DNA of 64,000 nt from NCBI RefSeq assembly GCF_003326795.1, contig NZ_JPWI01000001.1, positions 1 through 64,000 on the forward strand. Direction: 5' to 3'. A model generated the notes under the pieces. The model saw only the letters and a list, made by a program, of their open reading frames with translations. It searched no databases and was not told the origin of the DNA. A program made the translations under genes and the position numbers. Origin of the DNA: Thalassospira profundimaris (GTDB lineage: Bacteria; Pseudomonadota; Alphaproteobacteria; Rhodospirillales; Thalassospiraceae). Positions 1 to 64,000 of this stretch are shown piece by piece. Position 1 is the first letter of the stretch; each line of letters starts with the position of its first letter.

Positions 1-368
1 GGCCCCAATACAGACCTGTAAATACCTTTTTTCGAGATTCAGCGAGATTTTCAGCGATTGTTTTTTCCAGCTCCGAAACGGTCCGCGAAAACCCTTGGCT
101 TTCCGGGATTTCAGCGAGATGGCAGTCTGATGCATGCCACCACCAACATGTGCGCATAACGCCGAAAACAATGACTTTGTTCGACTCTGGCGCGACAATT
201 ACAATATGGAGTCCAATGACTTCGACTTCTTTGCCAAAAGGAAGGCGTGCAAATCGCAACAAGATTTTCGCTTTTTCACGGAAACCAAGTGGCGTAAGAG
301 ACTCCATAGTCCGTATTCGCAATGCACGGAGATGACCGGACCATCCGCATCCCCGATAAAAGCGCATT
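1..368. other. Left-edge region without a recognised gene
   Basis: No convincing coding frame. Short open frames on both strands overlap each other and show no recognisable protein family. The 11-base word TTCAGCGAGAT occurs twice (about 38-48 and 110-120), which may be chance. The stretch presumably holds the upstream region of the glycerophosphodiesterase gene, but I see no clear promoter. Confidence 0.4.
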
Positions 369-1148
369 GTGCCCCTTGCAGTGAAAAGGCCAAAGACCGT
401 GATCGAGATCCCGCATATTGTCGCCCATCGTGGCGCATCGATTGAAGCACCGGAAAACACCATTGCCGCATTTCGCGTTGCCGGTGCGCGCGGGGCCAAA
501 TGGATCGAGTGCGATGTGACACTGAGTTCCGATGATAAATGCGTTCTCATTCATGATGAGACACTTGAACGCACCACCAACGGAACGGGCCCGATCCATC
601 AGAGCGATCTTGCATCCTTGCGCACCCTTGATGCCGGTGGATGGTTTTCAGACATATATAAGGGCGAACGCATTCCGACGCTGAGCGACACACTCGAGAC
701 GCTTTACTATATGGAGATGGGGGCCAATCTTGAAATCAAGCCTTCGGGCTGCGATCCGGTACGCCTGTGCCATGAAGTAATTGCCGAACTCGAACGTGCC
801 CGCGACTTGCCGATCCTGATTTCGAGCTTTGACGATATTGCCGTTGCCGAGATGCGCAAACATGCCCCGGAAATTCCATGTGGCTGGTTGCTTGAGACAC
901 TGCCCAAAGACTGGAAGGCGGAATATGCACGCCTTGGCGCATCTGCCATCCATATCGACCACGCGGCCCTGACGCCAGTCAGCGCGGCCGAGATTGTCGA
1001 TGCCGGTGTGCCGCTGGTTTGCTATACCATTAATGATGTCGAACGGGCGAAAGAGCTGTTTTCATGGGGTGTCACATCCGTGATTACCGATGATCCTGCC
1101 AAATTGCTGACGGCCATTCCGCGACGCCCGTTTGCCGCACACAGATAA
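369..1148 (+). CDS. ugpQ: Glycerophosphodiester phosphodiesterase (UgpQ/GlpQ family)
   Basis: A cytoplasmic-type glycerophosphodiesterase of 259 residues. The family hydrolyses glycerophosphodiesters from lipid turnover to glycerol-3-phosphate plus an alcohol. The GDPD signature begins near residue 19 (AHRGASIEAPENT), with the first catalytic His at 20 and the ECDVTLSSD and LIHDETLERTTNG motifs following within about 45 residues. These supply the metal-binding acids and second His. No signal peptide is seen, so it probably acts in the cytoplasm like UgpQ. The start is a GTG at 369 with no strong ribosome-binding site; in-frame GTG codons a few residues later are alternatives. The MATE exporter follows after about 90 bases on the same strand. 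Confidence 0.85.
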   Translation: MPLAVKRPKTVIEIPHIVAHRGASIEAPENTIAAFRVAGARGAKWIECDVTLSSDDKCVLIHDETLERTTNGTGPIHQSDLASLRTLDAGGWFSDIYKGERIPTLSDTLETLYYMEMGANLEIKPSGCDPVRLCHEVIAELERARDLPILISSFDDIAVAEMRKHAPEIPCGWLLETLPKDWKAEYARLGASAIHIDHAALTPVSAAEIVDAGVPLVCYTINDVERAKELFSWGVTSVITDDPAKLLTAIPRRPFAAHR

Positions 1149-1241
1149 AAGACCCGATCAGGGTCACACCAAAAGCAGCCGGTTCGGGGCATGCCACCAC
1201 CGCCCCAGACGGCTGCATATATAAAAGCAGGGAACGTTCAA

Positions 1242-2669
1242 ATGACACTCGCCCCACAAGACGGGACCGTGGCACCGCCGCCACCTGATCCCGCCGCATC
1301 GCCGACGCCGCTTTATCCCCATAACCGGGTCAGACGCCATCTGAGCGAATTGTTCCGGCTTGCCTTGCCCGTCACGATTGCCCGGCTTGGCATGCTGATC
1401 ATGGCGGTTGTCGACACGATCATTGTCGGGAACTATGACAGTGCGGGTCTGGCCTATCTGAATGTCGCACATGCGCCGTTTACATCCCTGATGGTCACCG
1501 GGATTGGTCTTCTGACCGGGGTCATGATCATGACATCCCATGCCAATGGCCGCGAAGATCTACAGGCCGCAGGTACGGTATGGCGCAATGCCATGCCCTA
1601 TACCATTCTGATCGGTGCCGTCTTCACCTTCCTGACATGGCAGGCAGAATGGCTGTTTGTTGTCACAGGACAACCGGAAGAAATCGCAACGCATGCCGGT
1701 CAGCTTGCCATCATCCTGTCAATCGGGATGCCCGCTGCCCTGATTTATACGACCTGCGCATTTTTCCTTGAAGGATTGCAACGCCCGCTGCCCGGCATGG
1801 TCATTATGATCCTTGCCAACCTGATCAACCTTGTTCTTGATTACGGACTTGTCTATGGCGCGTTCGGTTTTCCAGAACTGGGGGCCGAGGGCGCGGCATG
1901 GACATCAAGCGTGATCCGCTGGATCATGGCGCTGAGCCTTCTTGGCTATGTGTTTTTGATGAAGAGCCATAACCTTTACGGTCTTCGGAACGGATTTTCC
2001 GGCTGGTGGCGCGGATCGCAGGAGGTCCGCCATCTTGGCTATGCGGCAGGCGCCAGTCAGGGCATGGAAACAAGCGCCTTTGCGGCAATGCAGCTTTTTG
2101 CCGGTCGGCTTGGTGTGATTGCCGCGGCAAGCTATGGCATTGCCATGACGATGCTCGCTCTTATGTTTATGGTCGCGCTTGGCCTGGCGTCGGCGACATC
2201 TGTACGCGTCGGGATTGCCTATGGCAGGCGGGACCGACCCGATATGGCACTTGCCGGGTGGATCGGGCTTTTGACGACGATGGCGGTGATGTTTTTGCTC
2301 AGCATTCCGCTTTATCTGGTCCCGAACAGCGTTGCACATCTGTTTACTCAGGATGTCGGTGTCATCGCGACAACGGTTTCGGTTCTGGTGCTGATGCCGA
2401 TTATTTTCCCCACGGATGGCGGGCAGAATGCCGCAATCAGTGCCCTGCGCGGTGCCGGGGACAAATGGGCACCAACCGTATTGCATCTGGTGTCCTATAT
2501 CTTTGTCATGATCCCGACCGGCTATTACCTGACCTTTGTGGCGGGGATGGGGGTGCGGGGTCTGTTCTGGGGCATCGTGATTGCAAGCCTGGTGGCCGTT
2601 AGCGGGTTGGCGATACGGTTTGCCATCGTCTCGCGCCGTCCGATCCCGGCCTATCGCGCTGCGCGCTGA
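1242..2669 (+). CDS. MATE family multidrug/cation exporter
   Basis: A polytopic inner-membrane protein of 475 residues with about 12 hydrophobic segments in two similar halves, the normal length and layout for MATE transporters. These export cationic drugs or metabolites using Na+ or H+ gradients. The N-terminal half begins with the family-like RLALPVTIARLGMLIMAVVDT segment and a GLLTGVMIMTS helix; the second half contains GAGDKWAPT. I chose the ATG at 1242 because AGGGA lies about 8 bases upstream, although the frame is open to an ATG at 1191. The substrate cannot be told from sequence. A strong hairpin terminator follows at 2692. Confidence 0.88.
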   Translation: MTLAPQDGTVAPPPPDPAASPTPLYPHNRVRRHLSELFRLALPVTIARLGMLIMAVVDTIIVGNYDSAGLAYLNVAHAPFTSLMVTGIGLLTGVMIMTSHANGREDLQAAGTVWRNAMPYTILIGAVFTFLTWQAEWLFVVTGQPEEIATHAGQLAIILSIGMPAALIYTTCAFFLEGLQRPLPGMVIMILANLINLVLDYGLVYGAFGFPELGAEGAAWTSSVIRWIMALSLLGYVFLMKSHNLYGLRNGFSGWWRGSQEVRHLGYAAGASQGMETSAFAAMQLFAGRLGVIAAASYGIAMTMLALMFMVALGLASATSVRVGIAYGRRDRPDMALAGWIGLLTTMAVMFLLSIPLYLVPNSVAHLFTQDVGVIATTVSVLVLMPIIFPTDGGQNAAISALRGAGDKWAPTVLHLVSYIFVMIPTGYYLTFVAGMGVRGLFWGIVIASLVAVSGLAIRFAIVSRRPIPAYRAAR

Positions 2670-2691
2670 TCACGCATCAGATCAAGATCAA

Positions 2692-2728
2692 AAAAAGGTC
2701 CGCAGGAGAAATCCGGCGGACCTTTTTC
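2692..2728. terminator. Bidirectional intrinsic terminator
   Basis: The stem AGGTCCGC (2696-2703) pairs with GCGGACCT (2716-2723). It is flanked by an A tract on the left and a T tract on the right, so it can stop transcription of the MATE gene and of the convergent minus-strand gene. Confidence 0.85.
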
Positions 2729-2752
2729 TGTGGCAGTCTTGCGCAGATATTG

Positions 2753-4033
2753 TCACGCACGGGCAGCATCAAACTGAAGACGCGGCATCAGCAAATCGCA
2801 GAATGGCAGAACCAGCGTATCAAGGGCCGATGCCGCACGGGCAGCATCAATGCGGATAATGTGAAGTTCGATATCACGCCGGGTTGCCAACTCGCCCAGC
2901 GGGGCCAGTTCCGGCAAGGCATCAACAAGGGTTGCGTAAAACGCAATCTGATCCTGGCGGGCATTGCCCGCAGCAAGATTTCCCAGATGATTATAAAGCG
3001 CCATGGCAAGGAACCAGCGGCAATAGGGCATCAGGCCTTGCAAGATTTCGGCACGCTGTTGTGGCTGAAGATATTGTTGAAGATCACTATCAAGCCACAC
3101 GGCATTTTGAACCCCGGCGACAAAAGCATTGCGAAGGGCTGGATGCTGATCGGTGAAGAACACCGTGGTCAACCAGCTTGAGAGATCATCAAGTGATTTG
3201 CGTCGCCCGTCAGGTGTGCTTTCAGCCCTGAAATCAAGGGCGGGCATCGGCGGTTGTCCCGGCATGGCAAGACTCGCCACCGCCGGATCAATCAGCACAT
3301 TGGCAAGCCAGGCCTGATGCCAGATTCGCATCGGGCGGAAATAGGGTTCCTTTTCTGCGCCACCTGCCTCGATCCAGCTTTCGATCAGATGGGCACGCCC
3401 AAGCGCAACCCCGAGGCGCAAGGCATCCTCGAACCCCATTCCCCCAATCAGCAACGGATCGCCAAGCATGTCTTCGAGCAGGGGCAAGCTTGCCGCCACA
3501 TGATCCGAGCGCAACCCGGCACCGAGCGGCTGATAGAAGGACGCCCCATCGCCATGTGCCAGAAGTGCGCGTGCATGGCGGGCAAATGCCCCCCAGAATA
3601 CCAGCCGGACCGGTTCGGCGCGTTTGCGCCAGAGCGGCCGGGTCGCATGCCAGTTTTCGGTTTCAAATTCTGCCAGCGACATGGTTCCGACAAGGCGTGC
3701 AAGCGGCTTGGCCACCGCCTGTTCAAGATCATCGACCGAACCGACATGTCCTACGGACAAACGCCATCCGGGTTGTTCATGCGGATGACGATCAAGCCAG
3801 AGCATGGCAAAGCCTGACGCCCCCGCACGTTCGGCCGAGGGTGCGACAAGGTCAAAAAACAGCGAGAGTGCAGGGGGGATTTCAGGAACCGAATGATCGC
3901 CGAGCGCATCGCCAACCGTCCAGGTCTTGACCGTCACGTCATCCGCATCGGGCCGTTCGGCAAAGCGTGGCGGCAGAAAACCGGAATATTGATTGGCAGA
4001 ATTGCGTGCGTCGCTCATGGCAGCCTCGTTCAT
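2753..4033 (-). CDS. Hypothetical protein, 426 residues, unrecognised
   Basis: A long open frame with coding-like composition on the minus strand that I cannot assign to a family. It has no signal peptide or obvious membrane helix and is rich in Ala, Leu, Trp and Pro. Notable parts are an N-terminal WTVGDALGDH segment, a central region rich in WHAT/WRKR/WGAFARHAR tryptophan-arginine motifs, and a helical C-terminus. It ends at a shared terminator and starts about 100 bases downstream of the AraC-type regulator on the same strand, so the two could be co-transcribed. A nearer in-frame ATG (residue 6) is an alternative start. Confidence 0.6.
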   Translation of the reverse strand: MNEAAMSDARNSANQYSGFLPPRFAERPDADDVTVKTWTVGDALGDHSVPEIPPALSLFFDLVAPSAERAGASGFAMLWLDRHPHEQPGWRLSVGHVGSVDDLEQAVAKPLARLVGTMSLAEFETENWHATRPLWRKRAEPVRLVFWGAFARHARALLAHGDGASFYQPLGAGLRSDHVAASLPLLEDMLGDPLLIGGMGFEDALRLGVALGRAHLIESWIEAGGAEKEPYFRPMRIWHQAWLANVLIDPAVASLAMPGQPPMPALDFRAESTPDGRRKSLDDLSSWLTTVFFTDQHPALRNAFVAGVQNAVWLDSDLQQYLQPQQRAEILQGLMPYCRWFLAMALYNHLGNLAAGNARQDQIAFYATLVDALPELAPLGELATRRDIELHIIRIDAARAASALDTLVLPFCDLLMPRLQFDAARA

Positions 4034-4135
4034 GCGATTGGGGCGGGATCGCGCCCGTGTTTGTGCTGCTGATAAACAAGGACACGGGTCAGGTCAATTA
4101 CGCGACGTCTGCCAAATGCAAAGTCATATCTATTG

Positions 4136-5167
4136 TCACGCCCGCGTCAGACCGGCATGGCCGATGCTGGCTTCGCGGTAAACAGATGGAGGCATTGCCA
4201 GCAAACGCCTGAAATCGCGTGAGAAATGCGCATTATCGGTAAAGCCGCACCAAAAGCCTATTTCGCCAACCGAAAGGCTGGTGCCATAAAGCAGGCGACA
4301 GGCTTCGCGCACACGAACCATCCGCAGCACATCGGAAAACCGGTTATTGGCCTGTTGCAGACGACGCTGCAATGTCCGCCCCGAGGTATCAAGAGCAGCT
4401 GCGACTTCGTCAATCGTCCAGCTTCGCCCGACATCCTGTTCAAGAATCGCACAAAGCTGGCGCACGATCGGACGTTGCGCACCAAGAGACGGCGCGGTTC
4501 CGGGCATGTTTGCCATAAAGGGATAGGAAGATGAAACCGGTTCGAAACTGGTCCAGTTGATCCGGAAACGAAGTCCGCGCCCGGTAAATTCCAGTTTGTT
4601 ATTCATCCGTCCCTTGCGCATGACCCGGATCGCCGGGCCATGGCTTGGTAAAATGGTGGCATCAATATTTTCGGCCCCCACCGCTTCAAGCAGGCCAATC
4701 AAAAAGCCCTGCAGTAGCAGATTTTCAACGCGCGCAGGTGGCTGTCCGCGAACCACGCCACGATGGATATTCATGGATTTGCCCGCAATCGAAAATTCGC
4801 TGCGTGCACGGGCATGGGAATAGCCTTCAAGCCGGCGCCAGCGATCGGCAATCACTGCCGGTGTTGCCGAATGTCGCAACATGGTCAGTACAGGTTCCTG
4901 TTCCTTGGCCGCCAGATGCCGTCCGAGACGCACCAGAACCGCCGGACCATTTACCTCTTCAAGGGCAAGCATGATGCTGCGCAATTTGGCCGAGGTCACA
5001 ACCGTTCCGGCAGGGACCAGATCATACCCCCGGGGTAGCCACGCCAGTTGCCGGATCAGGGCAACATGCAAACCAAAAGAAACAAATTCCTGCATCAACA
5101 CACGCCAAGTTTCGAACAATGGCGCGATCATACAAACAATTAACAATACTGTCAGCGCAGGATTCAA
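4136..5167 (-). CDS. AraC family transcriptional regulator
   Basis: A DNA-binding regulator of 343 residues. The C-terminal third carries a typical AraC double helix-turn-helix: WTIDEVAAALDTSGRTLQRR (about 250-270) and, after a linker, LSVGEIGFWCGFTDNAHFSR with a PSVYR end. The N-terminal 200 residues resemble the arabinose-binding-type sensor domain common in this group (OruR/ArgR-like). The annotated N-terminus contains a hydrophobic stretch; initiation at Met13 or Met26 would remove most of it and is plausible. Ligand and targets are unknown; candidates are the downstream 426-residue protein gene and the divergent phosphatase operon. Confidence 0.85.
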   Translation of the reverse strand: MNPALTVLLIVCMIAPLFETWRVLMQEFVSFGLHVALIRQLAWLPRGYDLVPAGTVVTSAKLRSIMLALEEVNGPAVLVRLGRHLAAKEQEPVLTMLRHSATPAVIADRWRRLEGYSHARARSEFSIAGKSMNIHRGVVRGQPPARVENLLLQGFLIGLLEAVGAENIDATILPSHGPAIRVMRKGRMNNKLEFTGRGLRFRINWTSFEPVSSSYPFMANMPGTAPSLGAQRPIVRQLCAILEQDVGRSWTIDEVAAALDTSGRTLQRRLQQANNRFSDVLRMVRVREACRLLYGTSLSVGEIGFWCGFTDNAHFSRDFRRLLAMPPSVYREASIGHAGLTRA

Positions 5168-5313
5168 AATGTCACGAAGCTGTTACATAAGGGCAGTTTC
5201 GACAAGTTTTCCTGATAAATTCAGGTATTCCTGTGAGTGCAGCGCCATTGCCCGAACCGGTGGCGCATGTCAGTCTGGACATCATTTCAAATCTGACTGA
5301 GCAGGTAGAAAGC

Positions 5314-5790
5314 GTGATCAAGGTTCTTTTTGTTTGTACCGGCAATATCTGTCGGTCGCCCACCGCCGATGGCGTGTTTCGCAAGATAGTCGAAGAAGCC
5401 GGACTTTCTGGTCGGATCAGCGTCGATAGTTGCGGATTGTCGGCCTATCACGTCGGAGAATTACCCGATCCAAGATCACGTGAAATGGCGCAAAGCCGCG
5501 GCTATGACCTGAGCGATATTCGATCCCGCAAGATCAAGCCATCTGACTATGAACAGTTTGACTATGTTCTGGCGATGGATGATGGCCATTTACGCGACAT
5601 GCGGCGGCAGGCATCCTCGACGCATCAGACCAAAATCGAACTGTTCCTTGATTACCATCCGCAAAGGACCGGTCAAAGCGTTCCTGATCCCTATTATGGC
5701 GGGGCGAACGGGTTTGAGCATGTCTTTGACATGATCGAGGAAACATCAAACAGTCTTCTTGCCCATATCCGCAATCAGCACGCCCTTTGA
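5314..5790 (+). CDS. Low-molecular-weight protein-tyrosine phosphatase
   Basis: A 158-residue cytoplasmic phosphatase of the arsenate-reductase-like LMW-PTP fold. The P-loop CTGNICRS sits at residues 8-15 when the GTG at 5314 is used, and the general-acid segment is VPDPYYGG near residue 125, followed by FEHVFDMIE. The family length (150-160) favours this start over the GTG at 5233, and AGGTAG upstream can serve as ribosome-binding site. Its gene is followed after 22 bases by a fructosamine-kinase-like gene. Members of this phosphatase family are known to remove phosphate from ribulosamine-5-phosphates on proteins, so the pair may act in protein deglycation instead of tyrosine signalling. Confidence 0.88.
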   Translation: MIKVLFVCTGNICRSPTADGVFRKIVEEAGLSGRISVDSCGLSAYHVGELPDPRSREMAQSRGYDLSDIRSRKIKPSDYEQFDYVLAMDDGHLRDMRRQASSTHQTKIELFLDYHPQRTGQSVPDPYYGGANGFEHVFDMIEETSNSLLAHIRNQHAL

Positions 5791-5812
5791 GTGCCGGACT
5801 TTCATCCTGCCA

Positions 5813-6673
5813 ATGAACAGAAATGCCATCACACCCCTGATCAAGGAGCTGACCGGTCAGGACATCGCGCATTACCGCACATTATCAGGCGGATCTGTTG
5901 CCAATGTTGTTCGGGTTGATCTGACAGATGGCCGCTCTTTGGTCATCAAGCAAAGCAGCACGACAAATACTGACCTTGAGATCGAGGCAAGGATGTTGCG
6001 CTATTTTGCCAGGCATTCGCCAATTGCCTGTCCGTCGGTTCTCTATGCCGATCACAATTGTCTGGTGATGGACTTCATCGCCAATGACAATCAGATGACG
6101 CACATGGTTCAGCGTGATCTTGCCACACAACTTGCCGCCCAGCATCAGGTCACCTCAAAATCATTTGGCCTGGAATTTGACACCCTGATTGGCGGACTGC
6201 ATCAACCCAACAAGGAAAGCAAAAGCTGGATCGCATTTTTTGGCGAATGCCGGTTACGGCATATGGCCCATGCCGCCCGCAAGGAAGGTAAGCTTTCATC
6301 CGCAATCACCACACGGATCGACCGATTGATCGACCGGCTTGATTGCCACATTGAAGACAAACCGGCTGCCGTTCTTTTGCATGGCGATCTTTGGGGCGGA
6401 AACATCCTGTGCCAAAACGGTCACTTGACCGGGCTGATTGATCCGGCAATTTATTACGGTGATCGGGAAGTTGAACTGGCGTTCGGAACACTGTTTGGCC
6501 ATCTGGGTGCGGACTTTTTTGACCGCTATACCGAAATTCTGCCAATTGAATCGGGGTTCCTTGAAGAACGCAGGGATTTGTATAACCTTTATCCCTTATT
6601 GGTTCATGTCCGCCTGTTTGGCGGGTCATATGTCGGCGCCGTCGAGAATATTCTGGCGCGATTTGGTTATTAG
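5813..6673 (+). CDS. Fructosamine/ketosamine-3-kinase family protein
   Basis: A 286-residue aminoglycoside-phosphotransferase-fold kinase. Diagnostic motifs are the nucleotide-binding SGGSVANV near the N-terminus, the VIKQS lysine strand, the catalytic loop LLHGDLWGGNIL, and the metal-binding DPAIYYGDREVELA. Family members phosphorylate O3 of sugars attached to lysines, destabilising the adduct; bacterial forms often prefer ribulosamines and erythrulosamines. The ATG at 5813 begins next to the kinase homology and 22 bases after the phosphatase gene, supporting co-transcription. The open frame extends further upstream but would overlap the phosphatase. Confidence 0.87.
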   Translation: MNRNAITPLIKELTGQDIAHYRTLSGGSVANVVRVDLTDGRSLVIKQSSTTNTDLEIEARMLRYFARHSPIACPSVLYADHNCLVMDFIANDNQMTHMVQRDLATQLAAQHQVTSKSFGLEFDTLIGGLHQPNKESKSWIAFFGECRLRHMAHAARKEGKLSSAITTRIDRLIDRLDCHIEDKPAAVLLHGDLWGGNILCQNGHLTGLIDPAIYYGDREVELAFGTLFGHLGADFFDRYTEILPIESGFLEERRDLYNLYPLLVHVRLFGGSYVGAVENILARFGY

Positions 6674-6702
6674 ATGCAGTTTGAAATACAGGGGACGAAA
6701 AT

Positions 6703-7152
6703 TTGAGATTTCTAGCAGGAGCCGCCTTGGCCCTTTCCATGACGGTCAGCATTGCTGCCATCGCCCATGAAGGTGCAAGCGGTGTCGTTGAGAAACGCAT
6801 GGATGGCATGAAAGCCATCGGTCAACAAATCAAGATCATGGTACCAATGATGAAGGGCGCCTTGCCATATGATCCGGCCAAGGTTGCTGAATCAGCAGGT
6901 ATTATTGAAGAACATGCAGGTGAGAACTTCACGAACCTGTTCCCGGAAGGCAGTGATGAAAAACCATCCGAAGCACTCGCCGATATCTGGACGGACTGGT
7001 CAAAGTTCAGCGACCTTGCGACCGAACTTCAGAACAGTGCAACTGCCCTTAAAACAGTTGCGGCAAGCAACGGTTCCGAAGACGAATTCAAAGGCGCACT
7101 TGGCACGATGATGCGTACCTGCAAATCCTGCCACAACAGTTTCCGCGAATAA
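6703..7152 (+). CDS. Cytochrome c' (class II c-type cytochrome)
   Basis: A 149-residue exported haem protein. It has an N-terminal signal peptide (about residues 1-21, cleavage after AIA), four predicted helices and a C-terminal CKSCH haem motif at 140-144, the normal position for class II cytochromes. Cytochrome c' proteins bind NO or serve in periplasmic electron transfer. The start is a TTG at 6703 preceded by AGGGGACG, a good ribosome-binding site; no ATG is available before the signal peptide. It lies 29 bases after the ketosamine-kinase gene, so it may be in the same transcript, and a strong terminator follows. Confidence 0.85.
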   Translation: MRFLAGAALALSMTVSIAAIAHEGASGVVEKRMDGMKAIGQQIKIMVPMMKGALPYDPAKVAESAGIIEEHAGENFTNLFPEGSDEKPSEALADIWTDWSKFSDLATELQNSATALKTVAASNGSEDEFKGALGTMMRTCKSCHNSFRE

Positions 7153-7181
7153 CCCGGTATTCAGAGAATAATCACCAGACA

Positions 7182-7212
7182 AAAGGCCGCAGTATCAGCT
7201 GCGGCCTTTATC
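7182..7212. terminator. Bidirectional intrinsic terminator
   Basis: The 11-bp stem AAAGGCCGCAG (7183-7193) pairs with CTGCGGCCTTT (7200-7210), with a six-base loop. It sits between convergent cytochrome c' and folE and can serve both. Confidence 0.85.
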
Positions 7213-7239
7213 ATCTCGGGATATTGATCAGCGGCGTGA

Positions 7240-7830
7240 CTAGCGCCCGATCATCGCAAAGAATTCGCGACGGGTAATCGGATCATCACGGAATGCACCA
7301 AGCATGCGGCTGGTCACCATCGACACACCGGTCTTGTGAACACCACGCGTGCTCATGCACTGATGGTTGGCATCAATCACCACGGCAACACCAAGCGGAT
7401 CAAGTTCTTCCTGAATGGTATTGGCGACCTGTGCTGTCATTTTTTCCTGGATCTGCAGACGTTTGGCATAGACTTCGACCACACGGGCAAGCTTGGAAAT
7501 GCCGACAACCCGGCGACGCGGCAGATAGGCAACATGGGCAACACCAATGATCGGCACCATGTGATGTTCGCAATATGACTCAACACGAATGTCGCGCAAG
7601 ACGACCATCTCGTCATAGCCATCCGTTTCTTCAAACGTCCGGCGCAGAATTTCTGCCGGATCTTGCTGATACCCGGCAAAGAATTCGCCATACGAACGCA
7701 CAACACGGTCGGGCGTACCACGCAATCCCTCACGGTCGGGATCGTCCCCCGCCCAACGAAGAAGCGTGCGCACCGCATCTTCGGCTTCTTCGCGTGTCGG
7801 ACGTTTCACGGCACTATGTTCGCTGCACAT
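7240..7830 (-). CDS. folE: GTP cyclohydrolase I FolE
   Basis: Converts GTP to 7,8-dihydroneopterin triphosphate, the entry step to folate (or queuosine precursors). The protein has 196 residues and carries the expected zinc ligands and active site: [18 protein letters not shown] in the middle, KLARVVE, QEKMTAQ, and [11 protein letters not shown] near the C-terminus. The ATG at 7830 is preferred because AAAGGA lies upstream; the ATG at 7848 would place the ribosome-binding site inside the gene. It is transcribed toward the shared terminator at 7182 and lies downstream of apaG, with a gap of about 70 bases. Confidence 0.95.
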
Positions 7831-7900
7831 ACTAAATCCTTTTATCATTTCCTTGCGGGATTGTTTCCCGGCTTGGTGGGGCTCCTGACCCGCTTTTATC

Positions 7901-8293
7901 TTAGTTTACGGTATGTTGCCCATGGGGACTGTCCAGAGAAAAGGCAGGAATGGCAATATCGAAGTGATTGCCGTCCATATCCGTCATCTCATAGGTCCCG
8001 ACCATGAAGCCGCTTGGCGTCGCCAAGGGGGCACCACTTGTGTAATTAAAACGCTCACCGCCCGCCAGAACGGGCTGCTCGCCAACCACACCGGGGCCTT
8101 TGACTTCCTGGGTTTCCCCGCGTGAATCGGTAATCCGCCAGTATCGGTTCAGCAACTGGACGGTTTTCGATCCAAGATTTTCAATCTCGATCCGATAGGC
8201 CCAGACATAACGATGGGTATCAGGATCAGATTCGTCCTCAAGGAATACGGGTTGTACCGAAACCTTGATGTCGTGGGTTACGGTCGAATACAT
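7901..8293 (-). CDS. apaG: ApaG domain protein
   Basis: A 130-residue protein of the ApaG family, a fibronectin-III-like fold linked to cobalt/magnesium resistance in enterobacteria; its molecular role is not settled. Typical segments are [26 protein letters not shown] and [22 protein letters not shown], then [11 protein letters not shown]. No signal peptide. It lies between metZ upstream and folE downstream on the same strand; a hairpin separates it from metZ. Confidence 0.92.
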
Positions 8294-8458
8294 GCACGTC
8301 TCCGGGCCAAGTGTGTTCCATTCATTTTGTGGCAGCCAAGACTACAATTGATGAGCCATATGTAGATAGTCCGCAAAAGAAGTGCCAGTAGCCTGCAACA
8401 ATAGCGCTGAAACAGCTTCACTGCCACACAGAGCTTGCGATCAAATTATCTCCCTAAA

Positions 8459-8492
8459 TGAAACGGCCCGCACATTGTACGGGCCGTTTCGA
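8459..8492 (-). terminator. Hairpin downstream of metZ
   Basis: The 11-bp stem GAAACGGCCCG (8460-8470) pairs with CGGGCCGTTTC (8480-8490), with a nine-base loop. The T tract on the minus-strand side is weak, so termination may be partial and allow read-through to apaG. Confidence 0.6.
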
Positions 8493-8518
8493 TATCAGGA
8501 TTACTGTATCGCCATCCG

Positions 8519-9721
8519 TTATACGGAAAGAGCCGCCAGCAGGTCTTCTTTAAGGTCATCAATGTCTTCGAGACCGACAGAAAGACGCAACATGCCCTCG
8601 GTAATGCCCATTGTGATCTTGTCCTCGGCCGGCACGCGCTGGTGGGTCGTGGTCCAAGGATGGGTTGCCAGACTTTTTGCATCGCCGAGATTGTTGGAAA
8701 TATCGATCAGCTTAAGGTTATCAAGCAGCGAGAACGCCGCTTTCTTGCCACCGGCAAGCTCGATCGCAATCAATCCACCACCACGGCCAGACATCTGTTT
8801 CATTGCCAGTTCATGCTGCGGGTGACTTTTCAGTCCCGGATAGATAACGCGCGACACCTGCGGCTGTTCCGACAGGAACCCGGCAAGTGCGGTTGCATTG
8901 CGAATATGCTGATCAATACGCAGGCTAAGTGTCTCCAGCCCCTTAAGCAGAACCCAGGCGTTGAACGGGCTCATGCTTGGTCCGGTGTGACGCAGGAAGG
9001 TCGTCAGATGCGTGTCATGCCATTCCTTGTCATTAAACAGGATGGCCCCGCCCAGACAACGTCCCTGCCCGTCGATATGCTTGGTCGCGGAATAGACAAC
9101 AATATCCGCACCCAGTTCCATCGGCTTTTGCAGGATCGGGGTCGCAAAAACATTATCAACCACGACCTTGGCACCCGCTTTATGCGCCAGATCGGCGACA
9201 AAGGCGATATCGAGAACTTCAAGCGTCGGGTTGGACGGTGTTTCAAGAAAGACCGCGTCTGCGGGCTTGGAAAGGGCGGCTTCCCAGGCAGCCTTGTCGG
9301 TCCCGTCAACCAGTTCGGTTTCGACCCCGAAGCGCGGAAGAAGCGTGGTCAGAATGAATTCGCACGAACCAAACAATGCCCGCGAACCAACAACACGGCC
9401 ACCGGCCTTGGTGCAGGCGGCAAGCGCATTCCAGACCGCCGACATGCCCGACGCTGTGGCGCGGCAATATTTCGCGCCTTCAAGCAGTGCAAGACGCTCT
9501 TCGAACATGTTCACGGTCGGATTGGCAAAACGTGAATAGACATAGCGTTCCGGGCCACTGCCATCAAAGGAGGCCTCTGCCTCGGCAGCTGTTTCATACA
9601 CGTAGCCGGAATTCATAAAGATGGCTTCGGATGTTTCAGAGAAACCGGTGCGCGCAGTACCACCCCGAACAGAACGGGTCGCAGCACGCCAGTTATCAGA
9701 AGCCTTTTTTTCGGTCGTCAT
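8519..9721 (-). CDS. metZ: O-succinylhomoserine sulfhydrylase MetZ
   Basis: A PLP enzyme (400 residues) of the Cys/Met metabolism family that forms homocysteine from O-succinylhomoserine and sulfide. Visible motifs are SRFANPTVNMFEERLALLEGA, the RALFGSCEFIL region typical of MetZ, DAVFLETPSNPTLEV, the PLP-lysine segment VYSATKHIDGQGR, and a C-terminal LRLSVGLED. The ATG at 9721 has AGGAG about 8 bases upstream; the frame extends to 9808 but that part lies in the riboswitch terminator. Expression is probably controlled by the SAM-II riboswitch and terminator immediately upstream: high S-adenosylmethionine should lower synthesis. Confidence 0.93.
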   Translation of the reverse strand: MTTEKKASDNWRAATRSVRGGTARTGFSETSEAIFMNSGYVYETAAEAEASFDGSGPERYVYSRFANPTVNMFEERLALLEGAKYCRATASGMSAVWNALAACTKAGGRVVGSRALFGSCEFILTTLLPRFGVETELVDGTDKAAWEAALSKPADAVFLETPSNPTLEVLDIAFVADLAHKAGAKVVVDNVFATPILQKPMELGADIVVYSATKHIDGQGRCLGGAILFNDKEWHDTHLTTFLRHTGPSMSPFNAWVLLKGLETLSLRIDQHIRNATALAGFLSEQPQVSRVIYPGLKSHPQHELAMKQMSGRGGGLIAIELAGGKKAAFSLLDNLKLIDISNNLGDAKSLATHPWTTTHQRVPAEDKITMGITEGMLRLSVGLEDIDDLKEDLLAALSV

Positions 9722-9765
9722 CGTCTTGCTCCTATATGCCCGGAGATATGGTGTGTTCCGGACAC

Positions 9766-9800
9766 AAAAAAACCCTGACCGGCATGAATGGGTCAGGGCC
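9766..9800 (-). terminator. Expression-platform terminator of the metZ leader
   Basis: On the minus strand CCTGACC and GGTCAGG arms (about 9773-9779 and 9791-9797) form a stem followed by seven T residues. It lies between the SAM-II aptamer and the metZ ribosome-binding site, where it could serve as the conditional or constitutive terminator. Confidence 0.75.
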
Positions 9801-9811
9801 GAAGCCATCTA

Positions 9812-9866
9812 TCCCCTCTTTAGCGATTTTTTACGTGGCCGCAAGCCGGTCGACAAATCCCACGAT
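9812..9866 (-). promoter_or_regulatory. SAM-II riboswitch aptamer upstream of metZ
   Basis: Read on the minus strand, the leader begins TCGTGGGATTTG, continues to a 3' P1 arm GGCCACG, then an A-rich segment, then CGCTAAAGAGGGG. The P1 arms CGTGG and CCACG pair, the AUUUG after P1 and the GCUAAA block before a purine-rich end match the SAM-II (metA motif) pseudoknot. That class is known from alphaproteobacteria upstream of metA, metX and metZ. The match in order, spacing and gene context is good; a covariance-model search would be decisive. Confidence 0.85.
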
Positions 9867-10101
9867 GTGCAGACGATACGTCCAGATTTCCCCGGCGTCA
9901 AGCACCAGACCATCAGGATTTCTGCGCAGTGTTGCATGTAATCGGGTTCGGAGGGTTATCTCGTTCTCCTCACGCAATGGTGAAAGCAGTTCATAAGCGT
10001 CTTTGGAAAATTCGCTCTAATCTGATCGAAATTAATGCAATCCTGTTTGTCGGGATTTGCTCTTCGTCCCGTCACCAACTCCGTGCAAGAGCGTGATTTA
10101 A

Positions 10102-10896
10102 ATGATCAAAACAAATTCAGTGACGCCCAACGTGCCCCATCAGGAAACCGAAAACCCGGAACAAACCGCGACCGCGCGAAAACCATTATGGCGCAGGATG
10201 CTGCCACTTGTCGTGCTGGTGTGCGGACTTGGCATCGCATGGACAAGCGGTGTGCTGGATTTGTTGTCCTTTGATACGCTGCGCGACAATCGTGACCAGT
10301 TGCAGAATCTGGTTTCAAGCAAACCGGCTCTCAGCATTCTGGGCTTCATGGGAATTTATATTGTCGCTGTTGCCCTGTCGCTGCCGCTGGGCTCTCTCCT
10401 GACCATTGCTGGCGGGTTTCTGTTTGGCTCGGTTCTCGGGACAGCTTATGTCGTGACCGCAGCCACCATTGGTGCCGTCATCGTCTATCTTGCGGCACGC
10501 TATGCCTTTTATGACGTCATGCATAACAAGGCAGGATCGGCGATCCGCAAGATGGAAGAAGGTTTTGCCGAAAATGCCTTCAGCTATCTGATGGTCTTGC
10601 GGCTCATCCCGATATTCCCGTTCTGGCTGGTCAATCTTGTCCCGGCACTGCTCGGAGTGAAGCTGCGCTCCTTTGTGTTGGGTACTTTTCTGGGAATCAT
10701 TCCCGGGACCTTTGTTTATGCCTCGATCGGAGATGGACTTGGCGCATTGTTTGATCAGGGCAAAACACCTGATCTTGGGGTGATTTTTGAGCCCCGCATC
10801 CTGACACCGATTATCGGTCTTGCCGTTCTGGCGCTGATGCCTGTTGCCTACAAAAAACTCCGTAAATCCAAAAGCGAGGCCCCCTCCGATGAATAA
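10102..10896 (+). CDS. TVP38/TMEM64 family membrane protein
   Basis: A 264-residue integral membrane protein of the TVP38/DedA (VTT) superfamily. A short basic cytoplasmic N-terminus is followed by a helix at about 33-55, then the family core SLPLGSLLTIAGGFLFGSVLG, the central RLIPIFPFWLVNLVPALLGV motif, GTFLGIIPGTFVYASIGDGLG, and a last helix near 235-252. Related DedA/VTT proteins act in phospholipid scrambling or envelope homeostasis; the substrate here is unknown. Its stop overlaps the start of the flavin oxidoreductase gene by eight bases, so the two are translationally coupled. This pairing recurs in many bacteria. Confidence 0.88.
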   Translation: MIKTNSVTPNVPHQETENPEQTATARKPLWRRMLPLVVLVCGLGIAWTSGVLDLLSFDTLRDNRDQLQNLVSSKPALSILGFMGIYIVAVALSLPLGSLLTIAGGFLFGSVLGTAYVVTAATIGAVIVYLAARYAFYDVMHNKAGSAIRKMEEGFAENAFSYLMVLRLIPIFPFWLVNLVPALLGVKLRSFVLGTFLGIIPGTFVYASIGDGLGALFDQGKTPDLGVIFEPRILTPIIGLAVLALMPVAYKKLRKSKSEAPSDE

Positions 10897-12316
10897 GGTA
10901 TTGAAGACAGACATCTGCGTCATTGGTGCCGGATCGGGTGGCTTGTCCGTTGCAGCCGGCGCAGTTCAGATGGGGGCCAATGTTGTCCTTGTTGAAAAAG
11001 GCAGGATGGGGGGCGATTGCCTTAATACCGGATGCGTCCCGTCAAAGGCGCTTCTGGCAGCCGCCCATGCAGCGGAGAATGCCCGCACAGCAAATCGTTT
11101 TGGTGTTGCAACCGGACCGATTGAGATCAATTTTGCCCAGGCCATCGAGCATGTTCATTCGGTAATTTCCGGCATTGCGCCGCATGACTCGGTCGAACGC
11201 TTTGAAGAACTTGGCTGCATTGTGATTCAGGCAGAAGCACATTTTACATCACCCGATACGCTCGTTGCCGGGGACAAAACCATTCGTGCAAAGCGCTTTG
11301 TCATCGCAACAGGATCACGTGCGGCTGTGCCACCAATCCCCGGACTGGAAACTGTTCCCTATTTCACCAACGAGAATATCTTTGAGAATCGCATTTGCCC
11401 TGAACATCTGATCATTATCGGCGGCGGTCCTATCGGGCTTGAAATGGCGCAAGCCCATCAACAGCTTGGTGCCAAGGTCACGATTGTCGAGATGATGACC
11501 ATCCTGCCCAAAGACGATCCCGATATGGTTTCAGTCGTTCGCGATGCAATCAAAGACAGCGACATCACGCTTTATGAAAACAGCAAAACCAGGGAAATTC
11601 ATCCCGCTGGCGATCTGATCCGGGTGATTATTGAACATGACGGCATCGAGATCACTCTTGAAGGCAGTCATCTTTTGCTGGCAACCGGACGTCGCCCCAA
11701 TGTCGAGAATCTCGGTCTTGAAGAAGCAGGTGTTGCCTTTGAGCGCACGGGTATTTCTGTGGATACGCGGCTGCGGACATCAAACCGCAAAATCTTTGCC
11801 ATTGGCGATGTAACTGGCGGTCTGCAATTTACCCACATGGCCGGATATGACGCAGGGATTGTCATTCGAAATGCCCTGTTCCGGCTGCCTGCCAAGGTTG
11901 ATCACAGTGCGGTTCCATGGGTGACCTATACCCACCCCGAAGTCGCCCAGGTCGGCATGACCGAGGCAGCGGCGCGCGCCAGGCATGGCGATGCAATCCG
12001 CGTTGTTACCTGGGACTACGCGGAAAATGACCGGGCACGCGCCGAAGATGACACAACCGGTTTCATCAAGGTCATCACCACGCCCAAGGGCCGTATTCTC
12101 GGCGCCGGGATTGTCGGACGCCAGGCCGGCGAATTGATCGGGCTATGGTCCTTGGCGATTTCGCGCAAAATGAAAATCGGTGCGATTGCCGGAATGATCG
12201 CGCCTTATCCTACCCTGGGGGAACTGTCGAAACGGGTTGCCGGTGCCTGGTACACGCCAGGCCTGTTTAGCGAGAAGACCCGCAAGATCGTGCGTTTCCT
12301 GCTCAGGTTTGGCTAG
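10889..12316 (+). CDS. FAD-dependent pyridine nucleotide-disulfide oxidoreductase
   Basis: A 475-residue class I flavin disulfide reductase. The FAD site is VIGAGSGGLS (11-20), the redox pair is C44/C49 in GDCLNTGCVPSK, the NAD(P) site is IIGGGPIGLEMAQ, and a second FAD motif is IFAIGDVTGG. The C-terminal interface domain has APYPTLGEL where dihydrolipoamide dehydrogenase has a catalytic His, and there is no C-terminal Cys pair, so neither Lpd nor mercuric reductase is supported. The ATG at 10889 overlaps the end of the TVP38 gene. The function is unknown; membrane-linked redox chemistry with TVP38 is an inference from the coupling. Confidence 0.85.
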   Translation: MNKVLKTDICVIGAGSGGLSVAAGAVQMGANVVLVEKGRMGGDCLNTGCVPSKALLAAAHAAENARTANRFGVATGPIEINFAQAIEHVHSVISGIAPHDSVERFEELGCIVIQAEAHFTSPDTLVAGDKTIRAKRFVIATGSRAAVPPIPGLETVPYFTNENIFENRICPEHLIIIGGGPIGLEMAQAHQQLGAKVTIVEMMTILPKDDPDMVSVVRDAIKDSDITLYENSKTREIHPAGDLIRVIIEHDGIEITLEGSHLLLATGRRPNVENLGLEEAGVAFERTGISVDTRLRTSNRKIFAIGDVTGGLQFTHMAGYDAGIVIRNALFRLPAKVDHSAVPWVTYTHPEVAQVGMTEAAARARHGDAIRVVTWDYAENDRARAEDDTTGFIKVITTPKGRILGAGIVGRQAGELIGLWSLAISRKMKIGAIAGMIAPYPTLGELSKRVAGAWYTPGLFSEKTRKIVRFLLRFG

Positions 12317-12397
12317 AAGGCCAATTCCTAAATGACATCGCGAAACAAGCATCTGTTCCGCTGTACTTTTTTGCCGGTCTCTGACTAACATCGCTTT

Positions 12398-13879
12398 ATG
12401 GAACGACCGCATCTGAAATTGCCCCCATGGGCCAAATCGCTTTCCGCGCGCCTTCTGGTGCTGACGGTAAGCTTTGTAATGCTTGCAGAGATTTTCGTCT
12501 TTGCCCCCTCTGTTGCGCGTTTCAGGGTCGACTGGCTTAAGGCCCATCTTGATTCCGGTTATCTCGCGGCCCTTGCCCTTGAGGCCACCCCCGATCAGAT
12601 GATCCCCGATGATCTTGAGAAAGAACTGCTCTCGAACGCGGGGATCGAGGCCGTCATCCTGCGCTTGAAAGATCGCAAACTTCTTTTGCAACGTGACGAT
12701 ATGCCCGCCAAGGTCGACAAGGACGTCAACCTTACTGACTTTTCGATTCCGATGGCGATCATGGAGGGGCTGGCTACCCTTTTACAAACCGAAAACCGCA
12801 TGCTGCGCGTGGTCGGAATGCCATCCATGGCACCCGATTTCGAGATTGAAATCCTTGTTCATGAAAACACCCTGACCCAGGCGATGCGGAATTTCGGTTT
12901 ACGGGTATTTGGCCTGTCGCTGATGATTTCGTTCTTTACCGCCGGGCTGGTTTATTTTGCGCTTAACAGGCTGATGGTGCGCCCGATGCGCACCCTTACG
13001 CGTGACATGATCCGGTTTCGCGAAAATCCACAGGACAAGTCGTCGGTTATCACACCGGGTATGCGTGATGACGAGATCGGCGTCGCCCAACAGGAACTCG
13101 CTATCATGCAGCAAGACATTCAGGCGATGCTTAATCAGCGGCGCCGACTTGCTGCCCTTGGCACTGCGGCAACAAAAATCAGTCATGATCTGCGCAATGC
13201 GCTTGCGACCTCGATGCTGATGACCGAACAGCTTGCCAAAAGCCAGGATGATGAAGTTCGCGCTGTTGTCCCGCGCCTTTTATCGTCGATGGAACGTGCA
13301 GTCTATATCAGCGAGCAAACCCTGTCCTTCGCGCGTGAAACCCCACCACCGCGCGATCTTGCAAAATTCACACTAATCGAGCTGCTCGAAGAAGTCCGTG
13401 ATCAGATCCTGCTTCAGAAAACCGAAAACCTGATGGATGGTACGGTCGAGGAAGACGGTTCTGAAAAACCGCCGTGCACAGCCCGCATCGAGATCGATCT
13501 GCCAGACGATGCAATGCTTGAAGCCGACTATGACATGCTGTTTCGGGCCTTTAGCAATCTGATCCGCAACCCGCTCGAAGCAGGGGCCGACAGGGTGACC
13601 GTAACATTCCAGATGCAGTCAGGCGTTAAAACGGCGGCCGAGTCGGACGAAACACGCAATTTAATTGATGTTCTGATCAAGGATAACGGCCCCGGATTAC
13701 CCGAGAAGGCCATCAAAAACCTGTTTGTTCCCTTTGCCGGAAGTGGACGCAAGGGTGGAACCGGGCTAGGCCTTGCCATCGCGCGCGAGTTGATAAGCAC
13801 CCACAATGGCGAGCTTCGCCTCGTTGCAACAGGGCCGGATGGCGCAGTTTTCGGGGTGAAATTGCCGCTTCACACCTGA
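12398..13879 (+). CDS. Orphan sensor histidine kinase
   Basis: A membrane sensor kinase of 493 residues: TM1 about 17-38, a periplasmic domain of roughly 140 residues, TM2 about 170-190, a HAMP linker, a short DHp domain with phospho-acceptor His263 in KISHDLRNALA, and a HATPase domain with DNGPGLP (G1) and GGTGLGLAIA (G2). The N box is NLIRNPLEAGA. It probably responds to an envelope or external signal, but no response regulator gene is adjacent. The gene is followed by more than 300 bases of structured noncoding sequence. Confidence 0.9.
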   Translation: MERPHLKLPPWAKSLSARLLVLTVSFVMLAEIFVFAPSVARFRVDWLKAHLDSGYLAALALEATPDQMIPDDLEKELLSNAGIEAVILRLKDRKLLLQRDDMPAKVDKDVNLTDFSIPMAIMEGLATLLQTENRMLRVVGMPSMAPDFEIEILVHENTLTQAMRNFGLRVFGLSLMISFFTAGLVYFALNRLMVRPMRTLTRDMIRFRENPQDKSSVITPGMRDDEIGVAQQELAIMQQDIQAMLNQRRRLAALGTAATKISHDLRNALATSMLMTEQLAKSQDDEVRAVVPRLLSSMERAVYISEQTLSFARETPPPRDLAKFTLIELLEEVRDQILLQKTENLMDGTVEEDGSEKPPCTARIEIDLPDDAMLEADYDMLFRAFSNLIRNPLEAGADRVTVTFQMQSGVKTAAESDETRNLIDVLIKDNGPGLPEKAIKNLFVPFAGSGRKGGTGLGLAIARELISTHNGELRLVATGPDGAVFGVKLPLHT

Positions 13880-13949
13880 AATTGATGCATCGCACTATCG
13901 CAATGCACATAATTGATAGATTTTTCCTATTAAAACTAATTCGATATTC

Positions 13950-14238
13950 GATTTCATCTTGGCGAAATTGTTTGGCACTTTGGCTTCAAGGCGATGCCGG
14001 GCCGAAATCCCGATCCCCGATCCGCTCCTGACCCAAGGCCCGGTATCGCCTGATTGATTTCCCCTGATACGGATCACCTGCAAGATGAAAGCCGGTCCGC
14101 GATTACCGGAACGCGCGCCTTGCGGTTGATACCATTGATGGGACGCCAGAATAATCCTTGCCGGATTATCATCAAGGGACCGGGCAACTGGTCCCTGACC
14201 CTCAACCCCTTGCCTTCAGGCAAGGGGTGTCTTTTTTC
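13950..14238 (+). ncRNA. Candidate structured noncoding RNA ending at an intrinsic terminator
   Basis: No gene fits this stretch, but it holds several nested or serial stems on the plus strand. TTTCATCTTG (13952-13961) pairs with CAAGATGAAA (14081-14090), enclosing a 15-bp stem between 13989-14003 and 14037-14051 with a single G-U pair. Then come ATAATCC/GGATTAT (14151-14169), AGGGACC/GGTCCCT (14175-14196) and a 9-bp terminator at 14206-14227 with a T tract. The long irregular first hairpin with a central open region is loosely 6S-like in shape, but I recognise no family motif. It could also be the 3' UTR of the histidine kinase mRNA. Confidence 0.45.
14206..14238 (+). terminator. Strong intrinsic terminator
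   Basis: CCCCTTGCC (14206-14214) pairs with GGCAAGGGG (14219-14227) around a TTCA loop, followed by TGTCTTTTTTC. It is oriented for plus-strand transcripts, ending the kinase transcript or the candidate ncRNA. Confidence 0.9.
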
Positions 14239-14847
14239 TCAGACAGGCCGAACAAGCGACTTCCGGATTTCGTCAATCTGCGGACGCAAAAAGCAGCCGT
14301 TTGCATGGTCATTGATCAGGCCCATGGCCTGCATGAAGGCAAAGACCGTGGTCGGGCCGACAAACTTCCAGCCCCGTTTCTTAAGGTCCTTTGAAAGCGT
14401 AATCGACATTGGCGATGTCGACATCGTCTGGGGCATTGCGATCTCCGCCGGATCGGGCTCAAACCGCCAGAAATAGGCCGCAAGCGATCCTTCGCGATCC
14501 ACCATTTCACAGGCACGTCTGGCGTTGTTGATGGTCGCCTCGATCTTGCCACGGTGGCGAATGATCCCGGCATCGTCCAGCAAACGCGCGACATCGCTGT
14601 CGCCAAAAAGTGCGACCTTGTGAAAATCAAATCCGGCGAATGCCGCCCTGAAGTTTTCACGCTTTGAAAGAATGGTTCGCCAGCTCAGCCCTGACTGAAA
14701 TCCTTCGAGACAGATTTTTTCAAACAGGCGCTGATCATCAACAACCGGAAATCCCCATTCCGTATCGTGATAGGCATTAAACTCAGGCGCAGATTCGCAC
14801 CAGGAACAGCGGCATTTTCCATCCGCACCCATGACAATTTTGCTCAT
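14239..14847 (-). CDS. tag: DNA-3-methyladenine glycosylase I
   Basis: A 202-residue base-excision-repair enzyme that removes 3-methyladenine from alkylated DNA. The family signature is clear: CRCSWCESAPEFNAYHDTEWG at the N-terminus (zinc ligands and substrate pocket), LFEKICLEGFQSGLSW, RENFRAAFAGFD, RHRGKIEATINNA, and the C-terminal GWKFVGPTTVFAFMQAMGLINDH with a zinc-binding His. It is the last gene of a TetR-YciI-tag run on the minus strand; the preceding gene ends four bases before the start. Confidence 0.95.
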   Translation of the reverse strand: MSKIVMGADGKCRCSWCESAPEFNAYHDTEWGFPVVDDQRLFEKICLEGFQSGLSWRTILSKRENFRAAFAGFDFHKVALFGDSDVARLLDDAGIIRHRGKIEATINNARRACEMVDREGSLAAYFWRFEPDPAEIAMPQTMSTSPMSITLSKDLKKRGWKFVGPTTVFAFMQAMGLINDHANGCFLRPQIDEIRKSLVRPV

Positions 14848-14850
14848 CTC

Positions 14851-15138
14851 TCAGGCCATCAGGAATTCAAGACGCGGATCGGTCCGGGCGGGTGATATTT
14901 CCATGATCTCGGCCGCAACAATCCCCTCTGCGACAAACGGGTCTTCATTGATCCTCGTTTCCAGTTGATCACGGCTTACACCATGAGCAAGGATTGCCCC
15001 GCCCAAATTGGGCTGCAAACTGCCAACCATCAAAAACACCCCGTCATCCAGTCCCTTTTTGATCCAGGCCTTGTGGGCATCCATGAATTGAGGCGCCTTG
15101 GCACGGCCGTCGGCAAATCTAAGAAAAACTGTAAACAT
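14851..15138 (-). CDS. YciI family protein
   Basis: A 95-residue single-domain protein of the YciI/YCII superfamily (ferredoxin-like fold, often stand-alone and of uncertain enzymatic role). Features are the N-terminal MFTVFLRF strand, the AHKAWIKKGLDDGVFLMVGS helix-strand unit, and DPFVAEGIVAAEI. The ATG at 15138 has AGGGAG upstream; an upstream in-frame ATG at 15168 lacks one. It sits between a TetR regulator and tag, with spacings of 46 and 3 bases. Confidence 0.85.
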   Translation of the reverse strand: MFTVFLRFADGRAKAPQFMDAHKAWIKKGLDDGVFLMVGSLQPNLGGAILAHGVSRDQLETRINEDPFVAEGIVAAEIMEISPARTDPRLEFLMA

Positions 15139-15184
15139 TATGTTCTCCCTGACCGGGTGGTGAAACATTATCAGAAGCGGCTGA

Positions 15185-15766
15185 TCAAGCCCGTTCGCTT
15201 GCTTTCAGGTGGGTAATCTGGTCATCAAGCCAGTTACACATCAGCGTCACTTCACTTTCAAGGAACCCGTCATCGTCAAAGGCATTGGCAAGGGTTGCAA
15301 CACCCTGACTGCGTCCAAGAATATGCATCGCAAGTGCATCTGATTTCGCACCAAAACCAAGCGCCATGAACTGACGGCACAGCCAGCTTCGAAACAGTGT
15401 GAAAAGCCCCGCCGCATCGCTTTGCGCTGCATGGTTAAGCTTGGCCAGTTCCGAAGACAGCGTCCCGACCGGGCACCCGAACTTGCGGATTTTCTCGCCA
15501 TTCACGATCAGTATGTGAATAAAGCTCCGGATGCGTTCCGAAGGATCATTCCCACTGATTTCCCAGCGATCCAGCATCTGTTCGGTATTTGCCAGACGCT
15601 GAGTGATGACTGCATCAAGGATGTCATCCTTGGTTTTGAAGTGATGATAAAAATTGCCACGCGAAATACCGACCGCTGATGCAATATCGGCAAAGGAAGT
15701 AGCCTCAAACCCCTGTTGGTAAAACAGGCGATCTGCGGTTTCGATGATCCGGTCTCGCGTTGACAT
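15185..15766 (-). CDS. TetR family transcriptional regulator
   Basis: A 193-residue repressor-type protein. The N-terminal helix-turn-helix is typical of TetR: RDRIIETADRLFYQQGFEATS, then FADIASAVGISRGNFYHHFKTKDDIL. The C-terminal domain (about 75-185) resembles the TetR_C group with a CPVGTLSSEL segment seen in AcuR/YcdC-like members. Two near-identical palindromes lie 30-72 bases upstream, so autoregulation of this gene and of yciI-tag is likely. The ligand is unknown. Confidence 0.9.
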   Translation of the reverse strand: MSTRDRIIETADRLFYQQGFEATSFADIASAVGISRGNFYHHFKTKDDILDAVITQRLANTEQMLDRWEISGNDPSERIRSFIHILIVNGEKIRKFGCPVGTLSSELAKLNHAAQSDAAGLFTLFRSWLCRQFMALGFGAKSDALAMHILGRSQGVATLANAFDDDGFLESEVTLMCNWLDDQITHLKASERA

Positions 15767-15795
15767 GAGTTTCCCTGATCCTGACTTTGACGAAC

Positions 15796-15838
15796 TAGGA
15801 CAATTGTCCCAATTCCAAAATTAGGACACTTGACCTAA
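15796..15838. promoter_or_regulatory. Paired palindromes, candidate TetR operator
   Basis: TAGGACAATTGTCCCA (15796-15811, with a perfect 12-base core 15798-15809) and TTAGGACACTTGACCTAA (15821-15838) share the half-site TAGGACA and a two-base spacer. Their centres are about 26 bases apart, directly upstream of the TetR gene start. Confidence 0.6.
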
Positions 15839-15850
15839 TCTGTCAACAGA

Positions 15851-15888
15851 CCAAAAAGCAACACCCGCAGACCAAAGGCCTGCGGGTG
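15851..15888 (-). terminator. Terminator of the first trkH gene
   Basis: CACCCGCAG (15862-15870) pairs with CTGCGGGTG (15880-15888). On the minus strand the stem is followed by TTGCTTTTT. Confidence 0.75.
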
Positions 15889-15916
15889 CAAAAACAAGTC
15901 CGATCAATACGGGGAA

Positions 15917-17482
15917 CTAATCCCGCCAGAATGCCGGGAACAGCAACACCAGAACGGTGAAGACTTCCAGACGCCCGATCAGCATCCCGATCGACATCAA
16001 CCACTTGGCGCCATCGGGCAGCGTCGCAAAGTTCCCTGATGGCCCGACAATCGGGCCAAGCCCCGGCCCGACATTGGCAATCGCCGTGCCCGCACTTGAA
16101 ACTGCCGTGATGAAATCAAGTCCCATCGCGCCAAGTGCTGCTGCAAGCACCACAAAGCAGAACACAAACAGGAAGAAGAAGCTCAGAACAGATTCCGTCA
16201 CATCTTCGGACAGCGGTTTGCGGTTGTAATAGGCAATGAACACGCCATGCGGACGCAACATGTGCGAAAGCTGGATCTTGGCGATTTCATAAAGTACCTG
16301 AAGACGGAAAATCTTCACCCCGCAGGTCGTCGAACCGGCACAACCGCCAACAAACATCACAAAGAAAAACACCGTAACTGCAAAGGGCCCCCAAAGACCG
16401 TAATCGGTCGTCGCGTATCCGGTCCCGGTCATGACCGAGACAATGTTAAACGATGTAAAGCGCAGCGCCGTCAGGAACGGTACACCGTTGGTTTCCGAAT
16501 GCCAGAATGCCAGACCGACAATGATCGACACCGCAATGGTCAGGAACCAGCGCACCTGGCTGTCCCGAAACAGGGCATTGCCCTGCCCGCGCAGCATCTG
16601 AAGATATAAAATGAAGGGCAGCGCACCGGTTGCCATACCCATTGTGATGATCACATCAATCGCCGCACTGTCGAAATGGCCGACCGAGGCATCCTTGGTC
16701 GAAAAACCGCCGGTGGCGATGGTTGTCATGGCATGCGCAATCGCATCAAATGGCGTCATGCCCGCCCACCACAACAGGATCGCCCACAGAGCCGTAAAGC
16801 TCAGATACAGCATGGCAATGCCCATGGCGATCTGGGTCGCACGCGGGAACGCCTTGTCTGACTTGTCGGAATTTTCCATGCGGAAAAGCTGCATCCCGCC
16901 AACGCGCAGCATCGGCATGACCGCAATCGCCATCACGATGATCCCGATCCCGCCAAGCCATTGCAACAAGGCCCGCCACAGCAAAATGCCCGGCGGCGCC
17001 GTATCGAGACCGACAATAACCGTAGATCCGGTGGTCGAAATACCCGACATCGCCTCAAAGAACGCATCGGTATAGGACATATCAAGATCGGAAAAGGCAA
17101 ATGGCAGGGCCGAGGCCGCCGTCAAGACCACCCAGCTCAGCGTTGTCAGGATAAAGGCCTGACGCGAGTTGATCTTAAGATTGTCCATGCGGTTCATCAT
17201 GATCAACGCGCCGCCGACAAACAGCGAAACAAAGGACGCCGCCGAGAACACGATCCAGTCCGATTGACCGTAATAAAGATCAACCAGCGCCGGGATAAAC
17301 ATGCCTACAGACAGCGTACACAGCAGGATGCCGACGATGAAAAGAATGGGACGGAAATCAATCAATGAAACGCCTCTTGGCATATGTGCCGCATCTCCCC
17401 CGGATGCTGCGGCATGATGCATTTGCTGTTCTGGTTTTTCAGGGCACTGCATAACCGAAATCACGGACAACATGTACCCCAT
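15917..17482 (-). CDS. trkH: TrkH family potassium uptake protein (copy 1)
   Basis: A potassium-translocating membrane subunit of 521 residues, with four repeated M1-P-M2-like units. The filter loops read GISTTGSTV, TIATGGFST, VMTGTGYAT and IANVGPGLG, each supplying the filter glycine. The C-terminus ends with the usual MLIGRLEVFTVLVLL. The protein depends on a cytoplasmic TrkA/KtrA gate, which is not encoded in this window. The first 40 residues are hydrophilic and variable; initiation may be at Met11 or Met34. A paralogue lies about 6 kb away on the same strand. Confidence 0.92.
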   Translation of the reverse strand: MGYMLSVISVMQCPEKPEQQMHHAAASGGDAAHMPRGVSLIDFRPILFIVGILLCTLSVGMFIPALVDLYYGQSDWIVFSAASFVSLFVGGALIMMNRMDNLKINSRQAFILTTLSWVVLTAASALPFAFSDLDMSYTDAFFEAMSGISTTGSTVIVGLDTAPPGILLWRALLQWLGGIGIIVMAIAVMPMLRVGGMQLFRMENSDKSDKAFPRATQIAMGIAMLYLSFTALWAILLWWAGMTPFDAIAHAMTTIATGGFSTKDASVGHFDSAAIDVIITMGMATGALPFILYLQMLRGQGNALFRDSQVRWFLTIAVSIIVGLAFWHSETNGVPFLTALRFTSFNIVSVMTGTGYATTDYGLWGPFAVTVFFFVMFVGGCAGSTTCGVKIFRLQVLYEIAKIQLSHMLRPHGVFIAYYNRKPLSEDVTESVLSFFFLFVFCFVVLAAALGAMGLDFITAVSSAGTAIANVGPGLGPIVGPSGNFATLPDGAKWLMSIGMLIGRLEVFTVLVLLFPAFWRD

Positions 17483-17664
17483 TCATGACAAGCAGCGGAA
17501 TTCTTGGCACAAGCCACAATAAAGTCCAGTCCTTTATCGGCTATGCATTTTTGGTCTGGCAGGTTTGGTATAGGCGGAAATCCGCCATTTCCGGGTTGGC
17601 AGATGGGTGGATCACCGCTATATCGGCGGGGTAAACAAATTCACGAACGAAAGCAGCAGCGGAA

Positions 17665-18531
17665 ATGTCCGAACTCGCCAAAACCTTTATTCTGACCATC
17701 ACATGCCCGGATACTTTCGGGATTGTCGCAAGTGTATCGAGCTTCCTTGCTGACGAAGGCGCGTTCGTGACCAAACTTGAACAGTTTGGCGACCCCAACA
17801 GCAAGCGCTTCTTCATGCGAGTCAAATTCGAAGCCGGCCGAGCACTGCGCACCGACGCCGAATTTACCGAAAAGTTTGCCCCGATTGCCGATAAATTCAC
17901 GATGCAGTGGAAACTGCATGACTTCCATCGCAAGCCAAAAGTACTTTTGATGGTGTCAAAGTTCGGCCATTGCCTGAATGACATTCTGCATCGGGTTGCC
18001 TCGAACAACCTTCATATCGAAATCCCCGCCATCGTCTCGAACCACGAAGACATGCGCGGCATCGTCGAATGGTATGGCATCCCGTACTATCACCTGCCAG
18101 TTTCCAAGGATACCAAGGCCGTTCAGGAACAGAAGCTTCTTGATCTGGTCGGTGAATATCAGGCTGATCTGGTTGGCCTTGCACGCTACATGCAGGTTCT
18201 TTCGACGGATCTTTGCCGGGAACTGGAAGGACGCTGCATCAACATTCACCATTCATTCCTGCCAAGCTTCAAGGGTGCCAAGCCCTATCATCAGGCCCAT
18301 GCACGCGGTGTCAAACTGATCGGCGCGACAGCCCACTATGTGACTGCCGATCTTGATGAAGGCCCGATCATTCATCAGGCGGTTGAACGTGTTGATCACT
18401 CCATGACGGCTGATGATATGGTCGAGATCGGACGCGACATTGAATCTGTCGTCTTCTCGCGCGCCATCCAGATGCATTGTGAGCATCGCGTCTTCCGCAA
18501 CGATCACAAAACAATCGTATTCCGCCGCTAA
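17665..18531 (+). CDS. purU: Formyltetrahydrofolate deformylase PurU
   Basis: Hydrolyses 10-formyltetrahydrofolate to formate and tetrahydrofolate, balancing one-carbon pools. The 288-residue protein has an N-terminal ACT domain (about 8-85, TCPDTFGIVASVSSFLAD) and a formyltransferase-like catalytic domain from about 90. Catalytic segments are INIHHSFLPSFKGAKPYHQA and GATAHYVTADLDEGPII, containing the Asn-His-Asp triad of the family. It is a single-gene unit closed by a terminator. Confidence 0.95.
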   Translation: MSELAKTFILTITCPDTFGIVASVSSFLADEGAFVTKLEQFGDPNSKRFFMRVKFEAGRALRTDAEFTEKFAPIADKFTMQWKLHDFHRKPKVLLMVSKFGHCLNDILHRVASNNLHIEIPAIVSNHEDMRGIVEWYGIPYYHLPVSKDTKAVQEQKLLDLVGEYQADLVGLARYMQVLSTDLCRELEGRCINIHHSFLPSFKGAKPYHQAHARGVKLIGATAHYVTADLDEGPIIHQAVERVDHSMTADDMVEIGRDIESVVFSRAIQMHCEHRVFRNDHKTIVFRR

Positions 18532-18561
18532 AATCCGGCATTTTGTGCGCACAGGTTTCAG

Positions 18562-18595
18562 GAAACCGTCAGTCCCCGGATTGGCGGTTTCTTTT
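18562..18595 (+). terminator. Terminator downstream of purU
   Basis: GAAACCG (18562-18568) pairs with CGGTTTC (18585-18591), followed by TTTT. The loop is 16 bases, so the structure is of moderate strength. Confidence 0.65.
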
Positions 18596-18748
18596 GAATA
18601 ATTCTAAATTAATCATGAAATACATTCGTCATTCCGGGCCATTTTGGCCCGTGCAATGCCCCCTGCTTTCCCGTAGATTATTGGAACCGGAAATGCTGAG
18701 CATAAAAATCGCCAGCGGTATAAGACATTTGCTTTTGGGGAGCTTTCC

Positions 18749-20185
18749 GTGCAGGGAAAGAAATTATACTTTGCTGTTGTTTTGTGCGTTCTTCTGGCGG
18801 TCGGCTTTTTAACAACAAGTTTTGTCAGCTTTTATGTCGCCCGGGAATCTCTTGAAGAACAGATTTTCGAAACAACGCTGCCACTTACCAGCGACAATAT
18901 CTATTCGGAAATCCAGCGCGATCTTTTGCAGCCGATTTTTATCTCTTCCCTGATGGCGCACGACACTTTTGTCCGCGACTGGGCCTTGTCTGGTGAAAAA
19001 GATCAGAACCAAATCATCAAGTATCTGCGTGAAATCCAGTCGCGTTATGACACCATCACGTCCTATTTCATCTCGGACAGAAGCCGGAACTATTACCATC
19101 CGAGCGGCGTGATCAAGAAGATCACCGAAGATGATCCGGCTGACAGCTGGTATTTCCGCGCCCGTGACGCCAAAAAATCCTATGAGATCAATATCGACCA
19201 CGACACTGTTGACCGTTCCCGACTATCGATCTTTATAAATTACCAGGTCATCGATTATGAGGGCAATGTCATCGGAATTACCGGGGTGGGCCTTTCGGTA
19301 AACTCGGTCACCAACCTGATCGAGACCTATCAGAACCGTTATGGCAGAACGATCTATTTTGTCGATACAGAAGGCCACGTAACCCTGCGCGGCAGTGGAT
19401 TTGGCAATGCGCATAGCCTGCATGAACGTCCTGGCATGCGCCAGCTCGCCACCCAGATTCTGACATCACCGGGCACGTCGATGTCATACGAAGAGGACGG
19501 GCACACCTATTTCGTCAATAGCCGCCTTGTCCCCGAATTCGGTTGGCTTTTAATCGTGGAACAGAGCGATTACTCGTCAAATAACCGCCTTCAGAATACG
19601 TTATTTGTGAATATCGCTATTTCGCTTTTGATCACGATCATTGTCGGACTTGTTGCCTATCTGACGGTGCGAAACTATCAGAACCGTCTTGAAGAACTTG
19701 CATCACGTGACAAACTGACCGGAAGCCTCAACCGGCAGGTCTTTGACATGGTCTTTGATCAGGCGACCAAGACCGCGAAGCGCCAGAAAACGCCCCTTTC
19801 GGTTATGTGTTTCGATCTCGACGGCTTCAAGAGCATCAACGATACCTATGGTCATCCGGGCGGTGATGCGGTCCTGCGCGACGTCCTGACCTCGATCCGG
19901 ATGAATGTCCGTGAGTCTGATCTGATTTGTCGCTGGGGCGGGGATGAATTCGTCGTGATGTTCCCGGAGACCGGACGCCAGGACGCAATGACCAAAGCTC
20001 GCGAGCTTGCCGACAAAATCCGCGAGGCCCCCGTTCGTTTCGGACGCGATAAAATCCTGGTCACCATCAGTGCCGGTGTAACGGAATATCGTGAATCCGA
20101 AGATCTCGATACCCTGATGGCACGTGTTGATAACGCACTTTATACCGCCAAGGCATCCGGCCGCGACCACATCTCGCTGGCCTAG
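18749..20185 (+). CDS. Cache-domain diguanylate cyclase
   Basis: A membrane-anchored c-di-GMP synthase of 478 residues: TM1 about 8-28, a periplasmic double-Cache-type sensor about 35-275, TM2 about 288-307, then a GGDEF domain from about 318. The active site RWGGDEF places GGDEF at 397-401, and an RxxD inhibitory site (RESD) lies five residues before it, so product inhibition is likely. The start is a GTG at 18749 preceded by GGGGAGC; no suitable ATG exists. It is monocistronic and ends at a strong bidirectional terminator. Confidence 0.93.
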   Translation: MQGKKLYFAVVLCVLLAVGFLTTSFVSFYVARESLEEQIFETTLPLTSDNIYSEIQRDLLQPIFISSLMAHDTFVRDWALSGEKDQNQIIKYLREIQSRYDTITSYFISDRSRNYYHPSGVIKKITEDDPADSWYFRARDAKKSYEINIDHDTVDRSRLSIFINYQVIDYEGNVIGITGVGLSVNSVTNLIETYQNRYGRTIYFVDTEGHVTLRGSGFGNAHSLHERPGMRQLATQILTSPGTSMSYEEDGHTYFVNSRLVPEFGWLLIVEQSDYSSNNRLQNTLFVNIAISLLITIIVGLVAYLTVRNYQNRLEELASRDKLTGSLNRQVFDMVFDQATKTAKRQKTPLSVMCFDLDGFKSINDTYGHPGGDAVLRDVLTSIRMNVRESDLICRWGGDEFVVMFPETGRQDAMTKARELADKIREAPVRFGRDKILVTISAGVTEYRESEDLDTLMARVDNALYTAKASGRDHISLA

Positions 20186-20202
20186 ATAAAAGACCCTTCG
20201 AA

Positions 20203-20243
20203 CCAAAACGGCCCCGTCAGATCACCTGACGGGGCCGTTTCTG
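20203..20243. terminator. Strong bidirectional terminator between cyclase and asd
   Basis: A 14-bp perfect stem, AACGGCCCCGTCAG (20207-20220) with CTGACGGGGCCGTT (20226-20239), with a five-base loop and A/T flanks. Confidence 0.92.
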
Positions 20244-20266
20244 TATTGGTTCAAATCCCGTCGGGA

Positions 20267-21274
20267 TCAGTCGGCGATGGATGCTTCTGCAATCTGGACT
20301 GCATTCAACGCAGCGCCTTTAAGCAGCTGGTCACCCGCAACAAACAGCTCCAGACCATGATCACCAAAGATCAGGTTCGACCGGATACGACCGACTTCCA
20401 CGTCGTACTGCTCGGTCGCCGTCAGCGGCATCGGATAGAGGTTGTTCGCCGGATCATCGACAAGCTTCACACCCTTGGCTTTTGCCAGAACTTCGCGCGC
20501 AGCCGCCGGGGTAACAGCTTTTTCGGTTTCAACGACAATCGCCTCGGAATGGGTACGCTCGGTCGGAATACGAACCGCCGTGCACGATACCGGCAGATCC
20601 GGCGCGCCAAAGATTTTGCGCGTTTCCCAGGTTACCTTCATCTCTTCGCGGGTATAGCCGTTATCCTGGAAGCTATCGATATGCGGAATAACGTTGAATG
20701 CCAGCGGATGGGCAAAGACTTCTGCCGGAACCGGCTTGCCTTCAAGACCAGCTGCCAGGCCTTCACGCAATTCATTCATGCCCGGCTGACCGGCACCCGA
20801 AGCTGCCTGATAGGTCGATACAATGACCTTTTTCAGGCCAAAGGCCTGATGCAGCGGCCAAAGCGCAACTGCGGCAATTGCCGTGGTGCAGTTCGGGTTC
20901 GCAATCAGCTTTGCGGTCTTGGCAAGATCACCATTGATCTCAGGCACGATCAGCGGAACATCGTCATTCAGACGGAATGCCGAGGAGTTATCAATGACCA
21001 GCGCGCCTTCGGCGATCTGCGGGGCATATTCCTTGGCGAAGTCGCCCGAAACAGCAAGGAAGACGATATCGCACTGTTTTGCCTCTTCGACAGAAAACAG
21101 CGCGATGGTCTTAGTGCCGAACTTAGTCTCCACGGTCTTGCCTGCCGAACGCTCGGACGCGAACAGGGTGAGTTCACCCACAGGGAAGTTACGATCAAAC
21201 ATAACGTTGATCAGCTCGACGCCAACCGCACCGGTTGCGCCGATCACACCGACATGGAGATTTTCGGCACTCAT
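20267..21274 (-). CDS. asd: Aspartate-semialdehyde dehydrogenase
   Basis: Reduces aspartyl phosphate to aspartate semialdehyde with NADPH, the branch point for lysine/diaminopimelate, threonine and methionine. The 335-residue protein has the NADP-binding [10 protein letters not shown] at residues 9-18, SERSAGKTV, the active-site Cys in [28 protein letters not shown] and the substrate-binding [11 protein letters not shown] segment, all as in the long Asd family. A promoter with a perfect -10 lies about 70 bases upstream. dapD and dapE at 49.5-51.6 kb belong to the same route. Confidence 0.96.
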
Positions 21275-21342
21275 AATACTTGTCTAACCTCGTATAAAAA
21301 TTGTTGTCGTATTCGACTACCGCGATCATTCGCGGGCCGCGC

Positions 21343-21371
21343 ATTATAGGGATTTATCAAGGCAACGCAAA
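21343..21371 (-). promoter_or_regulatory. asd: Candidate sigma-70 promoter of asd
   Basis: On the minus strand a perfect TATAAT (21343-21348) lies 16-17 bases downstream of TTGCGT (21365-21370). It would give a leader of roughly 65 bases before the asd start codon. Confidence 0.65.
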
Positions 21372-21415
21372 TGTACCTTGCTGCATCGCACTTATGCGCG
21401 GAAATGTTCTGTCTA

Positions 21416-21453
21416 TAACGCAGCGGAAAACAGTTTGTTCCGCGTTGTTTTTC
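21416..21453 (+). terminator. Orphan plus-strand terminator-like hairpin
   Basis: GCGGAA (21423-21428) pairs with TTCCGC (21438-21443), extended by AAC/GTT across a bulge, followed by a T-rich run. No plus-strand gene precedes it; it could end an unrecognised short transcript or be incidental. Confidence 0.35.
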
Positions 21454-21466
21454 GCCATTCAAGCGC

Positions 21467-21522
21467 AAAAATCCGCCCTTCGACAGTACCACCGCCAAGC
21501 AGGTGTCGAAGGGCGGATTTAA
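21467..21522 (-). terminator. 17-bp terminator of the DUF3012 lipoprotein gene
   Basis: AAATCCGCCCTTCGACA (21469-21485) pairs perfectly with the complementary arm at 21504-21520; on the minus strand a T5 tract follows. The 18-base loop is unpaired. Confidence 0.85.
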
Positions 21523-21600
21523 CCGTCATGAAGACGGCGTTTCCAGACAAATGAGGAGAATCGACCGGATTGGGAACAATCCGGTCAGACATTCACACGA

Positions 21601-21789
21601 TCAGAAAAGACAATGTTTGGTGAAATCGGCTGCTTCGTTTGCAGTCCAGTCACCTTTCGGCTTTTCTTTAAGATCCGCACACCATTCTTCGCTTCCGACT
21701 TCCGGTGAGCAGGCCGAAACGGCACCTGCGACCATCAAGACAGAAAGAATGGCTGCTGTTTTGCGTGTAAATTTGTTCTGCAGCTTCAT
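21601..21789 (-). CDS. Small DUF3012-family lipoprotein
   Basis: A 62-residue exported lipoprotein: basic N-terminus, hydrophobic core, then a lipobox ending at Cys in VSAC, followed by SPEVGSEEWCADLKEKPKGD and WTANEAADFTKHCLF. This is the DUF3012 pattern with two further conserved cysteines. The function is unknown. The ATG at 21789 is preferred over a TTG four codons earlier. It stands alone with its own strong terminator. Confidence 0.8.
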   Translation of the reverse strand: MKLQNKFTRKTAAILSVLMVAGAVSACSPEVGSEEWCADLKEKPKGDWTANEAADFTKHCLF

Positions 21790-21913
21790 GTCCGTGTCCA
21801 AATTTTGTTTGTTTTGCTCGTTGAACGCTCAACATGGCACAAACCTGGGCCAAACCAAAGCTGCAGTCTGTGGTAACCGTCACAGAAATCGATATTTCTC
21901 GAAAATAACCTGT

Positions 21914-23371
21914 CTAGTCGCGCCAGAAGGACGGCATCAAAAGCACAAGAAGCGTTTCAAACTCAAGACGTCCGAGGATCATGGCGACATCAAGAATCCA
22001 TTTTGCTGAATCGGGCAATGACTGGAAATTACCGGCAGGGCCGATAATGTTACCAAGACCCGGGCCAACATTGGCAAGCGCGGTCGCAGCCGCACTCATC
22101 GACGTAATCAGATCAAGCCCCGTCATGCCAAGCGCAATTGTGACTGCGATATAGCTGACCGCCAGCAGAAAGACATAAACCGTAACAGCATTATAGATGT
22201 CTGACGTGATTTCGTGACGATCGATACGGCTGACAACCACGGCTGAGGGGCTGCGCAACCGCATGAAATGGGCCCGCAATCCGGTAAATACCACATACAG
22301 GCGGAACATCTTGAAACCGCCCGATGTAGACCCCGAACACCCGCCAATAAAGGTCGCAAAGAAGAACAGCATGATCGCAGCCGGGCCCCACAACAGGTAA
22401 TCGCCCGATGCAAACCCGGTCGTTGTAATGACCGAAACAAGGTTAAAGGCTGCAAGGGTCAAGGACCGGAAAAGACTGTCATCAGAAATCTGCGCCAACC
22501 GGATCGTCAATAACAAGGTGAAACCAGCAATGATCATGCAGAAAATCTTGATCTGCTGATTGTCCGTCAATGCCTTGATATTGCGTTTGCGCAACAACAC
22601 CGCATAGGCGGTAAATGGCAAACCACCGGCAAACATGAAGATGATCGCCACCCAATGCAGGGACAGGCTGGTATCAAACTTTGCAAATGACAGGTCGGAC
22701 GTCGCATAGCCCCCCGTCGAAAGCGTTGTCATGGCATAGTTGATGGCATCAAACCAGCTCATGCCAAACACGCGATACAACACAATGCAGATAACAGTCA
22801 GGCTGCTATAGATCAGGACGATCTGAAGGCACATGTCGCGAATGCGCGGGCTGAGTTTCTCGGAACGGTCCGAACTTTCCATCTGGAAAAGCTGCATCCC
22901 GCCAACCCGCATCATCGGCAGCAATGCCAGTGCCGTTACAATAATTCCGATCCCGCCAAGCCACTGCATGATTGATCGCCAGACAAGCAATCCCGGTGGC
23001 AACTCGTCAAGTCCGGAAAGAATGGTCGAACCGGTGGTGGTCAGACCGGAGACGGTTTCGAAAACCGCATCGCAAAAACTGATCCCAAGCGACGAATACC
23101 AAAGCGGCAAGGCTCCTGTCAGGCTGACAGCAATCCACGACACCACGGTCAGGACATAACCCTGTCGGGCGGTTACCCGCGGACCGATATCAGATCGGCA
23201 GGCAAGGCATGCCATACCGCCAAGTCCGATGGTTGTCATCGACGCCTGGGCGAAGATTTTCCAGTCCGGATTGCCGTAAAACAAATCCACGGCAGCAGGC
23301 ACCATCATCGATATCCCGATGATGATGACCATAACCCCGACAACGAAAAAGATGGGTTGCAGACGAAACAA
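21914..23371 (-). CDS. trkH: TrkH family potassium uptake protein (copy 2)
   Basis: A second potassium-translocating subunit, 485 residues, with the same four-unit architecture as the copy at 15.9 kb but clearly diverged. Filter loops read LTTTGSTIL, TLSTGGYAT, ITTTGFASG and LANVGPGLG. The third loop differs from copy 1 (TTGF versus GTGY), which may alter ion selectivity or affinity. It lacks the 40-residue hydrophilic N-terminal extension. Stand-alone gene; no trkA nearby. Confidence 0.92.
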   Translation of the reverse strand: MFRLQPIFFVVGVMVIIIGISMMVPAAVDLFYGNPDWKIFAQASMTTIGLGGMACLACRSDIGPRVTARQGYVLTVVSWIAVSLTGALPLWYSSLGISFCDAVFETVSGLTTTGSTILSGLDELPPGLLVWRSIMQWLGGIGIIVTALALLPMMRVGGMQLFQMESSDRSEKLSPRIRDMCLQIVLIYSSLTVICIVLYRVFGMSWFDAINYAMTTLSTGGYATSDLSFAKFDTSLSLHWVAIIFMFAGGLPFTAYAVLLRKRNIKALTDNQQIKIFCMIIAGFTLLLTIRLAQISDDSLFRSLTLAAFNLVSVITTTGFASGDYLLWGPAAIMLFFFATFIGGCSGSTSGGFKMFRLYVVFTGLRAHFMRLRSPSAVVVSRIDRHEITSDIYNAVTVYVFLLAVSYIAVTIALGMTGLDLITSMSAAATALANVGPGLGNIIGPAGNFQSLPDSAKWILDVAMILGRLEFETLLVLLMPSFWRD

Positions 23372-23494
23372 AGAAGCTTCCCTGTCAGCGCAAAGACAAA
23401 CCCGCTTTTAGCCCCAAATCCCTACGAATGCATCCTGTTATTGTGCAAGGCACGGTCAAACCGCTTTGGAAAAAGCGAGCGGTGAAATCGATCA

Positions 23495-24313
23495 ATGTCA
23501 TTATTTCGCCGTTCTTTTCGCTTGTTCTTTGCCTCTATCCGATGTGTCATTCGACAAAGACTGATCCATCGCCGAACCTCCGAGGTCCCATTGCAACGTT
23601 TTCTCCGCCTGTTCCTTCTGGTCGCTGTTCCCGTGCTGTTTGCGCTTGCGGTTTATACGCAAGACAAGCCGGTTCACGCCGCGGGAGATGCAAAAAGCAG
23701 AAATGATGGTGTCTCGCTGGAGGCTGATGGCCGGGATGTTCTGGTGGTCGATGGCGATACAATCGTGATTGATAACGTTGTCGCGGATATTGCGGGGATC
23801 GATGCCCCTGAACTTGGTCAGCAATGCCTGCATAATGGCAGTTTCTGGGATTGCGGCATGTCATCGGCGATGCAGCTTCGCAAATATTTTGCCATGGCAC
23901 CGTTCAAGGTCCATTGCTGGCCCGGTGATGCGGAACGTTCAAACAAGCCCGGTGATTTTCCGATTGTCGAATGTGGTATTGGCGAACGTGATGTGGCCGC
24001 AGCCATGATCAGTGACGGCGAAGCATTGCCTATCCCCGGCTATTCCCATCGCTATGACAATCTGTCTGCAGTGGCCGATAATGCCGGGATCGGCATTCAT
24101 GGGGGCGATATGGTGCCGCCAGCTGACTGGCGTGACGGCAAACGTCTGAACGGTGAAGTCGGTCGCTGTTTGTTTGTGCCAACCCCGGATAAACATTATG
24201 TCGGAACACTCGATCCACACTTTGACAAAGTCAAACGCACCGAAACGCCGCAAATTTGCAGCGACGAACAGGCCCGTGATCTTGGATACGACTATCTTGC
24301 GCCAGCGCCCTAA
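23495..24313 (+). CDS. Thermonuclease-like (SNase-fold) membrane or exported protein
   Basis: A 272-residue protein with a basic N-terminus and one hydrophobic segment (about 38-54) that anchors it or acts as a signal. The SNase-like domain follows: VVDGDTIVIDNVVADIAGIDAPELGQQC, then MQLRKY, and GERDVAAAMISDGEALPI. The Asp-Thr and IDAPE positions match the family, but the arginines expected of active staphylococcal nuclease are not obvious, so catalysis is uncertain. Extra cysteines suggest a periplasmic location. Starts before the hydrophobic segment are ambiguous. Confidence 0.7.
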   Translation: MSLFRRSFRLFFASIRCVIRQRLIHRRTSEVPLQRFLRLFLLVAVPVLFALAVYTQDKPVHAAGDAKSRNDGVSLEADGRDVLVVDGDTIVIDNVVADIAGIDAPELGQQCLHNGSFWDCGMSSAMQLRKYFAMAPFKVHCWPGDAERSNKPGDFPIVECGIGERDVAAAMISDGEALPIPGYSHRYDNLSAVADNAGIGIHGGDMVPPADWRDGKRLNGEVGRCLFVPTPDKHYVGTLDPHFDKVKRTETPQICSDEQARDLGYDYLAPAP

Positions 24314-24410
24314 AAACGGCTTCCAGCTTTAAAAAACTTTCCCGTTCCTGCATCTTTTTAGCCAAACGCACGTCTTTCTGATCATCACAATGATTTCGAA
24401 GGAGACGAAA

Positions 24411-24869
24411 ATGCGTCTGCAACTTGCCCTGAATGTCGCAAATATTGATGAAGCTATCGCATTTTACAGCGAGATGTTTGCAAGTCCGGTTCACAAGACA
24501 AGGCCGGGATATGCCAATTTTGAAATTGATCAGCCACCTTTGAAACTTGTTCTGTTCGAGCATCCCGAGGCAAAAGAACATCTCAATCACATCGGTGTTG
24601 AGTGTCTGACAGAACCTGAATTCGACAAGGCCGCCGAGCGCCTGCATCACCGCGACCTTGCCGCCAGTGATGTTGGGGAAACCGGGTGTTGTCATGCACG
24701 ACAGTCGAAGTTCTGGGTCACAGAGCCCGATGGACTGTCCTGGGAATGGTATCGTATTCTTGATGATGATCCGGCGCAGAATAACGTTTCTGTCGACAAT
24801 CCCCTGACACCGTGCTGTGGTCACCAACCGAACCAGTCAACCCGATCCGGTCAGGTTTGTTGCGCCTGA
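24411..24869 (+). CDS. ArsI/CadI family VOC metalloenzyme
   Basis: A 152-residue vicinal-oxygen-chelate protein closely resembling ArsI (C-As bond lyase) and CadI (cadmium-induced). The start QLALNV, the RPGYANFEI and PPLKLVL motifs and KFWVTEPDGLSWEWY are characteristic. Candidate metal ligands are Gln4, His60 and Glu112, and the substrate-binding Cys pair is C93/C94; further Cys pairs at 135/136 and 150/151 sit in the tail. The ATG at 24411 has AAGGAG upstream. It is followed six bases later by an ECF sigma factor, so both likely respond to arsenicals or heavy metals. Confidence 0.85.
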   Translation: MRLQLALNVANIDEAIAFYSEMFASPVHKTRPGYANFEIDQPPLKLVLFEHPEAKEHLNHIGVECLTEPEFDKAAERLHHRDLAASDVGETGCCHARQSKFWVTEPDGLSWEWYRILDDDPAQNNVSVDNPLTPCCGHQPNQSTRSGQVCCA

Positions 24870-24875
24870 AGACAT

Positions 24876-25475
24876 ATGACATTTGCATCCGCACATCACA
24901 CATCTGCTGACTGGCAGGCCCTTCGCAAGGGCCTGCACAGATTTGTGCAAAATCGCATTCCCCGACATGCGGTTGAGGATGTGGTCTCGGACATTCTCGA
25001 AGCCATCATTCGCAACAAGCAAACACTCGGTGCTGCATCCAACCCGACCGCCTGGATATATGCCGTTGCACGCAGCAAGGTTGTTGATTTTTACCGCAAA
25101 CAGAGCCTCGAACGCACCGCATTGCAGAATTTGCAGACAGACCTGACGCGCGATCTGGCACATACTTCTCCGGACAGTGCCGGTCTCCATGACTGTCTGG
25201 CTGCCTTCATTTCGGAACTAACCGATGCAGATCAGAAAATTCTCAGGGAAATAGATCTGGAACAAAAACGTCAGACTGACTTTGCGGCTCAGCACGACAT
25301 TGCTCTGCCCACGGTAAAATCCCGTGTTCAGCGTGCCCGAAGGCGTTTGCGTGATCGACTGATCGCATGTTGCCCGAATGGAAGCACACATAAATGCGAC
25401 CACTCATGTCCGGACTCCGGATCATGTGACGCGAACCAGTCAGAAATTTCCGAGGGAAAAGCTTGGAGCGGGTGA
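24876..25475 (+). CDS. SigZ-like ECF sigma factor with cysteine-rich tail
   Basis: A 199-residue ECF-type sigma factor: region 2 at about 15-80 (VEDVVSDILEAIIRN, TAWIYAVARSKVVDFYRK) and region 4 at about 110-163 (LTDADQKILREIDLEQ, LPTVKSRVQRARRRLRDRL). The tail has five cysteines at 165, 166, 174, 178 and 184, unusual for a sigma factor and suited to binding thiophilic metals. No anti-sigma gene is adjacent. It follows the ArsI/CadI gene by six bases. The last 12 bases overlap the tRNA-Gly gene on the other strand. Confidence 0.82.
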   Translation: MTFASAHHTSADWQALRKGLHRFVQNRIPRHAVEDVVSDILEAIIRNKQTLGAASNPTAWIYAVARSKVVDFYRKQSLERTALQNLQTDLTRDLAHTSPDSAGLHDCLAAFISELTDADQKILREIDLEQKRQTDFAAQHDIALPTVKSRVQRARRRLRDRLIACCPNGSTHKCDHSCPDSGSCDANQSEISEGKAWSG

Positions 25476-25537
25476 AGGGAATCGAACCCTCGTATGCAGC
25501 TTGGGAAGCTGCCGTTCTACCATTGAACTACACCCGC
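25464..25537 (-). tRNA. tRNA-Gly (anticodon CCC)
   Basis: Read on the minus strand: acceptor arm GCGGGTG with CACCCGC, D arm TTCAATGGTAGAA, anticodon stem GCAGC/GCTGC enclosing TTCCCAA (anticodon CCC), T arm GAGGGTTCGATTCCCTT, discriminator T and an encoded CCA (25464-25466). The 3' end overlaps the last codons of the sigma-factor gene on the opposite strand. Confidence 0.95.
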
Positions 25538-25771
25538 GAAGCGCGCGTTTTATAGCCCGCTTTGGAAAGGCGCGCAAGCAGATCGCAATCGTTAGCGGCA
25601 ATTAATTTTCCCGTGCCCGTCAGGTAGTCGGGCATGAACCCGCCCCAAAAGAAACGCCCGGACCATCAAGAAACGCAAGACGTTCAATGACGGTAATCCG
25701 GGCGAAATTCCATGCGTGTCTGTTCCTGCCTGACGGGTCCGATTGACCCGTCACTGGAAACAGAGACGCAA

Positions 25772-26251
25772 TTAGCGGGCGCGTTCGGAAATCGGTGCGT
25801 TGACCGACAGTTCCATATCCCACGGGAAGTAGATCCAGGTATCTTGCGATACTTCGGTGACAAAGCTGTCAACGATTTCACGACCAAGCGGCTTGGCGTA
25901 AACCGTTGCGAAATGTGCGTGCGGAAGCTTTTCACGGACCGCCTTGGCGGTTTTGCCGGTATCGACCAGATCGTCGATAATCAGCATGTCCGTTCCATCA
26001 CCTTCGATGCCTTTAAGCCATTCAAGATCGCCACGGCTTTTGTCAGAGTAGCTGCGCACACAAACCGTATCAATCAGGCGAATATCAAGTTCGCGCGCGA
26101 TGATCGCCGCAGGAACCAGACCGCCACGGGTAATTGCGATAATGCCTTTGTACGGGCCTTTTTCCAAAAGACGCCATGCCAGTGCACGTGCATCGCGATG
26201 CATCTGTTCCCAGGAAACCGGGAAACCTTTGTTATAAGGAGCTTCGCTCAC
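25772..26251 (-). CDS. gpt: Xanthine-guanine phosphoribosyltransferase
   Basis: A purine-salvage enzyme of 159 residues that converts guanine and xanthine with PRPP to GMP and XMP. The PRPP motif is [16 protein letters not shown]; other features are [19 protein letters not shown] at the N-terminus, [20 protein letters not shown], and the C-terminal [12 protein letters not shown] place the start at a GTG (26249-26251) preceded by AGGAG, giving the usual length; an ATG at 26299 would add a hydrophobic, non-family extension. Confidence 0.93.
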
Positions 26252-26431
26252 AAGAATTCTCCTGCGCCAGATCAGTTCGCCAAAACGGTTAGCCATCACA
26301 TTGTGAACGATACCAGACCGTCAAGACAGGGACTCACAAATTTAAGGCGCTTAACTACGCCTTGTTTGCTCATGTGGCAAGAGCCGCGGTCGCTTAACGA
26401 TATCCACCATTGATCTGACGATAGCATGAAA

Positions 26432-28330
26432 TCAAATAGTTGCCGATTTTTCAGCAGCTTCGCCTGCATTTTCCGGCTGTGCTGTGTGACCGTCATCAAG
26501 CGCTTCTTCTTCCTGCGCAAACAATGAACGTACAAACGGAATGTAACTTAGCATTCCCAAACCGATGACGGCCAACCAGTTGACCGGTGCAATAGACAGA
26601 ACAGACAGTTCCAGAACAATCGCACCAAAGGTTACAATGGCGACACTCACAACCAAATCGATCAGACAAATCAGCAACATAAACCAATTACGTGCTAATT
26701 GACGCATTTCCGGATCAAGGCACTCGGCCCAGTGCTGCTCCGACGTCCGATTCCTTAACCAGACGCCAGCAACATTTGGCATGCGGGGAATAACCCTCAT
26801 CATCGACACAACCACCGACAATTTATTCCTGATTGTCAGCCGGCAGTATTCCCAAGGATGACATTCCCTGTCACTCGCAACACTTGGCTGCGGTAGCGAC
26901 GGAAATGACTGACGCGCAATCTTGGCCAGACCAAAACGCAGGAAAATAATGATCATCAGGGTTGTAAGTTCGATGAGGTCAGCTGTCAGCCAGGAGCTGT
27001 ATGTTGCCTTATCCGAAAGGTAGCTGGAGCCATTGCTCAGGAGGTTTTCCAAAGCCATCGCATGTATGTAAACCCCGGGAATATCGGTATCGAGCGTTGG
27101 AGGACGAACAACGTCCTGGAACCCCTGAAGGTTCTGACCATACATAACGATACGGTCTTTGAAATTCTCCACCCAGCGACCAGCAGACGGCGTATCCCGA
27201 AAAACCTGCTCTGCAGAAATTGTATGGAATGGCGAACAATTTACGTCAGCCCGATTACTGAAACCAAACAGCACTGCCAGGTTTCCAATCACACGTTTGA
27301 ACGCATCCTCATCCGTGTATTGCGGCCCGCATTCATATGGCGGAATAGCATTCCCGTGCTGGTCATATGCTTTTTTCCACTCTGAATAATCGGCCTGCCT
27401 GTCGGGCCACGACAGCCACATTGGTCGGTCCAGTAATTCATCGCGCCATGCAAGCCATGAAGACTTGTCTGTCTTCGCAGGCATGATGAGTGACTGATCA
27501 CATTTCCAGCCACGTTCAACTGATTGCGCACGTTCCTTGCCGGTGCATAAATGCTGATAGATTGTTGTTGCGGCTGCGGTAATACCTGAAACGTCACACC
27601 CGCGAAGATTCCCGTTACCTGTGCGGCGCATAACAGCATCATCGCAAAGAGGCAGATCTTCCGCGTTCTGTATCTCTGCGATACGGCCCGCATTTCGCAG
27701 TTCCGGGGCAAGCTGGTATGACAATGCCCTGATATCGGCCTGACCACGCAAATCACCCCAACCTGCAACCAGCGTCACATAGGGTGCAAGCTCTGACAAA
27801 ACGGCGTGATGCTGATAGAAATTCAGTGCCCCTGCTTGCAAGTAAACAGGTATATCCATCATCTGATACATCTGAAGTGTGCCGACCAGCATCGTCAAGC
27901 TGTCGTCATGCACATAGAGTTCCGGCATCCATTCATCCGATTGCGCGCCTGCTGGTGGTGCAGCACGCCGGTCCCGGAATGTAAAATCGATGAACAGTGC
28001 CTTTGGCTTGGCTGTCAGCAGCTTTCGCAGAACTTTGGCATGCAAACCATACACGGCCGGCCAACTTGATTTCAAACCTGCCAGTGATTCGTCATCAAGC
28101 AAAATGACACCAATGTCATCCACCTGCTCGGCAGGGTACAAGGGCGCACCGACCGTCCTGTTAAAAACGGCATAACTGTATTCATCGACGGCATCGCCAA
28201 TAGCATCCGGCTCAATCAGCAAAATGAGCGCGGCAAGCACCACGTTTATAACGCCCCACCAGAACGGCTTCAGACGGGCAACTTTGAATTCCTTGTGGTG
28301 CTGCCCGTCTGGTGTGTCTTTCTGCACCAT
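26432..28330 (-). CDS. CHASE2-domain membrane protein without output domain
   Basis: A 632-residue membrane protein. TM1 lies at about 24-41, followed by a large extracytoplasmic CHASE2-type sensor (about 60-440; DDIGVILLDDESL, LLTAKPKALFIDFTFRD, IVMYGQNLQGFQDVV, TDIPGVYIHAMALENLL). After it come TM2 (about 450-473), a basic cytoplasmic loop of about 75 residues, two or more helices at about 548-600 and an acidic tail. CHASE2 proteins usually end in a kinase, cyclase or GGDEF domain; here there is none. The start codon abuts the stop of the upstream M48 gene, the third of a tight three-gene operon. Partner-mediated signalling is an inference. Confidence 0.8.
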   Translation of the reverse strand: MVQKDTPDGQHHKEFKVARLKPFWWGVINVVLAALILLIEPDAIGDAVDEYSYAVFNRTVGAPLYPAEQVDDIGVILLDDESLAGLKSSWPAVYGLHAKVLRKLLTAKPKALFIDFTFRDRRAAPPAGAQSDEWMPELYVHDDSLTMLVGTLQMYQMMDIPVYLQAGALNFYQHHAVLSELAPYVTLVAGWGDLRGQADIRALSYQLAPELRNAGRIAEIQNAEDLPLCDDAVMRRTGNGNLRGCDVSGITAAATTIYQHLCTGKERAQSVERGWKCDQSLIMPAKTDKSSWLAWRDELLDRPMWLSWPDRQADYSEWKKAYDQHGNAIPPYECGPQYTDEDAFKRVIGNLAVLFGFSNRADVNCSPFHTISAEQVFRDTPSAGRWVENFKDRIVMYGQNLQGFQDVVRPPTLDTDIPGVYIHAMALENLLSNGSSYLSDKATYSSWLTADLIELTTLMIIIFLRFGLAKIARQSFPSLPQPSVASDRECHPWEYCRLTIRNKLSVVVSMMRVIPRMPNVAGVWLRNRTSEQHWAECLDPEMRQLARNWFMLLICLIDLVVSVAIVTFGAIVLELSVLSIAPVNWLAVIGLGMLSYIPFVRSLFAQEEEALDDGHTAQPENAGEAAEKSATI

Positions 28331-29800
28331 TTACATACCAGCCATTTGGCCGACCGGGGATTGTCCCGCACACATTGCACGCTGCTGCGGATACCGTGTA
28401 ACGCAACCGATAAGAAGTTCATTCTCGCGCACCTTGTTGCCGCTTGCTTTCACAAGCGGGTACATGAACCGGTAAGCTTCAAGAGGCCAGTCATAATAGG
28501 TCGCAACCTGCTCTACCCGATCAAAAGCGGTTTCAACATTGCCAAGCGATTTTAGTATTTCAGCCCGCTTCATCTCGACAGGCAGGGCAAGAACTTCGCC
28601 GTTTCCAATCAGGTCAATGTTCTGAGCAGCTTTTTTGAGGTTGCCCTGACGTTCGCGAACCTTGGCAAATGCCCAGCGTGTATAGGGATGATTTGTCGTC
28701 ACACCGCTGACTGCCTTGCGCGCATCGGCTTCAAGAGCCCTGAAATCGATATCACTGTCGTCGCGCTGCAACGTCTGCAAGATTTCACCAGCAATCCGGT
28801 AGCTTTCCAGTGCCTGTTTGTTCCGCTCAACAACAGAATCGAAAGCTTCCTTATGGATCATCCGGCTTGCGCGTTCCGGCATATATTCACGCATCCCGTA
28901 AGCAAAGATTTCTTCTGCGCGTTCTGCCGCGTCATCGTGCTTGGCTGCCAATTCTTGCTGGACCGTATTGACGGCATTGCCAAGTTCAGAAATGAACTGG
29001 TTGAACAGGGCATTGTCCTGGCCTTTCGGCTGAAATTGTGCCTGAAGAAACAGCTCAAGCTGATTTCGGGTAACCTGATAACTCGCACCAAATTTATCTT
29101 CTGCCTCTTTCGCAACCTCAAAATAACCCGATGCCCCCTTTGGCTGGTATCCGGCTTTGACCATCAAATCCAGGCCGAGATAATCAGCTACCCGCTCCTG
29201 GCTGCGATCCCAGTTAGGCAGCAACAGATCACGCAAAATCAAATCACTGCCATACATCTGGCCAGCTTTACGAAGCAAATCGCTTTGGTCACTCGCATTC
29301 CCAAGCGCCATATCAGCAGCCGTCAGAAGATAAGGACGCAGTACAGAAAACAGATTCTCCGGTGTATGCTGCATCAAAACATGGCTGTATTCGTGCGCGA
29401 CAAGAAAGGCCAGTTCATCTTCGCTGCGCAGATATTCAAATGCAGAATGATAAAGGAACACAACCCCTTCACGTGCCGCATGGGCACCCGGACCCGAATT
29501 GCCAATCAGAACAATCTCGGCTTGCGGTGCTCCGGCCGGAGCCACGGCAATGATCTTGTCGAGCACCCCTTGTGCATATTGCTCAAGATCATCAATCGGA
29601 GCCTCTCCGATTGACTTGGCCATTACAGCCGTTTTTGCTGAGTGAATTTCCTGAACCGAGTAAGTCTTTGGTGTCGGCACCGAAACAGTGTCGATGAATT
29701 TTCCTTTTTCGGGAATGTCACCCGAAAGCAATTGCATATCTTCGACGCAACCGGTCAGTGCAACCGCACCAACCAGCGAAATCAAGCCGAGTTTCTTCAT
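28331..29800 (-). CDS. M48 family metallopeptidase lipoprotein, BepA-like
   Basis: A 489-residue lipoprotein: signal with lipobox ending at Cys18 (ALTGC), then an M48 domain with zinc motif HEYSH in LVAHEYSHVLMQH and the third-ligand helix SQERVADYLGLD. A long helical C-terminal half (about 330-489) looks TPR-like. The layout resembles BepA/YfgC, an outer-membrane quality-control protease. It starts two bases after the stop of the small exported-protein gene, with AAGGGGA as ribosome-binding site, and its stop touches the CHASE2 start. It probably works in the periplasm with both. Confidence 0.82.
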   Translation of the reverse strand: MKKLGLISLVGAVALTGCVEDMQLLSGDIPEKGKFIDTVSVPTPKTYSVQEIHSAKTAVMAKSIGEAPIDDLEQYAQGVLDKIIAVAPAGAPQAEIVLIGNSGPGAHAAREGVVFLYHSAFEYLRSEDELAFLVAHEYSHVLMQHTPENLFSVLRPYLLTAADMALGNASDQSDLLRKAGQMYGSDLILRDLLLPNWDRSQERVADYLGLDLMVKAGYQPKGASGYFEVAKEAEDKFGASYQVTRNQLELFLQAQFQPKGQDNALFNQFISELGNAVNTVQQELAAKHDDAAERAEEIFAYGMREYMPERASRMIHKEAFDSVVERNKQALESYRIAGEILQTLQRDDSDIDFRALEADARKAVSGVTTNHPYTRWAFAKVRERQGNLKKAAQNIDLIGNGEVLALPVEMKRAEILKSLGNVETAFDRVEQVATYYDWPLEAYRFMYPLVKASGNKVRENELLIGCVTRYPQQRAMCAGQSPVGQMAGM

Positions 29801-29802
29801 TT

Positions 29803-30213
29803 TTATTTCCCCTTAGCCGAAACGCAGTCTGCGCCTGCACCCCGTGTTCCTTTACCGCCCAGTGTTCCGATGTCTCCCCCGCAGACGACCGGACTACGTG
29901 CAACTTCCTTGCCCTGAACCACAATCATGTCGTCAGGGACCCAATAGATTTCTTTTTCGTTGAGAAAGCGGATCTGATACGCGCCAAAATTCTGACTGTC
30001 GTGAGAATAGAAAACCACCTGATCCGGGAAGTTTTCGCCCAGTATCATTCTGTCGCATGTCCGGGTTTTCCCGCCTGAATCGCACATAACAACCGGAAAC
30101 GAAGGATGGGTAACAGTAACCCCGCGCACTTCTTCATCCTGCGCAAATACACTGTTTCCGCTGAGCGCGAAAATGGACGCCGCAACGAAGCCAAACAGAT
30201 ATAATTTTGCCAC
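29803..30213 (-). CDS. Small exported cysteine-containing protein, unknown
   Basis: A 136-residue protein with a clear signal peptide (about 1-24, cleavage after VFA). The mature part has four cysteines (VVMCDSGG, TRTCDRM, PVVCGGD and ADC near the end) that could form two disulfides, and a Gly-rich C-terminus ending in Lys-Gly-Lys. I do not recognise the family. It is the first gene of the three-gene operon with the M48 peptidase and CHASE2 protein, so it may be the ligand, substrate or cofactor of that system. Confidence 0.65.
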   Translation of the reverse strand: MAKLYLFGFVAASIFALSGNSVFAQDEEVRGVTVTHPSFPVVMCDSGGKTRTCDRMILGENFPDQVVFYSHDSQNFGAYQIRFLNEKEIYWVPDDMIVVQGKEVARSPVVCGGDIGTLGGKGTRGAGADCVSAKGK

Positions 30214-30394
30214 CCAGAAAATCCCCCACCGTGCATGTCAAATGCAACTGACCCGTGAGGAACATCATGCATCTTCGAAAAAGATGATGTAACTATTCGA
30301 AAGGGATTTTATCCTACCCATTCAGGTAGTTACGCCCCATCGAACATTTAGGGAAACCTGATAAATATCGCCATTTCCCGACAATTCAGTTCTT

Positions 30395-31981
30395 TTAAAC
30401 TGTCATTTCGTCACGTTGCCGCGCCTGAAGAAGCGTTGCAAAATCGCCCGAAAGTTTTTTAACAGGCACCGACCAGTCGGCCGGTGCCTGTTGCCGGTAA
30501 ATCCGCATGGTCGGATACCAGGGGCTGTCCGACCGGTCGACCATCCAGCGCCAATCTGTCGTAAACAGCTGCAACATCCAGACCGGAACGCCGAGCGCAC
30601 CGGCAAGATGGGCAGGTGAACTATCAATCGAAATCACCAGATCCATCGCCTTCATCAAGGCCGCGCTGTCTCCGAAATCATGAATATGATCGCCAAGGTC
30701 GGTCACAAACGCATTCAGGCCCAGCTTATCAAGATCGGCACGCCGATCATCAATCTGGAAACTGTAAAACGCAGCACCCTTTGCCGAAAGGATCGGAAGC
30801 AACATCTCGATCGGACACGACCGGTCACGCGGATTGAGTTTCCCCGCCCAGATCAACCCGACCTTAAGAACCGTCCCCGGTGTTGGCGCCAGTCGGACAT
30901 GTTTGCCCGGCGGCGGCGTCAAATAGGGATCAGCCGATATTTTCAAAAGCGCATCGCCGCCGATCCCCATGACATGGGGCAAACTCAAAAGCGGAACATG
31001 CACATCAAATTCCGGAAGTGGCCGGCCTTTTTCAACCAGCGTTCCCACACCGGCAACGGTGCGCATGATCGGCAATAATTCCTTGCGACATTCAAGGATG
31101 ACATGGCCCGCTTTCCTGGCCACCAGTGGCACAAAGCGGGCAAACTGGATCATGTCGCCAAAGCCCTGCTCTGCACGCAGCAAAATACGTTTGCCACGAA
31201 GATCGGTTTTGCCATCCCATTCCGGGGCCGTATCAAGCGGACGGATCGGATTATCGGCCAGTTTACGCCGCGTCTCATATCCGGCCCAGCCGTCGGCATA
31301 GTTCCCCAGTGCCAGATGTGCCAATGCCTTGTCCCAATTGGCGTCGACATAATCGGGATCAATCGCCAATGCCTGATCGAAATGCCTTAGCGCATCTTCA
31401 AACCGGTTCAGATCACGATAGACAAGCCCCATATTGAAGGTATGCGACTTGATGCTGTCATCAAGTTCAAGCGCCTTCTTGTGTGCGACAATGGCCTCGT
31501 CAAAACGCATCATTTCGCGCAGGCAATTGCCCATATTCGACCATAACCCGGCATTTTCCGGTCGCAGTTCAGCGGCACGACGATAAGCCATCAGGGCCGC
31601 TTCAAACTTTTTGCTGCGCCGTAAGGCAACACCAAGATTGTTCCAGACATCGGGTTGTTGGGGGTTCTGGCGAAGAGACGCGCTATACAGGCGGATGGCA
31701 TCATCAATCTGTCCCGCCTGATGGGCGGCCAGACCACGCTGGAACAGATCATTGATGACCCGGCGCTTTTGGGCGACTTGTGCAGCGTCTGCCATGTTTG
31801 CCTGCGATTCCGGCGCGACATCCCCCCCGGGAGAAGGAGATCCTTTGCCCGTCGCCTTTGACGCCGTCGCAATTTCCGGATGGGGCACCGAAGCGCCTGA
31901 CGGAGTGGCCTTTTTAACACTGGCTGATTTTCCGCCCTTCTTGCCGGACCGCTTTTTGGTTGTTGTCGCAGATTTCGCCAT
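30395..31981 (-). CDS. TPR protein fused to a glycosyltransferase-like domain
   Basis: A 528-residue cytoplasmic protein. Residues 1-70 form a Lys/Ser/Ala-rich low-complexity tail (KKRSGKKGGKS). TPR units follow at about 75-240 (DVWNNLGVALRRSKKFEAAL, GLWSNMGNCLREMMRFDEAI, HTFNMGLVYRDLNRFEDAL). The C-terminal half has GT-B motifs with VGLIWAGKLNPRDRS and the donor-site region DLVISIDSSPAHLAGALG. Similar proteins modify flagellin or surface structures, but the acceptor here is unknown. The ATG at 31981 has GAGGGGA upstream; the frame is open to 32056. Confidence 0.82.
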   Translation of the reverse strand: MAKSATTTKKRSGKKGGKSASVKKATPSGASVPHPEIATASKATGKGSPSPGGDVAPESQANMADAAQVAQKRRVINDLFQRGLAAHQAGQIDDAIRLYSASLRQNPQQPDVWNNLGVALRRSKKFEAALMAYRRAAELRPENAGLWSNMGNCLREMMRFDEAIVAHKKALELDDSIKSHTFNMGLVYRDLNRFEDALRHFDQALAIDPDYVDANWDKALAHLALGNYADGWAGYETRRKLADNPIRPLDTAPEWDGKTDLRGKRILLRAEQGFGDMIQFARFVPLVARKAGHVILECRKELLPIMRTVAGVGTLVEKGRPLPEFDVHVPLLSLPHVMGIGGDALLKISADPYLTPPPGKHVRLAPTPGTVLKVGLIWAGKLNPRDRSCPIEMLLPILSAKGAAFYSFQIDDRRADLDKLGLNAFVTDLGDHIHDFGDSAALMKAMDLVISIDSSPAHLAGALGVPVWMLQLFTTDWRWMVDRSDSPWYPTMRIYRQQAPADWSVPVKKLSGDFATLLQARQRDEMTV

Positions 31982-32437
31982 TTTGTTCCCCTCACGCCCC
32001 GCCCGATGCCTGACCGGAGCAACCCCGCTTACCAAAGTATGAAAGAATGAATCCACAACTCATATATTTTGAATCGCTGCGGCACTTTCACATAAGCAGA
32101 TTAGTATATTTTACCAAAAAACACCTTACCAATAGGCGTATTTGTCGTTTGTCATGCACGAAACCGAATATTCCGCAAAACCGTCGTTTCTTGTTTCGAT
32201 AATGTGACTGTATGGGGTAGCCTCAATGGCAGAAGAGACGCTTTTTGCTTCAACTTCGACGTCCCCACGCGGTAAAGTGGATAAAATATAAAAACGCAGA
32301 ATGATCCTGATTTCTTAAAATTCAGGAAAATAATCTGCCAATACCCTGTCAGGCCTTCGCAAAATAACAGCGGCGAAATGTGCGGCAGAAAATCTAGGGA
32401 AGCGATTAAAAGCCTTTGAAGGAGTGGGAGACCATAA
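31982..32437. other. AT-rich intergenic region between divergent genes
   Basis: Separates the TPR-glycosyltransferase gene (minus) from the chemoreceptor gene (plus). It must hold both promoters, but I see no clear -35/-10 pair or flagellar-sigma site. A short imperfect inverted repeat, TCCTGATTT with AATTCAGGA, lies near 32308-32333. AAGGAGTGGGAG at about 32419 is a strong ribosome-binding site for the chemoreceptor. Confidence 0.5.
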
Positions 32438-34096
32438 ATGGCTGAACCAAAAAGATCCGGTGCATCTGTCGGACGAAAAGTTATCTTTGTTATCGTCGCA
32501 CTTCTGGTCGTCGGCTTTGGCGCCATGATGACCATTCAGACCGTTTCACAACGCGAAGCCATGATCGAGATCATGTATAATGAATCGGTCGAAAAAACCG
32601 AGATGCTGTCGACTGCGGTCCAGCCCGGTTTCATTGCGATGGATGGTGCATCCGTCGAAAAGGAATTCCGCAAGATCACCGACAAGGAAGGCTCCCAGCT
32701 CGCGAGCCTGATTGCCGCCAATCCGGACGGTGATGCCATTGGCACCTATCAGTCCGAAACCCTGCGCCAGCACGATCTTCCGGCCTTGATCGAACCCTAT
32801 CTTGAACAGCTCGAAAACAAGGAAGTCATCAGCTTCATCTCGGAAAATGCGGTTATTGTTGCGGCCCCGATCACCAAATATTCCAAACGCCGTGACGAAG
32901 ACCAGTATCGGGGCATGCTGATCACCGCATGGTCGCTTGATCGTGTAAATGCCGAAGTCAAACAGGCCGTGATCGTACAGGTCGCCCTTGCTGCTGCCAT
33001 CCTTGTTGTTCTGCTTGGGGCCACCTGGATTGTTCTACGCAACCAGATCCTCACCCCGATGGTCAAGATCAACGGTGCGATGCAGGCCCTTGTTGATGGC
33101 AATCTTGATGTCGAAGTGCCCGGTGTCGGCCGCAAGGACGAAATCGGCGAAATGGCATCGTCGGTCGAGATTTTCAAGGAAAACGCCAACCGCGTTGCCC
33201 AGCTTGACCGTGAACGTGAACAGGAACGCGAGCGCGCCGAAGCCAAGCGCCGCGAAGCCATGGCGGGCCTTGCCGGACGGTTCGAACAAACCGTCATGGG
33301 TGTTGTTGATGGCGTTTCGGGCGCATCTGGTGAAATGCAGGAAGTCGCCCAGACAATGGTCGCGGCTGTTCAGCAAAACGAAGCCGGATCACAGGCCGTG
33401 GTTGCCGCCGTCGAACAGGCAAATCACAGCGTTGAAACCGTTGCCAGTGCGGCCGAACAGCTTGCTGTTTCGATCCGTGACATCAGTGCACGCGTGAATG
33501 AGACATCAAATATCACGGCAAATGCCAGCACCGAGGCCGTCCGGGTCAACGAAATGGTGCAGGGACTTGATGTTTCGGCACAGAAAGTTGGTGAAGTCGT
33601 CCAGATCATTCAGGCGATTGCCGAACAGACCAACCTTCTGGCACTTAACGCAACCATCGAGGCTGCCCGTGCAGGCGATGCTGGCAAAGGCTTTGCCGTG
33701 GTCGCCAACGAGGTCAAAAACCTCGCCAACCAGACCGCGCGCGCGACCGAAGATATCTCTGCCCAGATTTCCGGCATTCAGGGTTCGACCCAGGAAGCTG
33801 TCGGTGCCATTGACGGCATCACCAGCATCATTGCCAATCTGAACGAAATCGCATCCGAGGTTGCAGCAGCTGTTGAAGAACAGGGGCAGGCCACCACCGA
33901 GATTTCCAACTCGGTCCAGCAGGCCGTTCAAAGCACGCAGGAAGTCACCAATCACATCCATGAAATGCGTGAAGCTGCCCGTCAAACCGGCGAAGCAGCG
34001 CATCAGGTACTTGGCGCTTCTGACAAGCTCAACAGCCAGTCCGGCACCCTGCGTGGTGAAGTCGGCAACTTCCTTGATGAAGTTCGTGCAAGCTAG
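32438..34096 (+). CDS. Methyl-accepting chemotaxis protein
   Basis: A transmembrane chemoreceptor of 552 residues: TM1 about 14-34, a small periplasmic domain of about 145 residues, TM2 about 182-203, HAMP about 204-258, and a long coiled-coil signalling domain. The conserved tip is [28 protein letters not shown] (CheA/CheW contact), with [12 protein letters not shown] just after it. The ligand domain is unusually plain and gives no clue to the ligand. No C-terminal NWETF-like pentapeptide is present. A terminator follows. Confidence 0.93.
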
Positions 34097-34111
34097 GCTG
34101 CCCTGAACCCG

Positions 34112-34154
34112 ATAAAAAACGCCGCCCGGTCTGACCGTGGCGGCGTTTTCTTTT
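34112..34154 (+). terminator. Terminator downstream of the chemoreceptor
   Basis: AAAACGCCGCC (34116-34126) pairs with GGCGGCGTTTT (34139-34149), with a further CGGT/ACCG pairing inside the loop, then CTTTT. A-rich left flank also allows minus-strand use by the convergent GNAT gene. Confidence 0.85.
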
Positions 34155-34168
34155 GGGCGATGATTGTT

Positions 34169-34609
34169 CTAGCGCAGCGGATCGCGCCTTTGCGCATCCT
34201 CGTCAACCCGCATCATCATCAGATCATCAAGGTCTTCATAGCCGTGAAGCCGATAAAGCGGCTGCATGTCATTGGTCGCCAGCATCCAGCGTTTCACGCG
34301 CAGCAATTCCGGATGGGTATGAAGGGTTTCCAACATCCGGGCGGCGATGCCCCGTCTACGATATCGCGGATCAACGAATACATCGGCGACATACGCAATG
34401 GCGATCTGGTCACTGACCACGCGCGCAAAACCGACCTGCCTGCCATCGCAATAGGCCCCGACCGGAAAGGACATCTCGACAGACCGGTCAAACTCGCCAC
34501 GCGTCCGTCCGCCAGCCCAATAGGACTCTGCGATAAACCCATAACAATAGGCCAGATCAATCTTGTCGCGATCCGTGCTGATGTCGATGTCGTCGGTATC
34601 GTTGCTCAT
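34169..34609 (-). CDS. GNAT family N-acetyltransferase
   Basis: A 146-residue acetyl-CoA-dependent transferase. The core reads VGFARVVSDQIAIAYVADVFVDPRYRRRGIAARML, with the acetyl-CoA-binding R-R-x-G-I-A motif, followed by the second conserved segment MLATNDMQPLYRLHGY. This is the small YitI/Aac-like subtype often annotated as acetyltransferase of unknown substrate. It is 42 bases downstream of nothing on its strand except ubiB's end region, and converges on the chemoreceptor. Confidence 0.85.
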   Translation of the reverse strand: MSNDTDDIDISTDRDKIDLAYCYGFIAESYWAGGRTRGEFDRSVEMSFPVGAYCDGRQVGFARVVSDQIAIAYVADVFVDPRYRRRGIAARMLETLHTHPELLRVKRWMLATNDMQPLYRLHGYEDLDDLMMMRVDEDAQRRDPLR

Positions 34610-34651
34610 CGAAAACCTCCGCGTCTGACTAAGGCCTTGCGAGAAAGGGGC

Positions 34652-36214
34652 CTATTTCAGATAGACCGCAAGACCAAGGGCAATGATCGCAACCCAAAGA
34701 ACCAGCGCCTGGCGCGACACGCCGCCTGATTTGCCCTGACCGTTTCCGGATTTGCCGCGCATCGCTGCCACCGTATCGGGATGCAGACGCAACCCCTGAT
34801 CGGTCAGAACAGAAGACGCCTTTTCAGCCGCCTCGAGCACGCGGGGCAGACGACGCAACATCAATCCGGCCTGAAGGGTTGCATCCTTGATCTTGGCCTC
34901 AGGACCAAGGTTTTCACGCATCCAGTCTTCGATCAGCGGACGCGACAATTCCCACATATTCTCGTTCGGGCTAAGGATACGCGATAGCCCCTCGGCAACG
35001 ATCATGGTTTTCTGAAGCATCAATAACTGCGGCTGGGTTTCCATGCCGAACTGTTCGGTAATCTGGAACAGCTGCCCCAGCAAACGCCCCACCGAAATAT
35101 CGGCAAGTTCCTTGCCCAGAATCGGTTCGCCAATCGAACGGCAAGCCTGCTGGAAAGTTTCAATTGACTGGGTACGCGGCACGTAACCTGCTTCAAAATG
35201 AACCTCGGCCACGCGGTGATAGTCGCGGGTCAAAAAGCCCAGAAGCATCTCGGCCAGATACAGACGCGTCTGTTTATCAACACGTCCCATGATCCCGAAA
35301 TCAACGATGCTGACCCGGCCGGTTTCATCAACAAACAGGTTGCCCGGATGCATGTCGGCATGGAAGAAACCGTCGCGGAAGACCTGCTGGAAGAACGCCC
35401 CCGCGGCCTTGGCAAGCAGGGCAGACCGATCAATCCCCATGCGATCAAGGGCCTCGACATTGTCGATACGAACCCCCTTGACCCGTTCCATGGTCATGAC
35501 ATGTTCGGCGGTCCGTTCCCAATCGATCTGCGGGATGTAATAGGTCGGATCACTTTCGAAATTGTCGCGGAATTCCGATGCCGCTGCGGCCTCAAAGCGC
35601 AAATCCATCTCAAGATGAACACTGTCTTCAAGCGCCTTGACGGTCTCAACCGGCTTAAGGCGACGCAGGCGCGGCTGGGTCAGTTCGACAATTTCGGCAA
35701 CCCAGTAAAACAGATCAAGATCACGGGCAAACCGTACCCGGATGTCGGGTCGCAGAACCTTGACCGCGACTTCACGACCATCGGGCGTGGTTGCGAAATG
35801 CACCTGCGCGATTGACGCAGCCGCCACCGGCTGGTCGTCAAATTCCGAAAACAGAACATCAAACGGTTCGGCAAGCTGTTCGGTGATGATCCGTTTGGCA
35901 ATCTTGGCCGAAAAGGGTGGCAAGCGGTCCTGAAGCGTCGACAAATCAGCCGCGACATCATCGCCGATTAGATCGGACCGGGTCGCAAGCGTCTGGCCGA
36001 GCTTGATAAAGGCCGGACCAAGTTCCTCAAGCGCGCGGGCCAGTCGGCGACCGGGCGGCAGGTCGGAACGGCCCGAAAACGGTGCCGTCAGACGGGCAAA
36101 GAACGCCAGAAGCTTTCCGCCGGGAACAAGGGCAAGCGGAAATAATGCATCATGGCGCGCCAATGTACGCGCCATGCCAAGCAGGCGAAAGCTGTTGCGG
36201 ACAAACCGGATCAT
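34652..36214 (-). CDS. ubiB: UbiB, ubiquinone biosynthesis atypical kinase
   Basis: An ABC1/ADCK-family protein of 520 residues required for ubiquinone synthesis. It has the KxGQ motif in FIKLGQTLATRSDLI, an Ala-rich loop region, the VKVLRP lysine strand, the catalytic DMHPGNLFV and the metal-binding VDFGIMG. A C-terminal hydrophobic helix (LVLWVAIIALGLAVYL) anchors it to the membrane. I use the ATG at 36214, 13 bases after ubiE; a GTG at 36265 would overlap ubiE. ubiE and ubiB are co-transcribed. Confidence 0.93.
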   Translation of the reverse strand: MIRFVRNSFRLLGMARTLARHDALFPLALVPGGKLLAFFARLTAPFSGRSDLPPGRRLARALEELGPAFIKLGQTLATRSDLIGDDVAADLSTLQDRLPPFSAKIAKRIITEQLAEPFDVLFSEFDDQPVAAASIAQVHFATTPDGREVAVKVLRPDIRVRFARDLDLFYWVAEIVELTQPRLRRLKPVETVKALEDSVHLEMDLRFEAAAASEFRDNFESDPTYYIPQIDWERTAEHVMTMERVKGVRIDNVEALDRMGIDRSALLAKAAGAFFQQVFRDGFFHADMHPGNLFVDETGRVSIVDFGIMGRVDKQTRLYLAEMLLGFLTRDYHRVAEVHFEAGYVPRTQSIETFQQACRSIGEPILGKELADISVGRLLGQLFQITEQFGMETQPQLLMLQKTMIVAEGLSRILSPNENMWELSRPLIEDWMRENLGPEAKIKDATLQAGLMLRRLPRVLEAAEKASSVLTDQGLRLHPDTVAAMRGKSGNGQGKSGGVSRQALVLWVAIIALGLAVYLK

Positions 36215-36227
36215 GCGCTCAAGACCC

Positions 36228-37001
36228 TCAAACCCGCCAACCCGAATGAATGGCAGCAATACCACCAGACAGATTGCGGTATTTCACCCGTTCAAAACCA
36301 GCAGCCCGGATCATGGATGCGAAGGTTTCCTGATCGGGGAACTTGCGAATGCTTTCGGCCAGATACTGATAGGCTTCGCGATTGCCCGCGATGAACCGCC
36401 CGATTTCCGGCAGCAACTTGAACGAATAGGTGTCGTAAAGCTTGTCAAAGCCCGGCACGACAACCTTGGAAAATTCAAGACACTGGAACTTTCCGCCCGG
36501 ACGCAACACACGGAATGCCTCCGACAGGGCTTCTTCAATCCGGGTCACGTTGCGAATGCCAAAGGCAATCGTATAGGCATCAACAGAATGATCGGGCAGC
36601 GGCAATTTCTGCGCATCGCCCACGGTCCAATTGATGTTTTTCAAGATGCCATGATCGGCCGCACGGTCGCGCCCGACATGAAGCATCTCGTAATTGATGT
36701 CGCATACCGTGACCGACCCGCCGCCATTTTTCAAAAAGCGGAATGCGATATCCCCGGTGCCACCGGCCACATCCAGAAGCTTCATTCCCGGACGCGGCTT
36801 AAGCTCGTTGATGAACGTGTCTTTCCACAGACGGTGGATACCGCCGCTCATCAGATCGTTCATCAAATCATATTTGGACGCGACAGTGTCGAAAACCTCG
36901 CGCACCATGGATGCCTTCTGGCTTTCGGGAACATCCCGAAACCCGAAGTGTGTTGTGTTTTCGCCGTTTTCGCCCGCGGCAGGGTCTGTATGCTTGCTCA
37001 T
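36228..37001 (-). CDS. ubiE: Ubiquinone/menaquinone C-methyltransferase UbiE
   Basis: A SAM-dependent C-methyltransferase of 257 residues acting in ubiquinone (and, where present, menaquinone) biosynthesis. Signature motifs: [27 protein letters not shown], the SAM site [40 protein letters not shown], and the C-terminal [15 protein letters not shown]. The ATG at 37001 matches family N-termini; the frame continues to 37079 without homology. It is divergent from trpF and immediately upstream of ubiB. Confidence 0.95.
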
Positions 37002-37156
37002 GGTCGGGAAAATAGCGCAGCAATGATTATCCTGCCAGTGGAAAGCCACCCCAAATCGCAAATATCCTGTCGATATCATGCAGTTTCTGCTAAGGGACTC
37101 AGACGCACCAATTATTTGCTGCGAAAGTTAGAGCGACGACAAGACAGGATACCCCG

Positions 37157-37801
37157 ATGAGCTGCATGGTAAAGATCTGCGGAATCAATAGCGAAGATGC
37201 CCTTATTGCTGCCATGAGCGCCGGGGCAGATGCGCTCGGTTATGTCTTTTTCCCGCCAAGCCCGCGTCACATATCGCTTAACGGTGCCAAGACCCTGACC
37301 AAGCGCGTGCCCAACAGCATCCTTAAGGTCGGCCTGTTTGTCGAAGCCGGTGACGAGGCGCTTGAAACCGCGATTGCCGCTGGAAACCTTGATGTCATCC
37401 AGCTTCACGGCAAGGAAAGCCCGGAACGGGTTGCCGAGGTCAGGGAACGCTTTGGCCTGAAAGTCATGAAGGCCATTTCGGTCAGCACCGCCGATGATAT
37501 CGAGGCCGCCAAAGCCCATTATGACGGGATTGCCGACTTCCTGTTATTTGATGCCAAACCGCCCAAGGACAGTATCCTGCCGGGCGGCAATGCCGTTTCG
37601 TTCGACTGGACGCTTTTGACCGGTCAGAATTTCAAAAGCGACTGGATGCTTGCCGGTGGCCTTGATCCCGACAATGTCGCCGAGGCCGTTCGCATTTCCG
37701 GTGCGCCCTGGGTTGACGTCTCGTCAGGTGTGGAAAAGGCAAAAGGCGTCAAGGATGCCCGCAAAATTGCCGATTTTGTCCGGGCAGCAAAGGGTTACTG
37801 A
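37157..37801 (+). CDS. trpF: Phosphoribosylanthranilate isomerase
   Basis: A TIM-barrel enzyme of 214 residues, third step of tryptophan synthesis. The active-site Cys lies in VKICGI at residues 5-10; GADALGYVFFPPSPRH, VGLFVEA, IQLHGKES, LLFDAKPP (with catalytic Asp) and LAGGLDPDNVAEA complete the family pattern. It is separated from the trpE(G) gene by a K+ channel gene and does not share its leader. Confidence 0.95.
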   Translation: MSCMVKICGINSEDALIAAMSAGADALGYVFFPPSPRHISLNGAKTLTKRVPNSILKVGLFVEAGDEALETAIAAGNLDVIQLHGKESPERVAEVRERFGLKVMKAISVSTADDIEAAKAHYDGIADFLLFDAKPPKDSILPGGNAVSFDWTLLTGQNFKSDWMLAGGLDPDNVAEAVRISGAPWVDVSSGVEKAKGVKDARKIADFVRAAKGY

Positions 37802-37895
37802 CCTTTTGGTCGGCTAATTTAACCATTTCTGAAGCGATTGGCGCAAAACTCTCCGTGCAATAAAGCAATCCCTTGCCGGACCGGGTAGCCGCGAC

Positions 37896-38888
37896 ATGAA
37901 ACCGACGCTTCGTTCGAAGACACAGAAACTTTTACATGGCGTCGAGCGTGACTCTCGCCTGTCGCTGTTCGTCCATCTGGTGCTTGCCAGTGCAATCGTC
38001 ATCAATGTCCTGGCGGTGATTTTTGACTCGGTCCATGAGCTGGCCGAACAATATTACCTGACCTTTGCCATCATCGAGATTGCCTGCACCCTTCTGTTCA
38101 CGGTTGAATACGGGCTTCGCGTCTGGTCCGCCCCGGACAATCCGGACTTTAGCGGTCGATGGGGACGGCTTCGCTACATGCTGACCCCGATGGCGCTGAT
38201 CGATCTTCTGGCCATCCTTCCGATTTTCCTGTGGTTCTTCACATCGATTGACCTGCGCTTTATCCGGATTATCCGGTTGCTGCGCCTTCTGAAATTCACC
38301 CGATATTCGACCGGGCTTGAATTGATGTTGCTGGTCTTTCGTCAGCAACTGGGCATTTTCGGCGCGGCCAGTGCCGCCCTTGCCTGTATGCTGGTTTTCA
38401 GTGCCGGCGCGATCTTTGTTGCCGAACATGAAGCCCAGCCAGAGGCCTTTGGCAATCTGCTCAAGGCGCTGTATTGGAGCGTGATTACGCTGGCCACCGT
38501 TGGCTATGGCGACATCGTGCCGATTACACCCTTTGGCAAATTTCTAGCCAGCATTATCTCCCTGACCGGGATCGGGATCGTTGCAGTTCCGGCTGGTATT
38601 CTGGCCTCAGCCTTCAATGCCGAACTGCGTCGCCGTGAAAACGAATACCGTCATCAGGCCACCCGCCAGCTGATGGGCAAACGTCTGACCGAACGGGTAC
38701 GCAACAAACTGAAATCCCATCAGGAAGAACTGGGTATTAGCGATGAACAGGCGCAATCGGTTCTTGATGATATCCGCGATGTTCATCGCAGTGAAAGTGA
38801 CGAGATTCTGACCTGTCCGCACTGCCATTTGCCGCTTCACTTGGAGCTGAAAGAAGCAGAAAGCAACACGCCGACGCAAAAGCCTTGA
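37896..38888 (+). CDS. Voltage-gated potassium channel with C-terminal zinc-ribbon-like motif
   Basis: A six-helix Kv-type channel of 330 residues. S1-S3 lie at about 27-105, S4 is an arginine-rich RFIRIIRLLRLLKFTR starting at 121, and the pore helix and selectivity filter TVGYGD begin at 201. A cytoplasmic coiled C-terminus (about 245-300) is followed by CPHC at 307-310 and LPLHLEL, which looks like half a zinc ribbon (only one Cys pair, plus nearby His). Unlike many bacterial relatives it has no RCK/TrkA-N domain. It forms a unit on its own; the stop codon lies inside the loop of its terminator. Confidence 0.88.
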   Translation: MKPTLRSKTQKLLHGVERDSRLSLFVHLVLASAIVINVLAVIFDSVHELAEQYYLTFAIIEIACTLLFTVEYGLRVWSAPDNPDFSGRWGRLRYMLTPMALIDLLAILPIFLWFFTSIDLRFIRIIRLLRLLKFTRYSTGLELMLLVFRQQLGIFGAASAALACMLVFSAGAIFVAEHEAQPEAFGNLLKALYWSVITLATVGYGDIVPITPFGKFLASIISLTGIGIVAVPAGILASAFNAELRRRENEYRHQATRQLMGKRLTERVRNKLKSHQEELGISDEQAQSVLDDIRDVHRSESDEILTCPHCHLPLHLELKEAESNTPTQKP

Positions 38889-38902
38889 CGTCGGCTTTTT
38901 TT
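38870..38902 (+). terminator. Terminator of the K+ channel gene
   Basis: GCCGACG (38870-38876) pairs with CGTCGGC (38889-38895), followed by seven Ts. The left arm and loop are inside the coding sequence. Confidence 0.85.
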
Positions 38903-38920
38903 GCGCACATGGTTTGAGCC

Positions 38921-38980
38921 ATGAAAACACATGGCATGAACCCGATCCGTATTTCCAATCGTTGGTGGTGGCACGCTTAA
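38921..38980 (+). CDS. trpL: trp leader peptide (three tandem Trp codons)
   Basis: A 19-codon open frame ending in Asn-Arg-Trp-Trp-Trp-His-Ala-stop. An internal ATG at 38936 would give 14 residues, a length like the known trpE(G) leader peptide of Sinorhizobium. Three consecutive TGG codons in so short a frame, placed before antiterminator and terminator arms, mark it as the ribosome-sensing element of a trp attenuator. Too short for ordinary gene callers. Confidence 0.88.
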   Translation: MKTHGMNPIRISNRWWWHA

Positions 38981-38983
38981 GCG

Positions 38984-39047
38984 GGCGGCCAATACACATG
39001 CCCTGAACATACCGGCCGCCTCATTCTTGCAGGCGGCTTTGTGTTTT
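38984..39047 (+). promoter_or_regulatory. trp attenuator: antiterminator and terminator stems
   Basis: GGCGGCC (38984-38990) can pair with GGCCGCC (39014-39020) to form the antiterminator. Alternatively GCCGCC (39015-39020) pairs with GGCGGC (39032-39037), followed by TTTGTGTTTT, forming a terminator. The two are mutually exclusive, as expected for Trp-dependent ribosome-stalling attenuation. Confidence 0.85.
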
Positions 39048-39115
39048 CAGACCTTTCTTTCTTCCTGATGATCACATGGCTCCTGCGGCATAAGGCCCAC
39101 AAAGGAGTAACAAAC

Positions 39116-41353
39116 GTGACGACCCCACATCAGGAAACCGGCATTTCCGAAGAAAGCAGCGAGTACCGCTATACCACCGATGGCGGTGTTGCGGTCATTC
39201 GCCGCATGACCAATATCGCCTATGAAGATGCCACCGAAGGCCTGATTGATGCCCTTGATCAGACCAAGGGTGTGCTGCTGTCTTCCAGCTATGAATTCCC
39301 GGGTCGCTATTCACGTTGGGATATGGGCTTTGACGCACCACCGCTTGAAATTGTTGGTCGCGAACGGGGCTTTGCCATTCATGCGCTCAATGAGCGTGGC
39401 CGGGTGCTGCTTGATGTGATCTCCGATGCGCTTGCCCCCCATCCCCATGTTGAAAGCATCACCGATGGCGAGGACGGGCTTTATGGTGTGGTCAAAAAAC
39501 CCGCCTCCTGGTTCCCCGAAGAAGAACGCAGCCAGCAACCAAGCCTGTTTTCTGTTGTCCGGTCATTGCGTAATCTGTTTGGTCACAAGGGCGATGAACG
39601 ACTTGGGCTTTACGGCGCATTTGGCTATGACATCGCGCTTCATTTCGAACAGATAAATCTGTCCCAGGACCGCCCGTCCGATCACAAGGACATCCATCTG
39701 TTCCTGCCTGATCAGTTGATCACGGTCGATCACGCGTCCCGTATCGCCACCAAGATCGATTATGAATTCATCACCCCGGACGGCCACAGCACCGTCGGCC
39801 TTGATCGTTCGTCACAGCCCCACCCGCCGTCACGCGGCAATAATGCGATTGTCGAAAACGATATGAAAACCGGCGAATATGCCGCGATTGTCGATGAAAC
39901 CAAGCCCCGCTTTGCCCGTGGTGAACTGTTTGAAGTTGTGCCCAGCCGCGTTTTCAGAACCCCCTGTGCCACCGCACCTTCGGAAATTTTCCGCCGCCTG
40001 AAACGTCGCAACCCAGCCCCTTATGGCTTCCTGATCAATCTTGGTGACGGCGAACATCTTATTGGCGCATCGCCTGAAATGTATGTCCGGGTCAAAGGCC
40101 AGCGCATTGAAACCTGCCCGATCTCGGGCACCATTGCCCGTGGCCGCGACGCCATCGAGGATGCCGAAAACATTCGCACATTGCTCAATTCGACCAAGGA
40201 TGAGTCGGAACTGACCATGTGTACCGATGTCGATCGCAATGATAAGGCCCGCGTCTGCAAACCGGGCAGCATCCGCATCCTTGGCCGTCGTCAGATCGAA
40301 ATGTATTCGCGTCTGATCCACACGGTTGACCATGTCGAAGGTCGCCTGCGTGACGGGTTTGATGCGCTTGATGCCTTTCTGACCCATTGTTGGGCCGTTA
40401 CCGTAACCGGTGCGCCAAAACGCGCGGCCATGCAACATATCGAGGCCGTCGAACGCAGCGCACGCGCATGGTATGGCGGGGCGATAGGCGCGGTTCTGTG
40501 CAATGGGGATCTCAATACCGGACTGACCCTGCGTACTGTGCGTCTCAAACAGGGTGTCGCCGAAGTCCGTGCGGGTGCCACCTTGCTGTATGATAGCCAG
40601 TCAGACGCCGAGGAAGCCGAAACCGTTCTTAAGGCATCGGCGATGATTGACGCCGTGACCCGTGATGCCAAGGACGAAGTCACCATCGACCCGGCAAGTT
40701 CGGGGGTTGGCAAACGGGTTCTTCTGATCGACCACGAAGACAGCTTTGTGCAAAACCTTGCCAGCTATATCCGCGCAACCGGCGCCCAGACACTTACCCT
40801 GCGTCCGGGCTTCCCCGACGAGGCGTTTGATGATTTCAAACCCGATCTGGTCTTCCTGTCACCCGGGCCGGGACGCCCCGATGACTATCACCTGCGCGAC
40901 AGTATTGAACGCGCACTTGCCGCAGGCTTGCCGGTGTTCGGGGTCTGTCTTGGATTGCAGGGGATTGTCGAATTTTTCGGCGGATCGCTTGGCCTGCTTG
41001 TCACACCGATGCATGGCAAACCGTCAAAGGTAAAGCTCGATACCACCGATCCGCTGTTTGAAGGACTTCCCGAAGACATCGTTGTTGGCCGGTATCATTC
41101 CCTGTTTGCCAAGGCGGCGGAACTGCCGGCGGATTTGAAGGTCACGGCGCGAAGCGATGATGGTGTCATCATGGGCATTCGTCACAGCAGTCTTCCGATC
41201 AGTGCCGTACAATTCCACCCGGAAAGCCTTCTGACCCTGCAAGGTGATGTCGGAATGCGCATGATTGCCAACCTTCTGCGCAACCCGCACGGCACCACGC
41301 CCGAGGAAGAAGCCGAAACCGGGACTACGCCGTCCGACATCAAGGCGGCGTAA
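39116..41353 (+). CDS. trpE(G): Fused anthranilate synthase TrpE(G)
   Basis: One 745-residue polypeptide containing both anthranilate synthase components. The chorismate-binding TrpE part (about 1-515) has FEVVPSRVFRTPC, LIGASPEMYVRV, the PISGTIARGRD motif and DVDRNDKARVC. The TrpG glutaminase part (about 535-725) has SPGPGRPDD, the nucleophile Cys in GVCLGLQGIVE and the VQFHPES His-Glu. Start is GTG at 39116 with AAAGGAG upstream; the frame reaches back to 39041 inside the terminator. Fused trpE(G) under attenuation is known from Rhizobiales. Expression is set by the trpL leader. Confidence 0.96.
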   Translation: MTTPHQETGISEESSEYRYTTDGGVAVIRRMTNIAYEDATEGLIDALDQTKGVLLSSSYEFPGRYSRWDMGFDAPPLEIVGRERGFAIHALNERGRVLLDVISDALAPHPHVESITDGEDGLYGVVKKPASWFPEEERSQQPSLFSVVRSLRNLFGHKGDERLGLYGAFGYDIALHFEQINLSQDRPSDHKDIHLFLPDQLITVDHASRIATKIDYEFITPDGHSTVGLDRSSQPHPPSRGNNAIVENDMKTGEYAAIVDETKPRFARGELFEVVPSRVFRTPCATAPSEIFRRLKRRNPAPYGFLINLGDGEHLIGASPEMYVRVKGQRIETCPISGTIARGRDAIEDAENIRTLLNSTKDESELTMCTDVDRNDKARVCKPGSIRILGRRQIEMYSRLIHTVDHVEGRLRDGFDALDAFLTHCWAVTVTGAPKRAAMQHIEAVERSARAWYGGAIGAVLCNGDLNTGLTLRTVRLKQGVAEVRAGATLLYDSQSDAEEAETVLKASAMIDAVTRDAKDEVTIDPASSGVGKRVLLIDHEDSFVQNLASYIRATGAQTLTLRPGFPDEAFDDFKPDLVFLSPGPGRPDDYHLRDSIERALAAGLPVFGVCLGLQGIVEFFGGSLGLLVTPMHGKPSKVKLDTTDPLFEGLPEDIVVGRYHSLFAKAAELPADLKVTARSDDGVIMGIRHSSLPISAVQFHPESLLTLQGDVGMRMIANLLRNPHGTTPEEEAETGTTPSDIKAA

Positions 41354-41419
41354 CATCTGCACCTGATCTGCGCAGTGCCAAAGTCCCCCTTTAAGGCACA
41401 AACGCGCAGATCAAATACA

Positions 41420-41460
41420 GCAACGGCCGCGCTCCTCCCTCGCGGCCGTTGCTTTCTATC
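41420..41460 (+). terminator. Terminator downstream of trpE(G)
   Basis: A 12-bp stem, GCAACGGCCGCG (41420-41431) with CGCGGCCGTTGC (41441-41452), followed by TTTCTATCTT. Confidence 0.8.
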
Positions 41461-41482
41461 TTATCTGCTTGTCTGCAACCGA

Positions 41483-42100
41483 TCAGGCGTCGTCATCATC
41501 AAGCGAACCGTCGATCACCGAATAATCGGGCGGCGGTGCCTGACGGAATTTTTCCGGATCACCCTTGCGTTTGTCGCGGGTCCGCGAAATCCAGCCGCCA
41601 TAATGGGCTTCGGGCTTTGGTTCGGTCGGGGCACCGGCACGCACCGGACGCGGCGCAAAACGCCCCAGACTGATCAGGCGATCATACATCACGATATTTG
41701 CCGCAATCGCGACATTCACACAAAAACTCATCGGGATTTTGATGATGAAATCGCATTTTTCCTGCATCTCATCAGACAGATTGCCGCGTTCCGGCCCCAA
41801 AATATAGGCTGCCTGCGACGGATGCTTGAAACTTGGCAGTTCAATCGCATCGGGAGTCAGCTCGATCCCGACCATCCGGCATCCCTGCGGCAGGAACAGA
41901 TTGTCGTGATCCGGGAAATGATAATAGGGCATCTGTTCGCCCGACTTCGATGTGTCGGTAATGTTGGAGCGTTCCTCACGGAAATCCGCATCCACCGTAA
42001 ACGCAAAGCTTGCGCCAAAGGCATGGGCAGAACGAAACAGGGTGCCCACATTCAAAGGCTTGCTTGCCCCTTCAATTCCAATCCCGAAATAGCCGCGCAT
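41483..42100 (-). CDS. TrmH/SpoU family RNA methyltransferase
   Basis: A 205-residue SPOUT methyltransferase. The N-terminal KPLNVGTLFRSAHAFGA motif, the central AAYILGPERGNLSDEM motif and the third motif IPMSFCVNVAIAANIVMYDR define the TrmH knot. The target (tRNA or rRNA) is not clear from sequence, although similar short proteins are annotated as TrmH/TrmL-like. The C-terminal 60 residues are charged and non-conserved, ending in an Asp-rich tail. Monocistronic. Confidence 0.9.
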   Translation of the reverse strand: MRGYFGIGIEGASKPLNVGTLFRSAHAFGASFAFTVDADFREERSNITDTSKSGEQMPYYHFPDHDNLFLPQGCRMVGIELTPDAIELPSFKHPSQAAYILGPERGNLSDEMQEKCDFIIKIPMSFCVNVAIAANIVMYDRLISLGRFAPRPVRAGAPTEPKPEAHYGGWISRTRDKRKGDPEKFRQAPPPDYSVIDGSLDDDDA

Positions 42101-42369
42101 ATCTTCCTCCGTGCCGCACGCTCGGCCCCCATGCGGGCACGTGCGAAATCAACTCCATGACAAGAACGTGGAACGGGCTATACCCCCATGGGGCAGATAA
42201 GGCAACCCAACCGCCCCGATTGGTAGCCATTCTCCTTCCTTGTCTCCCTGAGCATTTCCCTTGACGCACGGCACCGAATTCAGCATTTCCGGAATGCTGC
42301 AACTTGATCACAGCCTCCGAACCTGCTTTGTATGTCTGACCGTTTTCCATCGTCAGCCAGGCCCAGTTC

Positions 42370-42573
42370 ATGAGCGTCAAGTCACCCTGTATCGGCACCT
42401 GTGTCCTTGATCCCAAATCCGGATTTTGTCTGGGATGTTTTCGCACTGGTGACGAAATCGGTGCCTGGATGGGGTTAAGTGACGGGAATAAAAAGCGGGT
42501 GATTTCCAAGGCCCAGTCACGTCAGGCACAACTCACCGCCGCCAGCAAAACCGCGATGTCGACAAACAGCTGA
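42370..42573 (+). CDS. DUF1289 family small protein
   Basis: A 67-residue cytoplasmic protein with four cysteines: SPCIGTCVLDPKSGFCLGCFRTGDEI, then WMGLSD. This is the DUF1289 pattern, probably an iron-sulfur or zinc site; the function is unknown. The HugZ-like gene follows after 26 bases on the same strand and may be co-transcribed. Confidence 0.85.
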   Translation: MSVKSPCIGTCVLDPKSGFCLGCFRTGDEIGAWMGLSDGNKKRVISKAQSRQAQLTAASKTAMSTNS

Positions 42574-42599
42574 TCAAGACACTGCAAGGGACCACTATC

Positions 42600-43358
42600 A
42601 TGTCAGGCGCCTCTGCTATTCCCTCTGTTGCTGATCTCAGGAAAAGTTGCCGCACAGCCAAAAGTGCGGTCCTTGCGACCATTGCCGTCGATCACAAACA
42701 AGTCGGCGATGGCTGGCCTGTGACATCAATGGTCGTTCCGGCCTTTGATGTTGACGGCGCACCGATCCTGCTGATTTCCGACCTTGCCGATCATACCCGC
42801 CATATAAAGGCCGACAACCGGGTATCCCTGTTGATCACGCCACAGCAAGATACCCAAAGTCAGGCTGATACAATTCAGACAGATAATGCGCGCATCACCA
42901 TTTTTGGCCGTGCCATCCGCGATGACGCGCCTGAAACACGGGCCGGGTATCTGCGGGCCCATCCCGATGCGGCGCAATATGCCGGTTTCGCCGATTTCGG
43001 TTTTTACCGGATCGAGGTTGCCGGAGCTTACTGGGTCGGAGGATTTGGCAAACAGCGTCGCCTTTCGGGTACGCAGTTCATCGCATCCGATTGCGCACCG
43101 CTGAAATCATCCCACGATGATATCGTAACCCACATGAATAACGATCATGCCGATGCGCTTGCGGGGATTGTTTCGCATTTCACATCCCATGCCCCCGATA
43201 CTGGATGGCAGATGCATTCCATTGACTGCGATGGCATGGTTCTGAGGTCTGAAACTGCGGATTCTCGAAAAATCAGAATCGACTTCCAGAAAACCATCCA
43301 TACACCGGGTGACGCACGCGGAATTTTGGTCGAAATGTGCAAAAAATGGCGCGCATAA
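42600..43358 (+). CDS. HugZ-like pyridoxamine-phosphate-oxidase-fold protein
   Basis: A 252-residue split-barrel protein. The N-terminal domain (about 10-165) has the FMN/haem-binding split barrel (AVLATIAVD, WPVTSMVVPAF, PILLISDLADHTRHIKADNRVSLLI). The C-terminal DUF2470 domain (about 175-250) has DDIVTHMNNDHADAL. The same arrangement occurs in HugZ haem oxygenases and in plant homologues, so haem or flavin handling is the best guess. AAGGGA precedes the ATG at 42600. Confidence 0.85.
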   Translation: MSGASAIPSVADLRKSCRTAKSAVLATIAVDHKQVGDGWPVTSMVVPAFDVDGAPILLISDLADHTRHIKADNRVSLLITPQQDTQSQADTIQTDNARITIFGRAIRDDAPETRAGYLRAHPDAAQYAGFADFGFYRIEVAGAYWVGGFGKQRRLSGTQFIASDCAPLKSSHDDIVTHMNNDHADALAGIVSHFTSHAPDTGWQMHSIDCDGMVLRSETADSRKIRIDFQKTIHTPGDARGILVEMCKKWRA

Positions 43359-43514
43359 GTCGGACCATTTGTATTGTGAACATTTATTCCTTCGACCCTG
43401 AACATAGAATTTTCGCAATCGCAAAAGTCGCTACGTTTTCCTAGGTATTAGGCAAAAGGACCGGTTGCTTTTAAGACACCTTTGTAACAATATGTCTCAA
43501 CACAACGGGTTTCC

Positions 43515-43528
43515 CACAACTTGTTGTG
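43515..43528. promoter_or_regulatory. Palindrome upstream of pckA
   Basis: CACAAC-TT-GTTGTG, a perfect 6+6 inverted repeat about 50 bases before the pckA start and overlapping a possible promoter (TTGTTG with TATTAA downstream). Candidate operator. Confidence 0.4.
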
Positions 43529-43579
43529 TAGAATAGCATATTAACCCCCAGCTCTTTTAATTCCCACCAGGAGAGATTC

Positions 43580-45205
43580 GTGCTGCAATCAGGACCCGTT
43601 GTCAGCCGCGTAGGCCTTGAAACTCATGGCCTCAAAAACCTTGGCGCCGTTCACTGGAACCTTGACGCTGCCGGCCTTTATGAACATGCGATCCGTCGCA
43701 ACGAAGGCAAGATCGCCAAGGGTGGTGCATTCGTCGCACTGACCGGCGAACATACCGGCCGTTCCCCACAGGACCGTTTCGTTGTCGAAGAAGACAGCAC
43801 CAAGGCAGATATTGATTGGGGCGATGTAAACCGCCCGGTCAGCCCGGAAGTATTTGAGCGCCTCTATCAGAAAGTGCGCGCATATTTCCAGGGCACCGAA
43901 CTGTTCGTTCAGGATTGCTTTGCAGGTTCCGACCCGCGTTTCCGCCTGCCGGTTCGCGTGATCAACGAAAATGCATGGCACAACCTTTTTGCGCGCAACA
44001 TGTTCATCCAGCCGCAGAAAGAAGAACTGCGTGACTTCGCACCGGAATTCACCATCCTTCATGCTCCGGGCCTTCAGGCCGATCCGGAAGTCGATGGTAC
44101 CCGTTCCGAAGTCTTCGTGATGGTCAGCTTCGAGCGCAAAATGGTCATCATCGGCGGCACCTGGTATGCCGGCGAAATGAAGAAGTCGATCTTCTCGGTT
44201 CTCAACCATATCCTTCCGGCCAAAGGCGTCATGCCGATGCATTGCTCGGCCAATATGGGCAAAGACGGCGACACCGCCATCTTCTTTGGCCTGTCGGGCA
44301 CCGGCAAAACCACGCTTTCGGCCGATGCATCGCGCACCCTGATCGGTGACGACGAACATGGCTGGGGCGAAGACGGCGTCTTTAACTTCGAAGGCGGCTG
44401 CTATGCAAAGGTGATCAAGCTTTCCAAAGAAGCCGAGCCGGAGATCTTTGCGACCACCGAGCGTTTCGGTACCGTTCTTGAAAACGTTGTGATGAACAAA
44501 CAGTCGCGCGAGCTTGATCTCGACGATGCCCGTCACACCGAAAACACCCGCTCAAGCTATCCGATTGAATTCATCCCGAATGCATCGGAAAACGGTCGTG
44601 GTGGTCATCCGAAAAACATCATCATGCTGACCTGTGATGCTTTTGGCGTTCTGCCGCCGATCGCAAAACTGAGCTCGGCACAGGCGATGTATCACTTCCT
44701 GTCAGGCTACACCGCGAAAGTTGCCGGCACCGAAAAAGGTGTCAAGGAACCGACCGCCGCGTTCTCTGCCTGCTTTGGTGCACCGTTCATGCCGCGTCAC
44801 CCGTCGGTTTATGCCAAGCTTCTTGGTGAACTGATGGAAAAACATCAGGCCAATTGCTGGCTGGTCAATACCGGCTGGTCCGGTGGTGGCTATGGCGTTG
44901 GTTCGCGCATGAAGATCGCTTACACCCGTGGCCTTCTCAATGCGGCTCTGAATGGCGAACTGGAAAATGCCGATTTCGCAACCGATCCGTATTTCGGTCT
45001 TGCATACCCGACCGCATGTGGTGACATCCCGGCAGAAGTTCTCAACCCGCGTGAGAGCTGGAGCGACAAGGCAGCTTATGACAAGGCTGCCGCCAACCTG
45101 ACCGGTCTGTTTGAAAAGAACTTCTCCAAGTTCGAAGAACATGTGACCGACGACGTTCGCGAAGCAGCAATTCGCAGCAACGCCGAAGTCAAAGCAGCAG
45201 AGTAA
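43580..45205 (+). CDS. pckA: Phosphoenolpyruvate carboxykinase (ATP)
   Basis: Converts oxaloacetate and ATP to phosphoenolpyruvate, the first step of gluconeogenesis from organic acids. The 541-residue protein shows [42 protein letters not shown] (kinase-1a P-loop with metal-binding), IGDDEHGW, and the adenine-binding TRSSYPI. The start is a GTG at 43580 with AGGAGAG upstream; no ATG is closer to the homology. A strong terminator follows. Regulation may involve the palindrome at 43515. Confidence 0.97.
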
Positions 45206-45225
45206 TCTGCAATATATACCCATGG

Positions 45226-45257
45226 AAAAGGCCGGTGTGATCACCGGCCTTTTTTCT
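45226..45257 (+). terminator. Terminator of pckA
   Basis: AAGGCCGGTG (45228-45237) pairs with CACCGGCCTT (45242-45251) around a TGAT loop, followed by a T run. Confidence 0.92.
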
Positions 45258-45412
45258 GTCGGCATCCAGCGGGCCTAGAAATAACCCTGCATTGTCCCGG
45301 ATGACTGATCTACCGCAAGTCACGTCGCCAAGAGAAATAATACAGTACGCATGAAGCATGATATCATACTGATTCTATTGACACTTAATATCTATAGTAA
45401 CCCGGAACTTTA

Positions 45413-46303
45413 ATGCGCATACCCGCTCATTTTCAAGACTCTGTGTCCAGACCAAGTACCAGTGGTTTTACTGGCAATTGCTCAGTCACTGGCGCCAACC
45501 GCTTTTGGCGATGGGCATCCATTGTCACGTTACTTTGCCTGGTAATTGTGTTGTGGAGCTACGGAAATGCCCAGGCACAAAATGCGCTGATATCGCCCCC
45601 CGGCAAGCACCATACAGTTACCCTAGCCTGCAACCCTTTTCCACCGGCCAAGATTGCAAACAGTACAACCAAGCCCGGCTACGATGTTGAAATTCTCAGA
45701 GCCGCTTTTGCATCACGCAACATTACCTTGCTGACACCGTTTTATCCCTGGAAACGTGCCTATTTTCTGGCTCAGAGCGGACAGGTGGACGGTCTGTGTT
45801 CCTGCAGCTATCTGCCAGAACGCGAAACCGACTTTCTTTTTTCAGACATTCTTGGTCACGTACGTGTTGCGCTTTATGCCACCCGCGATGAAATCCTGAA
45901 ATCGGTTGATGATCTTGAGGATGCGAAAAGCATGACCGTCGGGGTCGTGAATGGCTACAATCTTGAAACCGCAGCACGCATCGCTGATATTGATGTCGTC
46001 ATGGCAAACAGTGAAACAACACTGGTCAATTTACTTCTGTCAAAACGCCTTGATGCGGTTCTGTCTTTCAGGGCCCCGATGGATTACCTGCTGAATGTCG
46101 AAAAGAACGACATACCGGGCATTTCGACCATCAAAACCAAGACCCTGTCAAACGATCCCTATTATTCCTGCATCACCCGCAAGACCGAACATGCCGACAT
46201 GCTGCTGAAAGAACTTAATACCGGTCTTTCTGCCATCCGCCAGAGCGGACTTTATGACAGCATCTTGGGTAAATACGGGATCTTGTCCGAACTGTCTCAA
46301 TAA
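45413..46303 (+). CDS. Periplasmic solute-binding protein, family 3-like
   Basis: A 296-residue exported protein. A long N-terminal extension with a hydrophobic segment at about 33-52 and a likely cleavage after AQA precedes a family-3-type binding domain: LACNPFPPAKI, KPGYDVEILRAAFASRN, TPFYPWKRAYFLAQSGQVDGLCSCSY, and VGVVNGYNLET. Two Cys in the GLCSCSY segment are unusual. No permease or ATPase genes are nearby, so it may feed a distant transporter or act in sensing. Similar stand-alone proteins occur in this group; another lies at 55.4 kb. Confidence 0.78.
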   Translation: MRIPAHFQDSVSRPSTSGFTGNCSVTGANRFWRWASIVTLLCLVIVLWSYGNAQAQNALISPPGKHHTVTLACNPFPPAKIANSTTKPGYDVEILRAAFASRNITLLTPFYPWKRAYFLAQSGQVDGLCSCSYLPERETDFLFSDILGHVRVALYATRDEILKSVDDLEDAKSMTVGVVNGYNLETAARIADIDVVMANSETTLVNLLLSKRLDAVLSFRAPMDYLLNVEKNDIPGISTIKTKTLSNDPYYSCITRKTEHADMLLKELNTGLSAIRQSGLYDSILGKYGILSELSQ

Positions 46304-46432
46304 GACCGGAAAGCGATCCTGCTTTCCAAACAGCTTCTTTGGTCACAAGGTTTTGTCTTTCTTGTATCGATCTGCTCACATCCTCCATTGAATTGAAATC
46401 AATAGAATTTCTTATTCCTGAATTTCAACCGT

Positions 46433-46471
46433 CGTCAAAACGCAACAAGGCCACCCTGAAGGTGACCTTGT
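46433..46471 (-). terminator. Terminator of the EAL-domain gene
   Basis: On the minus strand CAAGGTCACC and GGTGGCCTTG (46446-46470) pair fully with one G-U, followed by TTGCGTTTT. Confidence 0.75.
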
Positions 46472-46513
46472 GACAATGAGAAATGCAGTCTCAGCTTGGT
46501 ATAGCGACTTTTA

Positions 46514-48196
46514 CTATCGCCGAGGGGAAGCATCACGCCAGTAAAGGCTGATATCGGCCTCGGGTTTGCCAAACAGATAGCCTTGTGCGAAATCAAAGCC
46601 CGCCTTGGTGATCAGTTCGCGCATCTCGTCAGTCTCGATCATTTCACCAACCACTTCGACATTGATCTCGTGGCACAAATCGACCAGCGACCGCATGAAA
46701 GCCTGTCCCTTGCCGGTTTTCATCGACTGGCGAATGGATTCCCCGTCGATCTTCACATAATCGACTTCCATTGCACTGAGATAACGGAAATTCGACGCAC
46801 CGGTGCCAAAATCATCCAGACAAATTTCAATGCCCAGTTCGCGGAAACGGGCAATCCATCTTGCAGCTGTATCGATATCCTTGATTTCCGAGGTTTCGGT
46901 AACCTCAATCATCAACTGGCCAAGCGTTTCACGGTTACGTTCGAACAATGCGATCGCTGACCGGCAGAAATCCGGGTTTTCCAGTGAATGACCGGAAATA
47001 TTTACGGCAACCCGCACTGTGATCCCGGATTGAAGCTGTGACTTGATCCATTTAAGATTTCTGCGCAACATCGCCAGATCAAGCCGATGGACCATATTGA
47101 CCTGTTCGGCAAAGGCAATCAGGTCCTGTGTCGGGATCAACTCCCCGGCGTCATCATAGAAACGGACCAGAACTTCGAAGTGATGGATCTCGGCATTGGG
47201 CAGACGCACAATCGGCTGATAGACCGTGTCGAATTTCAGTCGGTCAACCCGCATCCCGAAATCCTGCATCGCCGAAAAAGTGCTATTGACCAGATTATCT
47301 GCCTGCCCCATCAGCCGCGAGAAGGTGAAACCGTGATCCTGACGATCACAGAACCGGCGAATGGAATACAGAACCCCGCGCGCCAGATCGCCCGGCGGGA
47401 TGACCTCGGCAGTGAAATCAGTCACGGTTGAGGTGACCTCTACCCCGATGCCTTTGGGGTCGGCATCGCGCACGCATTCCTCTATCCGCCTTTCAAGATC
47501 GCCAATCGGCACATCGGGCCGATGCAGCATACCGAATTTCTCGGGGCCAAGGCGCCCGGCCGTATCCCCCGCTACCGAATGGGCGCGCAAAAATGCGCCG
47601 ACACTTGCCATCAGCTCATTGCGTTCAAGCTGCGCCATGCGCTTGCACAGCGGGTCGAACGCATTAAGGGTCATCAGGGTGAATTTGTGCTCCGTACCGG
47701 TTTCACGCTGGGCGACCAACCGTTCTGTCACGACTTTTGACAGGCTTTCTTCATCAAGAAGACCCGTCGCATTGTCGCGCTGGATCGATCCGGCAATATC
47801 GGGTGGCAGCGAATTGATCGCCACACGCAGGGCAACAAAGAAGTGATCGCCAAGATCAGGCAGGAAATAGCCGCTCATAGAGACAGGCGGACTAAGCTGT
47901 TCATCATGCTGGGCAAAGCGGACCTGAATATTATCCATGCGTCCGCGTCTGCGCGCGACATGCAGCATTTCAGCAACCAATGGCCTGAACTGTTTGGCCA
48001 GAAAACTTGTGAAAAGTTTCCCCGAAAGTTCCTGTGGACGACGGCCAAGGATACCGTCCGACGCACCGGAGGCAAAAACGATCCGGAAATCGCCATCCAG
48101 CTCAAGAAGTAGATCGCCCCATACAAAGGCCAGTGCCGCAAAACGGTTGCGTTCGTTTCGCAATTCGGTTGTTCGAGCTTTTATCAGTTTATCCAA
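46514..48196 (-). CDS. PAS/degenerate-GGDEF/EAL protein
   Basis: A soluble 560-residue c-di-GMP-related protein: a short coiled N-terminus, PAS-like domain about 20-125, a degenerate GGDEF domain about 140-280 (GPEKFGM at 217-223 in place of GGDEF), and an EAL domain about 318-555. EAL motifs are EVL at 341-343, NISGHS, EVTETSEI, DDFGTG, VKIDG, GEMIE and QGYLFGKP. The catalytic acids and lysine are mostly present, so phosphodiesterase activity is possible despite EVL in place of EAL; it could also be a c-di-GMP receptor. Monocistronic with its own terminator. Confidence 0.88.
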   Translation of the reverse strand: MDKLIKARTTELRNERNRFAALAFVWGDLLLELDGDFRIVFASGASDGILGRRPQELSGKLFTSFLAKQFRPLVAEMLHVARRRGRMDNIQVRFAQHDEQLSPPVSMSGYFLPDLGDHFFVALRVAINSLPPDIAGSIQRDNATGLLDEESLSKVVTERLVAQRETGTEHKFTLMTLNAFDPLCKRMAQLERNELMASVGAFLRAHSVAGDTAGRLGPEKFGMLHRPDVPIGDLERRIEECVRDADPKGIGVEVTSTVTDFTAEVIPPGDLARGVLYSIRRFCDRQDHGFTFSRLMGQADNLVNSTFSAMQDFGMRVDRLKFDTVYQPIVRLPNAEIHHFEVLVRFYDDAGELIPTQDLIAFAEQVNMVHRLDLAMLRRNLKWIKSQLQSGITVRVAVNISGHSLENPDFCRSAIALFERNRETLGQLMIEVTETSEIKDIDTAARWIARFRELGIEICLDDFGTGASNFRYLSAMEVDYVKIDGESIRQSMKTGKGQAFMRSLVDLCHEINVEVVGEMIETDEMRELITKAGFDFAQGYLFGKPEADISLYWRDASPRR

Positions 48197-48624
48197 TGCG
48201 CCCTCTCACGCTGCCCGCAATCAGCGACATTTTTCACTTCCCCCGAACTCAAAAAATGCCCTCTCCGCCATTCCGGCTTTTTGAGATGATCAGCCCTTTA
48301 TGCTTAACAAGGGTTTTACAAACTCGATCCTGATTATTCTTGCGAATAACCATCCTTTTGCAAAATCGCCCCGAAACTCCCGAACAGTCTCTAGAAAACG
48401 GGGCAAATTGGCACCAAAGATTTCATATATCTTTGTTCTTGCAGCGGGTTTTAAACCCCCACCCCCGATAATTCGACCTTTAAGTGGCTGCATCAGACGC
48501 ATAACAACAATGCCAAATTGCAGAAGACCGGGCAGATGTTTCCAAGCGCGACCAGATCGCTTACAACTAGGAGCACAATATTTAGTCGCGCCCCCGATAT
48601 TTTACCGATCAAGGCCACCTGACC
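48197..48624. other. Intergenic region with several small hairpins
   Basis: A 428-base gap between the divergent EAL and HAD genes. It contains TTATTC-TTGC-GAATAA (48334-48349), GCCCCG/CGGGGC (about 48368-48404), CAAAGAT/ATCTTTG (48414-48434) and GGGTTTTAAACCC (about 48446-48458). A minus-strand frame of 70 codons (48290-48502) has no recognisable homology. I see no clear promoter or known RNA. Confidence 0.4.
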
Positions 48625-49320
48625 ATGACCATCTCTGCCAAAAGCCCTGTCACCCTGCCGCGTCTGACTTCAGAATCCGTGCTGATCTTTGATCTCGACA
48701 ACACCCTTTATCCGGCAAACTGCGATCTGTTTTCACAGGTCTCGGACCTGATTGGTAAATATGTCCGCGAGACGCTCAAGCTCGAAGCTGATGCCGCCCA
48801 TCGGGTGCAGAAGGACTTTTTCCATCGTTATGGCACAACCTTGCGTGGCCTGATGACCGAACATGACATCGATCCGGCAGACTATCTTGCCAAGGTTCAT
48901 GACATTGATCTGTCAGTAGTGCCACCGGCACCGGAACTGGCCGAGGCCCTTGATGCCCTGCCCGGAAGGAAGCTTATTTTCACCAATGCGTCGCGCGGCC
49001 ATGCCGAACGCGTGATGGATCGTCTTGGCATTATCGACCGGTTCGAGACGATCTTTGACATTGTTGATGCCGATTATATCCCCAAGCCGCAGCAACAGCC
49101 CTATGACCGCCTGCTTGCGCGTGATCGCGTTGACCCTACGCAGGCTGTCTATTTCGAAGACATGGCCAAAAACCTGTTACCGGCCAAAGACATGGGAATG
49201 ACCACGGTTTGGGTGAATACCGATGTCGAATGGGCCCAGAATGGCAGCGACGATCCCCGCATTGATCACCAGACCAGTGACATTGTCGGGTTCCTGCGCA
49301 CTCTTGCGGCAACTTACTGA
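48625..49320 (+). CDS. HAD family pyrimidine 5'-nucleotidase
   Basis: A 231-residue haloacid-dehalogenase-like phosphatase of the SDT1/pyrimidine 5'-nucleotidase subgroup. Motif I is FDLDNTLYP (nucleophile and general-acid Asp), motif II is KLIFTNASRGHAERV, motif III is the lysine in IPKPQQQPYD, and motif IV is YFEDMAKNLLPAKDMGM. The substrate (UMP/CMP or another nucleotide) is inferred from the subgroup. It lies about 190 bases upstream of dapD, an arrangement seen in many alphaproteobacteria. Confidence 0.88.
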   Translation: MTISAKSPVTLPRLTSESVLIFDLDNTLYPANCDLFSQVSDLIGKYVRETLKLEADAAHRVQKDFFHRYGTTLRGLMTEHDIDPADYLAKVHDIDLSVVPPAPELAEALDALPGRKLIFTNASRGHAERVMDRLGIIDRFETIFDIVDADYIPKPQQQPYDRLLARDRVDPTQAVYFEDMAKNLLPAKDMGMTTVWVNTDVEWAQNGSDDPRIDHQTSDIVGFLRTLAATY

Positions 49321-49514
49321 CAAGCGACGCGATTTGTCACGGTTCCAGGATTGAGCTTCCCGGCCTGATCCGCTATGTCTATCGCGCAAAGGGATCAGGA
49401 ACGGAGAAATGCCCGAAACGGGCGCTTCTACGCAAACTGGCGGAGTTGACTTCATGGGCTGCATTGACCATTCTCCGCCCGACAGATTTAGGCTGACCGC
49501 AAGGACCTTCGAAA

Positions 49515-50360
49515 ATGAACAGAACTGAACTTGAAGGCGTGATTAACGTCGCATGGGAAAACCGCGACGAAATCAGCTCCGCCACCCAGGGCGAAATTCG
49601 CAAAGCAGTTGATCAGGCGCTTAATGCCATGGATCGCGGTGAATTGCGCGTTGCCGAAAAGACCGGCGGCAAATGGGTTGTCAATCAGTGGGCCAAAAAG
49701 GCGGTTCTGCTGTCTTTCCGCCTTAATGACATGACCACCATCGCAGGTGGCCCTGGCGAAAACACCAACTGGTGGGACAAGGTTCCGTCCAAATTCGAAG
49801 GCTGGGGCGAAGCCGAGTTCAAACAGGCCGGTTTCCGTGCCGTTCCGGGCAGCATCGTTCGCCGCTCGGCTTATGTCGCACCGGGCACCGTCCTGATGCC
49901 AAGCTTTGTAAACCTTGGCGCCTATGTTGATACCGGCGTAATGGTTGATACCTGGGCAACCGTTGGATCCTGTGCGCAGATCGGTAAAAACGTTCACCTG
50001 TCAGGTGGTGCGGGTATCGGCGGCGTTCTTGAACCGCTTCAGGCCGGACCGGTCATCATCGAAGACAATGCCTTCATCGGCGCACGTTCGGAAATCGTCG
50101 AAGGCGTTATCGTCGAAGAAGGTGCTGTCATTTCGATGGGTGTCTTTATCGGCGCATCGACCAAGATCATCGACCGCACCACCGGCGAAACCTTTGTCGG
50201 CCGTGTTCCGGCCTATTCCGTCGTGGTTCCGGGCAGCATCCCGGGTAAACCGCTTCCGGACGGAACCCCGGGGCCGAGCCTTTATTGCGCGGTCATCATC
50301 AAGCGTGTTGATGAAAAGACCCGTTCGAAGACCTCAATCAATGAATTGCTGCGCGACTGA
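49515..50360 (+). CDS. dapD: Tetrahydrodipicolinate N-succinyltransferase
   Basis: Succinylates tetrahydrodipicolinate in the lysine/diaminopimelate pathway. The 281-residue protein has an N-terminal helical domain and a left-handed hexapeptide beta-helix (about 110-240): [63 protein letters not shown]. Start at ATG 49515 next to a GGACC-type site. Followed by a terminator and dapE. Confidence 0.96.
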
Positions 50361-50390
50361 TTTCTGTTCCGCGCAACATTGATGATCTAT

Positions 50391-50426
50391 AAGGGGCAAA
50401 ACGGCCAGTTCGTTTTGCCCTTTTTC
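50391..50426 (+). terminator. Terminator between dapD and dapE
   Basis: GGGCAAAACG (50394-50403) pairs with CGTTTTGCCC (50411-50420), followed by TTTTTC. It implies dapE has its own promoter or depends on read-through. Confidence 0.85.
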
Positions 50427-50482
50427 GCACAAACATCCTGACCGCATAACAACCGGTCAGAAACCGAACAAGAGATTGCCCG

Positions 50483-51622
50483 ATGTCTGCCGCCCTTGAA
50501 CTTGCCCAGTCACTGATCCGTTGCCCGTCTGTCACCCCGGCGGATGCTGGCGCGCTTGATGTCTTGCAAAAGGCGCTTGAAGCGCGCGGCTTTGACTGCA
50601 AACGCAAGGTCTTTGACGGCGATGGCAGTGATGCCATTGATAACCTTTATGCCCGTCTGGGCACCAAGGGACGCAATTTCTGCTTTGCCGGCCACACCGA
50701 TGTCGTGCCCGCGGGTGACACCAACGCCTGGACCGTCGACCCGTTTGGCGGCGAGGTGATTGATGGCCGCCTGTTCGGGCGTGGGGCAGTTGATATGAAA
50801 ACCGGCATTGCCTGCTTTGTCGGGGGCGTCGATGCCTTTCTGGCGGCACATCCGGATTTCGATGAATCCATCTCGTTCCTGATCACCGGCGACGAAGAGG
50901 CCGATGCGATCAATGGTACCGTCAAGCTGGTTGAATGGTGCGATCAGGAAGGCGAAAAATTTGATTGCTGTCTGGTTGGCGAACCGACCAACCCGAAATA
51001 TCTGGGCGAAATGATGAAAGTCGGTCGCCGGGGTTCTGTTACCGGCTGGCTGACCGTGTTTGGGGCACAGGGCCATGTTGCCTATCCGCATCTGGCAGAT
51101 AACCCTGTGCCGCGCATGATCAGAACGCTTGATGCCCTCAATTCCCGTGAACTTGATCAGGGCACCGATCACTTCCAGCCCAGCAATCTTGAGATCACCA
51201 CCGTTGATGCTGGCAATGCCGCAACCAACGTGGTTCCGGCCAAGATCAGCGCGGCCTTTAACATCCGCTTTAATGATCAGCACACTGGTGCTGATCTGAA
51301 AAAATGGATTGAAGAAACCTGTACCGAACATGCTGGCGCGCATGAGCTTAAGGTCGAAATCTCGGGCGAGGCATTTTTGTCCAATCCCGGAAAACTCGCC
51401 AATCTGATTGCCGATGCCTCGGAAAAAGTCACTGGCAAGCGCCCGGAGATGAGCACCACGGGCGGCACATCCGATGCCCGTTTCATTCAGAAATATACCG
51501 AAGTCGCCGAGTTCGGTCTGGTCGGGCAATCCATGCACAAGGTCGATGAACACGCCATGGTCGATGACATCGAAAACCTTGTTACGATCTATGCCGAAGT
51601 CCTTGCCGGTTTCTTTGACTGA
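50483..51622 (+). CDS. dapE: Succinyl-diaminopimelate desuccinylase
   Basis: A dinuclear-zinc M20 peptidase-family enzyme of 379 residues that releases diaminopimelate. Zinc and catalytic motifs: CFAGHTDVVPAGD, FGRGAVDMKTGIACFVGG, FLITGDEEADAINGT (catalytic Glu), the dimer-domain VGEPTNPKYLGEM, and the C-terminal MSTTGGTSDARF. The family length and all ligands are intact. It closes the lysine block with dapD. Confidence 0.96.
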   Translation: MSAALELAQSLIRCPSVTPADAGALDVLQKALEARGFDCKRKVFDGDGSDAIDNLYARLGTKGRNFCFAGHTDVVPAGDTNAWTVDPFGGEVIDGRLFGRGAVDMKTGIACFVGGVDAFLAAHPDFDESISFLITGDEEADAINGTVKLVEWCDQEGEKFDCCLVGEPTNPKYLGEMMKVGRRGSVTGWLTVFGAQGHVAYPHLADNPVPRMIRTLDALNSRELDQGTDHFQPSNLEITTVDAGNAATNVVPAKISAAFNIRFNDQHTGADLKKWIEETCTEHAGAHELKVEISGEAFLSNPGKLANLIADASEKVTGKRPEMSTTGGTSDARFIQKYTEVAEFGLVGQSMHKVDEHAMVDDIENLVTIYAEVLAGFFD

Positions 51623-52303
51623 TCAGGCCGTTTTCTGCGCATTTTGCGACGAAACCCCGTCAGCCTGCCGGTTATTGAGGATGGTATCGCGCGTGGCGTT
51701 CAATATCTGATCGGCTGTTTGGTCATCCACCGCCCGGCTCAGGACCACAGCACCAACCATCATCGCCAGCATTGCCGCGGAATCCCGTTTGTAATTTTCG
51801 GGAACATTGCCCAACTTTGCCCCGGCATCAATATTGATGTGCCGATCAATCCCCGGCACATCATCCTCTTTGGCAAGCTTCCAGGCGAGCTTTTCGGTTG
51901 CATCGGTAATCAACCGGGAAAAAGCCTCCCTTGCACGATCTCCTGATCGCGAAACTTCGGCCGACAGGGTTGGCAAAACACATCCCTTGTCGGGGTTTTC
52001 AACATGCAGGCGCGACAGATACAAGGTCGCAAAGGTCGTCACCCAGTCTTTGCCACGCCTTTCGGCTTTGCGAAGTTCGGCCAGAACCGGCGAGGATAGC
52101 AACGACATACCGTTCTCCACACAGGCGACAAACAGGTCTTCCTTGTTCTTGAAATGGGCATAAAAGCCACCGCGCGTCAGCCCGGCTGCAGCCATCACCT
52201 GATCAATCGTCACATTTTCGAATCCGGCTTTTTTGAACAATGCGGTTGCCGCATTGACGATACGGATCCGGGTCTTTGGTTTATGCGCGGGGCTATAGGG
52301 CAT
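51623..52303 (-). CDS. TetR family transcriptional regulator
   Basis: A 226-residue regulator. The N-terminal HTH is TRIRIVNAATALFKKAGFENVTIDQVMAAAGLTRGGFYAHFKNKEDLF (positions about 10-57). The C-terminal domain includes the GCVLPTLSAEVSR segment of the NemR/AcrR-like group. ATG at 52303 has GGAGAT upstream; the frame runs to 52453 across the operator. It is divergent from a glutathione S-transferase gene, with a perfect 22-base palindrome between them. Confidence 0.9.
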   Translation of the reverse strand: MPYSPAHKPKTRIRIVNAATALFKKAGFENVTIDQVMAAAGLTRGGFYAHFKNKEDLFVACVENGMSLLSSPVLAELRKAERRGKDWVTTFATLYLSRLHVENPDKGCVLPTLSAEVSRSGDRAREAFSRLITDATEKLAWKLAKEDDVPGIDRHINIDAGAKLGNVPENYKRDSAAMLAMMVGAVVLSRAVDDQTADQILNATRDTILNNRQADGVSSQNAQKTA

Positions 52304-52360
52304 TTTGATCTCCGTTTGGTGGTCTGAGGATTGACCAAGCGGAACTATGGCACAGGCCAA

Positions 52361-52382
52361 TAATATGTTCTTGAACATATTA
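52361..52382. promoter_or_regulatory. 22-base palindrome, candidate TetR operator
   Basis: TAATATGTTC-TT-GAACATATTA: 10-bp perfect arms with a two-base spacer, lying 58 bases from the TetR start and 95 bases from the GST start. Good candidate for shared control. Confidence 0.7.
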
Positions 52383-52476
52383 TGTGCTTGGCAATCCTGT
52401 CTGCAAGTTCGGTTTTCAATTCCCGCCCAATGCGACGGGCAACAAAGCCCCAAGCAAGCAGCAAAGGACGCCCATC

Positions 52477-53145
52477 ATGTCAGACGTAATCATTGTCGGA
52501 ATGCCGCGCAGCAACCTGACACGCACGGTTCGCATTGCCTGTCTTGAAAAGGAAATCCCGTTCGAATTCACCAGCCGCAATGTCCAGACACCGGGCCAGA
52601 ATGCAACGCCAACCGTGTTGCGCCACAACCCGTTTGGCAAGGTGCCCGTGCTGATACATGGATCATTCGTGCTTTATGAGACGGCGGCTATTTGCCGTTA
52701 TATCGACGATCATTTCCCCGGCCCGCTTTTGCGGCCTGTCCCGGCGCAAAAGATCGCGCGCATGAACCAGTGGATCAGTCTGGCGATGACACGACTGGAT
52801 CAGAACATCATTCGCAATTTCGTCATTCCGATGGTCTTTGCCGATCATCAGCGCCGTCATGATCCCGCATTTGCCGCCGAGATGACCAGACTTGCCGATG
52901 TGATCCGTCATGATCTTTCGGTGCTTGATAAGGCCTATGCCGATGGCTGGATCATGGGGGAACGTTTCACCCTGCCTGACATGATGATCATGCCGATCCT
53001 GCATTATCTTAACGCCATGCCCGGCGGCACAGGAATGCTCGAAGACGCACCAATGGTGCTTGATGCCTATCACCGCTTCAAGGCCAGAAGTTCAGCCGTG
53101 CAGACCGATCCGCTTTTGCCCGAACAAATTTTGAAATCCGCGTGA
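52477..53145 (+). CDS. Glutathione S-transferase family protein (1)
   Basis: A 222-residue two-domain GST. The thioredoxin-like N-domain has MPRSNLTRTVRIACLEKEIPFEF, the cis-Pro FGKVPVL and YETAAICRYIDDHF; the helical C-domain follows from about 90 with FTLPDMMIMPILHYL (N-capping Asp). Likely conjugates an electrophilic compound; substrate unknown. ATG at 52477 (residue 32 of the longest frame) is chosen since the earlier part overlaps the operator region. Controlled probably by the divergent TetR. Confidence 0.88.
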   Translation: MSDVIIVGMPRSNLTRTVRIACLEKEIPFEFTSRNVQTPGQNATPTVLRHNPFGKVPVLIHGSFVLYETAAICRYIDDHFPGPLLRPVPAQKIARMNQWISLAMTRLDQNIIRNFVIPMVFADHQRRHDPAFAAEMTRLADVIRHDLSVLDKAYADGWIMGERFTLPDMMIMPILHYLNAMPGGTGMLEDAPMVLDAYHRFKARSSAVQTDPLLPEQILKSA

Positions 53146-53159
53146 TTTCATGACCGCCG

Positions 53160-53274
53160 CCCCGATGTTCCCCTTAATCGCATCGGGGTATCTGGCCACC
53201 ACAGGCGGGGAAGTCTTCCTTCCCCCATTCCCCCGGAAGCGGGTGGATTTCCTGCCGGTGGTGGCCCTTTTTCA
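53160..53274 (+). terminator. Complex terminator between convergent GST genes
   Basis: A first stem, CCCCGATG/CATCGGGG (53160-53188), is followed by a larger structure: GGCCACCAC (53194-53202) with GTGGTGGCC (53258-53266), inner GGAA/TTCC and CTTCC/GGAAG pairings, then CTTTTTC. Terminates the first GST gene. Confidence 0.75.
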
Positions 53275-53281
53275 GTCCAGA

Positions 53282-53890
53282 TTACGGGGTCCAGGTAATC
53301 GGAACATAACCCGGCAATGCTTCGATCCGGGCAAGCCAGTCCCGAATGCCCGGATAGTTCGCAAGACTGATTTTTCCAAGTTCGGCGCGGTGCGTATAGG
53401 CATAAAGCGAGATATCAGCAATCGTAAGGGCCTCACCCACCAGCCAGTTATGCCCAGACAGCCGCTTTTCCATCAGATCAAGCGCACGCTTTGCACCGGC
53501 CTGTTTCATCGGTTCAAGGATATCGGCATTTTCCGGCAGCCCCTTGATCTCATACCAGGAAATCAGGACAGCAACGTTGGGTTCATGGTCATATTGCTCA
53601 AAAAACAGCCACCCCATCATTTCAGCCCGCTCATACCTGTCATGAGGGATGAAATTGGTGCCTTCGGCCAGATAGCCCAGAATGGCGTTGCTTTCGGCCA
53701 GTACCCGGCCATCATCAAGCACAAGGGCCGGAATTTTTCCGTTCGGGTTGATCTTTGCCAGATATTCCGGTGTACGTGTTTCACCCTTCATGATGTCGCG
53801 TTCGACATACTCAAACGGTTGACCCAACATGGAAAGCAGCAAACGGACTTTATATCCGTTCCCCGACATCAGATAGTCGTTCAAAATCAT
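53282..53890 (-). CDS. Glutathione S-transferase family protein (2)
   Basis: A 202-residue GST unlike the neighbouring one. N-domain: SGNGYKVRLLLSMLGQPFEYV, NPNGKIPALVLDDGRVLAESNAILGYLAEG; C-domain with NWLVGEALTIADISLYAYTH. ATG at 53890 has AAGGAA upstream; the frame is open to 53980. It is divergent from a LysR-type regulator, which is the likely controller. Confidence 0.88.
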   Translation of the reverse strand: MILNDYLMSGNGYKVRLLLSMLGQPFEYVERDIMKGETRTPEYLAKINPNGKIPALVLDDGRVLAESNAILGYLAEGTNFIPHDRYERAEMMGWLFFEQYDHEPNVAVLISWYEIKGLPENADILEPMKQAGAKRALDLMEKRLSGHNWLVGEALTIADISLYAYTHRAELGKISLANYPGIRDWLARIEALPGYVPITWTP

Positions 53891-54016
53891 CGTGAAATTC
53901 CTTGTGGCACATGCGTCAAAAGCATTCGCGTTAAAGCATTGGCCGGCCAGGTGCGATATTTGCCGCTGGATGAATTTCAAACAATCGAATAGTTTTGACC
54001 CAATTGTTCAAATTAA

Positions 54017-54037
54017 TTGATCATAAATTCTGATCAA
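54017..54037. promoter_or_regulatory. Inverted repeat in the LysR-GST intergenic region
   Basis: TTGATCA (54017-54023) and TGATCAA (54031-54037) separated by seven bases, ending 11 bases before the LysR start. Suits autorepression by the LysR protein. Confidence 0.45.
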
Positions 54038-54048
54038 AGGAATAGACC

Positions 54049-54927
54049 ATGGATTCCGATCTGCTTCGCAGTTTTGTTGCCTTTGCCGAATGCGGCAGTT
54101 TCAACCGTGCCGCTGATCGCATCGGGCGCACGCCATCGGCATTTTCCATGCAGATGAAGCGACTTGAGGAGCTGGTTGATAACAAACTGTTTGAACGCGA
54201 CGGGCGCAATGTGCTTCTGACCAATGATGGCATCACCTTTGTCGGATATGCGCGACGCATCCTGTCTCTTCAGGACGAGGCAATGGGCAAGCTCCGCACA
54301 CAGGATGCGACCCGGCCGATCCGCATTGGCTGCCCCGATGATTATGCCCAGAAAATCCTGCCGGTCGTTCTGCGCGGTATCCGCAACGTATTTCCCAACG
54401 CGACTTTCTTTGTCTCGGTCAATCCGACCATCTTGCTGCAACGGATGCTTGATCAGGGGGAACTTGATATCTCGCTGGTCAGTCGATCCGCCATGGGCGA
54501 GGAAGGCTATTTCCTGCGTCACGAGCCCGGTGTCTGGGTGACCTCGCCCGTTCATCGCCAGCATGAACTTGATCCGCTGCCACTGGTATTGCCCGCCGAG
54601 GACTGCAAATTTCATGCTTGGGCAATTGATGCCATTTCAAAATCCGGCAAGCCTTTTAACCTGTTTGCCACCACCCGTCAGGCCGCATCGCTTTTGCATC
54701 TGGTCCGAGACGGACTTGGGGTCGCCGCCCTTGCAGCGGCAAGTGTCACCGATGAATTCCAGATTCTTGACAGTCGCGATGGTTTCCCGCCCCTGCCTGC
54801 GGTCGGGGTTGCCGTGATGCTTGCAGAAAATTCACATCCGCTGGTCAGTCGCCAACTGGCTGCCGCCATACAGGATTATGTCAGTCAAAATCTTGAAGAT
54901 GACTTGACCGAGACCGCCGCAAGCTGA
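54049..54927 (+). CDS. LysR family transcriptional regulator
   Basis: A 292-residue regulator: winged HTH at 1-60 (LLRSFVAFAECGSFNRAADRIGRTPSAFSMQMKRLEELVDNKLFER) and a periplasmic-binding-like effector domain from about 88 (IRIGCPDDYAQKILPVVLRG). A regulator for the divergent GST by position; ligand unknown. AAAGGAA upstream of ATG at 54049. Confidence 0.92.
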   Translation: MDSDLLRSFVAFAECGSFNRAADRIGRTPSAFSMQMKRLEELVDNKLFERDGRNVLLTNDGITFVGYARRILSLQDEAMGKLRTQDATRPIRIGCPDDYAQKILPVVLRGIRNVFPNATFFVSVNPTILLQRMLDQGELDISLVSRSAMGEEGYFLRHEPGVWVTSPVHRQHELDPLPLVLPAEDCKFHAWAIDAISKSGKPFNLFATTRQAASLLHLVRDGLGVAALAAASVTDEFQILDSRDGFPPLPAVGVAVMLAENSHPLVSRQLAAAIQDYVSQNLEDDLTETAAS

Positions 54928-54986
54928 TTGGATGCGCGCCCCGCTTGACGCGCAACCAGAAACCTCGCCACAAAAAGATTGATTTG

Positions 54987-55361
54987 ATGACCACCAAACC
55001 ACGCCTGAATATTTGCATCACCTGCACGGCCTCGAATGCCGACGCGCAAACCGATCCGCGTCACGGCAAGATGCTGTTTGACCGGATGGTTGAACTTTGT
55101 GCCGAGCGTGATCTTCCGTTTGATCTGCGTCCGGCCGAATGCCTGACCAATTGCAAATCGGGCTGCTCGGTTGCGCTCAATGGTTCGGGTAAGTGGGGAT
55201 ATGTCTATGGCAATGTCGATCCTGAAACCATGATTGATGATCTTTGTGATCTTGCCACACGATATGCCGATAGCGATGATGGCATTGTCGCCTGGCGTGA
55301 ACGGCCTGAAACATTGCGCCGGAATGTCATCGCGCGCATCCCGCCACTGGACGGGATTTAG
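54987..55361 (+). CDS. DUF1636 family metal-binding protein
   Basis: A 124-residue small protein with Cys-rich motifs: ICITCTASN near the N-terminus and AECLTNCKSGCSVALNG in the middle, followed by WGYVYGNVDPE. This thioredoxin-like ferredoxin pattern is DUF1636; it probably binds a [2Fe-2S] cluster. Its function is not known. The frame is open to a TTG at 54945; ATG at 54987 lacks a strong ribosome-binding site, so the start is unsure. Stop overlaps the stop of the convergent binding-protein gene by four bases. Confidence 0.78.
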   Translation: MTTKPRLNICITCTASNADAQTDPRHGKMLFDRMVELCAERDLPFDLRPAECLTNCKSGCSVALNGSGKWGYVYGNVDPETMIDDLCDLATRYADSDDGIVAWRERPETLRRNVIARIPPLDGI

Positions 55362-56158
55362 CCCGATACGCCAATGTGAAGCTGACGCCAAAGACGTTCG
55401 ACTTCACCGCTGGCAATAAGTTCGGCAACCAGCTTGTTAAAGGCATCAAGCGGAATGGCTGAATCTTTCGACAGCACCGAAACCAGATCATAGGTTGCAT
55501 CGGGTTTGCCTGCGATCACCAGACGATTACGCATTCCGGGATCCTGGACAAACTGACGGGCCAGAAATCCGGCTGACACGACGGCAATCGGTGCTTCGCC
55601 GGCAAAAAGTCCGTCCAGAACTTCAGCTTCGTTATACCGCAGCAACACATTGAAGTTCTTGCGCAAATATTCCGGGTCGCCATTGTAGTCTGCAAAGCCG
55701 TAATGGAACCCCAAAACACACAGCATGCGATGTGCGGTTACATCGGAAAACAGTTCCTGTGCATCTGTTCGGCTCGATAGCGCCAGATAGATATCTTTTT
55801 CCCGGACGATGGGATCAGAGTAATGAACATCGTAATCCGGCCAATCCCACTGCGCACTTTCAAGCAACACAAGATCAAGCTCGCCATTCATCAGCGCCTG
55901 GTATCGGCGACGTGAAGATGTCTCTGCCAGCTGGAATTGATACTCATCCTGCAATCCGTTGAGCAGATTGATCAGTTTGGGAACGATACCCCCTGCCTTG
56001 CCATCCTGATAGAAATAGACAACCCCGTATTCATAGGCACCGACCTTGACAATTATCGGGTCAGCAGCCCTTACCGCGTTGGTTCCGGGGAAAAAATAAA
56101 ACGCGCAAAATGCCAGAAACACTGCCAGCACGTTCGATTTTACACGCATTTTTCCCAA
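55358..56158 (-). CDS. Periplasmic substrate-binding-like protein
   Basis: A 266-residue exported protein: signal peptide about 4-32 (cleavage after VRA), followed by a family-3 binding domain: VKVGAYEYGVVYF, VPKLINLLNGLQ, SRRRYQALMNGELDLVLLES, YSDPIVREKDIYLA. No transporter genes nearby. Met4 (56149) may be the true start. Related in kind to the binding protein at 45.4 kb; both lack partners. Confidence 0.78.
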   Translation of the reverse strand: MGKMRVKSNVLAVFLAFCAFYFFPGTNAVRAADPIIVKVGAYEYGVVYFYQDGKAGGIVPKLINLLNGLQDEYQFQLAETSSRRRYQALMNGELDLVLLESAQWDWPDYDVHYSDPIVREKDIYLALSSRTDAQELFSDVTAHRMLCVLGFHYGFADYNGDPEYLRKNFNVLLRYNEAEVLDGLFAGEAPIAVVSAGFLARQFVQDPGMRNRLVIAGKPDATYDLVSVLSKDSAIPLDAFNKLVAELIASGEVERLWRQLHIGVSG

Positions 56159-56248
56159 GGGCTTTTATCCTGCGACGTTGTTCCCAGAAATGTGCACTGC
56201 GGCAAAAACCATCCGGGGGATTACCCGTTCACCTTGTGCTGTCACTTT

Positions 56249-57187
56249 CTATATGCGTCGCGCGCACCAGTTTTCCAGAAGGAATCGTGCAATTGAGATC
56301 GGTCGCGGCAAATTAATTCCCTTTTGTGGAAGTGCTGCAACCTCTTCGCGATGCACCCACATGGCAAATTCGATCTCTTCCTGATCGGGGAAAAGCTCGG
56401 TTGTCTCGGCTTCGGCGACAAAGCCCAACATCAGGGAACCGGGAAACGGCCAGGGCTGCGATGCCACATATTGCGGCCGCTTGATCCGGACACCGACTTC
56501 TTCATGGACCTCGCGTGCAACCGCCTGTTCAAGGGTTTCACCCGGCTCAACAAAGCCTGCAAGCACAGATACCATGCCGGGCATGAATTGTGGGGACCGG
56601 GCCAGCAATACGTGATCCTGATGATGGATCAGCATGATCACAGCCGGATCGGTTCGCGGAAAATGAGCCTTGCCACAAGCGGGGTTTGAACATTGCAATC
56701 TGTAACCGGCCTCTTCGATCCGGTTGGGATGACCACATGCCCCACAAAACTGATGCCCGCGATGCCAGTTGAAAATGGCGCGCGCCTGTGCGGCCAAGGC
56801 CGCTTCGTCACTTGAAAGGGCGGCCATCCGGCTACGCATGTCGCCAAACCCGCCGCCCAGTGCGCGCACCGCATCGTCGCGTTCGGGCATGACGGGGGCG
56901 ATATCAACCGCAATCACCGGCCCCTGTGCATCACGCCCGATATAAATCCAGTGCCCGCCATTGAGATCAACATCAAGATGCGGGATTGCCGGTGCGCCCA
57001 GCACCACCAGTTCATGGGCATCCATTTCCTCGGGCCAGGCAAAAAGCGGATCACCGGCATGGCAAATAACGATGCGAAGCGATTCTTCGGCCAACAGAAT
57101 CTGCTGCCAGTTCTCGGTCTTGCGCAGCAGCGCGTCACGATCAAGATCGATGGATTCGTAAAATTGTCGTGCCATCATCTGATCCAT
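56249..57187 (-). CDS. nudC: NADH pyrophosphatase NudC
   Basis: A 312-residue Nudix hydrolase that cleaves NADH to NMNH and AMP and can remove NAD caps from RNA. The zinc ribbon has CGACGHP and CSNPACG; the Nudix box is GFVEPGETLEQAVAREVHEEVG, and the NADH-specific SQPWPFPGSLMLGF motif follows. N-terminal domain of about 150 residues as in the family. Start at ATG 57187; a second ATG follows three codons later. Confidence 0.93.
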   Translation of the reverse strand: MDQMMARQFYESIDLDRDALLRKTENWQQILLAEESLRIVICHAGDPLFAWPEEMDAHELVVLGAPAIPHLDVDLNGGHWIYIGRDAQGPVIAVDIAPVMPERDDAVRALGGGFGDMRSRMAALSSDEAALAAQARAIFNWHRGHQFCGACGHPNRIEEAGYRLQCSNPACGKAHFPRTDPAVIMLIHHQDHVLLARSPQFMPGMVSVLAGFVEPGETLEQAVAREVHEEVGVRIKRPQYVASQPWPFPGSLMLGFVAEAETTELFPDQEEIEFAMWVHREEVAALPQKGINLPRPISIARFLLENWCARRI

Positions 57188-57381
57188 TCAATTTCTGATT
57201 ATCAAAGTTGATCTGCCGGGTCTCAAAAGCGGTCGGAAGGCTGTTCAAAACTTAGCGGCGCTTTGTCAAAAGGCAACCATATACAGGCCAGATTATCTGG
57301 ATCATGCCATAAATCTGGTCACATCAAATGAATGCCTCCGTCGGTTTTCCTGCAAGATATGCAACCTGAAAGGAAAACATC

Positions 57382-57825
57382 ATGTTTGAAAAACTGACGT
57401 CTGCCGCAACATGTTCGATTGGCACATTTGTTTTGCTGACGCTTCTTGGTGGAACGGCACAAGCCGATGTCGATATTTATCGCGGTGTAGATGCCAAATC
57501 CAATGGCAATGCAACCCTTTCGCCCGGTCAGTTCAGCTTCAACCCAACTCTTTCCAACTTCATTCAGCCCCAACTGGCTCCGGTGTTAAAACCGTGTAAT
57601 TATCGGTTCACCGTTATCCTCGATGGTGAACCTGATGTCGGCGCACATGGTCCCGTTGCTGGTTTGGAAGGCTATACCGCGCTGTTTGATAATGACCCTG
57701 AGGGGCATTGGGGTATCATCCAGCCAGAAGGCGTCAGTGCAGATGACGCCAAGGCCGCCGTATCAGCCTTCGCACAGCAGAACAGACAAAACGTCGTAAA
57801 TGGTACGCAGGACAACTGTCGGTAA
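57382..57825 (+). CDS. Small exported protein, unknown
   Basis: A 147-residue protein with a signal peptide (about 1-29, cleavage after AQA). The mature part is rich in Asn, Gly and Pro with two cysteines (KPCNYR and the C-terminal DNCR). No family recognised. AAAGGAAAAC precedes the ATG. Lies upstream of another unrecognised gene on the same strand. Confidence 0.6.
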   Translation: MFEKLTSAATCSIGTFVLLTLLGGTAQADVDIYRGVDAKSNGNATLSPGQFSFNPTLSNFIQPQLAPVLKPCNYRFTVILDGEPDVGAHGPVAGLEGYTALFDNDPEGHWGIIQPEGVSADDAKAAVSAFAQQNRQNVVNGTQDNCR

Positions 57826-57894
57826 GTGAAGTCATAGACCCATGACCATACGCCATCTCGCATATTGCTTTCACCAGACATTTTGCACCGCGAG

Positions 57895-58407
57895 ATGGCG
57901 ACATTCCTTGCCCTGCCATCCGGGAGGCAACGTTCTGATCTGCTTGCCATATGCACCGACCCAATACACCCGCCGATTATCCGCGCCCTGCGGGTCGATA
58001 CCAAAACCGTGATTGAGGATAGCGGTACGATCTATGGCGCTTTTTTATCAGCAATCCACTGTTTCTCTGCGACGTCCGATCTTGGAGCCCTGTCTGGAAG
58101 ACAGCTTGGGCAATGTCTTGATTTTGTACCAACGGACAGTTTAACGACCAATCGCCTCCCCAATCCGGCGCGGGGGCGCCCTCTGGACAAGTCGATATTC
58201 AAGAAACTCAAAGCCCCGTTGATCGCAAGTGCTGGTCAAATTCCAGCCCAAGCCGGATATCTGTCGGAAAATGATATCTCCCGATTGCTCAGGATTCTCG
58301 ATCTTCCGTTGGAAGGACTTGAAAAATCGGCAGTTACCGCAATCCGGAAAATGTTGTTGCAAGCACAACGCCAAGACAAGGCGTTGTTATTGCTGATTGA
58401 TCAATAG
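57895..58407 (+). CDS. Hypothetical protein
   Basis: A 170-residue predicted cytoplasmic protein without recognised domain: LALPSGRQRSDLLAIC at the start, a Pro/Arg-rich middle (NPARGRPLDKS) and a helical C-terminus. I use the ATG at 57895; the frame opens at a TTG at 57865. It sits just upstream of the SRP RNA gene. Confidence 0.5.
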   Translation: MATFLALPSGRQRSDLLAICTDPIHPPIIRALRVDTKTVIEDSGTIYGAFLSAIHCFSATSDLGALSGRQLGQCLDFVPTDSLTTNRLPNPARGRPLDKSIFKKLKAPLIASAGQIPAQAGYLSENDISRLLRILDLPLEGLEKSAVTAIRKMLLQAQRQDKALLLLIDQ

Positions 58408-58468
58408 CGATCTGAAATTTTCGGGCATCTTCTCTTGCGTTTTGGAACACCTTGCGCGATATAGGGGG

Positions 58469-58568
58469 CGAGAGGCTGGCAGTGGACGGACCGCTCGCCA
58501 ACCCGGTCAGGACCGGAAGGTAGCAGCCGTAACGAGTTTTTCCGGGTCGCTGTTCAGTCTCTCACCCT
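58469..58568 (+). ncRNA. ffs: Signal recognition particle RNA (4.5S-like)
   Basis: The conserved apical domain GGTCAGGACCGGAAGGTAGCAGCC lies in the middle (about 58506-58529) with the GGAA tetraloop and the asymmetric loop that binds Ffh. The closing stem is GAGAGGCTG (58470-58478) with CAGTCTCTC (58555-58563). A promoter-like TTGCGT (58436) and GATATA (58458) precede it. Upstream of dnaX, its usual place. Exact ends are estimated. Confidence 0.93.
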
Positions 58569-58635
58569 TTTCAATCCCCCCGACATCCCCTTGTTTTTTG
58601 TCATGTGCCTTACATCTTCGGGCATGTGGTTTTTT

Positions 58636-58669
58636 GTATGGGAAATTTCCCACTTGGTCTTTCCCATAC
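58636..58669. repeat. Inverted repeat between SRP RNA and dnaX
   Basis: GTATGGGAAA (58636-58645) and TTTCCCATAC (58660-58669) are perfect complements across 14 bases, with a nested TGGGAAATTTCCCA palindrome. It lies about 50 bases before dnaX; a terminator or leader element is possible. Confidence 0.5.
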
Positions 58670-58721
58670 GGTCGCGAAGCTGCTAAAACCGAACAAGATT
58701 ACAACAATCCGGACCGGATGA

Positions 58722-60617
58722 ATGAGCGATCAGATCGATACCGCCAATCAGGACATGCCCGAAAGTGACGCCCCCGCGCCAGACGCATCTGCAGCCGCAG
58801 ATACATCTGCGCCGGTAAAAGGTGACGCCACCGACGCCGCGCCCAAAAGCGAGTATCAGGTTCTTGCGCGAAAATACCGCCCGAAAACCTTTGAAGAGCT
58901 GATCGGGCATGGTCCGATGGTCAAAACCCTGTCAAATGCCCTTGAAAGCGGGCGTCTGGCCCATGCATTCGTTCTGACCGGGGTGCGCGGAATTGGTAAA
59001 ACCACCACGGCCCGTATCATTGCGCGTGCGCTGAACTGTATCGGTGCCGATGGCAAGGGTTCGGCGACCATCGAACCATGTGGTGTGTGCGAACATTGCC
59101 GTGCGATTGCCGAAGACCGCCATGTCGATGTTCTGGAAATGGATGCCGCGTCGCGGACCGGCGTTGATGACATTCGCGAACTGATCGAAGGTGTGCGCTA
59201 TCGCCCGACATCGGCCCGCTACAAGATTTACATCATCGACGAAGTGCACATGCTTTCGAAAAGTGCGTTCAACGCGCTTCTTAAAACGCTTGAAGAACCG
59301 CCAGAGCATGTGAAATTCATCTTTGCGACAACCGAAATTCGCAAAATTCCGATCACGGTCCTGTCGCGCTGTCAGCGTTTTGACCTTCGCCGTGTTCAGA
59401 CCGACGAACTCGCGGCCCACTATACCCGCATTGCCGGGCTCGAAAAGGCCGAGATCGAGGAAGAAGCCGTCGCCCTGATCGCCCGTGCCGCCGATGGGTC
59501 TGTCCGTGACGGTATGAGCTTGCTTGATCAGGCCATTTCCCATGGCGCAGGCAAAGTCACAACCCAGCAAGTCCGCGACATGCTGGGGCTTTCGGATCGG
59601 TCACGCATTTTCGATCTGTTTGATTTCACCATGAAGGGCGAAATCAACGAGGCGCTTGAGCTTTTGAGCGCACAATATGCACTGGGTGGCGATCCGGCCG
59701 TAATGTTGCAGGATATGCTCGACCTGACCCATTGGTTGACCCGTGTGAAACTTTCGCCCGAGGCGGCCAATGATCCCGGCGTGTCGCAGATCGAACGCGA
59801 ACGCGGCAAGGAAATTGCGGCCAAATTGGCAATGCCACAGCTTACCCGTGCATGGCAGATGCTGCTTAAGGGGCTTGAAGAAACGCGCATCGCGCCTTCG
59901 CCCATTCAGGCCGCCGAGATGATCCTGATCCGTCTGGCCTATGCCGCGGAAATGCCATCGCCCGGTGATCTGATCAAAAAACTGCGTCAGGATATGGCAA
60001 ATGGCGGTGCCGGTAACGCCCCGCAGGGTGGTGGTAATGGCGGCGGTTCTGGTGGTCCGGGCCCGCGCATGCAGGTGGTCAATGGTGGTGGTGCCACCGC
60101 CGTTGCACAGCGCCGTCCCGATCCGCTTGGCGAACCCGAACAGGTCGAGCAGGTCGTCTATGCCAAAATGCCTGAAAGCTTTGCCGAGGTTGCGGAACTT
60201 CTTGCCAAGGACCGCGAAACCACCGGCATTGCCATGCAGGTTAAAAACTATATGCATCTTGTGAAATATGAACCGGGCCGGATCGAATTCCGCCCGGCAC
60301 GGGGTGCGCGGTCGGACCTTTCGACCCAATTGATCAAGGCGATGAATGCCCTTACCGGACATCGCTGGCTGGTCAGTGTTTCCGAACGCGAGGAAGGGGC
60401 ACCGACGTTAAAGGAACAGGAACTCGAGGCACTTGAACAGCGCAAGGCTGATGCCTCGCAGGATCCGGTGGTCAAAGCCGTGCTTGACGGTTTGCCAAAC
60501 GCAAAAATCGTTGCCGTCCATCTGCCACCCGGACAGGAATTGTCCGAAGGTGAAGAAGACGAAAGCGGTTCAGTATATGACGACGCATTTTATCTCGAAG
60601 GAGACGACGAGCTATGA
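58722..60617 (+). CDS. dnaX: DNA polymerase III subunit gamma/tau
   Basis: Clamp-loader ATPase of 631 residues. After an acidic, Ala-rich N-terminus (1-45), the AAA+ domain shows YRPKTFEELIGH, the P-loop GVRGIGKTTTARI, the zinc module with CGVCEHC, DEVHMLSKSAFNALLKTLEEPP (Walker B and sensor 1 region) and LRRVQ. Domain III follows to about 400, then a Gly-rich linker (about 425-455) and a tau C-terminal domain. I see no clear frameshift site for a gamma product. Overlaps ybaB by four bases (ATGA). Confidence 0.96.
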   Translation: MSDQIDTANQDMPESDAPAPDASAAADTSAPVKGDATDAAPKSEYQVLARKYRPKTFEELIGHGPMVKTLSNALESGRLAHAFVLTGVRGIGKTTTARIIARALNCIGADGKGSATIEPCGVCEHCRAIAEDRHVDVLEMDAASRTGVDDIRELIEGVRYRPTSARYKIYIIDEVHMLSKSAFNALLKTLEEPPEHVKFIFATTEIRKIPITVLSRCQRFDLRRVQTDELAAHYTRIAGLEKAEIEEEAVALIARAADGSVRDGMSLLDQAISHGAGKVTTQQVRDMLGLSDRSRIFDLFDFTMKGEINEALELLSAQYALGGDPAVMLQDMLDLTHWLTRVKLSPEAANDPGVSQIERERGKEIAAKLAMPQLTRAWQMLLKGLEETRIAPSPIQAAEMILIRLAYAAEMPSPGDLIKKLRQDMANGGAGNAPQGGGNGGGSGGPGPRMQVVNGGGATAVAQRRPDPLGEPEQVEQVVYAKMPESFAEVAELLAKDRETTGIAMQVKNYMHLVKYEPGRIEFRPARGARSDLSTQLIKAMNALTGHRWLVSVSEREEGAPTLKEQELEALEQRKADASQDPVVKAVLDGLPNAKIVAVHLPPGQELSEGEEDESGSVYDDAFYLEGDDEL

Positions 60618-60937
60618 AGAACCTTGCAGGGATGCTGAAACAGGCCCAGCAAATGCAGACGAAAATGCAGGAAATGCAGGAAAGTCTGGTTGAACTCCAG
60701 GTCGAAGGCCAGTCCGGTGCGGGCATGGTCAAGGTCATGCTTAATGGCAAAGGCGAAATGCGCGGCCTTTCGCTTGATAAAGGCATCGTTGACCCCAACG
60801 ACACCGAAGTTCTCGAAGACCTGATCGTGGCGGCCTATAACGACGCCAAGGTCAAGGTGGAGGCCGCCGTTCAGGAAAAGATGAAAGACGTCACCGGCGG
60901 CATGAACCTGCCGGAAGGCTTCAAACTGCCATTCTGA
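60614..60937 (+). CDS. ybaB: YbaB/EbfC family nucleoid-associated protein
   Basis: A 107-residue DNA-binding protein that forms tweezer-like dimers. MLKQAQQMQTKMQEMQESL is the N-terminal coiled helix, followed by GMVKVMLNGKGEMRGLSLDKG, VAAYNDAKVKVE and MNLPEGFKLPF. The start overlaps the dnaX stop (ATGA). recR follows, the classical cluster. Confidence 0.96.
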   Translation: MKNLAGMLKQAQQMQTKMQEMQESLVELQVEGQSGAGMVKVMLNGKGEMRGLSLDKGIVDPNDTEVLEDLIVAAYNDAKVKVEAAVQEKMKDVTGGMNLPEGFKLPF

Positions 60938-61053
60938 TGAGCAGCCAGAACCGGATTGATAGGCACTTTTGAAGTGCGCGACAAAGGGTGGCATTGCGCC
61001 GCCCTTTGTTTTTGATACAAGATCAGAAACCTAACACCACATACGGGATCACC

Positions 61054-61647
61054 ATGACCGGACGGGAAATCGAAAATCTGATCAAGCTGTTGTCGCGTTT
61101 GCCCGGCCTTGGCCCGCGATCGGCACGGCGCGCGGTGTTGCAGATGCTCAAGAAACCCGAAACCCTGATGATCCCGCTGGCCGATGCCCTGCACGAAACA
61201 GCAGCGGCCATGACCACCTGTGCCAATTGCGGCAATATCGATGTCACCGATCCTTGCCATATCTGTGCCGATCACAATCGTGGAGCCGATATGATTTGCG
61301 TGGTCGAGGAAGTCCAGGACCTTTGGGCGCTTGAACGCGGTGCGGCGTTTAAGGGGCAATATCATGTTCTTGGCGGTACGCTTTCGCCGCTTGATGGGGT
61401 CGGCCCGGATGATCTTAAAATCGATCAGCTGGTCAATCGGGTGCGCAATGGCGGGGTCAATGAAGTGATCCTTGCCACCAACGCCACGGTCGATGGCCAG
61501 ACCACCGCCCATTACATCACCGAACGGCTGATTGAAACCGGGGTCAAGGTCACGCGCCTTGCCCATGGTGTGCCGGTCGGCGGCGAGCTTGATTATCTTG
61601 ATGACGGCACCCTTGCCGCTGCCCTGCGCTCGCGCAGCGCGGTCTGA
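61054..61647 (+). CDS. recR: Recombination mediator RecR
   Basis: A 197-residue recombination-repair protein acting with RecO/RecF. HhH motif [18 protein letters not shown] (about 10-27), Cys4 zinc finger (CANCGN, DPCHIC), and the Toprim domain with [15 protein letters not shown] and [15 protein letters not shown]. The ATG at 61054 replaces an upstream in-frame ATG at 60988 lacking homology. Confidence 0.96.
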
Positions 61648-61679
61648 CAAAGCCTGAACCTGTCTCGATTTCTGTGACG

Positions 61680-61712
61680 CAAAAGAAAAGGGCAGCTTTC
61701 GCTGCCCTTGAT
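61680..61712. terminator. Terminator between convergent recR and aroQ
   Basis: AAGGGCAGC (61688-61696) pairs with GCTGCCCTT (61701-61709) around TTTC. The T tract is better on the minus strand (TTCTTTT), so it mainly serves aroQ. Confidence 0.75.
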
Positions 61713-61798
61713 CCTGACATGTGTCGTGATTTTTCAAATCAAATATTTCAGCTATTTCAGTCAAAATTGAATATATGACTGACTTACTCAAGGGCTGT

Positions 61799-62245
61799 TT
61801 ACTTGGCCTTGATTTTCTCGGCGGCCAAGCGCGTTGCCAGCTCATAGCCATATGCCCCTGCACCGGCCATCACCGCATCGGCCACCGGACTGATCCAGCT
61901 TTTATGGCGGAATTCCTCGCGGGCGTGGGGATTGGAAATATGCAGTTCGATGATATAGCCATCAAAGGTTTTTAGCGCGTCATGAATGGCGGCAGATGTA
62001 TGGGTATAGGCACCGGCATTGATGATAATCGCGGCTGATTTCAGGCGCGCCTCATGGATCAGATCAATGATCGCGCCTTCGTGGTTGGACTGCCCGAAAC
62101 GCACAGAAACATTCAGCTCTCTGGCCAATTCAACGCATTTTTCCTCGATGGTCTGCAAGGTGTCATAGCCATAGATTTCCGGCTGACGCTGCCCAAGCAG
62201 GTTCAGGTTCGGTCCGTTGATGACAAGAATTTCCTGCACGCTCAT
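61799..62245 (-). CDS. aroQ: 3-dehydroquinate dehydratase, type II
   Basis: Interconverts 3-dehydroquinate and 3-dehydroshikimate. The 148-residue protein has INGPNLNLLGQRQPEIYG (catalytic Tyr on the flexible lid), QSNHEGAIIDLIH, INAGAYTHTSAAIHDAL and ELHISNPHAREEFRHKSW. The ATG at 62245 fits family starts. It is about 63 bases downstream of the quiC-like gene, which uses dehydroshikimate, so this copy may be catabolic rather than for aromatic amino acids. Confidence 0.95.
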   Translation of the reverse strand: MSVQEILVINGPNLNLLGQRQPEIYGYDTLQTIEEKCVELARELNVSVRFGQSNHEGAIIDLIHEARLKSAAIIINAGAYTHTSAAIHDALKTFDGYIIELHISNPHAREEFRHKSWISPVADAVMAGAGAYGYELATRLAAEKIKAK

Positions 62246-62308
62246 TTCTCTATTCCCACCTTTATGCCCTGTCACAGCCCCCAATCCTGTGATCTTTGGG
62301 GGCCCTGT

Positions 62309-64000
62309 TTATTTCGCCGCGTCGCTGCGCCGGTTCATGCGTGTTTGTGATGCCAAACGGATTGGCGCATTGGCCGCCCCGAACCCACGATACGCCCGAC
62401 GCTCCACCAGTTCAAAGAAGAAACGATTGGCAAAGGTCCGCGTATAGGCCTGATAATATTCGCCTTCGTCATCACGATCATAGAGAATATTACGCGCACG
62501 CAAACGATCAAGCAGTTCCGGTTCCAGACCAAAGCGCGCTTCGATATCATCATAATAGTTTTCCGGGATCGGTAAAATCTCGACCCCGTTTTCCGCACAA
62601 TAGTCGACCGAGGCAAAGATATCCTCGCTTGAAAAGGCCAGATGCTGCACACCGCTTCCGAAAAACTCGTTGAGAAACTGGGAATGCTGGGTATGGGGGC
62701 TTTGTGAACCATTAAGGATCAAGCGCACCGCATCACTTTGCACCACCTGACTTTGCACAAGCCCGCCCGGATCAGGGATATCAAGGGTCGGCATCTTGCC
62801 AAGATCAAAGATCGAGGTGAAATACAGAAGCCAGGTCAGCATTTCCTCATACTGCATCGAGTATGAAACGTGATCGACAGCACGCAGCTTTGCCTTTGCG
62901 CTTTGTTCAGTCCTGGCCGGTTCAAATTCGACGTCCCAGATGCGCGACAATTCGCTGTGATCATCCAGGAAATAAACCAGACTGCCGCCGACACCGCGGA
63001 TCGCAGGCATTTCGATCTCGCCTTCGCCCACCGCCTGACTGAACGGTGCGGCAAGCAATGATTGCGCACGATCAAGGGTCGCCTTGGCATCATCAACCTT
63101 AAGGCCGACTGCACAAACCGACGGGCCGTGAACGATGTTATAGGAATGCGCAAAGCCATCCTTGTCGCAATTGATCACAAGGTTGATGTCACCCTGTTTC
63201 CACCATGTCACGGCCTTGGTTTTATGACTGCCGCGCTTTTCAAAGCCAAGCCCGGCAAACAGTTTTGCCAGTTTGTCGGCGGTTTCTTCCTCGACCGCAA
63301 ATTCGACAAAGGCGACCTCCTGTGCATGGGCCTTGGGGGGCAGGGTTTTGGCCTTTTCACCGACCTTGACGCCTTCGATCCCGTCACCAAGATAGATCAG
63401 GGATCGCAAGCCATCCTTGGCAACGTTCTTGGTCGAGCTTGAGCGAAACTGATCATTGAAAATCTCAAGCGACAGCGGCCCGTCATAGCCGGTCATCGCC
63501 AGATTGCGCATGAACTCGGCCAACGGGAAATCCCCCTGTCCGGGGAAGCAGCGGAAATGGCGGCTCCAGGACAGGGCATCCATTTCAAGGATCGGGGCAT
63601 CGGCCACCTGTACCAGAAAAATCTTGTCGCCCGGAATTGATGAAATCGCATCAAGTGGCACCTTGCGCGCCATGATGTGGAAGGTATCCAGCACCAGACC
63701 GACATTCGGGTGATTGGCACGGCGCACCACTTCCCAGCTGTCGCGATAATCGCTGATATGCTTGCCCCATGACAGGGCCTCAAACGCGATGCGAAGGCCG
63801 CGCTTGGCCGCCCGGTCGCCCAGTTCTGCCAGATCCTTGGCCGCCCGATCAAGCCCGCCGAGTGAATGGGGCGATACGTTCGAACAGACCATCAAAAGAT
63901 CGGTGCCAAGTTCTTCCATCAGGTCGAATTTGCGTTCGGCCCGCTCGAACGCACGGGTGCGCTGGGGTTCGGGCATGCCTTCGAAATCGCGGAACGGCTG
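62309..64000 (-). CDS. 3-dehydroshikimate dehydratase-like fusion (TIM barrel + HPPD/VOC), partial
   Basis: The 5' part lies beyond the window; 563 codons are visible and the frame is open to the edge. The N-terminal part is an AP-endonuclease-2-like sugar-isomerase TIM barrel (FRDFEGMPEP, LVLDTFHIMAR, GYDGPLSLEIFND). After a linker (about residue 200 of the visible part) come two VOC domains like 4-hydroxyphenylpyruvate dioxygenase (AVDHVSYSMQYEEMLTWLLYF, GVQHLAFSSEDIF, NRFFFELVERR). The fusion matches QuiC-type dehydroshikimate dehydratases, which make protocatechuate; aroQ follows. Confidence 0.87.
   Translation of the reverse strand, partial: QPFRDFEGMPEPQRTRAFERAERKFDLMEELGTDLLMVCSNVSPHSLGGLDRAAKDLAELGDRAAKRGLRIAFEALSWGKHISDYRDSWEVVRRANHPNVGLVLDTFHIMARKVPLDAISSIPGDKIFLVQVADAPILEMDALSWSRHFRCFPGQGDFPLAEFMRNLAMTGYDGPLSLEIFNDQFRSSSTKNVAKDGLRSLIYLGDGIEGVKVGEKAKTLPPKAHAQEVAFVEFAVEEETADKLAKLFAGLGFEKRGSHKTKAVTWWKQGDINLVINCDKDGFAHSYNIVHGPSVCAVGLKVDDAKATLDRAQSLLAAPFSQAVGEGEIEMPAIRGVGGSLVYFLDDHSELSRIWDVEFEPARTEQSAKAKLRAVDHVSYSMQYEEMLTWLLYFTSIFDLGKMPTLDIPDPGGLVQSQVVQSDAVRLILNGSQSPHTQHSQFLNEFFGSGVQHLAFSSEDIFASVDYCAENGVEILPIPENYYDDIEARFGLEPELLDRLRARNILYDRDDEGEYYQAYTRTFANRFFFELVERRAYRGFGAANAPIRLASQTRMNRRSDAAK

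Follow-up and report, generated by a model that had tools for sequence, protein, structure and literature searches.

A conserved three-gene locus of Thalassospira profundimaris encodes a CHASE2 membrane protein, a BepA-like M48 peptidase and a small exported protein: a candidate trans-envelope protease module

Results

In the stretch of DNA analyzed here (the window, 64,000 nt of Thalassospira profundimaris), three neighboring minus-strand genes encode a small exported protein, a lipoprotein peptidase of the M48 family and a membrane protein with a CHASE2 domain (Table 1). A preliminary description, made from the sequence alone, had reported a three-gene unit, and the open reading frames (ORFs) were found exactly where it placed them, with gaps of 2 bases between the small and M48 genes and 0 bases between the M48 and CHASE2 genes, where TAA is followed by ATG without a spacer. 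Its proposal that the proteins are made in fixed proportion was not retained, since tight spacing does not imply fixed proportion. Ribosome-site-like sequences were observed ahead of the small gene (GGGGGA) and ahead of the M48 gene (AAGGGG, within the end of the small gene). The start codon of the small gene is GTG, which corrects the preliminary description.

Table 1. Features of the three-gene locus and its flanks (positions in the window)
Feature	Position	Strand	Basis or remarks
Small exported protein	29803..30213	-	ORF, 136 aa, GTG start; signal-peptide-like N-terminus, possibly SH3-like core
Terminal Cys loop of small protein, C111 to C130, RGAG between	29824..29883	-	Cys pair in 30/31 aligned proteins
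M48 metallopeptidase	28331..29800	-	ORF, 489 aa, ATG start; lipobox, TPR-like C-terminal half
Lipobox LTGC, C18, then Val (no Asp at +2)	29747..29758	-	Sequence
HExxH zinc motif, H136-H140	29381..29395	-	H136 31/32, E137 32/32, H140 32/32
Presumed third zinc ligand E202, with D206	29183..29197	-	32/32
Probable active-site plug H288-x5-R294	28919..28939	-	H288 28/32 (Tyr in 4), R294 32/32
C-terminal Cys pair C466 and C477 of M48 family	28370..28405	-	32/32
CHASE2 membrane protein without output domain	26432..28330	-	ORF, 632 aa, ATG start
CHASE2 domain, periplasmic by inferred topology	26942..28189	-	Pfam match
Cassette interval	26300..30394	-	Bounded by two flanking genes; empty site in same-genus genomes
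Flank: TPR-glycosyltransferase-like gene	30395-32056		
Flank: phosphoribosyltransferase gene	25772-26299		

In the CHASE2 protein of the window, the Pfam family CHASE2 (PF05226) was matched at residues 48-463 with 67 bits (cut-off, 26.3), no other Pfam domain was detected, including TIR, and hydrophobic segments were found at residues 26-44, 446-464, 550-568, and 576-594. Thirty CHASE2 proteins were aligned, a set that omits the CHASE2-cyclase gene of locus L072 as a different type. All 30 matched CHASE2 at E ≤0.01, that of L081 at 25.3 bits, just below the cut-off. Besides M1, seven residues (P91, P109, A254, W308, D406, H423, and A424) were invariant in the 30 rows, all of them within the CHASE2 part. 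None of the 30 aligned relatives carried a Pfam output domain (kinase, cyclase, or GGDEF) C-terminal to CHASE2, which rules out a frameshifted fragment that has lost its output domain, an explanation the preliminary description had raised. The same description regarded a CHASE2 protein without an output as unusual; this holds in comparison with CHASE2 proteins in general but not within the trio family, where it is the rule.

The M48 protein matched Peptidase_M48 (PF01435) at residues 75-297 with 59.4 bits (cut-off, 20.3), and the profile of its family aligned with Escherichia coli BepA across both domains at E 3e-25. This whole-length relation, together with the lipobox, agrees with the BepA-like lipoprotein protease proposed earlier. 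The protein falls below the NCBIfam BepA equivalog NF052400 (32.4 bits against a cut-off of 570), and in database records the subfamily is annotated only as "M48 family metalloprotease" or "metallopeptidase." A simple lipobox pattern was present in 26 of the 32 aligned M48 proteins as called, and none was seen in the other six. The loss of H136 in L081 is the sole exception to a kept zinc site. In 28 of the 32 proteins a His stands at the BepA distance from the Arg, and from this spacing H288-x5-R294 is probably equivalent to the BepA plug. The same genomes also carry separate, more distant M48 genes, and the C466/C477-type pair was missing from the three non-trio M48 proteins checked.

For the small protein, no credible Pfam family was detected in the window protein or in its aligned family members, and a single copy was found in its own genome. 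The protein has four cysteines, which refines the preliminary description; two of them, C111 and C130, are conserved as the terminal Cys pair. The pair is absent from L035, the one exception among the 31 proteins, and from L036, a near copy of L035 that is omitted from the count. The SH3_3 profile reached E 0.026 in one of the 31 members, the unrelated Peripla_BP_3 reached 0.0047 in one member, and the best PDB match was a weak one to an SH3 domain (E 0.047). The core is possibly SH3-like, a label given by weak matches no better than those to chance families.

All three genes were jointly present in 10 of 29 Thalassospira genomes. In all eight cassette-free genomes of the genus that were checked, matches to the flanking genes were 109-211 bp apart, indicating that the trio is gained or lost as one cassette. 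Profiles recovered the trio across Alphaproteobacteria and in four genomes outside the class, mostly in the order CHASE2-small-M48, as well as on plasmids of Photobacterium, Paroceanicella, and Tistrella; because three candidates at most were scored per genome, these counts are lower bounds. Remote trios were recovered by the M48 profile alone, the CHASE2 profile recovered the trio in a genome (G436) unused in building it, and small-family profiles found a gene at the equivalent position in remote loci. Distances between the families were correlated across 21 representatives, with the species tree not removed (Mantel r: CHASE2-M48, 0.82; CHASE2-small, 0.64; M48-small, 0.66). Co-occurrence, the empty site, and remote conservation rule out chance adjacency, and the concern in the preliminary description that the small or CHASE2 gene might not be conserved with the peptidase is removed by the remote trios. 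CHASE2 itself was matched in 186 of 385 alphaproteobacterial genomes.

Other searches gave the following results. A single search of genome contigs with the window protein returned one locus, and no relative was found in viral contigs. The M48 profile matched genome G182 with 90 bits, and an M48 search of plasmids gave four matches, one of which, in Aeromonas caviae, covered 30% of the query with 66 bits. Four plasmid matches to the TIR-CHASE2 protein described below covered 16 to 25% of the query, in its N-terminal TIR part; two of the four were inspected and set aside.

The preliminary description had suggested looking for a fourth, cytoplasmic partner. In the neighborhoods of 26 loci, no family beyond the trio occurred in more than five; the five-locus group consists of ORFs overlapping the M48 gene on the opposite strand, and the two four-locus groups consist of chemotaxis-receptor-type and LysR-type genes. 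Thus, no partner recurs widely near the trio, although one lineage carries TIR in cis. There, TIR_2 was matched at the N-terminus of CHASE2 in G058 (78.6 bits), the only such case among the 30 aligned proteins, and in its relative G802 (76.1 bits). In both genomes, a patatin-like gene (87 bits; copies 94% identical) lies 3' of the M48 gene. Facing this patatin-like gene in convergent orientation is a gene of the DUF4231/SLATT type, with 29.1 bits in L034; the L108 counterpart, 52% identical, scored 20.5 bits, below the cut-off. A TAXI/NMT1-like gene lies 3' of M48 in Tistrella and Paroceanicella, and in G288 a CHASE2-guanylate cyclase gene adjoins the small and M48 genes in convergent orientation. 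Eleven neighbor genes, a selection from nine other loci, were assigned to metabolic, glycosidase, beta-helix, chemotaxis, regulatory, or solute-binding families or to none. Two AlphaFold models built on two-sequence alignments had mean pLDDT values of 34.8 and 32.7 and were unusable.

Discussion

We propose, with a probability of roughly 45%, that the trio is a conserved trans-envelope protease module in which the activity of an M48 protease is controlled by a CHASE2 sensor together with a small adaptor. The CHASE2 protein would span the inner membrane and expose a large sensor domain to the periplasm, with no output domain on the cytoplasmic side. The small exported protein would act in solution as an adaptor or cofactor, and its terminal loop would be of the disulfide type and possibly redox sensitive. 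The actuator would be the M48-TPR protein, which in most members is a lipoprotein and presumably lies at the outer membrane. A BepA-like plug over the zinc would hold the M48 protein inactive until CHASE2 and the small protein, presumably in physical complex with it, sense an envelope state and open the plug. The signal would thus run outward, and the output would be regulated proteolysis of some substrate, or chaperoning, in the periplasm instead of a cytoplasmic second messenger. The envelope-stress sensing suggested in the preliminary description, and the cleavage of the small protein or of CHASE2 by the peptidase, are conjectural. In favor of the module we count the joint presence and absence of the genes, the empty site, the remote trios, the lack of a widely recurring fourth gene, the conserved catalytic residues, the absence of a C-terminal output domain from all 30 CHASE2 proteins, and the correlated distances. 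We also count two precedents from BepA: its active-site plug (HPx4R) must move for activity (PMC7950410), and its TPR domain docks onto the BAM complex (PMC8423444). The six M48 proteins in which no lipobox was seen count against it. In 4 of 32 proteins a Tyr takes the place of the plug His, and L081 has lost H136, so proteolysis may not be general.

Signaling could instead run inward, with the lipoprotein and the small protein collecting an outer-membrane or periplasmic signal that CHASE2 passes to the cell through its cytoplasmic loop (approximately residues 465-549) or an unlinked partner. Such a system would resemble CHASE2 receptors already known to work with a partner in the outer envelope: NsrA, an outer-membrane protein, mediates the response of CHASE2 cyclases in Sinorhizobium meliloti (PMC13001267), a FecR/LysM partner adjoins CHASE2 kinases (PMC5192318), and MtxA adjoins a CHASE2 cyclase gene (PMC4439547). 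The arrangement in G288 points the same way, although its cyclase gene lies on the opposite strand and possibly has no connection with the other two. The N-terminal TIR of CHASE2 in two genomes also speaks for this reading; together with the patatin-like gene, the TIR fusion weighs against the gated module and favors inward signaling or an effector function in that lineage at least. However, 29 of the 30 CHASE2 proteins have no output domain and no fourth gene recurs widely, and we consider inward signaling less likely than the gated module.

The trio might also be a defense or cell-death system in which the CHASE2 membrane receptor triggers an effector on attack. In one lineage the effector would be TIR, perhaps with the patatin-like lipase, and elsewhere it would be the protease. 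TIR, patatin, and SLATT proteins often serve as effectors in systems of this kind. The genes of the TIR lineage and the patchy cassette with its empty site fit this explanation, and CHASE2 is present in conflict-system proteins, according to PMC8195603. On the other hand, PADLOC gave no match for the window proteins, the surveyed neighbors yielded the families listed above, viral contigs held no relative, and TIR is limited to one lineage; we regard a defense role as improbable. Least probable is that the M48 protein is simply an accessory paralogue of BepA, in charge of the quality of outer-membrane proteins, while CHASE2 and the small protein anchor it structurally and sense nothing: the whole-length relation to BepA and the separate M48 genes of the same genomes would suit it, but the three genes are inherited together, the invariant residues lie within the CHASE2 part, and a mere anchor should be replaceable.

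Returning to the gated protease module, a bolder form of it can be put forward tentatively. In this form, the CHASE2 receptor would have a single output, the gating of an M48 protease of the outer membrane by way of a small adaptor with a redox loop; proteolysis would replace the second messenger, and one lineage would have added a cytoplasmic TIR effector. What CHASE2 senses was described as unknown in PMC5192318. A compact trio that is gained and lost together and has no built-in cytoplasmic output offers a clean system for the envelope role of CHASE2 and for learning how the M48 plug opens, and it would provide a testable role for a small family without a Pfam model and for an M48 subfamily. 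The preliminary description knew of no system with this composition; likewise, we found no paper linking CHASE2 with M48 in the open literature searched.

The trio can be compared with three known groups. As in the EACC2-caspase conflict proteins (PMC8195603), the TIR-CHASE2 variant has a CHASE2 receptor behind an N-terminal effector; unlike them, most members have no effector domain, and Pfam detected no caspase domain in the 30 CHASE2 proteins. With BepA (YfgC), which acts on LptD, and other periplasmic M48 proteases, the trio M48 protein shares the M48 domain, the zinc ligands, a TPR-like C-terminal half, and, in most members, a plug-like His/Arg pair. It differs from BepA in the lipobox of most members, the invariant C-terminal Cys pair, the fixed partners, and a longer stretch from the zinc motif to the plug-like motif; in the window protein, the Pro that follows the plug His in BepA is missing. 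Finally, some CHASE2 receptors of the cyclase and kinase types come with an exported partner: the FecR/LysM-CHASE2 kinase operon, MtxA with its CHASE2 cyclase, and NsrA with CyaD1/D2/K (PMC5192318, PMC4439547, and PMC13001267, respectively). Like these receptors, the trio CHASE2 protein has hydrophobic segments flanking the sensor domain and an exported or outer-membrane partner, whereas it carries no kinase, cyclase, or GGDEF domain and its partners are a protease of the M48 family and a small, unrelated Cys-loop protein.

Conservation of the trio within Thalassospira

The coordinates given for the three ORFs in the preliminary description were reproduced exactly on the minus strand, and the tight spacing reported there was also recovered, with intergenic gaps of 2 and 0 bases. 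CHASE2 was the sole Pfam domain of the membrane protein, which was 81% identical to a T. povalilytica protein, and M48 was the sole Pfam family above cut-off in the peptidase; the small protein gave no credible Pfam family match. The same genome contained one further CHASE2 gene, a 766-aa frame scoring 218.7 bits; for the small gene, the window copy was the only one found there. The sole tRNA gene found in the window, tRNA-Gly (CCC), overlapped the end of a sigma-factor-type ORF.

We searched 60 genomes, own included, separately with each of the three proteins. The window-type trio was detected in 10 of the 29 genomes of the genus (own included), with identical adjacency and gene order in all ten. 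In this search, the small gene was confined to the same ten genomes, the only exception being a match with three internal stops in a different genome of the order. The empty site was checked in 8 of the 19 same-genus genomes without the window-type cassette, and in all eight the genes flanking the cassette (TPR-glycosyltransferase-like and phosphoribosyltransferase) were neighbors, separated by 109 to 211 bp as measured by match ends. The three genes are thus gained or lost together as a set. A remote version with the order CHASE2-small-M48 was found in four genomes, two from the genus (G013 and G017) and two from elsewhere in the order (G034 and G058), and none of the 60 genomes held both versions. 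At loci L035 and L036, from two genus genomes, the remote version lies beside carB- and greA-type genes, with no window-type cassette there.

Coordinates and accessions of the trio, its neighbors, and related loci
Feature	Location	Accessions
Trio	window, 26432-30213	
Phosphoribosyltransferase gene	window, 25772-26299	
TPR-glycosyltransferase-like gene	window, 30395-32056	
tRNA-Gly (CCC) gene	window, 25464-25537	
Sigma-factor-type ORF	window, 24876-25475	
TIR-CHASE2 fusion heading trio	L034:3805-9273	
TIR-CHASE2 fusion heading trio, related genome	L108:2858-8302	
CHASE2 gene, locus L073	L073:8460-10682	
Trio-type M48 gene, locus L081	L081:5285-7081	
Trio	Photobacterium sp. DA100 plasmid pDA100	
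Trio	Paroceanicella profunda plasmid pD4M1B	WP_170317823.1, WP_138576119.1, WP_138576120.1
Trio	Tistrella mobilis plasmid pTM1	WP_145978315.1, WP_014747642.1, WP_014747643.1

Distribution beyond the genus

An M48 family profile built on 14 sequences was run over 385 genomes of the class; the searches over class and phylum scored at most three candidates per genome, so that genome counts are lower bounds. At least 14 other genomes of the class reached 100 bits or more, and their loci were fetched together with three lower matches (88 to 97 bits). A trio-type CHASE2 gene adjoined M48 in 12 of the 14; in one exception (G253) the locus was cut by a contig end, and in the other (G288) a CHASE2-guanylate cyclase gene was present instead on the opposite strand. 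Profile matching identified the small gene in 6 of the 14; in 7 others, position together with the Cys motif served to recognize it, and at L081 its identification was uncertain. In the three lower matches, neither partner gene was found and the C-terminal Cys pair was absent.

In the reverse search of the same 385 genomes with a CHASE2 profile, at least 14 genomes (own included) scored above 130 bits, the next scoring 58 bits. An M48 gene adjoined CHASE2 in all 14, a partly circular result in that 13 were already known through M48 and nearly all were profile rows; the one new genome, G436, contained all three genes. Furthermore, when the M48 profile was run over 398 genomes of the phylum, at least four from other classes scored 290 to 305 bits (next best, 119), and all four contained the full trio, with small gene profile E values of 6e-8 to 7e-11.

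Plasmids also carried the trio (see table). The Paroceanicella profunda small gene misses the profile, yet resembles the small genes of L075 and L076. When ORFs of 26 loci were compared, M48 recurred in all 26 and, at the BLAST limit, CHASE2 in 22; every other ORF family was restricted to five loci or fewer. A TAXI/NMT1-like solute-binding gene lies 3' of M48 in L075, L076, and L098 (Tistrella and Paroceanicella loci). Pairwise distances of the trio families correlate, the species tree being still contained in these figures.

Conserved features of the three proteins

In the M48 alignment, E137, H140, E202, D206, R294, C466, and C477 were kept in all 32 proteins, H136 in 31, and the plug His in 28; a simple lipobox pattern was observed in 26. 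The trio-type M48 protein of L081 has Leu in place of the first zinc His and is possibly an inactive protease. The small protein has a signal-peptide-like N-terminus and a Cys pair (30 of 31 aligned), which usually encloses RGxG or a variant; weak matches suggest a possible SH3-like fold.

The window CHASE2 protein has a single hydrophobic segment toward its N-terminus and three toward its C-terminus, such counts in its relatives shifting with the crude threshold. The CHASE2 domain was matched in all 30 aligned proteins, and a C-terminal output domain in none of them. In L073, the N-terminal part of CHASE2, before the first hydrophobic segment, resembled the small protein (15.7 bits; four other N-termini used as a control, 1.1 bits or less), hinting at a fusion of the small protein to CHASE2. 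An N-terminal TIR domain was present in 1 of the 30 and recurred in a genome related to the one encoding it. In this TIR lineage, a patatin-like gene comes after M48, and a DUF4231/SLATT-type gene is convergent on it; an effector or defense role would be the natural reading of the lineage.

Proposed mechanism and comparison with known systems

According to the cited papers, a plug, which has to move, covers the zinc of BepA (PMC7950410), the BepA TPR domain docks to the BAM complex (PMC8423444), CHASE2 receptors are able to receive input from an outer-membrane protein (PMC13001267), and CHASE2 receptor genes adjoin genes for exported partners (PMC5192318, PMC4439547). When these facts are combined, the most economical reading is a bridge in which CHASE2 would lie in the inner membrane and the protease at the outer membrane, with the small protein as an adaptor between them and proteolysis as the output. 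Inward signaling by the trio is a possible alternative to this bridge.

In the open full-text literature searched, which holds few subscription journals and no bioRxiv preprints, CHASE2 together with M48 was absent, as was Thalassospira with "M48 family"; CHASE2 with a metalloprotease appeared in one paper, on another system. PADLOC contained no model matching the window proteins. The domains are known, and their conserved combination is undescribed in the literature searched. The window M48 protein scored far under the cut-off of the BepA model; the alignment of the M48 family profile with E. coli BepA spans both the peptidase and TPR parts.
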